NCBI GenBank assembly: GCA_038093515.1
Contig: JBBPSI010000095.1
Coordinates: 27,527-91,526 of the forward strand
DNA: 64,000 bases
Reading direction: 5' to 3'
Origin: Butyriboletus loyo
Taxonomy: Eukaryota; Basidiomycota; Agaricomycetes; Boletales; Boletaceae
A model generated the notes under the pieces. That model did no database searches. It was not told the DNA's origin and saw only the letters and a list, made by a program, of their open reading frames with translations. Each line of letters opens with the position of its first letter. Positions within the stretch are counted from its first letter, which is position 1. A program made the position numbers and the translations under genes. This document shows positions 1 through 64,000 of the stretch, in pieces.

Positions 1-287
1 AGTTGTATTGGCGCTGGTCGTGTGACTGCCCAAGATGTAATTCGAATTCAAATCATCCGAAACAACCGGTGCCACGTCGCGAAGAGAGCTTGGTTTGCAT
101 TACAATGCAGATGAAACCATCCGTACAGTCCATCCATCAAGAGAAGGAACGTCTCGAACGCACAGAAATGTCAGACCAATACAGTCATGGTGTCTTTTGG
201 CATATGTCCATAGCATGCAAGGACATCGTGGTGAGGAACGACATGGACATAAAGCCTGGGGTAAGTAGATAAAACAAAAGAAAACGT
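1..287. other. 3' flank of the uS4 gene, nothing recognised
   Basis: This stretch lies downstream of the uS4 stop codon and should hold its 3' UTR. The short open frames on both strands match no family I know and look like chance frames. Confidence 0.4.
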
Positions 288-1093
288 TTACTCTTCCTCT
301 TCTTCGTCGCCGCCCTCTTCTCTCTTGGCAGCTGCAGCAGCCCGCTTGCGCTTGACACGACCAGGGCGTCCGCCTCCGTATGGCGAAGTGAGCGCAAAGT
401 CGATGTGCTTTTGCGAGTCGAGACGAACAACAAATGATGCGACGTTGACAATTTGCTTTCCAACGCTTCAAAGAGATCACATGAGCATCCTGGTTATACT
501 TTCGGGAATCCCGTCTTACCGAATGTGGCGTTGTCTGATGAGCGTACGAGCGTGGTGGATGCTCTTGGCGAGGTTGGTCTTGAACACCTGCGTTTGCAGC
601 CGGCGTTCCAAGAAATCCTCGACTTTCAGAGCCAACACGTAATCGAGGCGCATGCGGGACTCGTCCAGCACACCAATACGGACGAGACGACGGATGAGGG
701 CGTTACCCTCGAAAAGACGCTTGGGATCCTTGTCATCGAGCTTGAGCAGCTCACGAGCGGCACGACGGATTTTGGAGAGGATGAGACCGATACGCCAGAT
801 TTCGCGTTTGTTGCGGAGGCCGTACTCGCCAGCAAGCTAGACCGATAAGAATGTCAGTCTCACAAACGCAATCGTAGCGAACAGATGTACCTTCAACTCG
901 GCATCGAGACGAGCTGAACCGTATGCACGATGAGGGACCTTGTAACTGTAGTGTTATCAACACGATGGTGAGCACACCATGTCCTGCTACGACCTCGAGA
1001 CTTACGTCTTGCTGTGGTTCCGTGGTGCCCTGCGGTGAAATAATGAGCACGACGTGGGAGTTGTTGGACACGACGAGGACAGTACCTAGGCAT
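288..1093 (-). CDS. RPS9: 40S ribosomal protein uS4 (S9), five exons
   Basis: Structural protein of the small cytosolic ribosomal subunit that binds 18S rRNA near the decoding region. Exons on the minus strand: 1093-1086, 1029-1006, 945-891, 836-520 and 465-288. They sum to 582 nt, 193 residues. The protein starts [20 protein letters not shown], runs through [16 protein letters not shown] and the S4 RNA-binding segment ([20 protein letters not shown]), and ends in a basic stretch followed by GGDEEEE, as fungal S9 proteins do. Four introns of 54-60 nt begin GT and end AG. The first exon is only 8 nt (ATG CCT AG), so a simple ORF search misses the true start. The gene is divergent from the eL21 gene, 202 nt away. 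Assignment is firm; only minor exon edges could move. Confidence 0.96.
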
Positions 1094-1295
1094 TTTTCTT
1101 GAGGTCGGACGTGTGTCACTCCACGACCATACTGAGGACGGGAGTGGTGTGTGCGCCACAACTGTATAGTTCCATCTAAGCCACCGGAGATACCCGGAGC
1201 ATCCACTCGACACCAACATCGACAACGCCGACACCGTAAGTTTACCCAAGACTTTCTTCATCGTCGCTGCTGACAGCAACCTCGCAGCACTCAAG
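1094..1295. promoter_or_regulatory. shared divergent promoter of the uS4 and eL21 genes
   Basis: Only 202 nt separate the two start codons, which face away from each other, so both ribosomal protein genes must be driven from this interval. Co-regulation is inferred from the arrangement; I did not recognise a specific factor site. Confidence 0.6.
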
Positions 1296-1942
1296 ATGCC
1301 TCACTCATTCGGTTACCGCGCGCGCACGCGCGACATGTTCAAGCGGGGCTTCAAGGGTAAATATCGAGGACTTTCTCTGCGTGAACTTGGATCCTAACAA
1401 ACGCATCAGAGCACGGCCCCGTCAAATTGTCGACATACCTCATCAACTACCGTGTCGGCGATATCGTCGACATCAAGGCCAATGCCGCCCAGCAAAAGGG
1501 TATGCCCCACAAATACTACCACGGGTCCGTCCGCTTCATGTATTCCCTTGCTGGATTTTGTGTCTGAATGCTGAAATCGCAGGCGAACTGGCATCGTCTA
1601 CAACGTCACACAACACGCCGTCGGTGTCATTGTTTACAAGGTCGTCGGCAACCGGTACATCGAGAAGCGCGTCAACCTCCGCGTTGAGCACATCAAGCAC
1701 TCCAAGTGTCGGCAAGAGTTCTTGGACCGGGTGAAGCGTAACCACGACGCACACGTCGCTGCCAAGGAAAAGGGCGGTAAGTACTCTGTGTCTGGGTTGG
1801 GAACCGTGCATGCTGATGTCGTGCGGTAGAGCGTATCTCGTTGAAGCGCGTGCATGCGCTCCCTCGGGAAGCCCATACCGTGTCGGTTGTGGACAACGGA
1901 CCGCAAACGATGGTGCCTGTACCATACGAGACTACGATTTAA
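1296..1942 (+). CDS. RPL21: 60S ribosomal protein eL21, four exons
   Basis: Component of the large cytosolic ribosomal subunit. Exons 1296-1356, 1410-1524, 1583-1776 and 1830-1942 give 483 nt, 160 residues, the usual eL21 length. The product begins [20 protein letters not shown], carries the family core ([38 protein letters not shown]) and ends [13 protein letters not shown], matching the eL21 C-terminus. All three introns (53-58 nt) are GT-AG. It forms a divergent pair with the uS4 gene, consistent with coordinated ribosome synthesis. No anomalies seen. Confidence 0.96.
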
Positions 1943-2103
1943 AACGAGATGTGCATTATTTGTCGTACTTTTCTATGCTAGCACACCATGCCCATGCAAT
2001 CATGACTTTCATGTCGCTGAGTTTATTGAAGAGCATGCCTGTATTTGGGCAAAGTCTTGTAGAAACTACACAACCAAACAACTTGCTACTCCTCAGCTCG
2101 ACA

Positions 2104-3235
2104 ATGCCATCCAAGCACACCCGAGACCGTTCAGGATCCCCAGAACGAGACTCTTTCCTCCCTGACGGAATCTCCACCATCTCGGAGTCCGACTACTTTC
2201 TCAAAAACACCGAGTTCAGAGTATGGCTCAAGGACGAAAAAGACAAGGTCTGTCACACCTACGTCTCTGTCCCGTCAGACACGTTGAGCTCCCCCTTTTC
2301 TTTCTGAAATGACAGTACTTTGATGAACTCTCGAGCGAGAGAGCGCGCAGGTGTGCATGCGCTGATCTACCCCTTCCACCACGGTGCCGTTGACGCGGTA
2401 ATGACCCCCCCATCACAAACGCTCACAGTTACTTTCGCAAGTTTGTTCGTGCGTGGAACAAAGGGAGACTCCCCAGTGCGTTTAATTCCCTCGCGCATGT
2501 CATATTCATCTTCCTTGACATCTCGTATCACGACAGAGGGGTTGTACCACGACGCAGCTGCGATGGCTGGCTCCGCAGCCAACCAGACTGCTTACAAGTG
2601 GTCGTTTGCTGGTAAGGGCTCGAGGGCAGATGCCAACGCACTGCGTGCCGCACGGGAGGAAGTTGATTCGGCGACGTATCACCGTTCGGCGGGCAGCGGT
2701 GGTCATGCTCAGAGGACCGTCGGCGATGGCAGTCGCGTTATCGGACCCACCCTCCCATCCGCATCAGACCTCGTCCTTGCGAGAGAAACCGCATCTGAAC
2801 ACCAAGCCTCTGAACGAGACCTCAAACGGAAACGGGATCGTGCGGAGGCGAAGGAACGTCTGGAAGACACAGTGGGACCGAAAGAAGTGGGGCGGGAGGG
2901 GATGTTGGAGAAGAAACGTGCGCGGAGAGAGAACGATCGTGCGTTTCGGGAGAAGGGGGACGATGGGTATGAAGCGGACGAATCGACGTTGCTTGGCGGC
3001 GGAGATAGTTTCAGAGACCAGTTATGTCTCTGCATGTTTCTCACCACGCTTTGTAACTGACGTCTACGACAGCATAGCACGACGAGATGCTTCCCGGAAA
3101 CGTTTCGAAGAGAAGCGGGCGTCAACACGAGAAGACAAGACCGCGACAGCGCGTGAACGTACCGTCGCAATGCGCGAGAAAGACAAGGCGACTATGGACA
3201 TGTTCCAACAGCTTGCTAAACAACGGTTCGGATAG
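2104..3235 (+). CDS. SCI1-like conserved protein, five exons
   Basis: Exons 2104-2247, 2316-2350, 2429-2475, 2537-3020 and 3073-3235 give 873 nt, 290 residues. The N-terminal third has a block found in eukaryotic proteins including plant STYLE CELL-CYCLE INHIBITOR 1: FRVWLKDEKDKYFDELSSER, then YFRKFVRAWNKGRLP, then a Trp-containing YKWSFA. The C-terminal half is a long basic and acidic, probably coiled, region rich in RERD, KRKRDRAEAKERLED and EKKRARREN, ending DMFQQLAKQRFG. The role in fungi is not known to me; a nuclear protein is a reasonable guess from composition. This is the only copy with the 5' exons. At least six fragments of its 3' exons recur across the window next to WD40 genes. 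It is convergent with WD40 copy A. Confidence 0.8.
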
Positions 3236-3857
3236 TCTTACAGCCATTGTACACATTATCGTGAGTACACGCTCGTGCTATCATCGTATACTGGTAATAC
3301 ACGGCCCATCGCTTACATGGTGTTCTATCCGTGGATGCGACATGCGGTCTCGAGCTTGAACATACTTTGAGCCAGCGTCGGCAAATAGACACGCCACATA
3401 CTCTTCTCTTGATACGTGTGTGGTACTACTTTGGCTCGGATACAGTATGACAATGGCACTCTGCTCATATGCCTATATGACATGTACACCATTCTTGTGC
3501 AAAAGATCGAATACCGAGACGTTGACGTCCTCGCCAAAAGCCGGGACGTCCCACCAGACGCACATCCTCGTCTTGGAAGATATTTTATAACCATGCAACA
3601 GCTTCCAACGCCACGGTGTGATACGAACTCGTAGAACTACACGATGGATGCTCCCGGACTTGCGATCCGATGGAATCACTGCGTCTCGTCATGTGCGCCT
3701 GGGCGGATACACAACATCCATGCAGGTAACCTGATTGCAAGGGTGGCATGGTCTGATCCTTGCTGATGCTGATCCACTGTGAGTCTAACAATGTAAACCA
3801 AATGAGATCACGCGCACCATTACATGGACCCCCACGACGGAGGGTTCAGATGGATTA
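3236..3857. repeat. convergent spacer, part of the amplified unit
   Basis: The spacer between the SCI1-like gene and WD40 copy A recurs with small changes next to copies B, D, E and the right-arm copies. The minus strand keeps an open frame (3585-3791, containing WISISKDQTMPPLQSGYLHG) whose counterparts are open or nearly open in several other copies. It may therefore hold extra 3' exons of the WD40 gene or be its 3' UTR. Confidence 0.6.
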
Positions 3858-5830
3858 TTATCTGTTTGCGCCTAACAGGGCGTGAGGTGTCATGACAAGC
3901 TGTACCATCATCAGAACAAAACGCACTGGGCCCGCCACACTCGGATCCGCAGCACGTTCTCCGCTACGGGAAGGATCTTCGTTCGGCTGGTTGGGAACCG
4001 TGGCCTTGGCACGCGATTTGCGCTGCGATGCGTGGTGAGTCTCTGCATACAAATCCGAGGAATAGCGAACCTTTCGCCTTCTGGTGAATCCTGTGGATGT
4101 TCGCTAAAATGAAATATTAGGCACACCGCACCCCATCGTCTAACAAAGGAAGAACACTCACTGCTTGACGTTCAGCTGCAGCCATCCTCGAAGGGCCCTC
4201 GTTTGTGGCATCCACTCTCGCTGGGGAGTGGGAAGGAGATTGATGATCCGCGGGTTGGCGTGGCTTTCCGGAACGTCGACTGGGCCTGTCTGAAGTGCCG
4301 TCCATCTTACTTTTTCCCAGTAGCAACTTTTTAAATATCGAATGACGACCTTGCGATGACTGGACAGTATCAAAGTTGTCCCCCGGTAGCCGATCCTCTC
4401 GGGGATCAGCAGCGGAGGTCGGGGACGGTGGCTCCAGCAGCGTCAACACAACAGCAATATATAGAAAGAGGTCGCCACTAACCTCGTCGAAGTTAAATTC
4501 GGCCACTGGCGTGGTTGGTGGTACCTCGTGCTATGTCATCGTGAGAACTTGCGCCGAGGGGGACACGAACGAAAGGATACCTCGAGGAGCTCATCCCTAT
4601 CTTCACTATGTCCCTCAGACTTGAGTGGGCCAGATTTTCCAGGACCTTCCTGTTATATATATGCAATAGAGTCAGCGTAACTCTTTCAGTGACAAAATGA
4701 GAACTCCTACCAGATTGGAGTTGGCTGGGTTGTCATCATGACCATCCGAGGTCGATGGCTGCTCATCTTGTCCTTCCTCGCTAGTAGACACCTGATGGAA
4801 TGAGGCTTATCTAACATGCTGGGGCTATGAGAGCACCAGTACATACATGGAAAGGACCATAAATGTCAGGGAGAATATTGCTGAGATCATGAATATCAAT
4901 TTTCCCGTCCTGTCGTCCGGTTGCGAGATAGCTGCTGTCTGAAGAAACAGCAATTGGCCGTGACCATTTGCGACCCTCAATGATAGGGCCAATGCGAGTC
5001 AGCGTCGATGGGTCCAGAAATGAGATTGAATGCAATGTGAGGATGGCAATGAATTTCCCATTGGCAGCTAGAGCGATAGAGCAGATGTCGTCACTGCCAT
5101 CATGGAGAATTGGTGATTGAGCAAGCTGGGAGCCAGTGGAGGTGTCAAAACACCTGATCTTGTTGTCGAGGGATGTCGCAAAAATTTGTTGACCATTGCT
5201 TGACCATGCAAGTGGGGTGACTGAGAATCGTCCAGGCATGGCACTTTCGATTGTGATGAGCTTGTCGCCATTGTGACTATCAAAAATGCGGATGGAGCCT
5301 GGCTTGAAGCAGGCAGTGGCGATGTGATCCCCCCCTGGGGAGAATTTGATTCCAGTGACTTGCCAGTCCAGTCGGAGCGGGCCAACAAGTCTCTTTCCAC
5401 TTGTGATGCTCCAAATGCTCACGTCGCGTTCGTAAGTCCCGGTAGCAAACGTGCTCGAATCCGGAGAGATGTCGACCGTCAACACATCATTTGTGCCATC
5501 TACGTCGATGACCTTTTCAAGCACCTTCGCATCCCATACACTTGCGCCCTGAGTCGTTCCGCACACCATCCATTTGTGATCGCTCGATGCTGAAACAGCT
5601 TGTAACTTCATGTTTGCCCGCGTTCCGACCTCTTGTCCATCTGCAAGTCGCCATCTTCGAATCCCATCCTTACCCCCACCTAAAACATGCTTTCCATCAG
5701 GGTGGAAAATGACTGCATGTACAAAGTCAGAGTGACCAGCGTCAAGGACTATTGTTGGGTCTTACCGAATTGTTAGTATATACCCAAACACTCATTGGAG
5801 CTGCTACGCACCGGTATTCGTCGACGACAT
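3858..5830 (-). CDS. WD40-repeat protein with lineage-specific tail, copy A
   Basis: Exons on the minus strand: 5830-5812, 5760-4847, 4791-4711, 4649-4581, 4530-4483, 4431-4162 and 4103-3858, giving 549 codons and 548 residues with every frame closing. Exons 1-2 (about 311 residues) form a WD40-like propeller. It starts MSSTNTDPTIVLDAGHS and has blades with FHPDGKHVLGGGKDGIRRWR, DHKWMVCG..ASVWD, VDISPDSSTFATGTYERDVS and IKFSPGGDHIATAC..IRIFDS. Exons 3-7 encode a polar tail, acidic then basic, with SQGRHSIFKKLLLGKSK and FTRRRKVRYSSDLYAE. No catalytic domain is seen, so scaffolding is the likely general role. The last 25 residues are uncertain: CCA|GTGCGT could be a donor for a 55 nt intron leading to further exons. 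Convergent with the SCI1-like gene. Confidence 0.82.
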
Positions 5831-7199
5831 CTTCACCAATGGTACACAATCGTCGGCGTTGAAAAGTCAAGGAATAACGTGTTTCGATTTACTCGTAAGG
5901 CACAAAGTTGCCGTATAAACACGTCTCCGCATTCTTAATATGGTCTGTTCAGGCAGGTGCCTCGTGTCTTTGGCGCTTGTACTTGCTCGGATCCCAGTTA
6001 GGTGACCCTTAGGCAAGTAAGTAACCAACATCGCCGAAACTTTCCTGCTTTGCCAAGGGAAGTCTGTGATTGCTCATCATATCTTTGGCTACAGGATTTA
6101 GTTCACGACGCGTGTACAATGCGCGTCAGACCGGCTTGCGATATAATGTGACAGCAATGTACGTCTGTGCTCCGCCCTTTCTGCCCTTGCTTTGTAGCCT
6201 GAAGTAGGTCAACCAAGCCAACGTCTGCCAACGATGATTAATGCCGCCGCTCAGAATGACAAGTCAGATGCAGTGTCTGTCTCTTCAGCCACGCGGTCGT
6301 CTGTATCGATGAATTCATCTCGCATTGCACCTTTGCCCCTTATCCATTTGACACCAGATTCCCACAGGCCAGGTTGCCCTCGGTCTACCTCACGTACATT
6401 TGGGGTCAATGCTGAGGGTTGCTCGCAGCCTCTACCCATTCGTTTGTATTTCCCGTGTCCTCATTAAGGAAAAGGTATCGAATTCCAGCCACTACTAACA
6501 CCCCAACATTCCATTTCAGGTAACATTTCAGTCCTGGGAGGGAGTCCTGCGGTGAGCTCTACTGGTGAGTCGAATAGTGGCATGCGCCATTCACGCCGCG
6601 CGATGGTAATGACATTGATGGGCAGCCAAAGGACGATGGCACTGCTGTGGTCCAACATTTAAAACTTGGGGACATGCGAAGTAGACGAGGGCGATATTTG
6701 AAGATCCGCAGCCCATCCGTGGTTGAGAGTGGGCAAAGACAAATCTCCCGAGTAAGCAGAGAACGCGAGAACATTGACGGAGCTAGGCCAACGTTGCGAT
6801 CAAGGTTAGTTTGACGTTCTTGTCTGGTTTTATTGTCTTAATCAGGTGAATATATGTATTCTACAAGATCAGAAATGGCTGGGGCCTCTGGTGCACGACG
6901 GTTCTGACGAGGACGTGGGGCTGCGTGGTTACAATCCAACGACCAGCGTAACGATGGAGAATGATGTCGATAGGACACCGCGACCGGGATGGGCAGCTTG
7001 GCAGGAGTCTCTGGTCAGTGACTGGCCCCGATGGTCCTACTTCAGCTCAGCAACGATGCTGCATACCTCACTGCCCATCAACGACTTGGAGCTTTTCTTA
7101 TCGCAAGACTTGCGTCCCACATGGCTGTCGGGGGTGACGAACGAGAGTACAGCTTGGATGTCGAATTTGGAAGTGGTGGGACCGTGTACGGCGCGGGAG
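5831..7199. repeat. spacer of array unit 1 with decayed ORF module
   Basis: This holds the upstream region of copy A and then sequence shared with other spacers. From 6234 an open frame starts MINAAAQNDKSDAVSVSS and reappears near 11967. Around 6720-6840 there is a stretch also present near 24270-24350. No intact gene is visible. It is probably a decayed gene carried along with the unit. Confidence 0.5.
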
Positions 7200-7799
7200 C
7201 GGGGAGAAGGTGCATGGTGGATGAAGTCGATTTGGCGACGTATCACCCTTGGGCAGCGGTGGCCATGCTCAGAGGACCGTCAGCGACGGCAACCGCATTA
7301 TCGGACCCACCCTCCCATCCGCATCAGACCTCGTCCTTGCGAGAGAAACCGCATCTGAACACCAAGCCTCTGAACGAGACCTCAAACGGAAACGGGGTGG
7401 TGCAGAGGGGAACGAATGTCTGGAAGACACGGTGGGACCGAAAGAAGTGGGGCGAGAGGGGATGTTAGAGAAGAAACGTGCGCGGAGAGAGAACGATCGT
7501 GCGTTTCGGGAGAAGGGGGACGATGGGTATGAAGCGGACGAATCGCGTCGACGTTGCTTGGCGGCGGAGATAGTTTCAGAGATCAATTATGTCTGCATGT
7601 TTCTTACCACGCTTTGTGACTGACGCCTATGACAGGATAGCACGATGAGATACTTCCCGGAAACGATTCGAAGTAGAAGCGTGTGTCAGCACGAGAAGAC
7701 AAGACCGCGACAGCGCATGAACGTACCGTCGCAATGCACGAGAAAGACAAGGTGACTATGGACATGTTCCAACAGCTTGCTAAACAACGGTTCAGATAG
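7200..7799 (+). pseudogene. SCI1-like 3' fragment (copy b)
   Basis: From about 7213 the sequence follows exon 4, intron 4 and exon 5 of the gene at 2104-3235 closely (GPTLPSASDLVLARETASEH, KEVGREGMLEKKRARREND). The 5' exons with the SCI1 block are absent. The exon 4 frame is still open (7249-7623), but exon 5 carries base changes and small indels, including in the part equivalent to FEEKRAS. It is a truncated passenger of the duplicated unit, convergent with WD40 copy B. Confidence 0.85.
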
Positions 7800-8570
7800 T
7801 CTTACAGCCATTGTACACGTTATCGTGAGTACACCCTCATGCTATCATCGTATACTGGCAATACACGGCCCATCGCTTACATGGTGTTCTATCCGTGGAT
7901 GTGTCATGCGGTCTCGAGCTGAACATACTTACTTTGAGCCGGCGTCGGCGAATAGACACGCCACATACTCTTCTCTTGATACGTGTGTGGTACTACTATT
8001 GGCTCGGATACAGCATGACGATGGCACCCCGTTCATATGCCTGGATGACATGTACACCCATATCCTGTCGTCAGAGACTCGTCCTTATACAAAAGATCAA
8101 ATACCGAGAAAAGTTGACGTGCCCGCCAAAAGCTGGGACATCCCATCAGATGCACGCCCTCGTCTTGAAAGATATTCTGTAACCATGCAACAGCTTTGAA
8201 CGCTACAAGTTGATACGAACTTGTAGAACTACACAATCGATGCTCCCGAACCTGCGATCCAGAGTAGAATTCACATGCGTTGGATAGAATCACTGGGTTA
8301 GTGATACATACTGACACTACACAGTGATACGAACTCGTAGAACTATATAATTGATGTTCCCGGATCCATAAGATCTATGTGTTGGATGGAATCACTGCGT
8401 CTCGTCATGTGCCCCCGGGCGGATACACAACATCCATGCGGGTAACCTGATTGCAAGGGTAGCATGGTCTGATCCTTGCTGATGCTGATCCACTGTGAGT
8501 CTGACAATGTAAACCAAATGAGATCATGCGCACCATTACCTGGACCCCCACGACGGAGGGTTCAGATGGA
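7800..8570. repeat. convergent spacer of array unit 2
   Basis: Clear counterpart of 3236-3857, with an extra internal repetition near 8190-8400. There the 'tgatacgaacttgtagaactacacaatcgatgctcccgga' type sequence occurs twice. No gene is seen apart from the minus-strand open frame that may extend the WD40 gene. Confidence 0.6.
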
Positions 8571-10551
8571 TTATTCTTTGTTTGCGCCTAACAGGGCGTG
8601 AGGTGTCATGACAAGTCGTACCATCACCAGAACAAAACGCACTGGGTCCGCTGCACTTGAATCTGCAGCACGTTCTCCGCTACCGGAAGGATCGTCGTTC
8701 GGTTGGTCAGGAACCGTGGCCTTTGCAGGAGATTTAGGCTGTAGTATCTGATGAGTCACTGTATACGAATCCGAGAAACAGAACCGAACCTGTCGCTTTC
8801 GGGAAATGCCTGTGGTCGTTCGCTAAGATGAAATGTTAGATACCGCTCCGATTGTCTACCAAAGAAAGAATACTCACTCGCTTACGTTTACCCGCAGCCA
8901 TCCACGAAGGTCCCTCGCTTGTGGTATCCACTCTCGCTGGGGAGTGGGAAGGAGATGGACAATCCGCGGGTTGGCGTGACTTTCCAGAACGTCGACTGAG
9001 CTTGTGTGAAGTGCGGTCCTTCTTGCTCTTTCGCGGAAGCAATTTTTTTAATATTGAATGACCCCGCGATGACTGGACAGTATTAATGTTGTCCCCCGGT
9101 AGCCGATCCACTCGGGGATCAGCAGCGGAGGTCGGGGACGGTGGCTACAGCAGCGTCAACACAACAGCAATATATAGAACGAGGTGGCCACCAACCTCGT
9201 CGAAGTTAAATTCGGCCGCTGGCGTGGTTGGTGGTACCTCATGCTATGTCATCGTGAGAACTTGCGCCGAGGGAAAACGAACGAAAGGATACCTCGAGGA
9301 GATCATCCCCATCTTCACTATGTCCTTGAAACTTGAGTGGGCCGGATTTTCCAGGACCTTCCTGTCATATATATGCAACGGAGTCAGCATAACTCTTTCA
9401 GTGACAGAATGAGAACTCCTACCGGATTGGTGTCGGCTAGTTCGTCATCATGACCATCCGAGGTCGATGGCCGCTCGTCTTGCCCTTCCTCACGAGTAGA
9501 CACCTGATGTAATGAGGCTTATCTGACATGCTGGGGCTATAAAAGCACCAATACATACGTGGAAAGGACCATACATGTCAGGGAGAATCTTGCTGAGATC
9601 ATGGATATCGATTTTCCCATCCCGTCGTCCAGTTGCGAGATAGCTGCTGTCCCAAGAAACAGAAATTGGCCATGACCATCTAAGGTCCTCGATGACAGGG
9701 CGAATGTGAGTCACTGTCGATGGGTCCAGAAATGAAATTGAATACAATGTGAGGATAGCAATGAATTTCCCATTGGCAGCTAGGGCAATAGAACAGATTT
9801 CATTGTCGCCGCCATGGAGAATTGGTGATTCAGCAAGCTGGGACCCAGTGGAGGCATCGAAAGATCTGATCTTGTTGTCGGGGGAGGTCGAAAAAATTTC
9901 TAAGCCATCACTTGACCATGCAAGTGGGATGACTGAGGACCATCCAGGTATGGTGGTATTGATTGTGATCAGCTCAGTGCCATTGCGAGTGTCGAAAATG
10001 CGGATGCTGGAGCCATTGGAGCAGCAAGTGGCGATGTGGTCGCCATTTGGGGAGAACTTGATTCCATTGATAGCTTTTTCATGTTGGAGCGGGCCAACAA
10101 GTCTCTTCCCACTTGTGATGCTCCAAATGCTCGCTTCCTTGGTATCTGCATTCCCAGTAGCAAATGCGGTCGAATCCGGGGAGATGTCAACAGCAAACAC
10201 CCTGTGTGTTCCCTCGACGTCGTTCATCTTTTCAACCACCTTCGCATCCCACACGCTTGCACCTTGATCCTCGGTTCCACACACTATCCATTTATGATCG
10301 CTCGACGCTGAAACGGCAAGTAACTTCATGTTCGTTTGCGTTCCGACCTCTTGACCATCTACAAGTCGCCATCTTCGAATCCCATGGTTTCCCCCGCCTA
10401 AAACATGCATTCCATCAGGGTGGAAAGTCACTGCCCATACATGGCCAGAGTGACCAGTGTCAAGGACTATTGTTGGGTCTTACTGAATTGTCAGTATCAT
10501 ATACCCAAACACTCGTCGGAGCTGCTACGCACCAGTATTTGTCGACGACAT
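8571..10551 (-). CDS. WD40-repeat protein with lineage-specific tail, copy B
   Basis: Exons on the minus strand: 10551-10533, 10478-9559, 9503-9423, 9361-9293, 9243-9196, 9144-8878 and 8822-8571, 552 codons and 551 residues, all open. Same plan as copy A: MSSTNTDPTIVLDTGHS, a WD40 propeller with HPDGMHVLGGGNHGIRRWR and EDQGASVWDAKVVEK, then a phase-0 exon tail containing GHSILKKLLPRKSKKD and ISRKRQVRF. Exon 6 ends KRKR rather than AERQA as in copy A. The exon 6 acceptor is CTGTAG instead of the usual CTGGAG, still a valid AG. Likely expressed given the intact frame, but nothing here proves it. The C-terminal PVRFVLVMVRLVMTPHALLG may be intron instead of protein. Confidence 0.82.
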
Positions 10552-13129
10552 CTTCACCAATGGTACACAGTCGTCGGCGTCGAAATCTCAAGCAACAAGG
10601 GGTTTCGGTTTTCTCGTGGGGGGCACGAAGTTGCTGTATACACACGTTTCCACATTCGTAATATGGTCTGTTCAGGCAGGTGCCTCGTGTCTTTGGCGCT
10701 TGTACTTGCTCGGATCCCAGTTAGGTGACCCTTAGGCAAGTAATTAACCAACATCGGCGAAACTTTCCTGCTTTGCCAAGGGAAGTCTGTGATTGCTCAT
10801 AATATCTTTGGCTACGAGATTCGGTTCACGACGCGTGTAAAATGCACGTCAGACCGACTCGCGATATAATATGAAAACTCTGGGCGCACCCAAACTCCAC
10901 AGGAATGTACGTCTGTACTACTTACTCACTCAGACCACGTCGTGTTCGCATGTGGCACCGACCGGGTGTTCTCGCCCTTCTTACGCGTCTTTTATTCTGA
11001 TGAAATCGGCACTCAACATCGACAACCCCGATCACGAACTATTCGTGTACTTCGACCAACGTCCAACGCTCACTCGAGCTGGCGGACATTTATGCAACCC
11101 GTAGTCAGTAAGCTTCCATCCTTCGCGACATTGACACTGACGAGTTGGCTAGATGCGAATATTCCATTTGATATCTTGTTCGCACCTTGGAATCTACGCT
11201 ACATAGAAGCTGGCGCGGTAGTTGCAACGTCGCCCTGTCGAATGTATATGGTATTACACCCTGTATAGCGAGCCGACAGAAGCAAAATAAAAAATGTAGG
11301 TCGTGCATTTTTTATTTCATTTCCAGCAATCTAACACAATCTGAGCACTCATCCCACAAACCAAATGATGGCAGTAGCAAGTCCACCGACTCTCTGGGCC
11401 TCGACTCCGGGGATAGTCACGCCACGATGTGTGTGAGCTCGGCATGTAATCAATCCAAAGTCGACCTCGGATACCTACAAAGCCGTTCATTGACGTCAAA
11501 ACTCTAGTTGGTGGGCGGTGCCGTCTCGCGACATCGGAACCCGGTGAAAAGAAATTGATACAAAGTACAAGGAAGAAGACGAGAGGGACAAACCGTTTCT
11601 ATTCCCGCAGTGTGCGTGCTTTCTTTCACGACTTCTACCCACCCGCAAGTAAGTAGAATTCCACTCCAGCCAACCAGCGCGTATTTACAGCGCATCATCG
11701 GAAATCTAGCAGCGACGTGCCCGTCAAGGGACTTGACAACGATAACGATCTTATCAATGCCATTTGGTTAGTCGGCGCTCTGGAAAATGAATCGGATGCA
11801 CCCTTCGGGTTCCCCAAGGTATCTGTGAAGTCACCCCCTGACCGCATCGTACCAACTCCCATTTGGGAACGTGGACCTTCCACGTTGTTTGCCATGCTCT
11901 CTCGGCCTGCTCAATATCGCCCTTGCCGCCCTTGCTTTGTAACCTGAAATAGGTCAACGTCCGCCAACGATGATTAATGCTGCCGCTCAGAATGACAAGT
12001 CAGACGCAGTGTCTGTCTCTTCAGCTGTGCAATCGTCCGTGTCACGGAATTCCTCAAACGTTGTGCTAAAGTGTTGGGAGTATATCCAACGAAGGCGATA
12101 TGCGCGTCTGTGTGATTCAGTGCACGTTGTTGTTTAATGTGTTCTACTGCTATTCAAGGCGGGATCGACGCGCCATATTTCGATATTCCGATGAACAGGC
12201 AGAATCGACAACCCCCATGCCGACCTGTCCCGGTACTTCGACCGACATCCAAGGCTCACCCAAGCTGCATTGTCGCCCTCACTCGCCCTCTCTGTGTCAA
12301 GGACCGCACTCGCAATGTGTGGATTCTTACCGAAACGGTGCTGTCACTGGTTTCATCCTTCCCTAATCTTTCGTACCATTACTTTACACCTCTTTTTTTA
12401 TATCCCTATCGACTTGTCTCGCTGGCTCGTTCCTTTCTCTCTCTCTTTTCTTTAATGAATCTCATACTCTTTTATGCTACTTCAGCTTGCATCATGATTG
12501 TAGGGCGTTTTTAGCATCGTTTTTGGGGCGCTCTCTCGTTCGTTTGGCTCGATCACACGCGTCCTTGTTTGTTTTTCCTCTAATTTCCCCTCGCTTTTCG
12601 TTTGGGTTTCCGTGATTCCATTTCTTCCTTTGTCGTTTTCTGGTACTATACATGCGTCACTTGTTTCTCTATACAAACGAGGAATGTAAGGTCGACAGAC
12701 ATATTTATTTGGATGCGTCCATGAGGGGGAACAGGTAGACGAATGACTCTATAGCTGCGTATCAAACAATGGCCCGTAAACATTTGCGTGCATCTATGCC
12801 TGATCGGTGACCTCAAGTGAATATCCAGCTCAGGATGTAGGCGGGCGTATCGGGATGTAACATGATTCATACTGACACTACAAGGTAGACCTACACAATT
12901 GATGCTCCCGGACCTGCAATCCGAGTAGAATCCACACGTGTTGGATGGAATCACTGGGTCTCATCATGTGCGCCTGGGCGGATACATAGCATCCATGCAG
13001 GTAACCTGATTGCAAGGGTAGCATGGCCTGATCCTTGCTGATGCTGATCCACCGTGAGTCTAACAATGTAAACCAAATGAGATCACGCGCACCATTACAT
13101 GGACCCCGACGACGGAGGGTTCAGATGGA
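10552..13129. repeat. spacer of array unit 3 with decayed ORF modules
   Basis: About 2.6 kb without an intact gene. It contains the WD40 upstream region (10552-10760), a block common to other WD40 5' flanks (10905-11000), two decayed coding-like modules (11105-11268 ending NLRYIEAGAVVATSP; 11967-12366 with MINAAAQ.. and NVVLKCW..RRR), and a T-rich tract (12360-12660). From about 12880 the spacer resembles other convergent spacers. Unlike its neighbours, this unit has no recognisable SCI1-like fragment. Confidence 0.55.
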
Positions 13130-15183
13130 TTATTCTCTGTTTGCGCCTAACGGAGCGTGAGGTGTCATAACAAGTTGTACCTTCATCAGAACAAAACGCA
13201 CTGGGTCCGCAGCACGTTCTCCGCTACCGGAAGCATCTTCGTTCTGACGGTTGGGAACAGTGGTCTTGGCTTGCGATTTACGCTGTAGTGTCTGATGAGT
13301 CCCTGTATACAAATCCGAGAAATAGTAACGAACATCTCGCTTTCTGGAAATTCCCGTGGTCGTTCGCTAAGATGAAATGTTGGATACCGCACATCCAACT
13401 GTCTAACCAAGGAAGAATACTCACTCGCTTACGTTGACCTGCGGCCATCCGCGAGGGTTCCTCGTTTATGGCATCCGCTCTACGTGGTGAGTGGGGAGGA
13501 GATCGGCGATCGCCAGGCTGGCGCGGCTTTCCCGAAAGTCGAAACTTATGCAAAGTTGGCTCCTTGTTACCCTTTCTCTCTAGCCATTTTTTGAATATCG
13601 AATGGCCGTGTGATGACCGGACAGTGTTGAGATTTTCCACTGGACATGCCGATGCCACAGGCAGGGCATTTGATGACTGTAACATGGTATGAGATGGGTC
13701 CAGTAGTAGTATCTGATCCTCTCGGGGATCTGCAGCGGAGGTCGGGGACGGTGGCTCCAGCGACGTCAACATGGAAGCAACAAAAAACAAAATGATCACC
13801 AACCTCGTCAAAATTGAACTGAGGAGCTGGCGCGCTCGACGGCACCTCGTGCTATGCTATCGTGAGAACTCACTTTGACGGGGAAAACGAATGAACTGAT
13901 ACCTCGAGGAGATCATCACTGTCTTTGCTGTGACCTTCGGACTCGAGTGGGCTGGATTTCCCTGGATCTTCCTGTTACACATACGCAAGGGAGTCAGCGC
14001 AATTATTTTGGTGACAGAACGACCACCTCCTACCAGATTAGGGTCAGGCAATTCATTGTCATGGCCGCCTGATGTCAAAGGTTGCTCATCTTGTTGTACT
14101 TCCACGCGAGAAGATACCTACATAGTTTTTCAGCATGGGGGATGAAACGGGGCTTGTCTGATGTGCCAGGGCTATGATGGCACAAATGCTTACATGGAAA
14201 GGACCATACGGTTTAGGGAGAATCGTGCCGAGACTGCGAATGATAATTTTCCCGCGATCTCGTCCAGTCGCTATATAGCTGCTGCCTGGGGAAATGGCAA
14301 TCGACTGCATGTGTATGGTGTCCTCGATGATGGCGCCAATGCGAGTCAGTATCGACGTATCCAGGAACGTGATTGAATGCGGTGCGACGGTGGTGATGAA
14401 TTTGTTGTTGGCAGCTAGAGCAATAGAGTATACATGATTGTTATCGCCACGTACATTGAGAATTGGCGATTCTGCAAGCTGGGAGCCGGTGGAGATATTG
14501 AATGACCTGATTTTATCGTCGCGGGATACAGCGAAGATTCGCTGACCGTCTCCTGACCATGTAAACGGAGTGACTGGGCTCCATTGGTGTATGATGGCGT
14601 CGATCGTGATGAGCTCGTCTCCGCTGCGACTGTTGAAAACACGAATCGAGCCAAGCCTGCAGGCAGTGGTGACAAGCTCGCCATTCGGCGAGAATTTGAT
14701 TCCGGTGACTCGATCGTTATGTCGGAGTGGGCCGACGAGTCTCTTCCCGCTTGTGATGCTCCAAATGTTCGCCTTCCTGTCCTTGGTCCCAGTCCCAGTG
14801 GCAAACTTGGTCGAATCCGGGGAGACATCAACCGCAGACACGTGATTTGAGCCCTCCACGCTGACGGTCCTTTCATGCAGCTCGCCATCCCACACACTTG
14901 CCCCCTTCTTGGCCCCACACACAATCCATTTGTGATCCTTTGACAGAGAAATGGCGGTCAAATCCATGCCTGTTTGCCTTTGCACCTCTTGACCATCCGC
15001 AAGTCGCCATCGTCGAATCCCACCCTCACCCCCGCCCAAAAGATGCTTCCCATCGCGCTGGAATGCGACTGCCAACACCGGGTCTGGGCGATTGGTGTCC
15101 AGTACTATTGTTTGCTCTTACTGAATGGTTAATGTTGTCACGGTCTCTCCTTAGAGGTGCTACGTACCAGTACTTGTCGACAT
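13130..15183 (-). CDS. WD40-repeat protein with lineage-specific tail, divergent copy C
   Basis: Exons on the minus strand: 15183-15168, 15116-14194, 14117-14034, 13971-13903, 13851-13804, 13754-13425 and 13366-13130, 569 codons and 568 residues. It is the most diverged intact copy. The start is MSTSTEQTIVLDTNRPDPVL, the propeller differs throughout (AFQRDGKHLLGGGEGGIRRW, GAKKGASVWDGELHERTVS), and exon 6 is 20 or more codons longer through LLLDPSHTMLQSSNALPVAS and neighbours. Its exon 6 and 7 core motifs (GHSIFKKWLERKG, ISRKRDVRYYFSDLY) are retained. The spread of changes without a stop suggests it has been under constraint. Same caution about the C-terminal 25 residues as for copy A. Confidence 0.82.
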
Positions 15184-16569
15184 CCTCACCAATGGTACAC
15201 AATCGTGGATGTCGGAATGTCAAGGCACAAGGCGTTCCAGTTTACTCGTCGGGTGCAAAATTAATTGTTGCATAAACACGTTTCCTTATTCTCATGGTCT
15301 GTTCAGGCAGTGCCTCATTTATTTAGCGCCTCTTACTTGAATCCCAGCTATGCGACGAACGCAGTCCACATCAAAACTTGCCCTTGTTGCTATGCATAGT
15401 CTTTCCCCGGAACCTCCAAGTGCTCGTCATGTTTTGGCTACAGGACTTGGTTCACGACGGGTGTACAATCCACGTTAGACCAACTCCCGACACACCAGTG
15501 TACAGATACGGCACCTCAAACACCAGACGAATGTGTTCCGTAACATAAAATACAAATGTACGTCTGTGCACCAATTTAAACCATGTTACATTTACATGTA
15601 TGGGCTAGGCGCTTTCGCTTTTCCTACGTGTCTTTCCAGAACTGGAATGGCTGCGCTCCTATCCACTGCTACGTTGACACTAGAAATACCCTTTGACGCT
15701 CAGCGCTCAACGACCAGGCTATCTCACAGACAGCTACGATATTACTCTCAAGTGCTATACTGAGGTATCACACCAGACAGGTGACATATCAATGTACAGG
15801 GTACCCAGACTCCAGTGTGGAATTTGCTCGAGTCACGTCACATTCGCGTGGCCAACTTGACGAAAATCAAAGAAAGATCTGTTTGCAAGCTTGGCTCAAT
15901 ATCGCACCTGCCGCGCTTGCTTCGTAGCTTGAAATAGGCCAACGTCCACCAATGATGATTAATCCTGCCGCTCAGAATACTTTCATTCCGATCAATGGGT
16001 AAGATCGACAACCCCGATCATGAACTGTCAGTACTCCGACCAATATCCAAGGCTTCCTCGAGCTGGTGGACATTGATGCACCCCGTAGTCTATCCCTCTT
16101 CACTTCGCCCGGACCATCGAATTTCTCATTTTTTTCAGCTTCCTTTCAGCTTACACCACGACCTTGCGTGTTTTTGGCATCATTTTTGGGTCTCTCTCTC
16201 GTTTGCTTGCCTGTTTCATCGTAGGTGCAATGAGGAGCCCACCCGAGTCGTCATCACCATCTGCCTAGTACAAGGGACGACCTATCGAGCCCCTAAACTC
16301 ACCCCGTCGTCGAGGTCCATTCAAGATGAAGCCTAGAAAAAGCCAGCCAAACCTACGTCAGACACTCTCGGAGCTCTGCCATTCACCGTCTCGATTCCCT
16401 TGACTGAGCAGAGGCTCGTTTCAATCTAGCCGAGCACTGCGAACGGCAATGAATTTTCGCACATATCACGTTCACGTTTCTTTACGTGTTGCATCACAGC
16501 ATGGAGTCCAGAGAGATGGTATAGGTATTTGACCCATCTTCATTCTCTGCATAGGCCGGCGACTTGTAA
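15184..16569. repeat. spacer of array unit 4
   Basis: Holds the upstream region of copy C and spacer modules seen elsewhere (15540-15700, 15990-16110). From about 16100 rightwards it is closely similar to 20740 onwards. No intact gene seen. Confidence 0.5.
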
Positions 16570-17135
16570 CCACGAGGCGGTGGGAGCTGGCTCCGCTGCC
16601 AACTAAACTACCTACAAGTCGTCGTTTGCTGACAAGCGCTCGAGTACATATTTGGACGCACTACTACGTTTCGCACGCGAGGAGATCGATTCAGCGACGT
16701 ATCGACCCTGGTGGATATGCTCAGAGGACTGCTAACGGCGGCGATCGCGTCATCGGACCCCGTCTTTGCGAGAGAAACCAGACCGAAACACCGAGCCTCC
16801 CAACGCGACCTCAAACGGAAATTGCATCGCGCAGAGGCATAAGAACGTCCGGAATGTATGGGACGACTGAAGGAAGTGGGTTGGGAGGGGATGCCGAAGA
16901 AACGGGCGCAGCAAGAGCACGGTCGTGCGTTCGGGAAAAAAGGGGTATGAAGCTGGACCAATCGACGTTGTCTGGCGGTTCTCTCGTCGAGCTTTGTTAC
17001 TGACGACTACGACAGCATAGCACCACGGGACAGTGCTCGTGAACGATCCGAGAAAAAACGTGCCTCCTGATGAGCGAGAAAGACAAGGCGACCATGGAGG
17101 TGTTCCAACAACTTGCTAAACAATGGTTCGTATAG
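16570..17135 (+). pseudogene. SCI1-like 3' fragment (copy c)
   Basis: Recognisable from AGSAAN..TYKSSFADKRSS through EEIDSATYRP, then EVGWEGMPKKRAQQEHGRAF, and the exon 5 end MEVFQQLAKQWF. Frameshifts and stops are present and the 5' exons are missing. Convergent with WD40 copy D. Confidence 0.8.
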
Positions 17136-17765
17136 CTTTACGCCCATTGTACGTAGTATCATGAGTACACGCATATGCTGCCATTATATGGTAGTAATAC
17201 ATGGCCCATCGTCTTCTATCTGCACATGCATCGTGGGGGCGTCGAGACTGAACACTGTCCTTTGAGCCAGCCTTGGCAAGTAGGCATGGCATATACTCTT
17301 CTCCAGGGACGTGTGTGGTACTACTATTGGCTCGGATACAGCATGACGATGGCAGCCCGTTCATATGCCTGGATGACATGTACACCCATATCCTGTCATC
17401 AGGGACTCATTCTTATATCGAATACCGAGACGTTGACGTCCTCGCCAAGAGTTGGGACATCCCACCAGACGTACACCCTCGTCTTGGGAGACATTTTGTA
17501 ACCATGCAACAGCTTTCAACGCCACAAGGTGATACGAACTCGTGGAACTACACGATGGATGCCCCCGGACTTGCGATTCGATGGAATCACTGCGTTTCGT
17601 CATGTGTGCCTGGGCGAATACACAACATCCATGCAGGTAACCTGATTGCAAGGGTAGCATGGCCTGATCCTTGCTGATGCTGATCCACTGTGAGTCTGAC
17701 AATGTGAACCAAATAAGATCACGCGCACCATTACCTGGACCCCGACGACGGAGGGTTCAGATGGA
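17136..17765. repeat. convergent spacer of array unit 4
   Basis: Counterpart of 3236-3857. The minus-strand frame 17361-17702 (WISISKDQAMLPLQSGYLHG, then a long open run) is the longest version of the possible extra WD40 3' exon. Confidence 0.6.
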
Positions 17766-19720
17766 TTATTCTTTGTTTGCGCCTAACAGGGCGTGAGGTG
17801 TCATAACAAGTTGTACCATCACCAGAACAAAACGCACTGGGTCCGCTGCACTTGAATTTGCAGCACGTTCTCCGCTACCGGAAGCATCTTCGTTCGGATG
17901 ATTGGGAACCGTGGCCTTCGCAGGAGATTTAGGCTGTGGTATCTGATGAGTCCCTGCATACAAATCCGAGAAATAGCAACGAACCTGTCGCTTTCTGGAA
18001 ATTCCTGTGGTCGTTCGCTAAGATGAAATGTTAGATACCGCACATACGATTGTCTAACCAAGGAAAAATACTTACTCGCTTACGTTGGCCTGCAGCCATC
18101 CACGAAGGTCCCTCGTTTGTGGCATCCACTCTCACTGGGGAGTGGGAAGGTGATTGATGATCCGCTGGCTGGCGTGACTTTCCGAAACGTCGACTAGGCT
18201 TGTATGAAGTGCCGTCCTTCTTACTTTTTCCCAGTAACAACTTTTTAAATATTGAACGACGACCTTGCGACGACTGGACAGTATCAAAGTTGTCCTCCGG
18301 TAGCCGATCCTCTCGGGGATCAGCAGCGGAGGTTGGGGATGGTGGCTCCAGTAGCGTCAACACAGAAACAAGAAATAAAATTAGGTGGTCACCAACCTCG
18401 TCAAAGTCGAATTCGGCAGCTGGCGTGGTCGTTGGTACCTCGTGCTATGTTATCGTCAGAACTTGCTCCGAGGGGAAAACGAACGAAAGGATACCTCGAG
18501 GAGATCATCATCATTGGATTTTCCAGGACCTTCCTGTCATACGCACGCCATGGGGTCAGTGCAACTCTTGCGGTAACAGAACGAGAACTCCTACCGGATT
18601 GGAGTTGGCTGGTTTGTCGTCATGACCATCCGAGGTCGAAGGCCGCTCATCTTGTCCTTCTTCATGAGTAGATACCTGATGGAATGAGGCCCATCTGACA
18701 TGCTGGGACTACGAAGGCACCAATACGTACATGGAAAGGACCACACATGTCAGGGAGAATCTTGCTGAGATCATGAATGTCGACTTTCCCGCCCTCCCGT
18801 CCAGTTGCGAGATAGCTGCTGTCCGGAGAAACAGAAATTGATCGTGACAAATTGTGGCTCTTGATGACAGGGCCAATACGAGTCAGCGTCGATGCGTCCA
18901 GGAACGAGATTGAACCTTGTATGAGGGTGGCAATGAATTTCCCATTGGCAGCCAGCACAATAGAGCAGATGCGGTCGTCACCATCATGGAGAATTGGTGA
19001 TTCGGCAAGCTGGGACCCAGTGGAGGCGTCGAAAGACTTGATCTTGTTGTCAATGGATGTCGAAAAAATTTGTAGACCATCCCTTGACCATGCAAGTGGG
19101 GTGACTGACAAGAATGCAGGCATGGTAGCGTTGATTGTGATCAACTCGTCGCCATTGCGAGTGTCGAAAGTGCGGATACTGGAGCCACGGTAGCAGCAAG
19201 TGGCGATGTGGTCGCCATTTGGGGAGAACTTGATTCCATTGATAGCTTTTTCATGTCGGAGCGGGCCAACAAGTCTCTTCCCACTTGTGATGCTCCAAAT
19301 GCTCGCTTCCTTGGTATCTGCATTCCCAGTAGCAAATGCGGTCGAATCCGGGGAGACGTCGACAGCAAACACCCTGTGTGTTCCCTCGACATCGTTCGTC
19401 TTTTCAAGCAGCTCCGCATCCCACACGCTTGCGCCCTGATCTGCGGTTCCACACACTATCCATTTGTGATCGCTCGACGTAGAAACGGCGCGTAACTCCA
19501 TATTTGTTTGCGTTCCAACCTCTTGACCATCTGTAAGTTGCCATCTTCGAATCCCATCCTCACCCCCGCCTAAAACATGCTTTCCATCAGGGTGGAAAAT
19601 GACTGCCCATACATGACCAGAGTGACCAGCGTCAAGGACTATTGTTGGGTCTTACTGAATTGTCAGTATATACCCAAACACTCGTCGGAGCTGCTACGCA
19701 CCAGTATTTGTCGACGACAT
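17766..19720 (-). CDS. WD40-repeat protein with lineage-specific tail, copy D
   Basis: Exons on the minus strand: 19720-19702, 19650-18731, 18675-18595, 18533-18495, 18444-18397, 18345-18076 and 18017-17766, 543 codons and 542 residues. The propeller is very close to copy B (TADQGASVWDAELLEKTNDV, TGNADTKEASIWSITSGKR). Exon 4 is 39 nt, not the 69 nt of the other copies: a 30 nt in-frame loss removing the segment equivalent to SGPLKSEGHS. The tail keeps SQGRRSIFKKLLLGKSKKDG and ISRKRQVRCYFSDLYAGT. All introns are GT-AG and all tail exons start in phase 0. Function unknown beyond a WD40 platform. Confidence 0.82.
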
Positions 19721-21239
19721 CTTCACCAATGGTACACAATCGTCGGCGTCGAAATGTCAAGCAACAAGGGGTTTCGGTTTTCTCGTGGGGGGCACAAAGT
19801 TGCTGTATACACACGTTCCCATATTCGTAATATGGTCTGTTCAGGCAGGTGCCTCGTGTCTTTGGCGCTTGTACTTGCTCTGATCCCAGTTAGGTGACCC
19901 TTAGGCAAGTAAGTAACCAACATCGGCGAAACTTTCCTGCTTTGCCAAGAGCAGTCTACGATTGCTCATCATAGTATCTTGGCTAAAAGATTCGGTTCAC
20001 ACCGCGTGTATAATGTGCATCAGACAGACTCACGATATATTGTGCATATAATGTGAAAACTTTGCGCGCACTCAAACTCCACAGGAATGTACGTTTGTGC
20101 ACTCACTCGGACCACGTCGCATTCACATGTATACGCCGGCTGAGCGTTCTCGCCCTTCCTTCGTGTCTGTCTGGAGTTCGACCGGTTTTCGCTCACTCAC
20201 TTCCTTCACTGACGCTAGAAATGCCCTCGGACAGTCAACGATAACGTCCCTGGTTCACCGCGGCCAACCCCCCTTCACAGACCTAAACATACAAGCCACC
20301 TGATCGTTCGAGATTGCTATCAAATGTTGTGCCAAGGTGTTGGAAGCAGATCCAATGAAGGGGATATGCGCGTCGGTGTGATCGAGCGCACAACGTTATC
20401 TAATGTATTCTACTGCCATTCAAGGCAGGATCGAGGCGCCGTATTTCGATATCCCGATGAACATGCAGAATCGACGACCCCCATCATGAACTGTCCCAGT
20501 AGTTCTACAGACATCCAAGGCTCGCCCAAACTGCCAGACTTTTATGCACTCGCTTATAACCTAGGCTAGGTAGAAACTGGTGCAGCAGTTGCAACGTCGC
20601 ACCGTTTAATCCTGCCGCTCAAAATACTTTCATTCGGATGAACGGGCAAGATCGACAACCCCGAGAATGAACCGTCCTAGTTGCTCCGACCGATATCCAA
20701 GGCTTCCTCGAGCTGGCAGACATTGATACATCCTGTAGGTAATACCCTTCCATCCCTCCTCACTTTGCCTGGACCATCGACTGAGTGCTTTGGTTTCCCC
20801 CTTTTTTCAGCTTTTCTTTGCAGCTTACGCCGCGACCTTGGCGTATTTTAGCATCATCTGTGGGTTTCCCTCTCGTTTGCTTGCCTGTTTCATCGTAGAT
20901 ACAATGAGGAGCCCGCCTGAGTCGTCACCACCATCTGCCTAGCCTTAGCACAAGAAACGACCTATCGAGTCCCTAAGCTCACCCCATCGTCGAGGTCCAT
21001 TCAAGATGAAGCCTTGAAAAAGCCAGCCAAACCTACGTCAGGCACGCTCGGGGCTCTGCCATTCACCGTCTCGATTCCCTTGACTGAGCAGAGGCTCGTT
21101 TCAATCTAGTCGAGCACTGCGAATGGCGATGAATTTTCGCACATATCACGTTCACGTTTCTTGACGTGTTGCATCACGGCATGGAGTCGAGAGAGATGAT
21201 ATAGGTATTTGACCCATCTTCATTCTCATTCTCTGCATA
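19721..21239. repeat. spacer of array unit 5
   Basis: Upstream region of copy D followed by decayed modules. The common 5'-flank block is at about 20100-20235 and the NVVLKCW-type module at about 20320-20545. From 20740 on there is a segment nearly the same as 16100-16570. No intact gene seen. Confidence 0.5.
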
Positions 21240-21778
21240 GGCCGGCGGCGATGGCTGGCTCCGTTGCCAACTAAACTACCTACAAGTCGTCGCTCGCTGA
21301 CGAGCGCTCGAGTACAGATTTGGACGCACTACTACGTTTCGCACGCGAGGAGATCGATTCAGCGACGTATCAACCCTGGTGGAGATGTTCAGAGGACCGC
21401 TAATGGCGGCGATCGCGGCATAGGACCCCGTCCTTGCGAGAGAAACCAGACCGAAACTCCGAGCCTCCGAACGCGACCTCAAAAACGGAAATTGGATCAT
21501 GCAGAGGTAAAAGAACGTCCGGAAGGTATGGGAGATGCTGAAGTAACGGGCGCGGCAAGTCGGAAAATAGGATGGTTCTGAAGGTGGACGAATCGACGTT
21601 GTATGGCTGTGGGGACCAGTCGTGTGTTTCTCCGGGCTTTGTTACTGATGACTACGACACCATAGCACCACGGGACAGTGCTCGTAAACGATTCGAGAAG
21701 AAACGTGCCTCCCGATGAGCGAGAAAGACAAGGCGACCATGGAGGTGTTCCAACAACTTGCTAAACAACGGTTCGTAC
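21240..21778 (+). pseudogene. SCI1-like 3' fragment (copy d)
   Basis: Starts with the equivalent of AAMAGSVAN, continues through EEIDSATYQP and the lysine and arginine rich region, and ends EVFQQLAKQRF. It has more deletions than copy c (the EKKRARREN region is nearly lost). Convergent with the ENTH-tail gene. Confidence 0.78.
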
Positions 21779-22418
21779 AGCTTTACACCCATTGTACGTA
21801 GTATCATGAGTACCTGCATATACTGTCATTATATGCTGGTAATACATAGCCCATCGTCTTCTATCTGCGCATGTGTCGTGGGGGCGTCGAGACTGAACAC
21901 CGTCCTTTGAGCCAGCCTCGGCAAATAGACATGACATGTACTCTTCTCCAGAGACGTGTGTAGTGCCACTTTGGCTCCGATCCAGCATGACGATGGCACT
22001 CCAATTCCAACCCCCGTGCGTGTATAGACTTCCTCAACGACCACCGGGTGAATATCCCGGCGGGCTCGTTAACATTCATACCGGTGGTGACACGAACTGA
22101 AAGAACTGCAGTCAACGTCCACATACTTGCGATTTAGAGTAGTACCTACATGTATTACATCGAACCATCTGGATCAATCCGTCGCATCGTGTGTACCCGA
22201 GCGGAAACACAACAACCACGCGGGAAACGTGATTGCAAGGGTAGCATCGCCTGTTTCTTCTTGATTCTGATTGACTCTAAGTCCAGCAACATAGGCTGAA
22301 GCGATGTAACGCGCACCGTTATATGTACCCGGCCTGCTGAGGGTTGAGATGGATTGGTCGCTTGTTGCGCCTAATAGGACGTGAGCGATCGTGACCAAGT
22401 CCACATCACCAGAGATAG
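21779..22418. repeat. convergent spacer of array unit 5, diverged
   Basis: Related to 3236-3857 but more diverged, particularly 22010-22330. No gene seen. Confidence 0.5.
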
Positions 22419-24051
22419 TCATACTAGCTCCATTGCTCTTGGATCTGCAGCACTTTGTCCGCTACCCGAAGCACCTTCCTTCGGATGTTTGGGAGTAGTA
22501 GTTTTGGCACGTGATTTGCGCTGTAACGTGTGATGAGTCCCTGCATACAAATCCGAGAAATAGCAACGAACCTGTCGTCTTCTGGTGAATCCTGTGGATG
22601 TTCGCTAAAATGAAATATTAGACACACCACATTCTATCGTGTATCAAGGAAGAGCACTCACTGCTTGACGTTCAGCTGCAGCCATCCTCGAAGGGCCCTC
22701 GTTTGTGGTATCCAGTCTCGTTGGGGAGTGGGAAGGTGATCGATGATCTGCGGGCTGGCATGAATTTCCGGAACGTCGATCGGGCTTGTGTGAAGAGGCG
22801 TCCTTCGTATTCTTTCGCAGAAGTAATTTTTTAAATATTGAACGACCTTGCGATGACTGTGCAGTATCAAAGTTTTCTCCCGGACGTGCCTCTGCAGGGG
22901 AGCCCAGCGGCGGTAGCTGATCCTCGCGGGGACCAGCAGCGGAGGTCGGGGATGGTGGCTCCAGTAGCGTCAACACAGAAGCAATAAATAAAGAGGTGAC
23001 CACCAACCTCGTCAAAGTTGAATTCGGCAGCTGGCGTGCTCTGTGGGACCTCGTGCTATGTTATCGTGAGAACTTGGTCCGAGAGGGAAACGAACGAAAG
23101 GATACCTCGAGGAGATCATCCCCATCTTCACTATGTCTCTCGGACTCGAGTGAGCTGGATTTCCCAGGACCTTCCTGTTATAGTACACAAGGGAATCAGC
23201 GCAACTCTTTTGGTGCCGTAATGAAAAACTCCTACTGCGGTAGAGTCAGGTGGCTCACTGTCGTGACCCGGTCTGAGGTGGTCAACGGATTCAATACGAG
23301 AACGACCTTCTGAGGACAAAATACATACAGTTGTGTTTGATCATCGAACGACGCGGCAGTCCCCCTCGGTTGCGCCGAAAGACTTCTCCTCTCTCCTTCC
23401 TCTTCGTCTTCCTGCATACTCGCGTATCCTCTAATCATGGCATCACGCTTCAAAATCCGGTTTCTCCGCTCTTCCCGAAGTCGACCAGGATCGCTAAGGA
23501 GGTTGACGACATCCTTGGCCTTTTGCCGTACGTTGGCTCCACGATCCTTTCCATACTCGTCCATATACTGGAACTCCTTGAGCGTCCTGACAATGTACAA
23601 GTTGCCTCTAAAGTAGTGCGCGACGTTTTCCGACCCGGCGTGTAGAATATAATCGATAACGGTGAGAGACTGCAACGTCTCAGCCCATGACGAACGCTAG
23701 ATCATCTATAAAAGCCGGTCAAACACTCACCTTAAACACATGCCTCCAATTCTTCCCCTTGTCGTTCAATCGTTTATCGAGCATTTCCATGATTTCGACA
23801 AAGTCATCCCTGTGAAAAAGGTTCAACAACACGAACCTCCTGTCGCACGATACACGCCTCCCAGCGTCATGGGGTGCAGCGAACACGCACTGACTGTAAC
23901 TCAACTGCGCAATCTCGTTCATCTGTGTACCTGAGGGCCCCCATGGATCGTTCGACGTGGCATCCCGAATTTTTGCCTGCGTATCCGAATAACCCAAGGT
24001 GATGTTCTTGGCGGCCCGCAAAACGCCCTTTCCAAAGTACTGCAGCGACAT
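22419..24051 (-). CDS. ENTH-domain protein joined to a WD40-family tail (copy E chimera)
   Basis: ENTH exons on the minus strand: 24051-23891, 23809-23731 and 23669 to about 23340. They encode a full epsin-type ENTH domain: MSLQYFGKGVLRAAKNITLG, QMNEIAQLSYSQDDFVEIMEM, GKNWRHVFKSLTVIDYILHA, YFRGNLYIVRTLKEFQYMDE, GANVRQKAKDVVNLL. ENTH domains bind phosphoinositides in endocytosis. The ENTH frame read straight on ends at 23232. Immediately adjoining are intact tail exons of the WD40 family: about 23309-23236, 23174-23106, 23055-23008, 22958-22662 and 22604-22419. The two frames differ at the junction. A splice from A|GTATGC inside ENTH exon 3 to CAG|AA at 23310 would join them in frame. Either it is a fused gene or a truncated 225 aa ENTH protein beside an orphan tail. 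No epsin C-terminal motifs (UIM, NPF) are present. Confidence 0.72.
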
Positions 24052-24399
24052 CGCAATAGAATGAGATGTAGAGTGCTGCTACAGAGGGTATAAGAGATGG
24101 TGTACTTCTATGAGATGGGTAGCAAACGTAGCTGAATGTGGGATATTGATGATATTGGCCACAGCCTGTGTAAACGTAAAACCGTTATGGCAGTGCACTG
24201 GTTTGGAAAGTTGACCACGCCGATGATGAAGCGGTCCGCATGCATGCCTTCCAAGCAAACGGCCAGTCTACCTCACGGTAAAGACAAATCTCCCGAATGA
24301 GCAGAGAATGCTAGCGATCATGTTCTCTCATCTGGTTTTATTGTCCTAACTGCCCAATCTTAAGGGAGTCAGCCTTGTGTGAGTGAAATTACGAGCGGA
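24052..24399. promoter_or_regulatory. upstream region of the ENTH chimera
   Basis: No coding sequence recognised. It must hold whatever promoter the ENTH segment uses. The part from 24270 to 24350 resembles 6720-6840, so some of it belongs to the array spacer, not to the parental epsin gene. Confidence 0.35.
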
Positions 24400-24905
24400 T
24401 AGGGGGAATCCTCCCTCGTTGCCATACAATTTCCACGGCGGTGACCATTGAAGTAGGCAGTGGCGATGTAGTCAACTTGATTCCAGTGACGAGCTCTCTC
24501 CATGCTTGTGAGACTCCTTTCTTGTCACCCAATCCGATCCCGGTTGCGAACCTAGTCGAATCCTGGGAGACATCAACTGTGTTTGTGCTCTCCACCAATT
24601 GATGACCTTTCTGCATCCAACCCATCCTTAATTCCACATACTATCCATTTATGATCCCTCGACGTAGAAATAACGCCCAACGTCATGCCCGTTTACTTTC
24701 CGATCTGTTGACCATCTACAAATCGCCATCTTCGAGTCCCATGGTCACCCCTGCCCAGAACATGCTTTCCGTCGGGGTGGAAAGTAACTGCGTATATATT
24801 ACCAGAGCGACCAGTATCGAGGACTATTGTTGGGTCTCACCGAATCGTCAGTATATACCCAAACACTCGTCGGAGCTGCTACGCACCGATATTCGTCGAC
24901 GACAT
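24400..24905 (-). pseudogene. relic of the WD40 head displaced by the ENTH insertion
   Basis: Reading right to left one sees the first exon (ATG TCG TCG ACG), the 5' splice site GTGCGTAGC, then GNIYAVTFHPDGKHVLG, TRRWRFVDGQQ and RDHKWIVCG, followed by stops and deletions. It ends near 24400, well short of the tail. It is the remains of exons 1-2 of copy E, separated from its tail by the ENTH block. Confidence 0.82.
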
Positions 24906-25892
24906 CATCTTCACCAACGCCACACAGTCGTCGGTGTCAAACATATGTCAAGGAACAAGGCCTGTGTTTCGGTCGACTCGTAAGGCGCAAAATTGCTTTG
25001 CATAAACACGTTTCCTCGTTCTCGATGTAACCCACATCCTCCTTTGCCAAGCCTGAGGCAGTCTGCGATCGCTCGTCATATTCATATCTCGGCTACGGTA
25101 TCCAGTTCACCGTGACGACGGAGTGCACGATTCGCATCGGAAGACCAACTCGCGGCACTGGCATATCGCCACCCACGACAAAGCGATCCGTTCTCGAAAG
25201 CTTTCGACGCACTCAAACTCCACAGGAATGTACGTCGGTGCACTCGCTCTGACCACGTCGCATTCACGTGTATGTATACGCCGGCTGGGCGTTCTCACCC
25301 TTCCTTATCTGTCCGGAGTTCGACTGGTTTCGCTCGCTCACTTCCCTCGTTGACGCTAGAAATGCCCCCGGACGGTCAACGATAACGTCCCTGGTACACC
25401 GCGGCCAACCCGCCTCACAGACATACACATAAAAGCCACCTGATCGTTAGGGATTGCCGTCAAACGTCGTGCTAAAGTGTTGGAAGCAGATCCAACGAAG
25501 GCGATATACATATTCTACTACCATTCAAGGCAGGATCGAAGCGCCGTACGTCGACATTCCGATAAACAGGCAGAATCGACAACTTTATCACGAACTCTTC
25601 CAGTACTTCGACCGACATCCAAGGCTCTCCCAAGCTGCCAGCCCTGTATGCACTCCGTCAGTACGCTTTCGTCCCTCGTGGCATTGCCTGGGCCATCGAC
25701 ACTACGAATTGGCCAGATACACATATTCCCCCGATCTTTTGCTCGCACCTCAGAATTCAGGCTATGTAGGAATGAGCGGGCGTAGTAGTTGCAACGTCCC
25801 CTCGACGTCGTGTGTGGTATTACACCCTACATAGAAAGCCAATGGAGGCAAAATATAAAAAAGCACAAGCAAGACATCATCCTGTCTGTCGC
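24906..25892. repeat. spacer at the left-array edge with decayed module
   Basis: Carries the WD40 5'-flank block (25200-25400) and the best preserved NVVLKCW-type module (25465-25800; plus-strand frame with APYVDIPINRQNRQLYHELF). It ends abruptly at the RuvB-like gene. No intact gene seen. Confidence 0.5.
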
Positions 25893-27694
<1,802 letters not shown>

Positions 27695-27818
27695 CAGGTT
27701 TTTGGTAAACGACGCGTCTTGTTTGTGTGGTGCAAACAACCTTGCCCAGTTAGGCCAAAATAATTTTGCGTTCTAGTGGTCCTGACTAAGAACGTTGAGC
27801 TCGATAGCCTACGCAAAA
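27695..27818. promoter_or_regulatory. short divergent promoter of RVB2 and mitochondrial uL2
   Basis: Only 124 nt separate the two opposing start codons, including both 5' UTRs, so the pair must share promoter elements. No named site was identified. Confidence 0.5.
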
Positions 27819-29073
27819 ATGCTTGGTCTACGCGCGGGCGCCAGCCTCCTGCGGAACCTCGCAGTTCAGTCAACGTCACGTCCAACCACGGCGTCAGCCC
27901 TCCGCGCGCCGACCTGGTCCCCGTCTCGCACCTACGCTGCTCGCACCACCCGCGAGACCATTGCCTCCTACGACACTGTCATCACCGAATTCAAAACCTA
28001 CAAACCCATTACCCCCGGCATCCGTCACCTCCGCCGTCCTCTCAATGCCCACCTCTATAAAGGCAAACCCATTCGTGTCCTCACCACCGCCCTGCGCAAA
28101 AAAGGTGGACGGAACGCCACAGGGCGGATTACAGTGCGGTTTCGGGGTGGGGGACACCGGAGACGAATTCGGATCGTGGATTTCTCGAGGATGGAACTGG
28201 GGCCGTATGATGTGGTGAGGATCGAATATGATCCGGGACGGTCGGGGCATATTGCGCTCATCCAGGCGAGGGATGCGAGTGCGGAGGGAAACGCCAAGTG
28301 GAAGTATATTTTGGCACCGGAGGGACTGAGAGCGGGGGACGTCGTGGAGAGTTATCGTTCTGGTCTGACAGCGTCGCTGATCCAGTCCGCTCGTGGTGCT
28401 GAGGATGACACCGGGGATGAAGATGGGGCGAAGAAGACGTGGTCTATAGATGAGATTGTGCAGCATGGAAAGGACCAGTCGACGTCGGACGCACTCCTCA
28501 TTGGTATTCTCCGTGGGGCGATCATCAAACTGGGGAACTGCGTCCCTATCAAGCTCATACCAACGGGTACCATAGTACACAACGTCTCTCTCGATCCGCT
28601 AGGCAAAGGCATTCTCGTACGCTCTGCGGGGACGTTTGCGCAGGTCGTGCACCACGAAGAGAATGGCCGGTACAGTCACATTCGACTTCAGAGCGGCGAA
28701 GTTCGCAAGGTGTTGTCGAATTGTGTCGCCAGTATTGGCAGGGTTAGTAACCCGTTGTGGGATGACCGGAAGCTTGGTAAAGCGGGGAGAAATCGATGGT
28801 TAGGTTGGAGACCCCGCGTGCGAGGTGTTGCCATGAATGCGTACGCTGTTTGGTATCTCCGAGAGCTACGAATGCTAATGGTTTCATAGGTGTGACCACC
28901 CTCACGGAGGAGGACGTGGTAAATCCAAGTCTGACAAACACCCAGTGTCTATATGGGGCTGGGGCACCAAGGGTACCCGAACACGTAAACCAGGTGCCAA
29001 AGGACCGTCGGGGAGCAACAAGATGGTGGTCAAGGAACGACCACGGGGGAAAGAAAAGGCTCGCGCTGGATGA
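27819..29073 (+). CDS. mitochondrial large-subunit ribosomal protein uL2m
   Basis: Bacterial-type L2 of the mitochondrial ribosome, near the peptidyl transferase centre. Two exons, 27819-28840 and 28890-29073, give 1206 nt, 401 residues. The N-terminal about 50 residues are rich in Arg, Ser, Ala and Thr without acids ([20 protein letters not shown]), as expected for a mitochondrial presequence. The L2 core follows: [48 protein letters not shown], then the diagnostic C-terminal [20 protein letters not shown] with GTRTRKPG. An acidic linker ([15 protein letters not shown]) interrupts the core, as in other fungal versions. The upstream in-frame TTG at 27795 is rejected as a start in favour of ATG 27819 in context GCAAAAATGC. 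Confidence 0.93.
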
Positions 29074-29254
29074 TTGTCTACTCTTGTCGTAGATATGTTT
29101 CATGATACTCGTTATTTGATTCCCGATCAAAGATGGGGACGCGATCACGTGACATACGCGTACGCGTTCGTTTGGATGACTGGCAATTTAAATACCGTCA
29201 AGTGTCTTCTTGCCCATCCTCGTCCCAACTTGCTCGTCGTGATCGTCGTTGAAC

Positions 29255-30447
29255 ATGCAATCCTCCACGCTCTCCAGGACATCCTCCGCAGCGAGCATGT
29301 CCTCCGACGATGCTGCCCGTCGGACACGCAAACGCTTCACCAGCGTGCAGCTCATGATGCTTGAGCAGCTCTTCCACCAATCCTCCCATCCGACGCGCGA
29401 AGAGCGCGAAGCGGTCGCACAAGCCGCAGGCATGTACGTCCATTTCCACCTTTACTCCAAACGACATTAGCCAATTAGCCTCCAATCCCACCCCTTATCT
29501 TTCCTTCTTTCGTCTCACTCCGCGATCATGAGGCGCAACTGACGCATATCCTTGATGACAGGGAAATGAAATCAGTCACGATCTGGTTCCAAAATAAGCG
29601 TCAGACGGAGCGCAAAGTCGCGCTGCACCATGCGACGAGTCAACCCATAGACGGGCATCGCGCTGCGCCGTTCCCCTTTCACTCGTCTTCTCCTTCCACC
29701 CATTCCTCGCCGTACGCGTCCACATCGGCGTCATCCTCGGCGGCGTCCCACCCCATCCGGACAACCCACACACACATGCATACACCTCGTCGCAAAATCA
29801 CCCCACCCCGACCCCGACCCTCCCTCGACCGCGTCGCCTCCCGCTCCGAATCCCGCCTACCCCCGCCCCGTACACCAAAGAAACCACACGACCCATACGC
29901 GTCCTTATGGGACAACATGCCCTCCTCGCCGCTTGCACCCCCCGCCAGTCCGCCCTCCCGAGACCTGATCGACTTCATCGGCAGCTCGCGGACGCTAGAG
30001 TGGGCGTGTGCAGCGGCGAGGTTGGCAGGCAAGGAAGGGAAACGGCCGCCCCCCGCGCGCGAACGGGATCCAAACCACGAGCATGATAGGGATGGTGAGC
30101 GCGAGGGTGATGGCAATGGGGAAGGCGATGGCGATGGCGACGGGCACGGCATTGCAGGGGATGAAACAGAGGAGGACGACGTTGAGGCAGTGACGCCCGA
30201 GGGCAGTGTTGGCGCGTCAGACGTTGCAAGGTGGCACGGCGCTCACACCCCACGAACGCGTCCACGTCTCCCTCCGTCCGTGTTCGGGCCCCCGTCTCAT
30301 TTGGATTCTGTTTCGAGGTCTGCCCCGAGAGGGGAGTCGCCCGCGTACGGGGACCCACCGGGGAGTGGAGTCAAGGATGCACCGCAGGACGAAGATATGA
30401 TGCGTGCAGCGCTGGCGCTGTGTGGACTCGGTCGGAGAAGCGGATGA
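29255..30447 (+). CDS. homeodomain transcription factor
   Basis: Exons 29255-29433 and 29562-30447 give 1065 nt, 354 residues. The homeodomain spans about residues 20-80: TRKRFTSVQLMMLEQLFHQS in helix 1, THR-Arg-Glu rich helix 2, and the recognition helix SVTIWFQNKRQTERK with the invariant W, F, N and R. The single intron falls between helices 2 and 3 and splits the ATG codon of AAGMEMK. The rest is low complexity: Ser/Pro-rich, then an Asp/Gly/Glu run (about 30090-30150), then a short C-terminal helix ALALCGLGRRSG. Target genes are unknown. In-frame ATG 29297 (MSSDDAARR) is an alternative start that still includes the whole homeodomain. Confidence 0.88.
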
Positions 30448-30884
30448 GTCGCAGCGTGTGGTTCTCGAATCCCTCTCCCATCCTTTCCAGTTGGGGGGGG
30501 GGGGCTGCAAGTATATAATGACGTGAAAGTACTGGTGTAAAATAGTACATATAGACACATCCAACGAGTTGAGGTATGCACCGACTCTGAGTGGAGGACT
30601 CGGAGTATACTAATATTAGTTTTAATTGTGCATCTTCTTGGTTGTCGTCCAGCGAGGATTCAGTGGGATGGACAGGGAGGGAAATGGTCCCAGAATCTTC
30701 ACGAATCGTGCGACATGACGCTGGGGAAGGGACTAAGCTAGGGAACCACGAGAAGGCTTTGAGTTCTCGCGACTCCGCCTTCCGTAGTACCACGAGAATT
30801 TCGGCAGCTCCACAACCACATCAATGCTCGGACAGTGGAAAGCTAATGAAAACTTTGCGAAACCAACAGAGATGCCGATGAAGA
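30448..30884. other. convergent intergenic region
   Basis: Lies between the 3' ends of the homeodomain and methyltransferase genes. It contains an 11-12 nt G run near 30487 and an ATAATATTAG-type AT-rich patch. No gene recognised; presumably terminators and polyadenylation sites for both. Confidence 0.4.
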
Positions 30885-32291
30885 CTAGTAAGATCCATTA
30901 AACGTCCAAGCTCGCGACGTTACCACCCAACGGATCTCGAACAATGTGTACCCCCCTTCGTCCGCCCGACCCACCCCATTCACCTTCTCCACTTCTTCTC
31001 TGCGCACGATCGCGAGACGCTCACGCTCTCTTTCCCCGTCACCCACGCGCTCACCCACGACAGGGAACGCTTCCTCGACCGTTTCCCCCAAACCCGCGTG
31101 TCTCCCAACCGTCCTCACCGGAATAATCAACCAAAATACCCCACCCTTCTTCAACATCCGCCCGACACACCCTCTAATCCAGCTCGCATGCTCGGGATGG
31201 TACACCACATCCGCTGCGAGCACAATGTCGTACATCCCGACACCCTGATCCTCGTCCTCACCCACACTAACATGGTCACCGACGCGCTCGGTACAAGACA
31301 CCGCACACCAGTCGAGCCTTTCCACAGACACGTCTACTGCGCTATGATTATGCCGCACGTTCCGAGCGAGGTTCTCTAGCACGCTCGGGTGATAATCTGT
31401 CGCTTTGATCTTGGCTTGGACAGACGTCCGAGAAAGGACCTGGGCGGCTGTAATGCTCAGTAGACCTGTCCCAGCGCCGAGCTCGAGGAGTCGGCGTCGG
31501 CGTGCAGTCGTGGTTGTGGGTGTAGACGTACAGGGATGTAATGCTCCGAGGTATCGTTCTGGATTCGAACACAAGTGCTCTGCGAAAACAATGGCGCTTC
31601 CCCAGCTTTGTAGTCCGACGGCAGTATGATCGGTCCCGTCGACAGGTGCATCGTTCAATTCGACCGTGACCGGTGGTGCCAGCGACGAAACGTCCCAACA
31701 ACGACAGTGGCGACACGGCGGCAATCGAAACGGAAAGACAAATGACCGGGTCAGCGCCTCTTCGGGTGTGTCGTCGCCCGCAAAGCGTGCAAGGAGTCTT
31801 GACGCGTCTTCGAGGCGCGTCGTTCGCGCTTCCTGCTCCTCGGACGAACCCGCCCCACAGACCCAAGCATCACCCCGTTTCACCAATCCAGTCAACCATT
31901 TGATTGCATAGTCGCGCTCGAACTCGTCTGAGCGTAATATATCTAACTCCTCGTCCTCCATCTCTTCTTTGTCTGTCGCGTCCTCGTTTCTGGTTTCGTT
32001 TGCTTCGTCGTCCTGTCCGTCCTGATCGTCCTCCTCGGCAGATGCGTATCCGGAATCGGGGACAGCCTCTTGATGGAGGAGGCACGCCGTTCGCTTGGGT
32101 TGCAAAACTGGCATAGCCTCTGACAACGACTGCTTGAGTACCGGTATGGCACCCATCACCGTCGATGACAGTGCATGCGGAAGATACACGTCTTGGAGTG
32201 CTTCAAGTGCACCCCTGACACGTGCCGCGTCGCAAGCATGGAGGGTAGCAAGCGCCGGGAGGGCCGTGGTGGGCGAGAGGGCGTGTGTCAT
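30885..32291 (-). CDS. EFM2-like protein-lysine methyltransferase (Methyltransf_16 fold), single exon
   Basis: 468 residues in one open frame, ATG at 32291 and TAA at 30885. The C-terminal half is a class I S-adenosylmethionine methyltransferase. VGLQSWGSAIVFAEHLC marks the METTL21/EFM family entry, RRRLLELGAGTGLLSITAAQ is motif I, IKATDYHPSVLENLARNV follows, and YDIVLAADVVYHPEHASWI holds the post-I DVVY signature. The N-terminal half has an acidic patch (EEDDQDGQDDEANE..) and LLARFAGDDTPEEALTRSF. EFM enzymes methylate lysines of translation factors such as eEF2 and eEF1A; the substrate here is inferred only from family. It is divergent from GON7. A frequent codon bias to CG-rich codons fits the neighbouring genes. 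Confidence 0.82.
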   Translation of the reverse strand: MTHALSPTTALPALATLHACDAARVRGALEALQDVYLPHALSSTVMGAIPVLKQSLSEAMPVLQPKRTACLLHQEAVPDSGYASAEEDDQDGQDDEANETRNEDATDKEEMEDEELDILRSDEFERDYAIKWLTGLVKRGDAWVCGAGSSEEQEARTTRLEDASRLLARFAGDDTPEEALTRSFVFPFRLPPCRHCRCWDVSSLAPPVTVELNDAPVDGTDHTAVGLQSWGSAIVFAEHLCSNPERYLGALHPCTSTPTTTTARRRRLLELGAGTGLLSITAAQVLSRTSVQAKIKATDYHPSVLENLARNVRHNHSAVDVSVERLDWCAVSCTERVGDHVSVGEDEDQGVGMYDIVLAADVVYHPEHASWIRGCVGRMLKKGGVFWLIIPVRTVGRHAGLGETVEEAFPVVGERVGDGERERERLAIVRREEVEKVNGVGRADEGGYTLFEIRWVVTSRAWTFNGSY

Positions 32292-32730
32292 TCGTTTGAA
32301 GTGGGGTATCGTTTGGCCTATGAGCCGAAATATCTCTATCGGATCTTGTTCGTCTAGGATTGTCTAGAATCTATAGTCTATGTTCGAGTCAGTCCTCCGA
32401 CGCGCTCGTCGAGAGAAGAAAAAAAGAAAAGCAAAAACCGTTCAAACGAAAAAAAAAAGCAGGTGAGATGAGTGTGATCGCACAACGCAGGCTCGTCGAA
32501 ACCAGAGAGCCTGCGTTGCTATTGAACAAGGACAGCCATCATCGTGTCGTAGGTAATGAAAGGACGAGAACGAGCGGTGAAGCAAGCTCAGACACGAGTT
32601 TTCTTCACGGGTCGGAGCTGACTACGATCAGATACGTAACAAAACAATATGGGCGGAAGGGATGCGATGTTGGGTTATCCCGAGATAAGATAAGATGTGA
32701 TCAGTTGGTCACTTTCCATCCCAAACCATC
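32292..32730. promoter_or_regulatory. divergent promoter of the methyltransferase and GON7 genes
   Basis: 438 nt between opposing starts. It has two A-rich runs (32415-32460) and a short direct repetition of 'gaaaccagagagcctgcgtt' related sequence (cgcaggctcgtcg / gagcctgcgttgc, 32486-32518), which could pair as an inverted repeat. No coding sequence seen. Confidence 0.4.
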
Positions 32731-33042
32731 ATGGCTACGCAGACGACGTTGACGGTGTCGTATGCGCTGTCTCCGCCAGCGGAAACGAATTTACCACCCT
32801 CGCTCGCGCTAAATGGTGCGCATGCGTTTGCGGTCGAAGCTGAGAGCACAGCCAACATTAGAAATTACTACGAGGCGCTGCGAAAGTCGATCGCTGCTGC
32901 AAAGGAGAAGCTAGGGGAGGAGCTGACGGCGTGGCGAGATGCAGTGGGGAACGCGGAAGTAGGAAAGGAGAAGGCTGCTAAAGCTGCCCGAGCAGAGGAT
33001 GAAGAGGATGAAGAGGATGAAGAACAAGTAGTTTCACTCTAG
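32731..33042 (+). CDS. GON7: EKC/KEOPS complex subunit Gon7
   Basis: 103 residues, single exon. The protein reads MATQTTLTVSYALSPPAETN, then YYEALRKSIAAAKEKLGEEL followed by TAWRDAVG, and a Glu/Asp-rich end (DEEDEEDEEDEEQ). This layout (beta strand SYALSPP, one conserved helix pair, acidic tail) fits fungal Gon7, the small subunit that with Kae1, Bud32, Cgi121 and Pcc1 makes t6A on tRNAs. Such short proteins give weak statistics, so the call rests on the helix motif and length. It is convergent with the gene at 33188-33700. Confidence 0.72.
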   Translation: MATQTTLTVSYALSPPAETNLPPSLALNGAHAFAVEAESTANIRNYYEALRKSIAAAKEKLGEELTAWRDAVGNAEVGKEKAAKAARAEDEEDEEDEEQVVSL

Positions 33043-33187
33043 ATCATGCATGCTATCAGGTGGGTCCACACCGACATTGAACAAAGTCTTATGAGATTCC
33101 CGCTGACGCCCATGACGGTTGGCAGTACACATGATCCAATACACCTTGTTCCCAAAGTTTGCGCCTGTACGTGAGACACTGATTCAT

Positions 33188-33700
33188 TCACGCCTTGTGC
33201 TTGCGCTTGAGCTCCTCGCGTTCCTCAGCCATGATCTCTGCATCAATCTTTGCACCCATCGACGGCTCGTTGCCGTGGAACGTTGCCGGTCCCAAAGGGT
33301 CTACCTTGGGATCCGCACCAGGACTCATCGTCCCCTGTCCGTGTGCCATCTCCCGGGAACGCTGATGCGCCTCTGCCATTCTCTCCCCAATCTCTCGTTC
33401 GTTCCTATCATCGCAAAGTAACACAGAGAGGTCAGTTCGCGCGCATGCCACCGATCGCGAAGAGACAGAGACGCACAGCTGATCGATATCGATGTGCCAC
33501 TGATCAGGAACATGTTTCTTGGGCAGGTTGTGGTCTGTCCGTTTGGACGTCCTGTGACCGCCAGCGCAATGGGGTTCCAGGGTATCGGTCGGGATGTTCG
33601 AAATTGAAGGCTGAGGAGGGACGTACCGCTGCTCGTGGTCCTCGTATATTTGGGGGTTGCCCACCTTGGACATCATTGCACCTGAGCGAGGTCCGGTCAT
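33188..33700 (-). CDS. small conserved fungal protein of unknown function, three exons
   Basis: Exons on the minus strand: 33700-33627, 33551-33477 and 33404-33188, 366 nt, 121 residues. The product starts MTGPRSGAMMSKVGNPQIYE, has an internal QWHIDIDQLNEREIGERM, and ends GPATFHGNEPSMGAKIDAEI with a basic KRKHKA end. I recall similar short proteins in other Agaricomycetes but no function. Unspliced reading would also stay open, so intron retention is possible, but splicing gives the tighter match. No signal peptide or membrane segment seen. Confidence 0.65.
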   Translation of the reverse strand: MTGPRSGAMMSKVGNPQIYEDHEQRYVPPQPSISNIPTDTLEPHCAGGHRTSKRTDHNLPKKHVPDQWHIDIDQLCVSVSSRSVACARTDLSVLLCDDRNEREIGERMAEAHQRSREMAHGQGTMSPGADPKVDPLGPATFHGNEPSMGAKIDAEIMAEEREELKRKHKA

Positions 33701-34849
33701 GTCTCTTTGTCGTGCGTTGAGCGGTTGGGATGAGTTTTAAGAGATGGATGTGAGCGTGACATTATAGGGGGTCACTCTCTTGACATCAAGTCCCTAGTCG
33801 AAATACGACCCAACTATAAAGTAAAGGACTGACGCATGACATCTGGCAAAGACTCATAACAGGTCAAATCGTTCAGAAATCACTTGAATTGCAGAAACGC
33901 AGCAAAGACATGCAAAAACCACAGGGAAGAATGTAGGGACCACCGGCCTGCATCTCCGCCGACACCCGACGCACAGATGACATAGCACTAAGACGTGCCG
34001 AAAAGACGTTCTTTTCCGCCCTACTTTGGCACAGACCACCGTGATTCGTTCAACGACAGGTGTGATCTGTAATTTGACTGAGTGCGTTGAAGAACACAAT
34101 GAAAATTTCGTCGAACGTCGTTTTTGTTGGTGTCACGTGCTGGACCTGCGAGCCGGGCCCGGGCGTGCCGCCAGTCAGTCTCAAGTTCTTGCTGGACCAA
34201 CATTTATGAAACCAATCTCCACAAGAAACCTGTCACGAATCCTCGGTTGGAGAATAGTGGTCTGCTTGATCAGGATACGCGTTCAACCGCAATCCTGATC
34301 TCCGAAATACCGTTCACGAGCAGGTTGCGCGATGTGAAAGCATTCGCAACGTCGGACAAGCTGCTAGAGCCATAATGTTGCTAAATCCATGACACGTCTA
34401 AACGTTTCTTGCGTCGCTGAAGGGGGACATACGTGTGTTCGTCCGGAGTGGTAACGCCGAAATAAAGATATGAAGCATCAAAACCGCCAATCCCCTGATT
34501 GCTTCAATCATTGTCAGGTTCGAAAGACACAAGCCCATAGATGGGAAACAAACTGTCCGTGCCGTACCACTACAACTCGGACACACAAGAGATCGTGTAT
34601 TAACTTGTCATCTCAATTCCGCCGGTCGCCTTCACCGTCCGGATCGAGTCTGCTATCCGTAACGACTGTTCGCGGCGGGGCAATCCATTATTTTAGGTTT
34701 GATCTGCGGTCGACTGCTTACCTCTCCTCCCCTCGTTCGTCGATGAGATGCGCAACATTATTCTCCTTGGGCTCTATCGACTTGTTGCTGCTTAGGATGG
34801 GGTGAATGGTAATCCAACCAGTGTCTCTGCCGTGAGTTACTGAGTAGAT
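33701..34849. other. intergenic region between island and right WD40 arm, nothing recognised
   Basis: Scanned in all frames. Only short unrelated open frames (81-111 codons) without family motifs were found. It separates the ordinary gene island from the first right-arm WD40 fragment. Confidence 0.4.
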
Positions 34850-35205
34850 GCGACAAGCGAGGGACCTTCGTGGATGGCTGCGGGTCAACGTCAACGAGTG
34901 AATATTGTTCTTTTGTTAGACAATCGGATGTGCGGTATCCAACATTACATCTTGGCGAGCGGTCACAGGAATTTCCAGAAAGCGAGAGGTTCGTTATTTC
35001 TCGGATTTGTATGCGGAGACTCATCACACGCTGCAGCTTAAATCTCCTGCCAAGGCCACTGTTCCCGACCAGCCGAACGAAGATCCTTCCCATAGCGGAG
35101 AACGTGCTGCGGATCCAAGGGCAACGGACCCAGTGCGTTTTGTTCTGGTGATGATAGAACTTGTCATGACACCTCACGTCCTGTTAGGCGCAAACACATA
35201 ATAAT
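34850..35205 (+). pseudogene. WD40-family tail fragment (F0): end of exon 6 and exon 7
   Basis: Only the last codons of exon 6 (EGPSWMAAGQRQR) and the complete exon 7 (ISRKREVRYFSDLYAETHHT; NEDPSHSGERAADPRATDP) remain, on the plus strand, followed by PVRFVLVMIELVMTPHVLLG as in copies A-D. Everything upstream is missing, so this is a truncated copy. Confidence 0.82.
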
Positions 35206-35899
35206 CCATCTGAACCCTCTGTCGTGGGGGTCCAGGTAATGGTGCGCGTGATCTCATTTGGTTTACATTGTCAGACTCACAGTGGATCAGCATCAGCAAG
35301 GATCAGGCCATGCTACACTTGCAATCAGGTTACCCGCATGGATGTTGTGTATCCGCCCAGGCACACAAGATGAGACGCAGTGATTCCATCCAACACGTGT
35401 AGGTTTTACTCTGGATCAGAAGTTCGGGAGCATCAACTGTGTATTTCTACGAGCTCGTATCACCTTGCAGCGTTGGTATAAATCCGATAAACGCCCCTCA
35501 TCATGATGATCGAGCTCGTCAAGATATTCACTCTATGGCATTGATAAAGTCTTACGCACACAGCGGAGGTTTGGATTGCAAGACGACGTCTGATCGATGA
35601 AAGCTGTTACATGCTTACAGAATGTCTTCCAAGGCGAAGGTATACGTCTGGTGAAAAGTCCCAACTTCTGGCGAGGACGCTAACGTTTCAGTGTTCGATT
35701 TTATCCTGACGACAGGGTATGGGTTTACATGACATTCAAGCATGAGTGGGGTGCCATCGTCATGCTGTATCGGGGCCAAAGTAGCACCATAGACGTCTCA
35801 GGAAAGGAGTACACAATATATTCGTTTGCAAGGCCGGCTCAAAGGATGCTTAGTCTCGACACCAGAAGACACGTCCACAGACAGAAGACGGCGTGTCGC
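35206..35899. repeat. convergent-spacer sequence in inverted orientation
   Basis: 35206-35470 corresponds to the reverse complement of left-arm spacers such as 3640-3840. The remainder is weakly related or unique. No gene recognised. Confidence 0.5.
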
Positions 35900-36420
35900 G
35901 TCACAACGGAAGGCTCATACCATGACGCAGCAGCGATGGCTGGCTTCGCTGCCAACCAGACTGCTTACAAGTGATCGTTTGCTAACAAGGGACAGAACGT
36001 AGTTGTCAATGCACTGCGCATCGCCCGTGAGGAGGTCGATACGACAACGTATAATATCTCGAAGGGTGCGAGTGGTCATGCTTCTGTGACCGCTAGTGGC
36101 GGTCGCGTCATCGAATCTTCCCTCTCATCCGCATCGGAACTCGTCCTCGCGAGAGATATCGGATCTGGATACCAAGCCTCCGAACGGGACCTCGAACGCA
36201 AACGGGATCCTGCAGTGGCGAAGGAACATCTGGAAGACATGTTAGGACCGAAAGAAGTGGGACGGGAGGGGGTGTTAGAAAAGAAACGTGCGGAGAGTGA
36301 ACAATCGTGTGTTTCGGGAAAATGGGGACGATGAGTATGAAGTGGACGAGTCGACGTTGCCTAGCAGTGGGGGTAATGTTTTTAGACGCACTAGAGAGTG
36401 TCCCCCCCGAACGAGCCATG
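35900..36420 (+). pseudogene. SCI1-like 3' fragment (copy e)
   Basis: Plus-strand relic: EGSYHDAAAMAGFAANQTAY followed by TGA, then REEVDTTTY, SERDLERKRDPAVAKEHLED and KEVGREGVLEKKRAESEQ with stops. It lies on the same strand as the neighbouring WD40 tail fragment, not convergent like the others, so a further rearrangement happened here. Confidence 0.78.
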
Positions 36421-36654
36421 TTTTGCGTATGGTATGTCGCGAGTCGGTCCAACACAAGTTATGCACTTGTCATGAACCAAGCTTGTCCTGCAGCCGAGGT
36501 ATGATGAACAATCGCAAACTACCCGTGATAAAAAAGTGAAGTGTCGCCGAAGTTGGTTGCTTGCCCAGTCGTCAATTGCAAAGGGGGGATCCGAGCAAGA
36601 ATGGGCGCCGGGGGCACGAGACAAAAAAAACCATATCAAGAATAAGAAACGACT

Positions 36655-36915
36655 TTATGCAACTTTGCGCCCCACGGGTAGACCAAAACACCTTGTTCCT
36701 TGGCATTTCTATGCTGGCGATTGTGTACCGTTGGTGAGGATATCGTCGACAATACTGGTACGTAGTAGCTCTGAGGAGTGGTTGAGCAATGCCGATAATT
36801 CAGTAACACCAAAAAATAGTACTCAACGCCAGTCACTGCGGACAGGTACACGCAGTTGCTTTCTATCCTGACGGAAAGCATCCTTTGGGTGGCAGCGATG
36901 ACGGACTTCAACAAT
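36655..36915 (+). pseudogene. WD40-family head fragment (F1)
   Basis: Relic of exon 1, intron 1 and the start of exon 2 (VHAVAFYPDGKHPLGGSDDG) preceded by the characteristic GTACGTAG..donor region. The start codon is altered (ATA for ATG) and the copy breaks off after about 40 codons. Confidence 0.7.
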
Positions 36916-37728
36916 GACAACTTGAAGACAGTCAAGAAGTCAGAAAGCAAACATGAATGGATTTAACCGGGAATGTCATGCACCTCGACCGCACGATGCA
37001 CGGTAGGAATTTCTGCACTGAGCACCTTGTACATTGTTACGTCGGCTGTCCGATACCTCAGGATAGAACCTGAAAATCTCTAGCGATTCCTTGGCTTTCA
37101 TGTGGGATGTCTGTGAGACAGCCTGCCCGTGGTGAACTTGGGAACTTGTCGTTGAGCGTCGGAGGGCATTTCTAGCGTCAACCAAGCAATGAGTGAGAAC
37201 CATTCGAGCTCTAGAAAGATACGTAGGAAGGACGAGAACGCCCAGGCTGCGTATACATGTGAATGTGACGTGGTTTGAGTGGGTGTGCATGCGTACATTC
37301 GCCTCTCCCATGTTACGGAGTTCACCTTGAGCGAGCCCTTTTCGAGAATGTACCGTGGTTTGTGCGCGGTACGTGTAACGTTGCGAATCGGTCCAATGTG
37401 GATTGTACACCAGTCGTGAACCTAGTCCTGGCCCTAACTGCGGTATAACCGCAACCGCAACCCGTGATGAACCCTGGCCGGGATATGACGAGCAATCGCA
37501 AATCCCAGAGTAGGACGACGCGTGGAAACGGAGGCGGGTTTCGCCAGTGTTGACTGTTTGCGTGGTCGTCGTCGCAACGAGGTCATATAGCTTGATCCGA
37601 GTAAGAATAAGCGCCAAAGACCTGCCCCTGAACAGACCACAGTGAGAATAAGGAAATATCAACTCTGCTCCCCACAAGTAAACCAAACACCTCATTTCGA
37701 CATCGACGACTGTGTACCATTGGAGAGG
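36916..37728. repeat. WD40 5'-flank spacer upstream of copy F
   Basis: Contains the common WD40 5'-flank block (about 37150-37300, inverted relative to the left arm) and the promoter of copy F. No intact gene seen; the long minus-strand frame is an antisense of spacer. Confidence 0.5.
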
Positions 37729-39673
37729 ATGTCGTCGACGAATACTGGTGCGTAGCAGCTCCGACGAGTGTTTTCGTGCATGATACTGACAATTCAGTAA
37801 GACCCAACAATAGTGCTTGACACTAGTCACTCCGGCTTTGTACAGGCAGTCATTTTCCACCCTGATGGAAAGCATATTTTAGGTGGGGGTGACAATGGAA
37901 TTCGAAGATGGCGACTTGCGGATGGACAAGAGGTTGGAACACAAACGAACGTGAAGTTACTCGCCGTTTCGGCGTCAAGTGATCACAAATGGATAGTGTG
38001 TGGAACCTGGGCTCAGGGCGCAAGCGTGTGGGATGCGAAGGTGCTTGAAAAGACGAACGACGTCGAAGGAACAAACACGGTGTACGCTGTCGACGTCTCC
38101 CCGGATTCGACCACGTTTGCTACTGGGACTAAAGATACCAAGGAAGTGAGCATTTGGAGCATCACAAGTGGGAAGAGACTTGTTGGCCCGCTCCGACATG
38201 ACAAAACTGTCAATGGAATCAAGTTCTCCCCAAATGGTGACCACATCGCCACTGCCTGCTTCAGTGGCTCCATCCGCATTTTCGACAGTCGCAATGGTGA
38301 CAAGCTGACCACGATCAACACCACCATACCCGGATACTTGACGGTCACCCCACTTGCATGGTCAACCGATGGTCCACAAATTGTTGCGACATCCCTCGAC
38401 AACAAGATCAGGTCTTTTGATACTTCCACTGGGTCCCAGCTTGCTGAATCACCAATTCTCCATGATGGCATTGACCACATCTGCTCTATTGCTCTGGCTG
38501 CCAATGGGAAATTCATTGCCACCCTTATATCGGGTTCAATCTCGTTCCTAGACGCATCGACGCTGACTCGCATTGGCCCTATCATTGAGGGTCGCAAATG
38601 GTCACGGCCAATTGCTGTTTCTTTCGACAGCAGCTACCTCGCAACCGGACGAAAGGACGGGAAAATTGATATTCATGATCTCAGCAACATTCTCCCTGAC
38701 ATTTATGGTCCTTTCCATGTACGTACTGGTGCCTTTGTAGTCCCAGCGTGTCGGATAAGCTTCGTTCCACCAGGTATCTACTCGTGAGGAAGGACAAAAT
38801 GTGCGGCCTTCAACCTCAGAAGCTCATGATGACAAACCAGCCGACTCTGATCCGGTAGGAATTTTCATTCCGTCACTGAAAGAGTTACGCTGACTCCGTA
38901 GCATACGTATAACAGGAAGGCCCTGGCAAATCCAGCCCACCCAAGTCCGAGGGACATGGTCAAGATGGGGATGATGTCCTCGAGGTATCCTGTCGCTTGT
39001 TTCCCCTTCTGACCGAGTTCTCACGATAACATAGCATGAGGTCCCAACGAGCACATTGGCAGCTGCCGAATTCAACTTTGATGAGGTTAGTCGCCGCCTA
39101 ATTTTATTTCTTGGTTCCGTGTTAATGTTACTGGAGCCACCGTCCCCGACCTCCGCTGCTGATCCCCGGGAGGATCAGCTACCGCCACTAGACTCCCCTG
39201 CAGTGGAACGTCCTGGAGAAAACCTTGATACTGTCCAGTCATCACAGGGTCTTTCAATATTTAAAAAGCTGCTAGTGCGAAAGAGTAAGATGGACGGCAC
39301 ATTATACAAGCCCAGTCAACCTTCCGGAAAGTCACGCCAGCCTGCCGGTCATCGAGCTCCTTCCCACTCCCCAACGAGAGTGTATGCCATAAACGAGGGC
39401 TCTTCGAGGATGGCTGCAGCTGAACGTCAAGCAGTGAGTACTCTTCCTTGATACACCATGGGATGCGGTGTGCCTCATATTTCATTTTAGCGAACATCCA
39501 CAGGATTCACCAGAAGACGACAGGTTCGCTATTCCCCGGATTTGTATGCAGGGACTTATCACACATCGCAGCGTAAATCGCGTGCCAAGGCCACGGTTCC
39601 CAACCATCCCGAAGAAGATGCTTCTCGTAGTGGACAAGGTGCTGCAGATCCAAGAGCAGCGGAGCCAGTATGA
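37729..39673 (+). CDS. WD40-repeat protein with lineage-specific tail, copy F
   Basis: Exons 37729-37747, 37802-38718, 38774-38854, 38916-38984, 39035-39085, 39137-39433 and 39491-39673, 539 codons and 538 residues, fully open. Propeller: DPTIVLDTSHSGFVQAVIFH, GGGDNGIRRWRLADGQEVG, WAQGASVWDAKVLEKTNDVE, TKEVSIWSITSGKRLVGPLR. Tail: SQGLSIFKKLLVRKSKMDG and FTRRRQVRYSPDLYAGTYHT. Only intact copy on the right arm and in plus orientation. The frame ends PV* (GTATGA) where copies A-D read on for about 25 residues. The same point may be a splice donor of a 54 nt phase-0 intron ending CTATTAG. Confidence 0.83.
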
Positions 39674-40604
39674 CTATTTGTGGTGATGTGGACTTGGTCA
39701 CGATCGCTCACGTCCTATTAGGCGCAACAAGCGACCAATCCATCTCAACCCTCAGCCGGTCGGATCCATATAACGGTGCGCGTTACGTTTGTCTCGTCTA
39801 TATTGCTGGACTTACGGTCGATCAGCATCAAGAAGAAACAGGCAATGCCACCCTTGCAATCACGTTTCCCGCGTGGCTGTTGTGTATTCGCCCAGGTACA
39901 CATGGTGGGACGCATTGATTCAGGTGATATCTGTAGATACTACGATAGATCGCGAATATGTCTGCACCGACTATAAGTCGTTTGAGTTCGTTGCCTCGCG
40001 TCATCAGTATGAAAGTCTTGAGAAGCTCGACCATGATTAAGGTAAGGTCGCTGGACATTCACTCGAAGTCACCGGTCACCGATGAAGGTATAGATATATA
40101 CGGCGCCTCGATCCTGCCTTGAATGGCAGTAGAATACATTAGATAACATTGTGCGCTTGATCACACAGACGCGCATATCGCCTTCGTTGGATCTGCTTCC
40201 AACACTTAAGTACAACGTTTGACGGCAATCCCTAACGATTAGGTGGCTTTTATGTGTATGTCTGTGAGGTGGGTTGGCCGCGGTGAACCAGGGACGTTAT
40301 CGTTGACCGTCCGAGGGCATTTCTAGCGTCAACAAGAAAAGTGAGTGAGCAAAACCAGTCGAACTCCGGACAGACACGTAGGAAGGACGAGAACGCCCAG
40401 CTGTGTGAATGCGACGTCAGCGTGAGTGCACCGACGTACATTTCTGTGGAGTTTGAGTGCGCCGAGAGCTTCCGAGAACGAATCTTTTTTTTTGTGCGCG
40501 GCAATGTGTGACAAGTTGGTCTGATGCGAATTGTGCACTCGTCGTGAACTATGTATACACATGACGCCTGAAGCAGCGACGCATGAAAACATCACCACTT
40601 CGCC
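39674..40604. repeat. spacer after copy F with 5'-flank block
   Basis: 39674-39980 has an open plus-strand frame that could be an extra WD40 exon (LRSISIKKKQAMPPLQSRFP, counterpart of WISISKDQ elsewhere). 40090-40560 is the inverted spacer and 5'-flank block. No other gene seen. Confidence 0.5.
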
Positions 40605-41697
40605 TCACAACTCGATCGTCTCCTTGGCCTTGAATTTCCTATTCGACCGATCCGCAGAACGGAAACAAAATTGGTTTCCGTACAGATCGAACTCGATGCA
40701 CGGTTTATCGAGCACCGTCCATAGCGTTTCCGAATCCTGTTCTTGTTGTTGCTGGAGCGTCTGTGTGGGATTCATTTCGGTAGCCGAAGGAGAAAGGGTG
40801 GAGTAGAGCGGTACGGCGAGTGCAAAGACGGAGTTTTGTTTCGGAACAACTGTGGGGACCAAGATGTGAGGGGGATCGAGGATGGGTCATAACAGAACGT
40901 ACGTTTTAACTGGTTCTTTCGCGTGATGAGCTTGAACGCGTTCTCCGTCTCGTGGAGGACGATCCCAGAAAGACCAACGAGACATGGGTTTCGGCTTTGG
41001 CGGACTAGTATCAAGGAGCAATGGTAGAGGTTAGTATCGAGTGTAATGAGTCAAGTGCGCTTGTCGCTCACCTGTGAGCAGCGACCCGTTAAGGTCGGCC
41101 TTCACCAGCTTGGCGTGCATAGAAGACGCACTGGGCATCTTGCCTTCATGCGAGGATGAAGAAGCATCAGGGACACTCAGCCCTAACAGCTCAGACATAT
41201 ACCCCATCCAAAGCCGATGCAGGGGTACGAACAAGTCAAACCTATCCAAAGCATGACATGTCGCTCACATCACGGAACACGGCAAGTAAGGTACCCACAG
41301 CACATACCTAGTCGCATGTTTCTCCAACTTCCAAAGCCCTTTCGACTCTGCTGCGTTTCGGGCCAACGGTTTGAGCTTCTTCCGTTGTTTTTCGGTCTGT
41401 TTTTGAGCTTGCTTCGCGACTCTTTCTTTCTTGGCTCTACTCTCCCGTGCAGGGTTTTCGAGGAGTACGTGGCGGTCCTTGATGCGGCTCTCGTATGTTC
41501 CAGCGGGGTCAGATGATAACGTCAATGCCTGCCGGACATACGTCGGCGTAAAGGGGGTGTCCGTGGTCAGCTTGAGACGCTGATTCTATCAAACATTTGT
41601 TGAGTCTCGTCTCTTTGCCATGTCAATCGGGATTCATACGGACCTTGCCATCAGTGATTGACTTGTAAGGATCTAGTATAACGTCTTTCTGGTTCAT
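40605..41697 (-). CDS. POP4: RNase P/MRP subunit Pop4 (Rpp29 family), five exons
   Basis: Protein of nuclear RNase P and RNase MRP, which process tRNA and rRNA precursors. Exons on the minus strand: 41697-41644, 41585-41308, 41241-41072, 41004-40903 and 40849-40605, 849 nt, 282 residues. The N-terminal half is basic (ESRAKKERVAKQAQKQTEKQ). The C-terminal Rpp29 fold follows: PLHRLWMGYMSELLG, HAKLVKADLNGSLL, NPCLVGLSGIVLHETENAFK, VPKQNSVFALAV and EFDLYGNQFCFRSADRSNRK. All introns are GT-AG. The gene sits inside the rearranged right arm between WD40 copies and appears intact. Its first exon sequence is echoed in a hairpin 140 nt upstream. Confidence 0.9.
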
Positions 41698-41834
41698 AGC
41701 CATCAAGGGAGCATTGCTCGTACAATGAATTGTTCAAGGTGACCGTCAGTCTCTCCAGCGTGAAGTCACGTGCCTGGACGTTGATGGGAAGTCCAAGTTA
41801 TCAGCATACCGTCACCGGGGCCCATTATGACATT

Positions 41835-41895
41835 ATCTATAACGTCTTCCTGGTTCGTAGTCACTACTAGTACGAACCAAAAAGACGTTATAGAT
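41835..41895. repeat. near-perfect hairpin with POP4 exon 1 similarity
   Basis: Two 25 nt arms (41835-41859 and 41871-41895) are inverted copies with two mismatches around an 11 nt loop. The right arm read forward, acgaaccaaaaagacgttat, matches POP4 exon 1 read forward on the minus strand, atgaaccagaaagacgttat, at 17 of 20 positions. This could be a small palindromic insertion, a MITE remnant, or inverted duplications of the POP4 start. Confidence 0.75.
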
Positions 41896-42110
41896 CAATC
41901 TGCTAACGGACCCGACTCTAATCATGTGGGGGTTGTCATTCCGTCACCGCAAGAGTTACACTGACCCCATTGCGTACGTATGACAGGAAGGTCCTGGGAA
42001 ATCCGACTAACTCAAGTCCGAAGGACACAGTTAAGATGGGGATGTCATCTCCTTGAGGTATTCTTTCGTTCGTTTCTCCCTCGGAGAAAGTTCTCATGAT
42101 AAGATAGTTC
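41896..42110 (+). pseudogene. WD40-family mid-tail fragment (J)
   Basis: Follows the 3' end of exon 3, intron 3, exon 4 (RKVLGNPTNSSPKDTVKMGM-like in a shifted frame) and the intron after it of copies F and G. No head and no later tail exons. It ends near 42110 in unrelated sequence. Confidence 0.65.
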
Positions 42111-43371
42111 CCGGTCTCCTCCGGCCACCCCCATGAGGATGAGATACTGACGGTTGGTTTATCGCATGCCCTGTCGCAGCCTTCAGAACCCAACCTGTGC
42201 CCTGCTACCGAGAAAGAGTATCAAAGGCGCCCATTCACATAAGTCTTATCAAGTTTTTGGAAAGTCGCGCTATCCTGTGGATCGCCGACCAGCTTACCAC
42301 TCACCACCGAGAGCGGACACCACAGGCGAGTGACCTTCGTGCGATGAGTGCTCAGATTTGCTAGATTGGTGGAAACGAGATTAGAAGCGCGCAACCCTAC
42401 ATTTTTATTTTGCTTCTGTGGGCTCGCAATATCGTACATACATGACATCTCACGAAGGGACATTGCAATACTGCGCCCAATTCTACGCAGACCGAATTCG
42501 AAAGTGCGAGAAAAAGATCAGGGGAATATTTGTATCTGGTCAACTCATCAGTATCGATGTAACGAGGGATTGAAGTATACTGACAGAGTGCACAAAGGTC
42601 CGGCAACTTGGGTGAGCCTTGGATGTTGGTCGAAGTACTGAGACAGTTCGTGATGGGGTTGTCGATTCTGCTTGTCCATCGGAATATCGAAATACGGCGG
42701 CCCCGAATGGTAGTGGAAGACATTAGACAACGTTGTGCTCTCGATCACACCAATGCGCCTTCGTTGGATCTGCGTCCAACACTTAAGTACAATATTTGAC
42801 GGCAATCCCTAACGATTAGGTGAGGCGGGTGGGCCGTGGTGAACCAGAGACATTATCGTTGACCGTCCAAGGGCATTTCTAGCGTCAACGAGGGGGTTGA
42901 GTGAGCAAAACCCATCGATCTCCAGACAGGCACGTAGGAAGGGGCGAGAATGTCCAGCCAGCATATACACGTGAATGCAATATGGTGTGAGTGAGTATTT
43001 TGGACGTACATTCTTGTGAATTCGAGTGCGCCATTTTCCAGAATGAGCCATATATCGTGAGTTGGTCTGACACGAATTGTACACTCGTCGTGAACCGAAT
43101 CCTGTAGCTGGGACATGGCGAGCAATCGCAGACTGCCCTTGACAAAGCAGGAAAGGTTCGGCGATGTTGGTTACTTACCTAGTCGTCACAATGGGGTCAA
43201 CGTAACTGGAATCCGAGCAAGTACAAGCGCCAAAGGCACGAGGCACCTGTGTAAACAGACCATATTAAAAACGAGGAGACGTGTTAAACAGCAACTTTGC
43301 GTCCTACGAGCAAACTGAAACACATTGTTCCTTGACATTTCGACGCCGACAATCGTGTACCTTTGGTGAAG
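42111..43371. repeat. spacer and 5' flank upstream of copy G
   Basis: Contains an inverted NVVLKCW-type module (42397-42805 on the minus strand, frame with FDIPMDKQNRQPHHELSQYF) and the WD40 5'-flank block (42850-43010). No intact gene seen. Confidence 0.5.
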
Positions 43372-45397
43372 ATGTCGTCGACGAATACCGGTGTGTAGCA
43401 GCTCCAACGAGTGCTTGGGTATATACTGACAATTCAGTAAGACCCAACAATAGTCCTTGACACTGGTCACTCTGACTATGTATGGGCAGCCACTTTCCAC
43501 GCTGACGGAAAGCATGTTTTAGGCGGGGGTGATCATGGGGTTCAAACATGGCGACTTGCAAATGGTCAAGAGGTCAGAACGCAAATGAACGTGGAATTAC
43601 GCGCAGTTTCGGCGTCGAGCGATCACAAATGGATAGTGTGTGGAACCCGAGCTCAGGGCGCAAGTGTATGGGATGCGAAGGTGCTTGAAAAGACCAACGA
43701 GGTTGAGGGAACAAACATGGTGACTGTTGTCGACGTCTCCCCGGATTCGACCACGTTTGCTACTGGGACTGCAGAAAGCCGTGAAGCGAGCATTTGGAGC
43801 ATCACGAGCGGGAAGAGACTTGTTGGCCCGCTCCGACATGATAACTGGGTCACTGGAATCAAATTCTCCCCAGGGGGTGACCACATTGCCACTTGCTGCT
43901 ACAGTGGCTCCAGCATCCGCATTTTTGACAGTGGTAATGGTGATGAGCTGATCACCATCAATACCACCACACCTGGACGATTCTCAGTCACCCCACTTGC
44001 ATGGTTGAGTGATGGTCGACAAATATTTTCCACATCACGCGACAACAAGATCAAGTCTTTTGACGCCTCCACTGGATCCCAGCTTGCTGAATCACCAATT
44101 CTCCTTGATGGCAACAACGACATCTCGTCTATCGCTCTAGCTGCGAATGGGAAATTCATTGCCACCCTTATATCGGGTTCAATCTCGTTCCTAGACGCAT
44201 CAACCCTGACTCGCATTGGCCCTGTCATTGAGGGCCTTGAATTATCATGGTCGATTTCTATTTCTCCGGACAGCAGCTATCTCGCAACCGGACGAAAGGA
44301 TGGGAAAATCAACATTCATGATCTCGGCAAGATTCTCCCTGACATATATGGTCCTTTCCATGTACGTATTGGCACTTTCATAGTCCCAACATGTCAGGTA
44401 AGCCTCATTGCATCTCCCATACTGACAAATGATGTAGGTATCTGCTAGTGAGGAAGAACAAGATGAGCAGGATGGCGACAAACCAGCTGATTCCAATTTG
44501 GTAGGAGTTTTCATTCCGTCACTGAAAGAGTTCCGCTGACTCCATTGCATACGTGTGACAGGAAAGTCCTGGCAAATCCGGCCCACCCAAATCCGAGGGA
44601 CATGGTCAAGATGGGGATGATCTCCTCGAGGTATCCTTTCGTTCGTTTTCCCCTCGGAACAAATTCTCACGATAACATAGCACGAGGTACCACCGACCAT
44701 GCCAGCTGCCGAATTCGACTTTGACGAGGTTGGTGACCACCTAATTTTATTTCTTGCTTCTGTGTTGACACTACTGGAGCCACCGTCCCCGACCTCCGCT
44801 GCTGATCCCCGGGAGGATCGGCTACCGCCACTAGACTCCCCTGCAGAGGAATGTTCGAGGGAAAACATTCATTCGCAGGGTCGTTCAATATTCAAGAAGT
44901 TGCTACGGCGAAAGAGTAAGAAGGACGGCACTGAACACAAGCCCGGTCGACGTTCAGGAAAGTTTGACCAGCCCGCTGGTCATCGATCTCCATCCCACTC
45001 CCCAGCGAGAGTGGATGCCACAAACGAGGGCCCTTCGAGGATGGCTGCAGCTGAACGTCAAGCAGTGAGTGCTCTTCCTTGATACACCATGGGATACGGT
45101 GTGTCTAATATTTCATTTTAGCGAACATCCACAGGATTCACCAGAAGACGACAGGTTCGCTATTCCCCGGATTTGTGTGCAGGGACTTACACACATCGCA
45201 GCATAAATCGCGTGCCAAGGCCACGGTTCCCAACCAGCCGAACGAAGATGCTTCCGGTGGCAGAGAGCGTGCCGCGGATGCAAGTGCTGCGGACCCAGTA
45301 TGACTATTTCTGTGGGCTTGGTTACGGTCGCTCACGTCCTATTAGACACAACAAGCGGACGGATCGCCTGAACCCTCGGCCGCGGGGGTCCATCTAA
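43372..45397 (+). CDS. WD40-repeat protein copy G with frameshifted last exon
   Basis: Exons 43372-43390, 43442-44361, 44438-44500, 44562-44630, 44681-44728, 44780-45064 and 45122-45397. The head is intact (VLDTGHSDYVWAATFHADGK, RAQGASVWDAKVLEKTNEVE, ESREASIWSITSGKR) and so are exons 3-6 (SQGRSIFKKLLRRKSKKDG). In exon 7 a one-base loss near 45184 (acttacacac where F has acttatcacac) shifts the frame after DLCAGTY, so the usual SQRKSRAKATV is replaced by an unrelated Arg/Pro-rich end stopping at 45397. The protein could still fold as a propeller with a partial tail. Exon 3 is also shorter than in other copies (63 rather than 81 nt). Confidence 0.75.
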
Positions 45398-45879
45398 AGG
45401 TGTGTGTTACTTTCCTTTCACCTACATTGTTATACATGCTTACGGTGGATCAGCATCAGCAAGGATCAAGCTACTCTACCCTTTCGATCACGTTCCCCGC
45501 GTGGTTGTTGTGTAATCGCTCGGGTACACACGACGAAACGCGTTGATCGTGGTGGTTCAATGCAATTCATGTAGATATCATGCTGAATCCCAAAGAAGAG
45601 TGATAGCGTGTCTGTTTTCCAACACTGGCGTAAAGGATGCTCTGTCTCGCAACCACAGGACGCATGCATAAATAAAATAGAAGACGATGCGCCAAGTATA
45701 CATGATGATAACATGAGTGTGTACTCACTATAACATGTACACTGAATGTAAGCTATCAGAACCGTTGTATAGCGCGTTTCTTCTCGAATCATTTATGAGC
45801 AGGATCCCGTCGTGCCATGCTATCGTAGATGTCAGCAACATGCTTGATGAGAAATAAAACACATAACTGGTCCCTGAAA
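45398..45879. repeat. convergent spacer after copy G
   Basis: Inverted counterpart of left-arm convergent spacers, diverged. No gene recognised. Confidence 0.45.
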
Positions 45880-46210
45880 CTATCCCCACTGTCAAGCAAC
45901 GTTGACTCGTCCGCTTCATACCCATGGTCCCCCTTTAAACGCACAATCGTTCTCTCTCCGCGCACATTTCTTCTCCTACCTCACTTCATTTAGTTCCACT
46001 ATGTCCTCCAGATGTTCCTTTGCCTCTGCACGATCCCGTTTTCGTTTGAGGTCGGGTTCAGAGCTTGGTATTCCGATGCGACTCCAGTTGCGAGGAAAAG
46101 GTCCGAGGCGGATGGGAAGGCGGGTCCCATGACACGACCGCCACAGTTAACGGTCGCGTGAGCATGACCATCGGGGCAGTACGTCGCCGAACCGCCAGCC
46201 ATCGCCGCTG
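45880..46210 (-). pseudogene. SCI1-like fragment (copy f), inverted
   Basis: Read on the minus strand it shows GHAHATVNCGGRVMGPAFPS, ASDLFLATGVASEYQAL and a damaged remainder of exon 4. Frameshifted. Convergent with WD40 copy G, which mirrors the left-arm arrangement. Confidence 0.75.
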
Positions 46211-47565
46211 GTCATGATACGATCCAACATGTGAACATGACGTACACAAATGGTATGTTCTTGTCGAAACGCGCTGGAGAGTCCCCCGCTCTTGGCCGCG
46301 CATATGGCATCGAGTTAGAAGTTGTTTTGGTTGTGTTATTTCTGCAGGGCATCCGGCGAATCGCGACGCTGTCGGATACATTCGCCTTGTTTAGCGATCT
46401 CGGAGGCGACGCCAGGGGAGATCATACATCGGCAGGCTCGTCTGAACTAGTCCTTTTGCCAGCTACGTTTGCACGGTGTGCCTTTGTTCCGTCATCCCTC
46501 TCAGCCATGTTCATCGCCGTTTGCAGTGCTCGAAACGAACCTGTCTAGGACCTATGGAATTGCCCTGCTTTGTCAAGCAGACCGAGACAGTGGTTTGCCT
46601 GACATGATATGTGGGTTTACGGAATACGTCGGTTTTTTTCCTGCTAGGTACTTGGGTGACTCAGGCGAGGGTCCTCGGTTGTCCTCTAATTTCCCTCAGT
46701 TTCATATTCACGTCGTTGCCATTCGCTTCGCCACGGCCATATTGTTGGCATCGCTCTACTCTTGGAAAATCGTTTCCCTCAGGACACTGACGAGCAACGG
46801 ACGCAGGGTCTGATGCGATCGAGGCCTGGTCCACATACCAAGGCAATGCAGGCCCAATGCTTTGAAGTGTAACCTACGCTCTGGGAAGAGCAATAAGTGT
46901 TCAGTGCTCCCTCTGCCTCTCGTTTCACTCCTATCCGATGGCCTGATAGGCCAGAGTCCCCCTCTCATCAACAACCTTTGGCTTGTTCGACTTCCGAATA
47001 AGTGTAACACCCCGGAAAGGGAGCACTTCTTGACTTGGCTAGTGACCGTTTCTCGAGGAGCACGGCATCGGTCGCTGAATCATTGATCCCTGGATTTGTG
47101 CTCGCTCGTCATTTATAAATACAGCGGGCCCCTTCCCGCTTCCGGCGTCGTTCCCGACTTTGAACCATCCAATTTCCTCTCGTCTGCACCATATTTCTTG
47201 TCACCGAATGCTCCGAATCTGTGGAACGGACGAACATCGAATTACTTGTCACCACGTATTGTCTTGACCGGCAAAAATTCGTTGTAGTCATCGCTGCTGG
47301 AATGGTCAGGAGTGCAGGAAACATGCACAACGCCCGACACTTGCACGACAAAGGACTTCGCCATTTCCTGATGAAATTCAGCCCCACTCATATGTCGCTG
47401 TCATGGATGGTCCTAAGCGACATAATATGGCCGAGGTCTACCTCATTTCTATGACTCTGATGATGACGTTCCAATGATCCTTATCGTCAGAGTCGACAAC
47501 CCACTTCAGACCAATGTCCCGAAACCTGGAAACCGTGGTAAACATGATTCTCAAGTCGTTCAGAA
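46211..47565. other. 1.35 kb with no recognised gene
   Basis: Contains a plus-strand frame of 105 codons at 46231-46548 (GIRRIATLSDTFALFSDLGG) and several shorter ones. None shows a family motif or a convincing exon chain. It is not shared with the left-arm spacers, so it may be unique DNA at a rearrangement joint. Confidence 0.35.
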
Positions 47566-48146
47566 GACATTCCGCTGCTGATCCCTGGGAGGATCAGTTG
47601 CCGCCACTAGACTCCCCTGCAGAGGAACGTTCGAAGGAAAACCTTCATTTGCAGGGTCGTTCAATATTCAAAAAGTTGCTACGGCGAAGGAGTAAGAAGG
47701 ACGTCACTTCACACAAGCCCGGTCAATGTTCCGGAAAGTCACGCCAGCCTGCTGGTCGTCGATCACCTTCCCACTCCCCAGCGAGAGTGGATGCCACAAA
47801 CGAGGGCCCTTCGAGGATGGCTGCAGCTGAACGTCAAGCGGTGAGTGCTCTTCCTTGATACACCATGGGATACGGTGTGTCTAATATTTCATTTTAGCGA
47901 ACATCCACAGGATTTACCAGAAGACGACAGGTTTGTCGTTCCTCGGATTTGTATGCAGGGACTTATCACACATCGCAGCGTAAATCGCGTGCCAAGGCCA
48001 CGGTTCCCAACCATCCGAACGAAGATGCTTCCCGCAGCGGAGAGCGTGCTGCGGATCCAAGGGTAGACACCCAGTATGATTCTTCCTGGTGCCTCGTCAC
48101 GACAGCTCACGTCCTATTAGACGCAACAAGCGAGCGAACCGTCTGA
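47566..48146 (+). pseudogene. WD40-family tail fragment (H): exons 6 and 7
   Basis: Starts inside exon 6 ([38 protein letters not shown]), keeps the exon 6/7 intron (47841-47897) and exon 7 (FTRRRQVCRSSDLYAGTYHT). The frame then stays open through the putative 3' intron to 48146. No head exons. Still a clean tail, so it could in principle be captured by another promoter. Confidence 0.8.
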
Positions 48147-48719
48147 ATCCTCAGTTGGCCGGGTCCATATAACGGTGCGCGTTACCTTCCTTTCACCTAC
48201 ATTGTGAAACTCATAGTGGATCAATATCAGCCAGGACCAAGCTACTCTACCCTTTCGATCACGTTCCCTACATGGATGTTGTGTAATCGCTCGGGTACAC
48301 ACGACGAGATGCATTGATCCTGGTGATTCAATGCGATACCATGCTGGATCGGGTGAAGCAGCGCCACACATCTCAAAAGAAGAGTAATAGCATGTCTATT
48401 TTCCAACCCTGGCGTAAAGGATGCTCAGTCTCGCAACCGCAGCATGCACAGATAGAAGGCGACGTAGGCGATGTGCCAAGTATTATCGGAACATGATGAT
48501 AGCATGAGCGTGTGCTCACAATAACATGTACAGTGGTATAAGTATCCGAACCGTTGTTTAGCAAGTTGTTGAAACATCGTATCACGACGGCACGTTCATG
48601 CGCTGTCGTCACCTTGGCTTCTAGTGCCGCACCAGGTATCTGTTCGAACCATTTCCGGGCAGCATCCGATCATGCTATGCTATCGTAGATGTCAGCAACA
48701 CGCTTGACGAAAAGCAAAA

Positions 48720-48924
48720 CACATGACTGGTCTCGCCACCACCAAGCAACGTCAATTCGCCCGCTTCATACCCATTGTCCCCCTCTTCCCGAAACGCACC
48801 ATCGTGCTCTCGGCGCGCACAACTTCTCCCAACATCACCTCCCGCCCCACTTCATACGGTTCCTCCATGTCCTCCGGATGTTTCTTTGCCTCTGCACGAT
48901 TCCGATCTCGTTTCCACTGTTAGC
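48720..48924 (-). pseudogene. SCI1-like fragment (copy g), inverted
   Basis: Short relic of exon 4 on the minus strand, around the equivalents of KRKRDRAEAKERLED and EKKRARREN, joined at its right end directly to the DUF6534 fragment. It marks the outer edge of the right arm. Confidence 0.65.
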
Positions 48925-49235
48925 TAAAACCACTTTGTCAACGAATTATCGCAGTATGTCCTAAGAAGTGAGATGAATGTACCCAAACGCTCCTGCGCAC
49001 CTGGGCCATCGTCTTCCATCGTTCCTCCGGGTAAATCCGACGACAGTACACTATGAACCGCATGTCGATACATCCTGAAAGACTGTCAAAGTCGAACTAT
49101 ACGATGAATACCTGGTAACGAGAGCTGAAATGGGAAAACTTCGTCCTCACCCGAACGCAAGCAGTCCCCCGAGAATGAGCGGTCCATACTAGTTAGTAGT
49201 CCGCGTTGACGTCCATCGTACCAGTCCCCGACACG
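48925..49235 (-). pseudogene. truncated DUF6534-like gene (copy Z)
   Basis: Matches the first exons of the genes at 49840-52040 and 53799-56014 (SGTGTMDVNADY, then LILGGLLAFG, then LSGC..MRFIVY). An 11 nt intrusion with a stop disrupts exon 1 near 49185, and everything after the fourth exon is missing. Confidence 0.75.
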
Positions 49236-49839
49236 AGCAAATCGGCAGACCAAGGTCAATCACAAAAAAAAAGGTAGTGGGGGTGAAAAGGGAGAAAAGA
49301 AAGATCCATAACTCTATTCATGGTATGTTGATGTAACGGTGAGAAATAGGCAAAGCTGAACACTACCGTTCACACTCACAGATAATGATCGCCTACATAG
49401 TACTAGTAAGCCAGATCTTTGCGACGTCCCAGAGTGCACCAGTTCAACGGTCTTGTTCGGTTCAGGGGTTGGCACTTCCTCTCGGAAGCCAAGTAATGAT
49501 GTGGGAGAAATTCAATTCACAAGGATTTTTTTTTTGCACATCGCGATTTCCGCATATTGCGTCTACGCACGACGAACCATGAGATGGCCTTGGAAAATCA
49601 CTGGTATTGATACTACAAGCTACGTGTTTGGAGTGGAATAGGGACGATAGATAATGGGCCGACATAGTGGCGTAGATGATGGCAACGACAGGCCGGTACA
49701 TGGTCGGTCGGTCGGTCAGAGCAGGCGCAAAAACAATGAAAACAATGAAATGAAATGAAAAGTGATGACACGAGAAACCAGAACGATGATGTGTCGTGTG
49801 TTATCCAAAGGAGGCTCGTGAATGCTTCTACCATAATGA
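49236..49839. other. 3' flank of DUF6534 gene X
   Basis: The part from about 49490 to 49840 is similar to 53330-53800, which is the 3' flank of the second copy, so it belongs to the tandem duplication. No gene seen. Confidence 0.45.
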
Positions 49840-52040
49840 TCAGCACAATCGAACTCGGTTCGGGGGCGTCATATTGCCCGCAGACGGGGGGAAAAGGGGG
49901 AAAGGACGAACCGGCTTGACACTCGTGAAGTCCATGGGTCGAAGGCCAAGCGCATCGACGTGCATCTGTTCCGACGTTCCCAAAAACAGGATGTGTGAGC
50001 GTGTGAGCAAGGGGTGAGAGTAGGGAAGGGAGCGAAGGAAACAAGCAAAAGGAAAATGTTAACGATGCATAACCCAGTTCCAACCCAACCCGACGATGAC
50101 CTACAGTGTATGGTTGTTGGATTCCGGGAGTCACAGCTCCATCTTCATCATCGCGATCTCTGAATGCGGCATCGCCACGGAACATGGCAATGGTCATTTG
50201 ACTCTTATTCCGAGGCTGGCGGATCTTGTTCCGCGCGTTGAGACTGTCAAGTAAAGAGAGAGAGAATGGGGTGGAACGAATGGGTCATCGGTGTCATGTG
50301 ATTTGGAAAGAAAGGGGACATACGTCGCAAGAAGGGAGTTGGCGTAGACTGGGTGGATCAAGTGGGTGGATGAGTGTGGTACGTGAGAATCTACGACGTA
50401 CGTTTTGCGACGACAAAGTGGAGACCGAGAAATATTCGGTTATCTGGCATCGCGGTCCACTGGCAGGTGGATAGGATCAGCGTGTAATAGTCCGATTTCG
50501 TAAGTGCTACTTACACAGACGAGAGAAGCGATCGCGCCGAGGCTGACACGATCGTCGTTTTATTCCTCTGAACCATAAGGGAGGCAGCACGACGCTACTC
50601 ACCTTGTAACCGACCCAGTTTGCACCGTCCACAACGTCAGGGTATCGATGATGCGATTGGTACTTGACCTGAAGTATAGACATGTTTTGGCAACGTTTTT
50701 AAGCACAGGACAATGACACACCTTGATATCTCTGAACGGTTCGATCTAAAAAAATAGCAAAGGTACGTCGTGATCACAATATCCACGAACGCAGAGAGAC
50801 AGAGTCCCAGAGTAAAGCACCACTACAGTGCCCAATTAACAACCATCGTTTCCAGTATAAAAGAGGAGGGCGAACCGACGGGAAAGGGCGTGCGAAGGCA
50901 GTGTACGACTCTAATATGATCCTGGAAAGGGATTGGAGAGTCTGATCACGTCGTACAGTGAATTCCACTTACATCTCAACCATCGATACTGCACGAAAGA
51001 TGATCAATACCCAGATAAGGAATAACGTGAAGGTTCTTACCACTCGCAGCAACTGTGGATACATGGGTATTAGTATAAGAAGTGTGTGATGACATTCAGA
51101 GTAGGACGTACCTAGCCGGATGAATGCAAGGATAAACTGGATTTGTGACTGGTCAGATTCAACAAACCATGCATTGCCATCCGAATGCCTACCACCGAGC
51201 CCGCGACCATTACCTTATGATTTTGCACTACGCAGAAAAATACACGTGAATCGTTGATACGTACAGCATTGGGAAGAGTATACCGACGTCTGTATATCCG
51301 ATAGCCAAAGAAGCTAGTTGAGGTGATCGTCAATAAAAAGGTGCCGGTCAGCTCGAGGAGGGCTCACCTTTGTACAAGGAACGTCAGCATTGCCTAAGCC
51401 ACGGGTTAGGACGCATTTCTTGAATGCAAATAAGACCTCGGCGTACTGTAAACTCGACTGTCGGCTAGAACCACTTCATCAATGGAACGTCGCAGTATGT
51501 CTTGGAAGTAAAACGTACCCCGACACTCCTGCGCACCCATCCCACCATCAGTACGCGATCGATATACGAATCGTCACTACTCACCAAGGAATAACGTCTA
51601 TCCCCGTCGAATCGCCATAAGAGGTGATTATGGAATCCCAAATAGCGATAGCGACGAACGCAGAATGGCACAAGTCGAGGAACCTGAGGGATTCATCGGT
51701 ATTCGATACCTGTAGAGCTGCCTGAGCTGCATAACATACCATGTTGCTACTACCTGGGGACATCGATCCAGGACACATCGGATTGTGAGCGGACGGAACT
51801 CGCCACACACGAGCACGACTCACCAGGCACTTTGTCGTCAATCGGTCCCCCGAGTAAATCTGCAAGTACACTATAAACTGCATGTTGACACATCCCGAAA
51901 GACTGTCAAGGTCGAATTAAGCACCCACCCCCCGGTAACAAGCGCTGAATGAGAAAGATTTATCCTTACCCGAAAGCAAGCAGTCCCCCGAGAATGAGTG
52001 AGCCATAATCTGCATTAATGTTCACCGCGACAGCAGACAT
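49840..52040 (-). CDS. DUF6534-like seven-helix membrane protein, copy X, multi-exon
   Basis: Start ATG 52040, stop TGA 49840, with about a dozen short exons on the minus strand. Readable exons in order: MSAVAVNINADYGSLILGGL, LSGCVNMQFIVYLQIYSGDR, a 14 nt micro-exon VVAT, FLDLCHSAFVAIAIWDSIIT, AMLTFLVQ, FFGYRIYRRRYTLPNA, FILAFIRL, SSTNRIIDTLTLWTVQTG, MPDNRIFLGLHFVVAK, LYANSLLATLNARNKIRQ and a polar C-terminus. The order and the GGLLAFGLSG, SSTDRIIDTL and LYANSLLATLNAR landmarks are those I know from the large basidiomycete DUF6534 family. The family has seven predicted membrane helices and no defined function. Exact borders of the middle exons are not settled. Confidence 0.75.
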
Positions 52041-53798
52041 GGGAAAATCGGCAGAGCTGGACGTCAATGAAAGAAGTAGAGGGTAAAGGGGAAGAGATAC
52101 AGGATCCGCAACCCTATTTATAATTATAAGTAGATGAGAAATGGGAAAGTTTGATATGATGCGATGAGAATAGCCTACCTCTCGACATAGCCTCTTTGCG
52201 ACGTGAGAGCACGCCCGAGAAGACCTTGCTTGACCGGATAATTCTCCTCTCGAAAGCTACCAACTATTTTAGAGAAATTCAATTTACAAGGACACGTACG
52301 TTTTGGGGGGAAGCAAATGCCTCGATGTGAGGTTTTCCCCCATTGGTCTGCTGTTCCTGTCGGCCATTTTATACGTGGGCTATACTGGGCACACCGGGAC
52401 CCGTATGTCAGAGCATACCTGTACCTACTCCAAAGTCAGACCACCTGAGGTTGATGGGTACATACGGGCCACAGCACTACCCATCGATAGTGTTTCAAAG
52501 TCCGGTCATAACCAGTCTTTGGTATATGGGGGGGACAATAAACTTTATTGAACTAACTAATTATCTATTTGGCTGTACTACTTTTGGTGAGTGAGTAAAC
52601 AGTGTGAGTGTGTTAGGCTGGGGATGATGGACCTGCCAGTGGACTCGCGTAGTCCACGTCACATGCCAGTACACGTTGCCTGTGCGTGTGCCGTATCGCG
52701 CTAGGTATGTGATTGACGCGTCGCGTGCCAGTGGATACATGATGCGCCGAGTACGTAGCTGATGCACCGGGTAAGTATCCGACATGCTAGGAACACGGTC
52801 GACGTGTCGCGCCAGTGAGTATGCGGTCGGCTCGCACATTCGGGCCCCGGTTGGGTGGGAGAGGATGTTTGATGGTCGCGGAGGGTGTTGGGTGACTTGG
52901 AACGTGCTGATACGCGACGTTGGGGTGACGTGTTACTGTTGGGCCGGTTGTGTGGTGGACTTACCTGTACTCCATACTCCTTTGTCCTCCACACCTTTAG
53001 TACTCGGCCCTCCTCGTCTCTTGCCTTTTGCCTTTTGCATCTTCTACCCTACTGACCTTGGTTGTACGCTTGCCATTGTGTTGCGTTGTGGGTTACGTTC
53101 GCGTCACGGAGCCTGTTTGCTTGATGGGATCGAGTTCGAAAGCGCTGTTGGTTGTGGTGGTCGAGGCATGGCCAAAGCAGTTTATAATTAACTCAGACTT
53201 TCTGCGGGGTAGTCGCTGTTGAAACTCATACGCATCCACCGAACACTATTTTTTTGGGTACGGAATCACACATCATACAAACCCAGCATCTTCAATCATT
53301 ATTCGAGACACTGGGGAGTCTACACTTTCAAAGTTGCATGTCGCGCAGTGTTCCACACATCTCGGAGCATATTGCGTATTTCTGCGCACGACGAATCATG
53401 ACATGGCCTTGGAAAGACCGATACAGGCTATATTTTTTTGGAGTACAGTAGAGAATAGTAGTGTAGATGATGGCAACAACGGATCGGTGCATGGTCAAAG
53501 AAAGCCATAAAAAATAAAAAATAAAGAAAAAGAAAAGAAAAGAGAGGAGTCAGACTAAGGAGAAAACCAGAATGATGATATGCCGTATTCTATCCAAAGG
53601 ACACTCGTAGATGCTTCCATCGTAATCATCACCACAATCAAACTCAGCTTGGTCTCGAAGACGCGCGTACGACGTGCTGCCGACGGTGACTTCACTTCAT
53701 GTGCGGATTCCGTAGTCGTGCATCTCGACTTGTTCCTCGTATTTCAGCTGGACCGTTCGTTGAACATTCACTTCCATCTTTTGATGAAAAAGGGAGAG
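52041..53798. other. interval between the two DUF6534 genes
   Basis: 52041-52330 is the upstream region of gene X and resembles 56015-56310 upstream of gene Y (aatttacaaggacacg in both). 52331-53229 is unique, G/T-rich, with repeated 'ccagtg(g/a)' and 'acgcgtcg' type motifs and no recognised gene. From 53230 the 3' flank of gene Y begins. Confidence 0.45.
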
Positions 53799-56014
53799 TC
53801 AGAATAGGTTTGACCCACAGAGGGAAAGCAAAAAGGGACGAGGACGAGGACGAGGACGAACCGAATTCCCGCTCTTCAAGTCCAGAGGTTGAGCCCCAAA
53901 CATAGTATCGACATGTATCTGCGTCGACGTTCCAAAAACAGGATGCGTGCGTGCGTGTAAGAGGTGGGAATGGGGAATGGGGAGGGAACAAGGAAAAGGA
54001 AAATGTTAGCGACCCACAACCCAGTTTCAACCCAACCCAACGATGACCTACAGTATATGGTTGTTGAATTCCGGGAGTCACAGGTTCACCTTCTTCATCA
54101 CGATTTCTGAATGAGGCGTCGGCACGAAATACGGCAATAGGCAGCGCTTGACTCGTGTCGTGTCTCCGAGGTTGACGGAACTTGCTCCGCGCGTTGAGAC
54201 TGTCAAGCAAAGGAAAACGGAGCAAAAGTAAGAATAATCGGTGTCATTTCGTGTGCGGTGATTTAGAAAGCAAGGAGGCCTACGTCGCAAGAAGGGAGTT
54301 GGCGTAGACTGGGTGGATCAAGTGGGTGGATGAGTGCGGTATGTGATGTAAAACAAATCTACGACGTACGTTTCGCGACGACAAAGTGGAGACCGAGAAA
54401 TATTCTGTTTTCTGGCATCGCGATCCACTGGCGGGTGGGTGGTCGGTCGGATAGGATCAGTGCGTCATATGTAGATTTCGCAGGTGTTACTTACGAAGAT
54501 GAGTGAAACGATCGCGCCGAGGCTGACACGATCGTCATTTTAGTCTGCTTAACCGTGAGTGCGTCGGAAACGCTACTCACCTTGTAGCCGACCCGGTTTG
54601 CACCGTCCACAATGTCAGGGTATCGATGATGCGATTGGTGCTTGACCTGAAGTATAAACATATTTTGGCTGGCAGTTTAAACTCAAGACAGTGACACACC
54701 TTGATATCTCTGAACGGTTCGATCTCAAAAAATAGCAAAGGTACGTCGTGATCACGATATCCACGAACGCAGAGAGAGAGAGTCCCAGAGTAAAGAACCA
54801 CTACAGTGCTCGATTAATAACCAACGTTTCCAGTACAAAAGTGGAGGGCGAACCGATGGGAAAGGACGTGCGAAGGCGGTGTACGACTTTAATCTGATCC
54901 TGGAAAGGGATTGGAGAGTCTGATCACGTCGTACATGACTTCCACTTACATCTCAGCCATCGATACTGCACGAAAGATGATTAATACTCAAATAAGGAAC
55001 GACGCGAAGGTTCTTACCACTCGCAGCAACTATGGATACGTGAGTATTAGAAGTGTGCGATGACATTCAAATCAGGCGTACCTAGCCGGATGAATGCAAG
55101 GATAAACTGGGTTTGTGGCCGGTCAGATCCAACAAACTATGCATTGTCACCTGAGATGCCTACCACGGGGCCCGCGAATCGTACTTCACGATTTTGCACT
55201 ACGTAGAAAAACACGCGTGAATCGTTGATACGTACAGCATTGGGAACAGTATACCGACGTCTGTATATCCGATTGGAGAAAAAGCTAGTTGAGGTGATCA
55301 TCAACAAAAAGGTGCTTGTCAGCTCAAGGAGGGCTCGCCTTTGCACCAGGAACGTCAGCATTGCCTAAAATTACGGGTTAGAACGATTTTCTTAGTGCAA
55401 ATAGGACCTCAGCGCACCGTCAACTCTACTGTGGGCTAAAACCACTCGGTCAATGGATCGTTGCAGTGTGTCCTGGAAGTAAAACGTACCCCGACGCTCC
55501 TGCGCACCCCTCCCTCCATCAGTAGCTAACCAAATATACGACTCACTACTACTCACCAAGGAATAATGTCTACCCTCGCCAAATCGCCATAAGAAGCGAT
55601 CACGGAATCCCAAATTGCGACAGCGATGAACGCAGAATGGCACAAGTCGAGGAACCTGAGTGATTCATCAACATTCGACACCTGTAGAGCTGCCTGAGCT
55701 TTTGGCATACCATGTTGCTACTACCTGGGGATATTGATCCAGGACACGTCGGATTTTGAGCGGACGGAACTCGCCATACACGAGCACGACTCACCACGCA
55801 CTTTGTCGTCCACCGTTCCTCTGGGTAAACCTGCAAGTACATTATAAACTGCATGTTGACACATCCTGAAAGTCTGTCAAAGTGGAGTGATGCAATCATT
55901 CCCCGGTAACAAGCGCTGAATGGGAAAGCTTGATCCTTACCCAAAAGCAAGCAGTCCCCCGAGAATGAGTGAGCCATAATCCGCGCTAATGTCCGCCGTG
56001 ACAGTGCCAGACAT
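53799..56014 (-). CDS. DUF6534-like seven-helix membrane protein, copy Y, multi-exon
   Basis: Start ATG 56014, stop TGA 53799. Exons parallel copy X: MSGTVTADISADYGSLILGG, LSGCVNMQFIMYLQVYPEER, VVAT micro-exon, FLDLCHSAFIAVAIWDSVIA, AMLTFLVQ, FFSNRIYRRRYTVPNA, TNRIIDTLTLWTVQTGS, FLGLHFVVAK and ATLNARSKFRQPR. The terminal exon starts IHVDTMFGAQPLDLKS and has an Arg-Pro run from a gac-gag-gac microsatellite (53836-53858). The intron after AMLTFLVQ begins GC (aaag|gcgagc) where copy X has GT, making a GC-AG intron if spliced. It lies in tandem with copy X, about 4 kb apart start to start. Confidence 0.75.
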
Positions 56015-57710
56015 GGGCAAATCGGCAGAGCAACGTCAATGAAAAAAAGGTAGATGGGGTGAAGAGGGAGAAATACAGAATCCATAACCTCATTTGTAAT
56101 TATAAGTAGATGGAACAATGCGAAGGAAAGCTTGATATATCATCTATCATGATACGATGAGAATAGCCTGCTTCTCGACACAGCCTACGCGTTGCAGCGT
56201 GAGAGAGCGCCCGCGAAGGTCTCCGGGAGCTTCGGAAGGTACTAACCATTTCAGATGAATTAATTTACAAGGACACGAACATTTGCGGGGGGAGGCGAAT
56301 GGCGCATAACGTATCATGGGGCGTTGGTTGATGCTGCGTGAAGATGAACGTGCAACTAGGGCAAAGTATAAGTTCGTCATCCAACGTTCAAGAGTGTGGA
56401 ACCCACGCCAAGATTGCGGGGGTTCGCCGATGGGAAGCGACCGTCTTTCACGATTGCGCCGCCTCAGAGACAAGTATCTTTATGAACAGTATATTAAGGA
56501 CTGTGGTGTTCTAACAAGCTGGGGCCTTCACCTGCCCAAGGGCAAAGATCGCGTTCTATTCACCGACTTGTTTCAGCTGGGTAGCGGACAGAGGAAGGCA
56601 AATCGGAACTGGCCGCCACTTGCCCATGAGGCAAACTTGCGGAGGTGTGTCTCTTATACAACCTCATGATGAAGCATTCAATATCGGGTACCGTGGCCCA
56701 TCATGTATTAGCACCACCGCCAATCTTTCGACTACTTATCAATGGAAATACCACCGGTTCTGCGCCGTCCTTGACGGGAGGTAGCATAGCTCAGTTCATT
56801 CCATGATCTGACACGTTATCTGTCAACCAGAAACCCGCCCGCTACTGAGAGTGTCCAGTGTTTTAATGTCGAGACACTAGATAAGCCCCTTGTTGGAAAA
56901 TATCACTGCCGTAAGATCGGAACGACTGCTTCTGATCCTTCCTTTACTAAGGCAAGTTGAGAATCGAGTTGGGAGGTACCAGCACTGCAATTACGAGGCG
57001 TTTGGACGGGGACGTTGCCACGCCGTGTGGCGTATCTCACGCAAATTAAATGCAATCCGACCGCGACGCAACGTCGCCAGGAACAGGGTGCCTGGAAGCA
57101 TCGAGGCGTACGACTAGGTTGCACGGGGGACGCATCCTCGCTCTGCCCGTGGGTAGTCGTGGATGCCTACTTTAAATCCAGAGCATCTCGCGTGGTGTCC
57201 TCAGAGACAATCGAAGGACAGCACAAAACGCTGTGCCAACAAAGCGTCAGGAGTGGCGACTCCTAGGATGTCCGGTTGAACAACGGGTAAATTCGACCCA
57301 CGTACGATTCGCAGGTGTTGCCGATATAGCGAGCTGTATGGACTAGTTCAGCTGGCGACGTTCTGAATTAGGCTGTCGATAACTACACAAAGGTGAAACG
57401 GGGCCTGAAAAAGAGGTCCCCCAAATTTTCTCTTGCACTTTATCCCCCCCCCACTGCACCCACCCAACTCTGCGAGCGAACGAAAACCATGGCTACCAGC
57501 TCTTCCAACATTACTCAGCACTCAAACCGGTAGATCAGGAGACAGCTTCCGCGGCTGTTTTGTAATACCCCACCAGGTTGGCTCGTTCAGGTTCTACAAC
57601 AGCCTCCACGTCAACCTCAGCACGATCATTACCAGCCCCGACAACAAGCGTCCAAGACAGACGACTGCCATCTACGCGGGTTCCATGGATTCGACACAGG
57701 CTCGATCGCG
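56015..57710. other. 1.7 kb with no secure gene
   Basis: 56015-56310 is the upstream region of gene Y. An open frame at 56316-56669 (117 codons, MGRWLMLREDERATRAKYKF) and another at 56890-57117 match nothing I know. A good start context, accatggctaccagc, at 57489 is followed by a stop after 15 codons unless spliced. Confidence 0.35.
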
Positions 57711-58210
57711 ATTGCACGGAAATTGGAAAGCGTTCAGCGCACTTCCCTGCTAAGTATCGCCAGTGTTATGCGTACTACGGCAACTGACGCCCTGGAAATT
57801 TGATCCCTATCCACCACCGCATACAAAACCTATTCCAAATGGCAGCCATGCGTCTAGCCGCTCATCCGCAGTCCCACCTATTATACCACCTCGTCCGCCA
57901 AGCCGCCAAACGCTTCGTGAAACGTCACCGTTCCTCCCTGCACTACCTGTGTAACGTCTTCGACCTCAACCCCACCGACGTAGAATCCATTATCCGTAAC
58001 CGCCGCGAGCCCTCAGCCTCACTTCCATCTGACACCTGCATCGTACCAAATCGTGAAACTGCGATAAATGAGTATGGCAACCTACTCACCAAGATCAGGA
58101 TATACTGCGATGGCCCGGATTATTCATCGCGCATTCATGATCGTGTTTCATTAGTGTGGATCAAGATCGACAAAGTTTGCATTGGTCCCCACCGCCGGGA
58201 AATGGTATGA
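57711..58210 (+). pseudogene. non-LTR retrotransposon reverse transcriptase C-terminal/RNase H fragment
   Basis: Frame 1 from 57711 reads IARKLESVQRTSLLSIASVM then RTTATDALEI and a stop. After a frameshift, 57799 onwards reads HHRIQNLFQMAAMRLAAHPQ, SHLLYHLVRQAAKRFVKRHR, SSLHYL and later RIYCDGPDYSSRIHD. These are the hallmarks of fungal LINE ORF2 after the RT domain: the RVQR.ALL.I.GA(M/L)RTTPTDALE block, the HPxSHPLHxxVRxAAKRxVKRHRSPLH block, and the start of RNase H (usually YCDGSG.EGGVGAA). Decayed and truncated on both sides. Confidence 0.78.
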
Positions 58211-58925
58211 ATTCATGTTGATAGTCAGTAATGACTTCTAACACAAATCCAATGCTGTCTCCCCACCACCACCATAACAGGGTCGGTTGTTTACCGCCAC
58301 GTCCATGATCGCCTTTTCGCTTGGATCCAGATCTACACTGTTTTCAATGGCTACATCTCGCATATCCACTCCACCGTCGGGACACAGTATGAATTCGTGT
58401 TTGGAAATCTCGGAAACAGCGTTCAACATGAATCCGTGCTGTCTTCCCCCACCATACAGGAACGGGTGTTGTATTGCACGGCCCATGGTCGCCCTCTTGG
58501 TTTGGATCACGATCGGCCATGTTTGCAAATGGCCGCCTCCGCCTCCACCTCCGCCTCCCCTACCATCTGGAAACTGTATGAACTCGTACCAACAATCTGG
58601 TAGATGACTTTCAACACGAGCTCATACTGTACTGTCTCCCCACCATACAGGAACGACGGGTGTTTGGTTTGGGTTTGCGTCCATGATCGATCGCCTTTCT
58701 TTTTTTTGGCTTGGATTAAGATCGAACGATATTTGCAGTCGCCGCCTTCGCTGCCCCACCGTTGGGGGGACGGTACGAACTCGCGCAGAAAATCTACAAG
58801 TGACTTTCAGCACGAGTCTATACCGCCCCCCTATCGGGTGTTATTTGTATTTGTTGTGCATTCATGTTGATCAAATTTGACCTTGTTTGCACCGACCGCG
58901 GCATCGCGACAGGCAGAGTTCGATC
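58129..58925 (+). repeat. degenerate tandem repeat, about four units of ~175-190 nt
   Basis: Units begin near 58129, 58301, 58484, 58679 and (partial) 58862. Each contains a 'catgatcg..cttggat(c/t)a(a/g)gatc' start, 'tttgca', a 'ggtatgaa(c/t)tcgt' box, 'atgactttcaacacga' and 'ctgtctccccaccatacaggaacg'. The first unit overlaps the RNase H end of the LINE fragment, so the repeat probably arose from element sequence. The third unit carries a small (ctccgc)n tract. Confidence 0.72.
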
Positions 58926-59195
58926 AACAGGGCCAAACAAACAAACTTTCTCTTCGCACGTATCGTCACTACGACTGGAGCCAACAACACGCTCTAACAT
59001 CATTTGTGTGGTTACACAATGTCGTTACAGGTCAATATTCAAATACGGTAGTAATGCTGGGGGGTGTCCACAAAATATATAGTTGGTGAGTATATGATGA
59101 GCGGAAAACAACGGGTTAGAGTACGGTGTCGCAATGTGAATAAGGTGAAAGGAGTAGTCTGGTAGGCAATGCGGAGGCGAAACGCTAAAAAATGC
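58926..59195. other. short intergenic stretch
   Basis: No gene recognised; 3' flank of the MARVEL-like gene. Confidence 0.4.
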
Positions 59196-59949
59196 TCATA
59201 CAACAAGTGGGCCCTTGAGGCCATCACCATGCCGTGCAGCAAGCACGCCACGAATAGCCACAACGATGATCGCAAACGTAACGATAATCCTGAGAGAATG
59301 AAATAAGACAAGGTGAGATTATGTTTGAGACGTTTCTTACCAAATCAGCCAGGCGAAACCCTCTAGGGCGTTTAGTTGTCCGCAATAAACAAACACGGTT
59401 TGGTTGCTGTGGGTGCCCCGGTTTGAAACGATCAACCGTGTCTTAAATGTGTACTTACACGCAGTTCAATCCACCACCAAGAACCGCCGTAATACTGGCT
59501 GCGCCTGCAGTCCAGAAAATCCATGTGAGGAGTAAACTACATTGTGTGTAAGCGAACCGAACAGGGAAGAACCGAATAATGCTTACAAGACAATGTGAGA
59601 TCCAATACTATTCATCACGTTATCTGGCATGACGAAAAGGAAGGACGTGTACAGCGCAGACAGCACAATCGTCCATGTGGATGCAAACAGGAGGAAAGCA
59701 GTGCGATCGCGTTCATCAGTACTGAAGTAGTTGTGGTGTTGGTTAAATCGAGAAAGGAGGAAAGCAGATATTGATAGCTACAGCGCCGTTGAATCAGGGT
59801 GTAGCTCTGGAGTGGGCATAAACTCACTTCGATGACACTGAAAACAATAAGCGATCCAAACAGGACTGCGGGAGGTTTCATATGGATAGCTGCGGAGGGA
59901 GAGAAAGCCTACTGGGATGTCCCTTGCGAATCCAATCTTCGAAGGCCAT
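59196..59949 (-). CDS. MARVEL-domain-like integral membrane protein, six exons
   Basis: Exons on the minus strand: 59949-59913, 59889-59828, 59777-59587, 59536-59459, 59406-59341 and 59289-59196, 528 nt, 175 residues. It starts MAFEDWIRKGHPTIHMKPPA. Four hydrophobic segments follow: VLFGSLIVFSVIELSISAFL; FLLFASTWTIVLSALYTSFL; FTLLLTWIFWTAGAASITAV, written across an exon join; and GFAWLIWIIVTFAIIVVAIR. An extracellular-type loop carries LGGGLNC..NQTVFVYCGQL. Layout and the GGGLNC..QxxFVYCGQLNA motif match fungal MARVEL-like proteins, usually linked to membrane apposition and vesicle traffic. Specific role unknown. All introns GT-AG, about 50-55 nt. Confidence 0.85.
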
Positions 59950-60204
59950 TTGTTAGAATATAGGGAAAGTGAGTATGTTATCTCTGGAAGTCGTGAATTC
60001 GTGAAAGTGATCGTAAGAGCGTTGAGCAAAGTCGTACGTTGGAGTGAATTTGAACATGCCAAGGGGGCTGTGCAGAATTCCCACGAAAATAATGTGACGT
60101 CATAGGCGGCCCTTGCATGTCCAAACGATGAAATGTCCAGAGGGTAAAAAATGGTACAAATGACGATATACAAGTAAAGAACAAAAAGACACAGCTGCGC
60201 GAGA
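59950..60204. promoter_or_regulatory. upstream region of the MARVEL-like gene and 3' end of the LysM gene
   Basis: 255 nt between two same-strand genes. No specific site recognised. Confidence 0.35.
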
Positions 60205-60947
60205 TCAAAAGACTCTGCTTATAGAGGACTCTTCATCAGGGATGCAAACTCGGTCCCCCGGATGGAGATCACTACAGACAACCTTGGGATTAACGATGCG
60301 AAACTTATCCAAGGTTGAATTGTAGCGACGAGCGATTTCCCAACAGGTATCACCACGTTGAATGATATACGGAATCGTTGTGCTGGGACAAGGAGCGGGT
60401 GAGGCAACAGTGGGCGAAAATGCGAGCCGCCAGACGAGTAAGAGGATGACCGCGATGATGAGGAAGAAGGGGAAAAGCGTTCGATAAGCACCTCCTCGGA
60501 GAACATGACGAGAGCCATGCTGAACCGAGCAATCTAGGTCAGCCACACGCTGCCCACAATACTGAGCAGTGCACACACCTCATCTACCGCAAGAGCTTGG
60601 TAACCGTCATCACGAGCAGGCGCAGATTCGACGTCGTTGTCACTGCTTCCTTCCCCAGCGACAGTTACAGGCAGTTGGGCGACTATAACGGAAAATTCAG
60701 ATTGCCGTCTGCTATACGAGCGGCAGATAAGTACCTTGGGTCAATTCCCCGAACTCGGAACCTTCAGGACCTTTGTACACAAGTCCTTCCCGATCACGAA
60801 AGTAGTAGCATCCAGTGTCGGCATCATAGCCAATGCGCTTCACACCCTCCGGAAGTCTGTAATCGTCCTGAACATAGTATGTCAGTTGAAGTGGGACGGC
60901 CATGTGAAGAAACAGCACACCTCGTCGTACTGCGTCCAGCGCCCCAT
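60205..60947 (-). CDS. membrane-anchored LysM (CBM50) protein, four exons
   Basis: Exons on the minus strand: 60947-60921, 60867-60735, 60682-60579 and 60519-60205, 579 nt, 192 residues. Residues 1-60 form a small aromatic module (MGRWTQYDEDDYRLPEGVKR, YDADTGCYYFRDREGLVYKG) with spaced Tyr/Trp like OCRE or WW-type repeats. A membrane helix follows at about 103-123 (LFPFFLIIAVILLLVWRLAF). One LysM is at about 139-182 (YIIQRGDTCWEIARRYNSTL, then HPGDRVCIP), with the GDTC and N..C cysteines of fungal LysM. LysM binds chitin-type glycans. The topology is type II, with the aromatic module cytosolic and LysM outside, so it is not a secreted effector. The last intron uses TTCAG at 60520; other acceptors would leave implausibly short introns. 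Confidence 0.85.
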
Positions 60948-61271
60948 GAGTGAGTGAAAAGTCACACAGGTGGTCCAGCCAAAGCAAGCGCTGTGGTAAC
61001 GAAGACAGTGGATACAAAGCACGGCAAATCCCGAAAAACGTTCCTTTCAGAAAGAAAGGTCTCTAAAAACTCGGAGTCACTGCGGTATATCGGAATGCCA
61101 GTTAGATATCACACATATCGTCTTTGTTATCTACTTTGAGCCTGAAATTAGAGGGTAGCAATGTCATGTACAGAAGAGGAATCATAGTGTCACATCTGTT
61201 ATGCAGTACACTTCATCAGTATTTTTGCATGTTCCTTTTTGCAGTGTAACCTTTGTGATACTGAAGTAAGC
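60948..61271. other. upstream region of the LysM gene
   Basis: No coding sequence recognised. It should contain the LysM gene promoter. Confidence 0.35.
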
Positions 61272-61490
61272 AAAAGGTCACACATGGACCAAAATCCAAA
61301 ACAAATCACAGGACCACCCCATCCAACCTGACTTCCTCCTGGGAGACTTCAACATCATTGAAGACCTGATTGACCGAGCCCTGTCCCATGAAGACTACCT
61401 GACTGCAGTAGAGTGCCTTCAAACACTGCGCACCTTGCTCAGCCTGCAGGACGTCTGGTGATCAGACAACCCATCAGAATGGCTATATAC
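61272..61490 (+). pseudogene. non-LTR retrotransposon endonuclease fragment
   Basis: The frame reads TWTKIQNKSQDHPIQPDFLL, GDFNIIEDLIDRALSHEDYL, TAVECLQTLRTLLSLQDVW, then TGA and SDNPSEW. The (L/V)GDFN(I/V)(I/V)E motif followed by L..L..L.L.D.W is typical of the apurinic-type endonuclease at the start of LINE ORF2. Only about 70 codons are left and one stop is present. It is 3 kb from the RT/RNase H fragment and in the same direction, so the two may come from one element. Confidence 0.75.
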
Positions 61491-61493
61491 AGT

Positions 61494-61530
61494 GGCTCAA
61501 AAAACTGTCTGCATGTGTTATAATCATAAC
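61494..61530. repeat. possible Tc1/mariner-type terminal repeat
   Basis: After TATA the sequence reads cagtggctcaaaaaactgtc, resembling the CAGTG..(C)AAAAAA ends of Tc1/mariner transposons inserted at TA. No second end or transposase was found, so this is only a suggestion. Confidence 0.3.
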
Positions 61531-61886
61531 ATTTATTCGTACACTTTCACTTCAGACTTAGTTGTTTTCACTTTCAAAGGTCACGTGACATAGCGCACGT
61601 GATCGTGGGAACTTACATGTGATCTCATGCTGACTAAGCATATGATGTCATGGCCTAGACCAGGCCTAGACTCTATGACGTCACGACACATGTATTTAAT
61701 CTCCGTTTACTTCTCTTCTTTTTGATCCCTGCGCCTCGTGTGGTTAATCACCGTTGCGCTTCTCTTCTTTAGTCTAGCCATGTATAGTAATTCCTCACAT
61801 GCACAGCATGGTCTGTGCGCATCTCTGTACAATATAAAAAGGCTCGTGGTTAGACTAGGATTCCCTAGTTTTAACCACTTGTCTAT
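61531..61886. other. probable transposon-derived DNA, unassigned
   Basis: Contains a set of short palindromes (cacgtgac, gcacgtgatc, ggcctagaccaggcctag) and a TATA-like tataaaaagg at about 61832. This looks like an LTR or promoter region of a mobile element. No clear ends could be set. Confidence 0.35.
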
Positions 61887-62611
61887 TGTTACACTGGGCG
61901 CTAACAACTAGAACAGCGAGGAGGCACTCTGGAGTGGCCTCGAGACTCGTGAAGCATTTCTGAGCTGGGTCTCAGACTATGCCTTAGTGCGCACACTAAG
62001 AGTCTGGAGTGAAACTAATTGCTAGCAGGTTACTGCGTAGAACTAGATAGTGTACATGGTGGAAAGGCTGAGCCTTTATACTACTGGGGTCTGCGCACAG
62101 ACTGTGTTCCTAATCGGGATGCGAGAAGGAAAGTACAAATACGGAAGGAACATTCCAGAAGGTTCCGGAGTGTGAAGGAAAGTGTTACGCTGGGCGCTAA
62201 CAATTGAACAGCGAGGAGGCACTCTGGAGTGGCCTCGAGACTCGTAAAGCGTTTCTGAGCTGGGTCTCAGACTATGTCTTAGTGCGCACACTAAGAGTCT
62301 GGAAGTGATACTAATTGCTAGCAGGAAGCTGCGTAGAACTAGATACCGTTACAGGGTGTAAAGACAGTGGCTTTATACTACTGAGGTCTGCGCACAGACC
62401 ATGCTCCCTAATCGGGTCGCGAGAGCAAAAGTACAAACGAGGAAAAGATACTCTAGAACGTTCTGGAGTATGAAAGAAAATGCGTCCGTGCGCGGGAAGT
62501 GATGACTAAGCTACGAACGGTTGTTACCGTTCAACTGGAACTAGCAAGAGGCTAGGCGAATGTAAGAGTCCTAACGGTAGTGGAGAGAAAAAGTAAAGTA
62601 CTACCGTAACA
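61887..62611 (-). mobile_element. LTR with an internal tandem duplication (3' LTR of the Gag element)
   Basis: Ends in the inverted pair TGTTAC..GTAACA (61887-61892 and 62606-62611). A 296 nt unit starting TGTTACACTGGGCGCTAACA at 61887 is repeated from 62183 (TGTTACGCTGGGCGCTAACA) with scattered differences and several small indels, followed by about 130 nt unique to the right copy. Each unit has TATAAAGG (or TATAAAGC) on the minus strand. The true LTR may be 62183-62611 (429 nt) preceded by a partial copy, or the full 725 nt. The opposite LTR would lie beyond the right edge of the window. Confidence 0.72.
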
Positions 62612-62624
62612 TTACCCCCTTCCC
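62612..62624 (-). other. polypurine tract of the LTR element
   Basis: On the minus strand GGGAAGGGGGTAA stands directly before the LTR start TGTTACGG, the expected position and composition for the plus-strand primer of an LTR retrotransposon. Confidence 0.7.
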
Positions 62625-62662
62625 ATGGTGGAGACTCCGACTCCACAACTTGAATGGTCCCC

Positions 62663-63910
62663 TCACTGAGACTCCCCCTCGTTGACATCGTAGTCGTAAG
62701 CGTCGTCGGGATTGATGTCTGCCCAGACGTCGTCCCGAAAGGCACAATTTGCGACGATATGGCCAATGGCTCCGCAGAGGCCGCATACACGTTCGGGGCA
62801 AAATTCCTGAATATGACCAGGGGCGATTCGGTGGCAGAAGGGGCACGTGTAGTTAGGGCACTCCCTACGGAAGTGGCCGACGGTCCCGCACTCGAAGCAG
62901 AGCTGCGGGCGGACGAGGCGAGGTCGAGCAGCGCCCTGGCTGGGATCAGGGGATCTGTCGTCGACGATGATAGGCGAATTACGAGTACCCCGACCGGGGA
63001 GGTAGGGGGGCGGGGGTCCGTACGAAGAGGAGTTAGAGCCACCAGCTGCGGCGGCAGCGGTGGCAGGGGAGGTGATGCGAGGAATAAGTTGGATGGCGGG
63101 GGTGCCACGACGAGTGGACGGTTGGGGGGTGACGGAGCGGAAGGCCCTGTTGGCAATTCTTCTTCCAGCGGCGGTGAGGGTGACCGATCCCGGGACAGAT
63201 CCAGCCTGGAGAAGCGTCTGGCGAGGTTGGCGACGCACAGTCCTAGGCGGTAGGGGGGAGTGTCGACGAGCGACCTGGGGCTCGTCGACGTCGGTCCGAA
63301 AGGACTCGAGGGACTCTCCAGTGGTCTCCCTGGACGAATCTGCTACCAGAGTGGTCGCAGGTGAATCTCTTGCGGATGGCGCTGGAATAGGTAGTGGCGG
63401 AGGAGATCCTTCCGCGGCAGGACGAGGAGGAGGATTGGGGCCGCGAGCGGTGGGGCGGAGAAATCCAATTCTATCGTTGGACTGAAAATAAAATTCTCGC
63501 TCTCTAGGAGCGAGGGCGACGAGGATGGGGCGCAGGACGGGCGCGAGGATGCCGGGGAGGAGTTGGTCGACGACGTAACCGAATCCTTCAGCGTGAAGGA
63601 TGTCCAGGGTATACCCCCTGGCCTCCATCAAGGAGGTCTCCAGGGCGGTGGCGTATACGGGCGGTTGGTTGTCAGGACATAAACGGGTGTGGACGGTGCG
63701 GGCGAGGGCGTAGGAGCGGTAGAGGCTAGCGAGGGTGCGGAGGACATAGTCCCCGGTGAAGTCCATACGCTGCTCCAAGGCGTAGGTGGCGACAGGGTTT
63801 TCCAAGACGGCGGCGTAAAGAACGCGGCGGGACGAGACTGGGAGACGCGAGGAACGGACGGGGGGTTGAGCCGGAAGTGGGGCATTGTTTTCTGCAGGGG
63901 GAATAGCCAT
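62663..63910 (-). CDS. retrotransposon Gag-like protein with three zinc knuckles
   Basis: 415 residues, single open frame (ATG 63910, TGA 62663). The N-terminal about 140 residues are helical (VATYALEQRMDFTGDYVLRT, LARTVHTRLCPDNQPP, VDQLLPGILAPVLRPILVAL), like a Gag capsid region. A Pro/Ser/Arg-rich linker follows, then three Cys-His knuckles at about 338-389: CFECGTVGHFRREC and CGLCGAIGHIVANC are standard CX2CX4HX4C; the middle one, CPFCHRIAPGHIQEFC, has two extra residues before His. The end is acidic (DINPDDAYDYDVNEGESQ). It would package element RNA. Only 38 nt separate its stop from the polypurine tract, so no protease, reverse transcriptase or integrase follows. The intact frame suggests recent activity in trans or domestication. 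Confidence 0.82.
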   Translation of the reverse strand: MAIPPAENNAPLPAQPPVRSSRLPVSSRRVLYAAVLENPVATYALEQRMDFTGDYVLRTLASLYRSYALARTVHTRLCPDNQPPVYATALETSLMEARGYTLDILHAEGFGYVVDQLLPGILAPVLRPILVALAPREREFYFQSNDRIGFLRPTARGPNPPPRPAAEGSPPPLPIPAPSARDSPATTLVADSSRETTGESLESFRTDVDEPQVARRHSPLPPRTVRRQPRQTLLQAGSVPGSVTLTAAGRRIANRAFRSVTPQPSTRRGTPAIQLIPRITSPATAAAAAGGSNSSSYGPPPPYLPGRGTRNSPIIVDDRSPDPSQGAARPRLVRPQLCFECGTVGHFRRECPNYTCPFCHRIAPGHIQEFCPERVCGLCGAIGHIVANCAFRDDVWADINPDDAYDYDVNEGESQ

Positions 63911-64000
63911 TTTCGAGTTTTACTGCGAAGATAGGGAGGGAATGTTACAGTTTTACCCCTAAGCGTACCCCGCCACTCGTTTTCCCACGCTTACGCGTCC
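63911..64000. other. leader of the Gag element, truncated by the window edge
   Basis: Upstream of the Gag ATG. Contains TGTTAC at 63943, but what follows does not match the left LTR, so it is not counted as the 5' LTR. Confidence 0.4.

Follow-up and report, generated by a model that had tools for sequence, protein, structure and literature searches.

New protein architectures can arise when segmental duplication and exon shuffling bring together parts of unrelated genes, and the resulting chimeric genes are a known general class. The locus described here joins parts of two recognizable gene types. One is the epsin of the Ent1/Ent2 class, in which an ENTH domain is followed by ubiquitin-interacting motifs (UIMs) and a tail with NPF motifs. 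In Saccharomyces cerevisiae, the ENTH domain alone is reported to be enough for the essential epsin function, a single ENTH domain restoring the viability of an ent1 ent2 double mutant, and in Candida albicans it is reported to suffice for filamentation (PMC10128014). In fungi, the ANTH domain of Sla2 is described as assembling with PIP2-bound ENTH (PMC5780493). The other is a Boletaceae family of WD40 proteins with a shared C-terminal tail, exemplified by protein P0001 of Butyriboletus roseoflavus.

The chimera analysed here, which we call copy E, shares its ENTH domain, the structure of exons 1–3 and its promoter with epsins, but its UIMs are deleted and the NPF motifs and C terminus are replaced by a 211-aa WD40-family tail. 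With the WD40-plus-tail family it shares the tail exons and a position in a tandem array, whereas the propeller is lost and an ENTH domain serves as the head. As in other chimeras formed by segmental duplication and exon shuffling, it is a DNA-level copy that includes introns, with the fusion beside an intron boundary; its pairing of head and tail differs in being unseen among the protein matches listed. Below, siblings are the other copies of the tail, and the parent is the epsin on contig C48.

An ENTH domain in a WD40 tandem array

The window, by which we mean the whole 64,000-nucleotide stretch of Butyriboletus loyo DNA that was analysed, contains WD40 genes with a common tail, arranged in tandem at about 3500–48500. 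The first-pass annotation had reported that a complete, spliced and stop-free ENTH domain replaces the propeller of one array member, with five open tail exons behind it. Rebuilding the gene from sequence gave a coding region at 24051–22419 on the minus strand (8 exons, 7 introns, 1218 nt), coinciding exactly with the annotated coordinates (22419..24051) and encoding 405 aa followed by a TAG stop. All seven introns have GT–AG ends and the exons are free of stops. The ENTH domain is full length (PF01417, 170.6 bits, profile positions 1–124 of 124) and matches 1h0a at E=4.5e-50.

Exon 1 (23891..24051), which begins with the ATG at 24051 and matches the parental epsin, encodes the ENTH N terminus with helix 0; exon 2 (23731..23809) continues the domain, and exon 3 (23329..23669) encodes the remainder together with a short acidic linker. 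Exon 4 (23236..23272) is a hybrid in which four epsin-like nucleotides are followed by WD40 tail in the sibling frame. The rest of the tail comes from exons 5 (23106..23174) and 6 (23008..23055), both with splice sites common to the siblings, exon 7 (22662..22958), which carries the SSQGRSIFKKLLLRK motif and is stop-free in all 20 siblings compared, and exon 8 (22419..22604), which ends in the TAG; all eight exons lie on the minus strand. Compared by eye, the tail splice sites of copy E align with those of the siblings and the family tail exons are in frame, so the five tail exons are open with standard splice sites as first described.

No epsin C terminus is present, and a Pfam search returned no family in the tail at E≤1. 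The tail is polar (GRAVY −1.23), with 66% disorder-promoting residues and no hydrophobic stretch of 19 residues, and is probably disordered. In the alignment with 1h0a, copy E keeps all eight of the PIP2-contact positions checked, as does the parent; the eight are contacts of human epsin-1. R7 of human epsin-1, a further PIP2 contact outside these eight, corresponds to L11 in both copy E and the parent. Binding of Cdc42 GAPs by the yeast ENTH domain requires Y100 and T104, which, with the five-residue offset of the Ent1 match, correspond to Y105 and T109 of copy E.

At the DNA level the copy E tail is 71–84% identical to other copies in the window, comprising six of full length (A, B, C, D, G and H), two shorter ones and one fragment of about 175 nt. 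Of the shorter copies, F lies at 34847–35384 and I at 47571–48339; the latter lacked a head in the stretch examined, and its tail exons 7 and 8 are stop-free. Across the genome, a search with a 95-aa piece of the tail gave at least 150 tail matches when the best 150 of 207 candidates were scored, and a further survey scored the best 150 of 213. At least 132 WD40 heads were matched, in tandem arrays. Identical-scoring copies on different contigs (C232/C245/C367 and C224/C343/C328) inflate the tail count and suggest separated haplotypes or redundancy. Many of the heads have one in-frame TAA inside the matched stretch, which could be an unrecognized intron or a common truncation.

Just upstream of copy E and outside the gene, on the same strand, lies what is left of the displaced WD40 head (24445..25023), which the first-pass annotation had called a wreck. 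About 78 aa of propeller are still encoded at 24854–24621, with an in-frame stop at 24693–24695, followed by a frame change and a large deletion. Most of the propeller is gone and the ENTH domain sits in its place on the tail exons.

The head matches an epsin gene down to its introns

A family search of the genome (30.3 Mb, 420 contigs) found three ENTH loci: copy E, the C48 epsin and a third gene on contig C169. The first-pass annotation had proposed looking for a parental epsin elsewhere in the genome, and the C48 gene fits that role, being intact and aligning with the window in two blocks, one of 906 nt (86% DNA identity) and one of 91 nt (90%). Introns 1–3 of copy E are 89–93% identical to their C48 counterparts, intron 1 being 21 nt longer in copy E. 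The match continues into the 5′ flank, where 24052..24263 (minus strand) is 77% identical to positions 2438–2650 of the C48 locus, a stretch that spans the intergenic promoter region of the parent and reaches into a tRNA-Gly gene. That tRNA gene is intact beside the parent (2413–2484 of the same locus), and no tRNA-Gly gene was found within the window. As introns and 5′ flank are included in the match, DNA rather than mRNA was copied; judged from sequence, the head of copy E is a DNA-level copy of a C48 epsin segment.

The C48 protein is 82–87% identical to epsins of Butyriboletus, Lanmaoa, Imleria (partial) and Boletus, with its best matches in Butyriboletus and Lanmaoa, which places the host in or near Boletaceae. 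In a tree of 20 ENTH proteins, from which the truncated Imleria sequence was excluded, copy E joins the C48 parent (82/76), although no fork is starred and its placement on so long a branch is unsure (branch lengths of 0.49 for copy E and 0.012 for the parent). Copy E also has a 171-nt in-frame deletion at 23359..23360 (minus strand), where positions 3322–3492 of the C48 locus are absent between two matching blocks. The 57 codons lost cover the Pfam-scored UIM of the parent and a second UIM-like pattern. Pfam finds no UIM in copy E, which has no UIM-like patterns compared with two in the parent and no NPF motifs compared with three.

Junction and splicing

The epsin match runs four bases past the end of intron 3, into the equivalent of epsin exon 4, and stops at 23269; the sibling tail match extends to 23268 (copy C) or 23253 (copy G). 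The last epsin-like bases (ACCG) thus meet the WD40 tail exon (GGTCACGAC...) at 23267..23272 on the minus strand, which places the breakpoint inside the tail exon, where it had first been put, to within a few bases. The sequence ACCT(C/T)(A/G)GA is present in the two partners at this point, and joining at this microhomology is therefore likely.

Between exons 3 and 4 lies the native epsin intron 3 (23273..23328, minus strand; 56 nt, GTATGT...CTCAG), 89% identical to the parental intron and of the same length. Its removal yields ...FDDQTQL-PGHDSEPPDSTA-EGPGKSS..., in the frame of the sibling tails. The same splice is used in seven of the eight Boletales epsin models checked; the Lanmaoa model differs and keeps three other residues. 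The first-pass annotation had instead put forward a possible fusion of the two parts through a 110-nt intron running from A/GTATGC to CAG/AA. Such a splice is in frame and possible, but nothing in the parent corresponds to it, and it is not needed, as the native intron suffices. We prefer the latter, and the 56-nt intron 3 is likely to be the splice that joins ENTH to tail. With intron 3 unspliced, the frame continues for about 31 codons beyond exon 3 to a stop at 23232.

Copy E carries signs of weak constraint

Over ENTH codons 1–150, three methods gave dN of 0.071–0.078 and dS of 0.16–0.22 between copy E and the parent, and dN/dS in the linker is about 1. Across 193 codons, 38 have amino-acid changes and 19 have silent changes only. 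When the ENTH replacements were polarized with ten Boletales epsins, 19 of 21 fell on the copy E lineage, one was parental and one ambiguous. Copy E evolves some 20–40 times faster than the parent, which is therefore compatible with a recent relic, and two of its changes, Y17I and D102G, hit residues that do not vary among the epsins compared. The replacements are nevertheless not spread as neutrality predicts: near-invariant sites took 8 of the 19 copy E-lineage replacements compared with 67% (about 13) expected (p=0.02), and the changes are conservative (mean BLOSUM 0.42 versus −0.36 expected, p=0.02), these two tests not being independent of each other. In a neutral simulation, the whole coding region stayed stop-free in 25% of runs when divergence was 3% and in 0.8% when it was 10%.

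For seven of the 20 siblings, the comparison covers all four tail introns. Relative to six of these, the tail of copy E shows indels of +1, −1 and −2, all intronic; relative to the seventh, copy C, they are −1, −1 and −1. No exon indel is common to the seven comparisons. By length alone (217 of 854 nt are intronic), the probability that three of three indels fall in introns is about 0.016. Frame-breaking exon indels, early in exon 8, separate copy E from 7 of the 20 siblings, with +1 in copy H and −7 in the copies at loci L010–L014 and L016; because the other 13 siblings lack them, we attribute these changes to the seven siblings concerned. Across the tail family, exon 8 therefore does not keep a single frame, and the C-terminal frame may be arrived at through splicing that differs between subfamilies.

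For tail exons 7 and 8, dN/dS between copy E and the 20 siblings is 0.32–0.66 (NG86) or 0.48–0.86 (maximum likelihood), similar to the 0.24–0.67 (NG86) found among siblings (45 pairs of ten siblings). Constraint on copy E is therefore weak but detectable, weak to moderate in degree. Its signals may in part predate the fusion and are not datable to after it.

The pairing among known proteins

A search of a 5.8-billion-protein set with the tail alone gave one match among 629 candidates, the WD40 protein P0001, which is named quinon protein alcohol dehydrogenase-like at its source. It was also the sole carrier of the tail among 162 proteins gathered from the protein-set matches. No protein with both ENTH and this tail was seen among the 629 tail candidates or the best 120 of 4179 whole-chimera matches in the same set, in keeping with the first impression of an unfamiliar combination lacking the epsin C terminus. 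Among the papers listed on WD40 proteins of Boletales and Boletaceae, fungal ENTH architecture and fungal gene fusions, we recognized none on ENTH with this tail.

The second match of the whole-chimera search, P0122 of Suillus clintonianus, was considered as the same architecture and rejected, being a degenerate epsin paralogue without the tail. At 366 aa with a repeated ENTH fragment, it represents a partial epsin duplication in another genus of Boletales.

A second tail behind a foreign head

Of the best 150 of 207 tail candidates in the genome, 120 have a WD40 head 267–943 nt upstream on the same strand. The other 30 are copy E, two tails at contig starts and 27 that we inspected. A WD40 head was found by tblastn for 21 of these 27 (partial at L029 and L034), and two have degraded heads (L037 and L047). 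The remaining four are copy I, one tail at a contig edge, one on C325 (L027) and one on C359 (L035). Twenty further tails, picked by eye from the second genome search, comprised 17 with full heads, two with partial heads and one relic. The relic, a headless tail on C26 (L058), was rejected as a fusion, since the preceding gene has its own stop. The C325 tail (C325:2400-5835) stands behind an ORF that we take to resemble a retroelement chromodomain.

The C359 tail is preceded by a 480-aa ORF of a DUF3684 protein (284 bits), which runs in frame into the same tail exon as in copy E (minus strand, about 14560–10350 of the locus L053, C359:9300-19218). This appears to be a second tail copy joined in frame to another foreign head. 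The frame enters the end of tail exon 4 (...QPVLANSNP, followed by the family GTAGGA donor). The head is truncated, its profile match covering positions 1–179, 215–247 and 253–612 of 1098 and none beyond, compared with 1–1098 in a paralogue on C79. In the six-frame match, the first two blocks each contain an in-frame stop; these may be introns, as the C79 paralogue has an exon break in the first corresponding block and a stop in the second. A comparison of C359 with C79 over a 370-codon exon gave dN of 0.35–0.36 and dS of 1.6–2.8 (near saturation), which points to an exon constrained for much of its history, not necessarily after the fusion. Tail exon 7 of C359 contains a TAA; the tail search also flagged one TAA in close tails on C143, C377 and C26, and it may be a feature of the subfamily.

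We tentatively raise the idea, which we regard as rather doubtful, that the tail of this family is a transferable C-terminal module, captured in this genome, in frame and in the same small exon, by two or more unrelated heads (ENTH on C95 and truncated DUF3684 on C359) in addition to the usual WD40 propeller, with arrays of more than 100 tails acting as acceptors for head swaps.

Discussion

The domain combination is real in the DNA, and copy E belongs to a known evolutionary kind of chimera with an unusually complete record of its formation. On balance, we favour the reading that an epsin segment was copied into a WD40-tail gene and that the result is expressed and spliced as a 405-aa ENTH–linker–tail protein acting as an ENTH-only adaptor. 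A less probable but serious alternative is that copy E formed in just this way and has since been a young relic, open by chance and under no selection. The rapid change of its ENTH domain, with twice as many codons changed in amino acid as silently, the unconstrained linker and the simulated chance of staying stop-free, between 0.008 and 0.25 depending on age, would all suit such a relic. Neutral decay fits poorly with where the indels and replacements fall, and the tail has escaped the decay seen in the displaced WD40 head alongside.

It is improbable, in our estimate, that only a short ENTH protein is made, with intron 3 retained, translation ending at 23232 and the tail serving as untranslated 3′ sequence. 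The unspliced frame would allow it, and ENTH alone is reported to function in yeast (PMC10128014), but intron 3 keeps its GTATGT donor and CTCAG acceptor, all orthologue models checked except that of Lanmaoa splice there, and the tail exons of copy E have no frame-breaking change common to the siblings compared. That the assembly joined two loci is barely credible: the genome is a draft in 420 contigs, several of them with identical-scoring matches, but the ENTH copy differs from the parent by 14% and so is not a misplaced piece of C48, and the WD40 remnant and the tail flank it in the expected order.

A Boletaceae epsin segment that reaches from the promoter through exons 1–3 and intron 3 to the start of exon 4 was copied as DNA into a WD40-plus-tail member of the tandem family, displacing most of the propeller coding region; the join, inside a tail exon, probably formed at a short microhomology. 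Under the favoured reading of an expressed fusion, transcription would be driven by the promoter and start codon that came with the copy, and intron 3 would be spliced as in the parent to give the ENTH–linker–WD40-family-tail product. This protein may act as an ENTH-only adaptor on PIP2 membranes, perhaps with Cdc42 GAPs and a Sla2-type ANTH domain, and would do so without ubiquitinated-cargo or EH-domain partners; its probably disordered tail would be carried wherever the WD40 family acts. Our best guess is a membrane adaptor without a grip on cargo, which possibly competes with epsin or brings the tail to PIP2 membranes.

If expressed, copy E would amount to a naturally occurring epsin that lacks both UIMs and NPF motifs. 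New domain combinations are mostly deduced well after they have formed. For copy E, the sequence still shows the parent, the family that received the copy, the promoter that was copied with it, a junction placed to a few bases and the head that was discarded, so that the steps that made the chimera are visible and still testable. What appears to be a second foreign head, joined within the same exon of another copy of this tail, suggests that large tandem families may be a source of new architectures.
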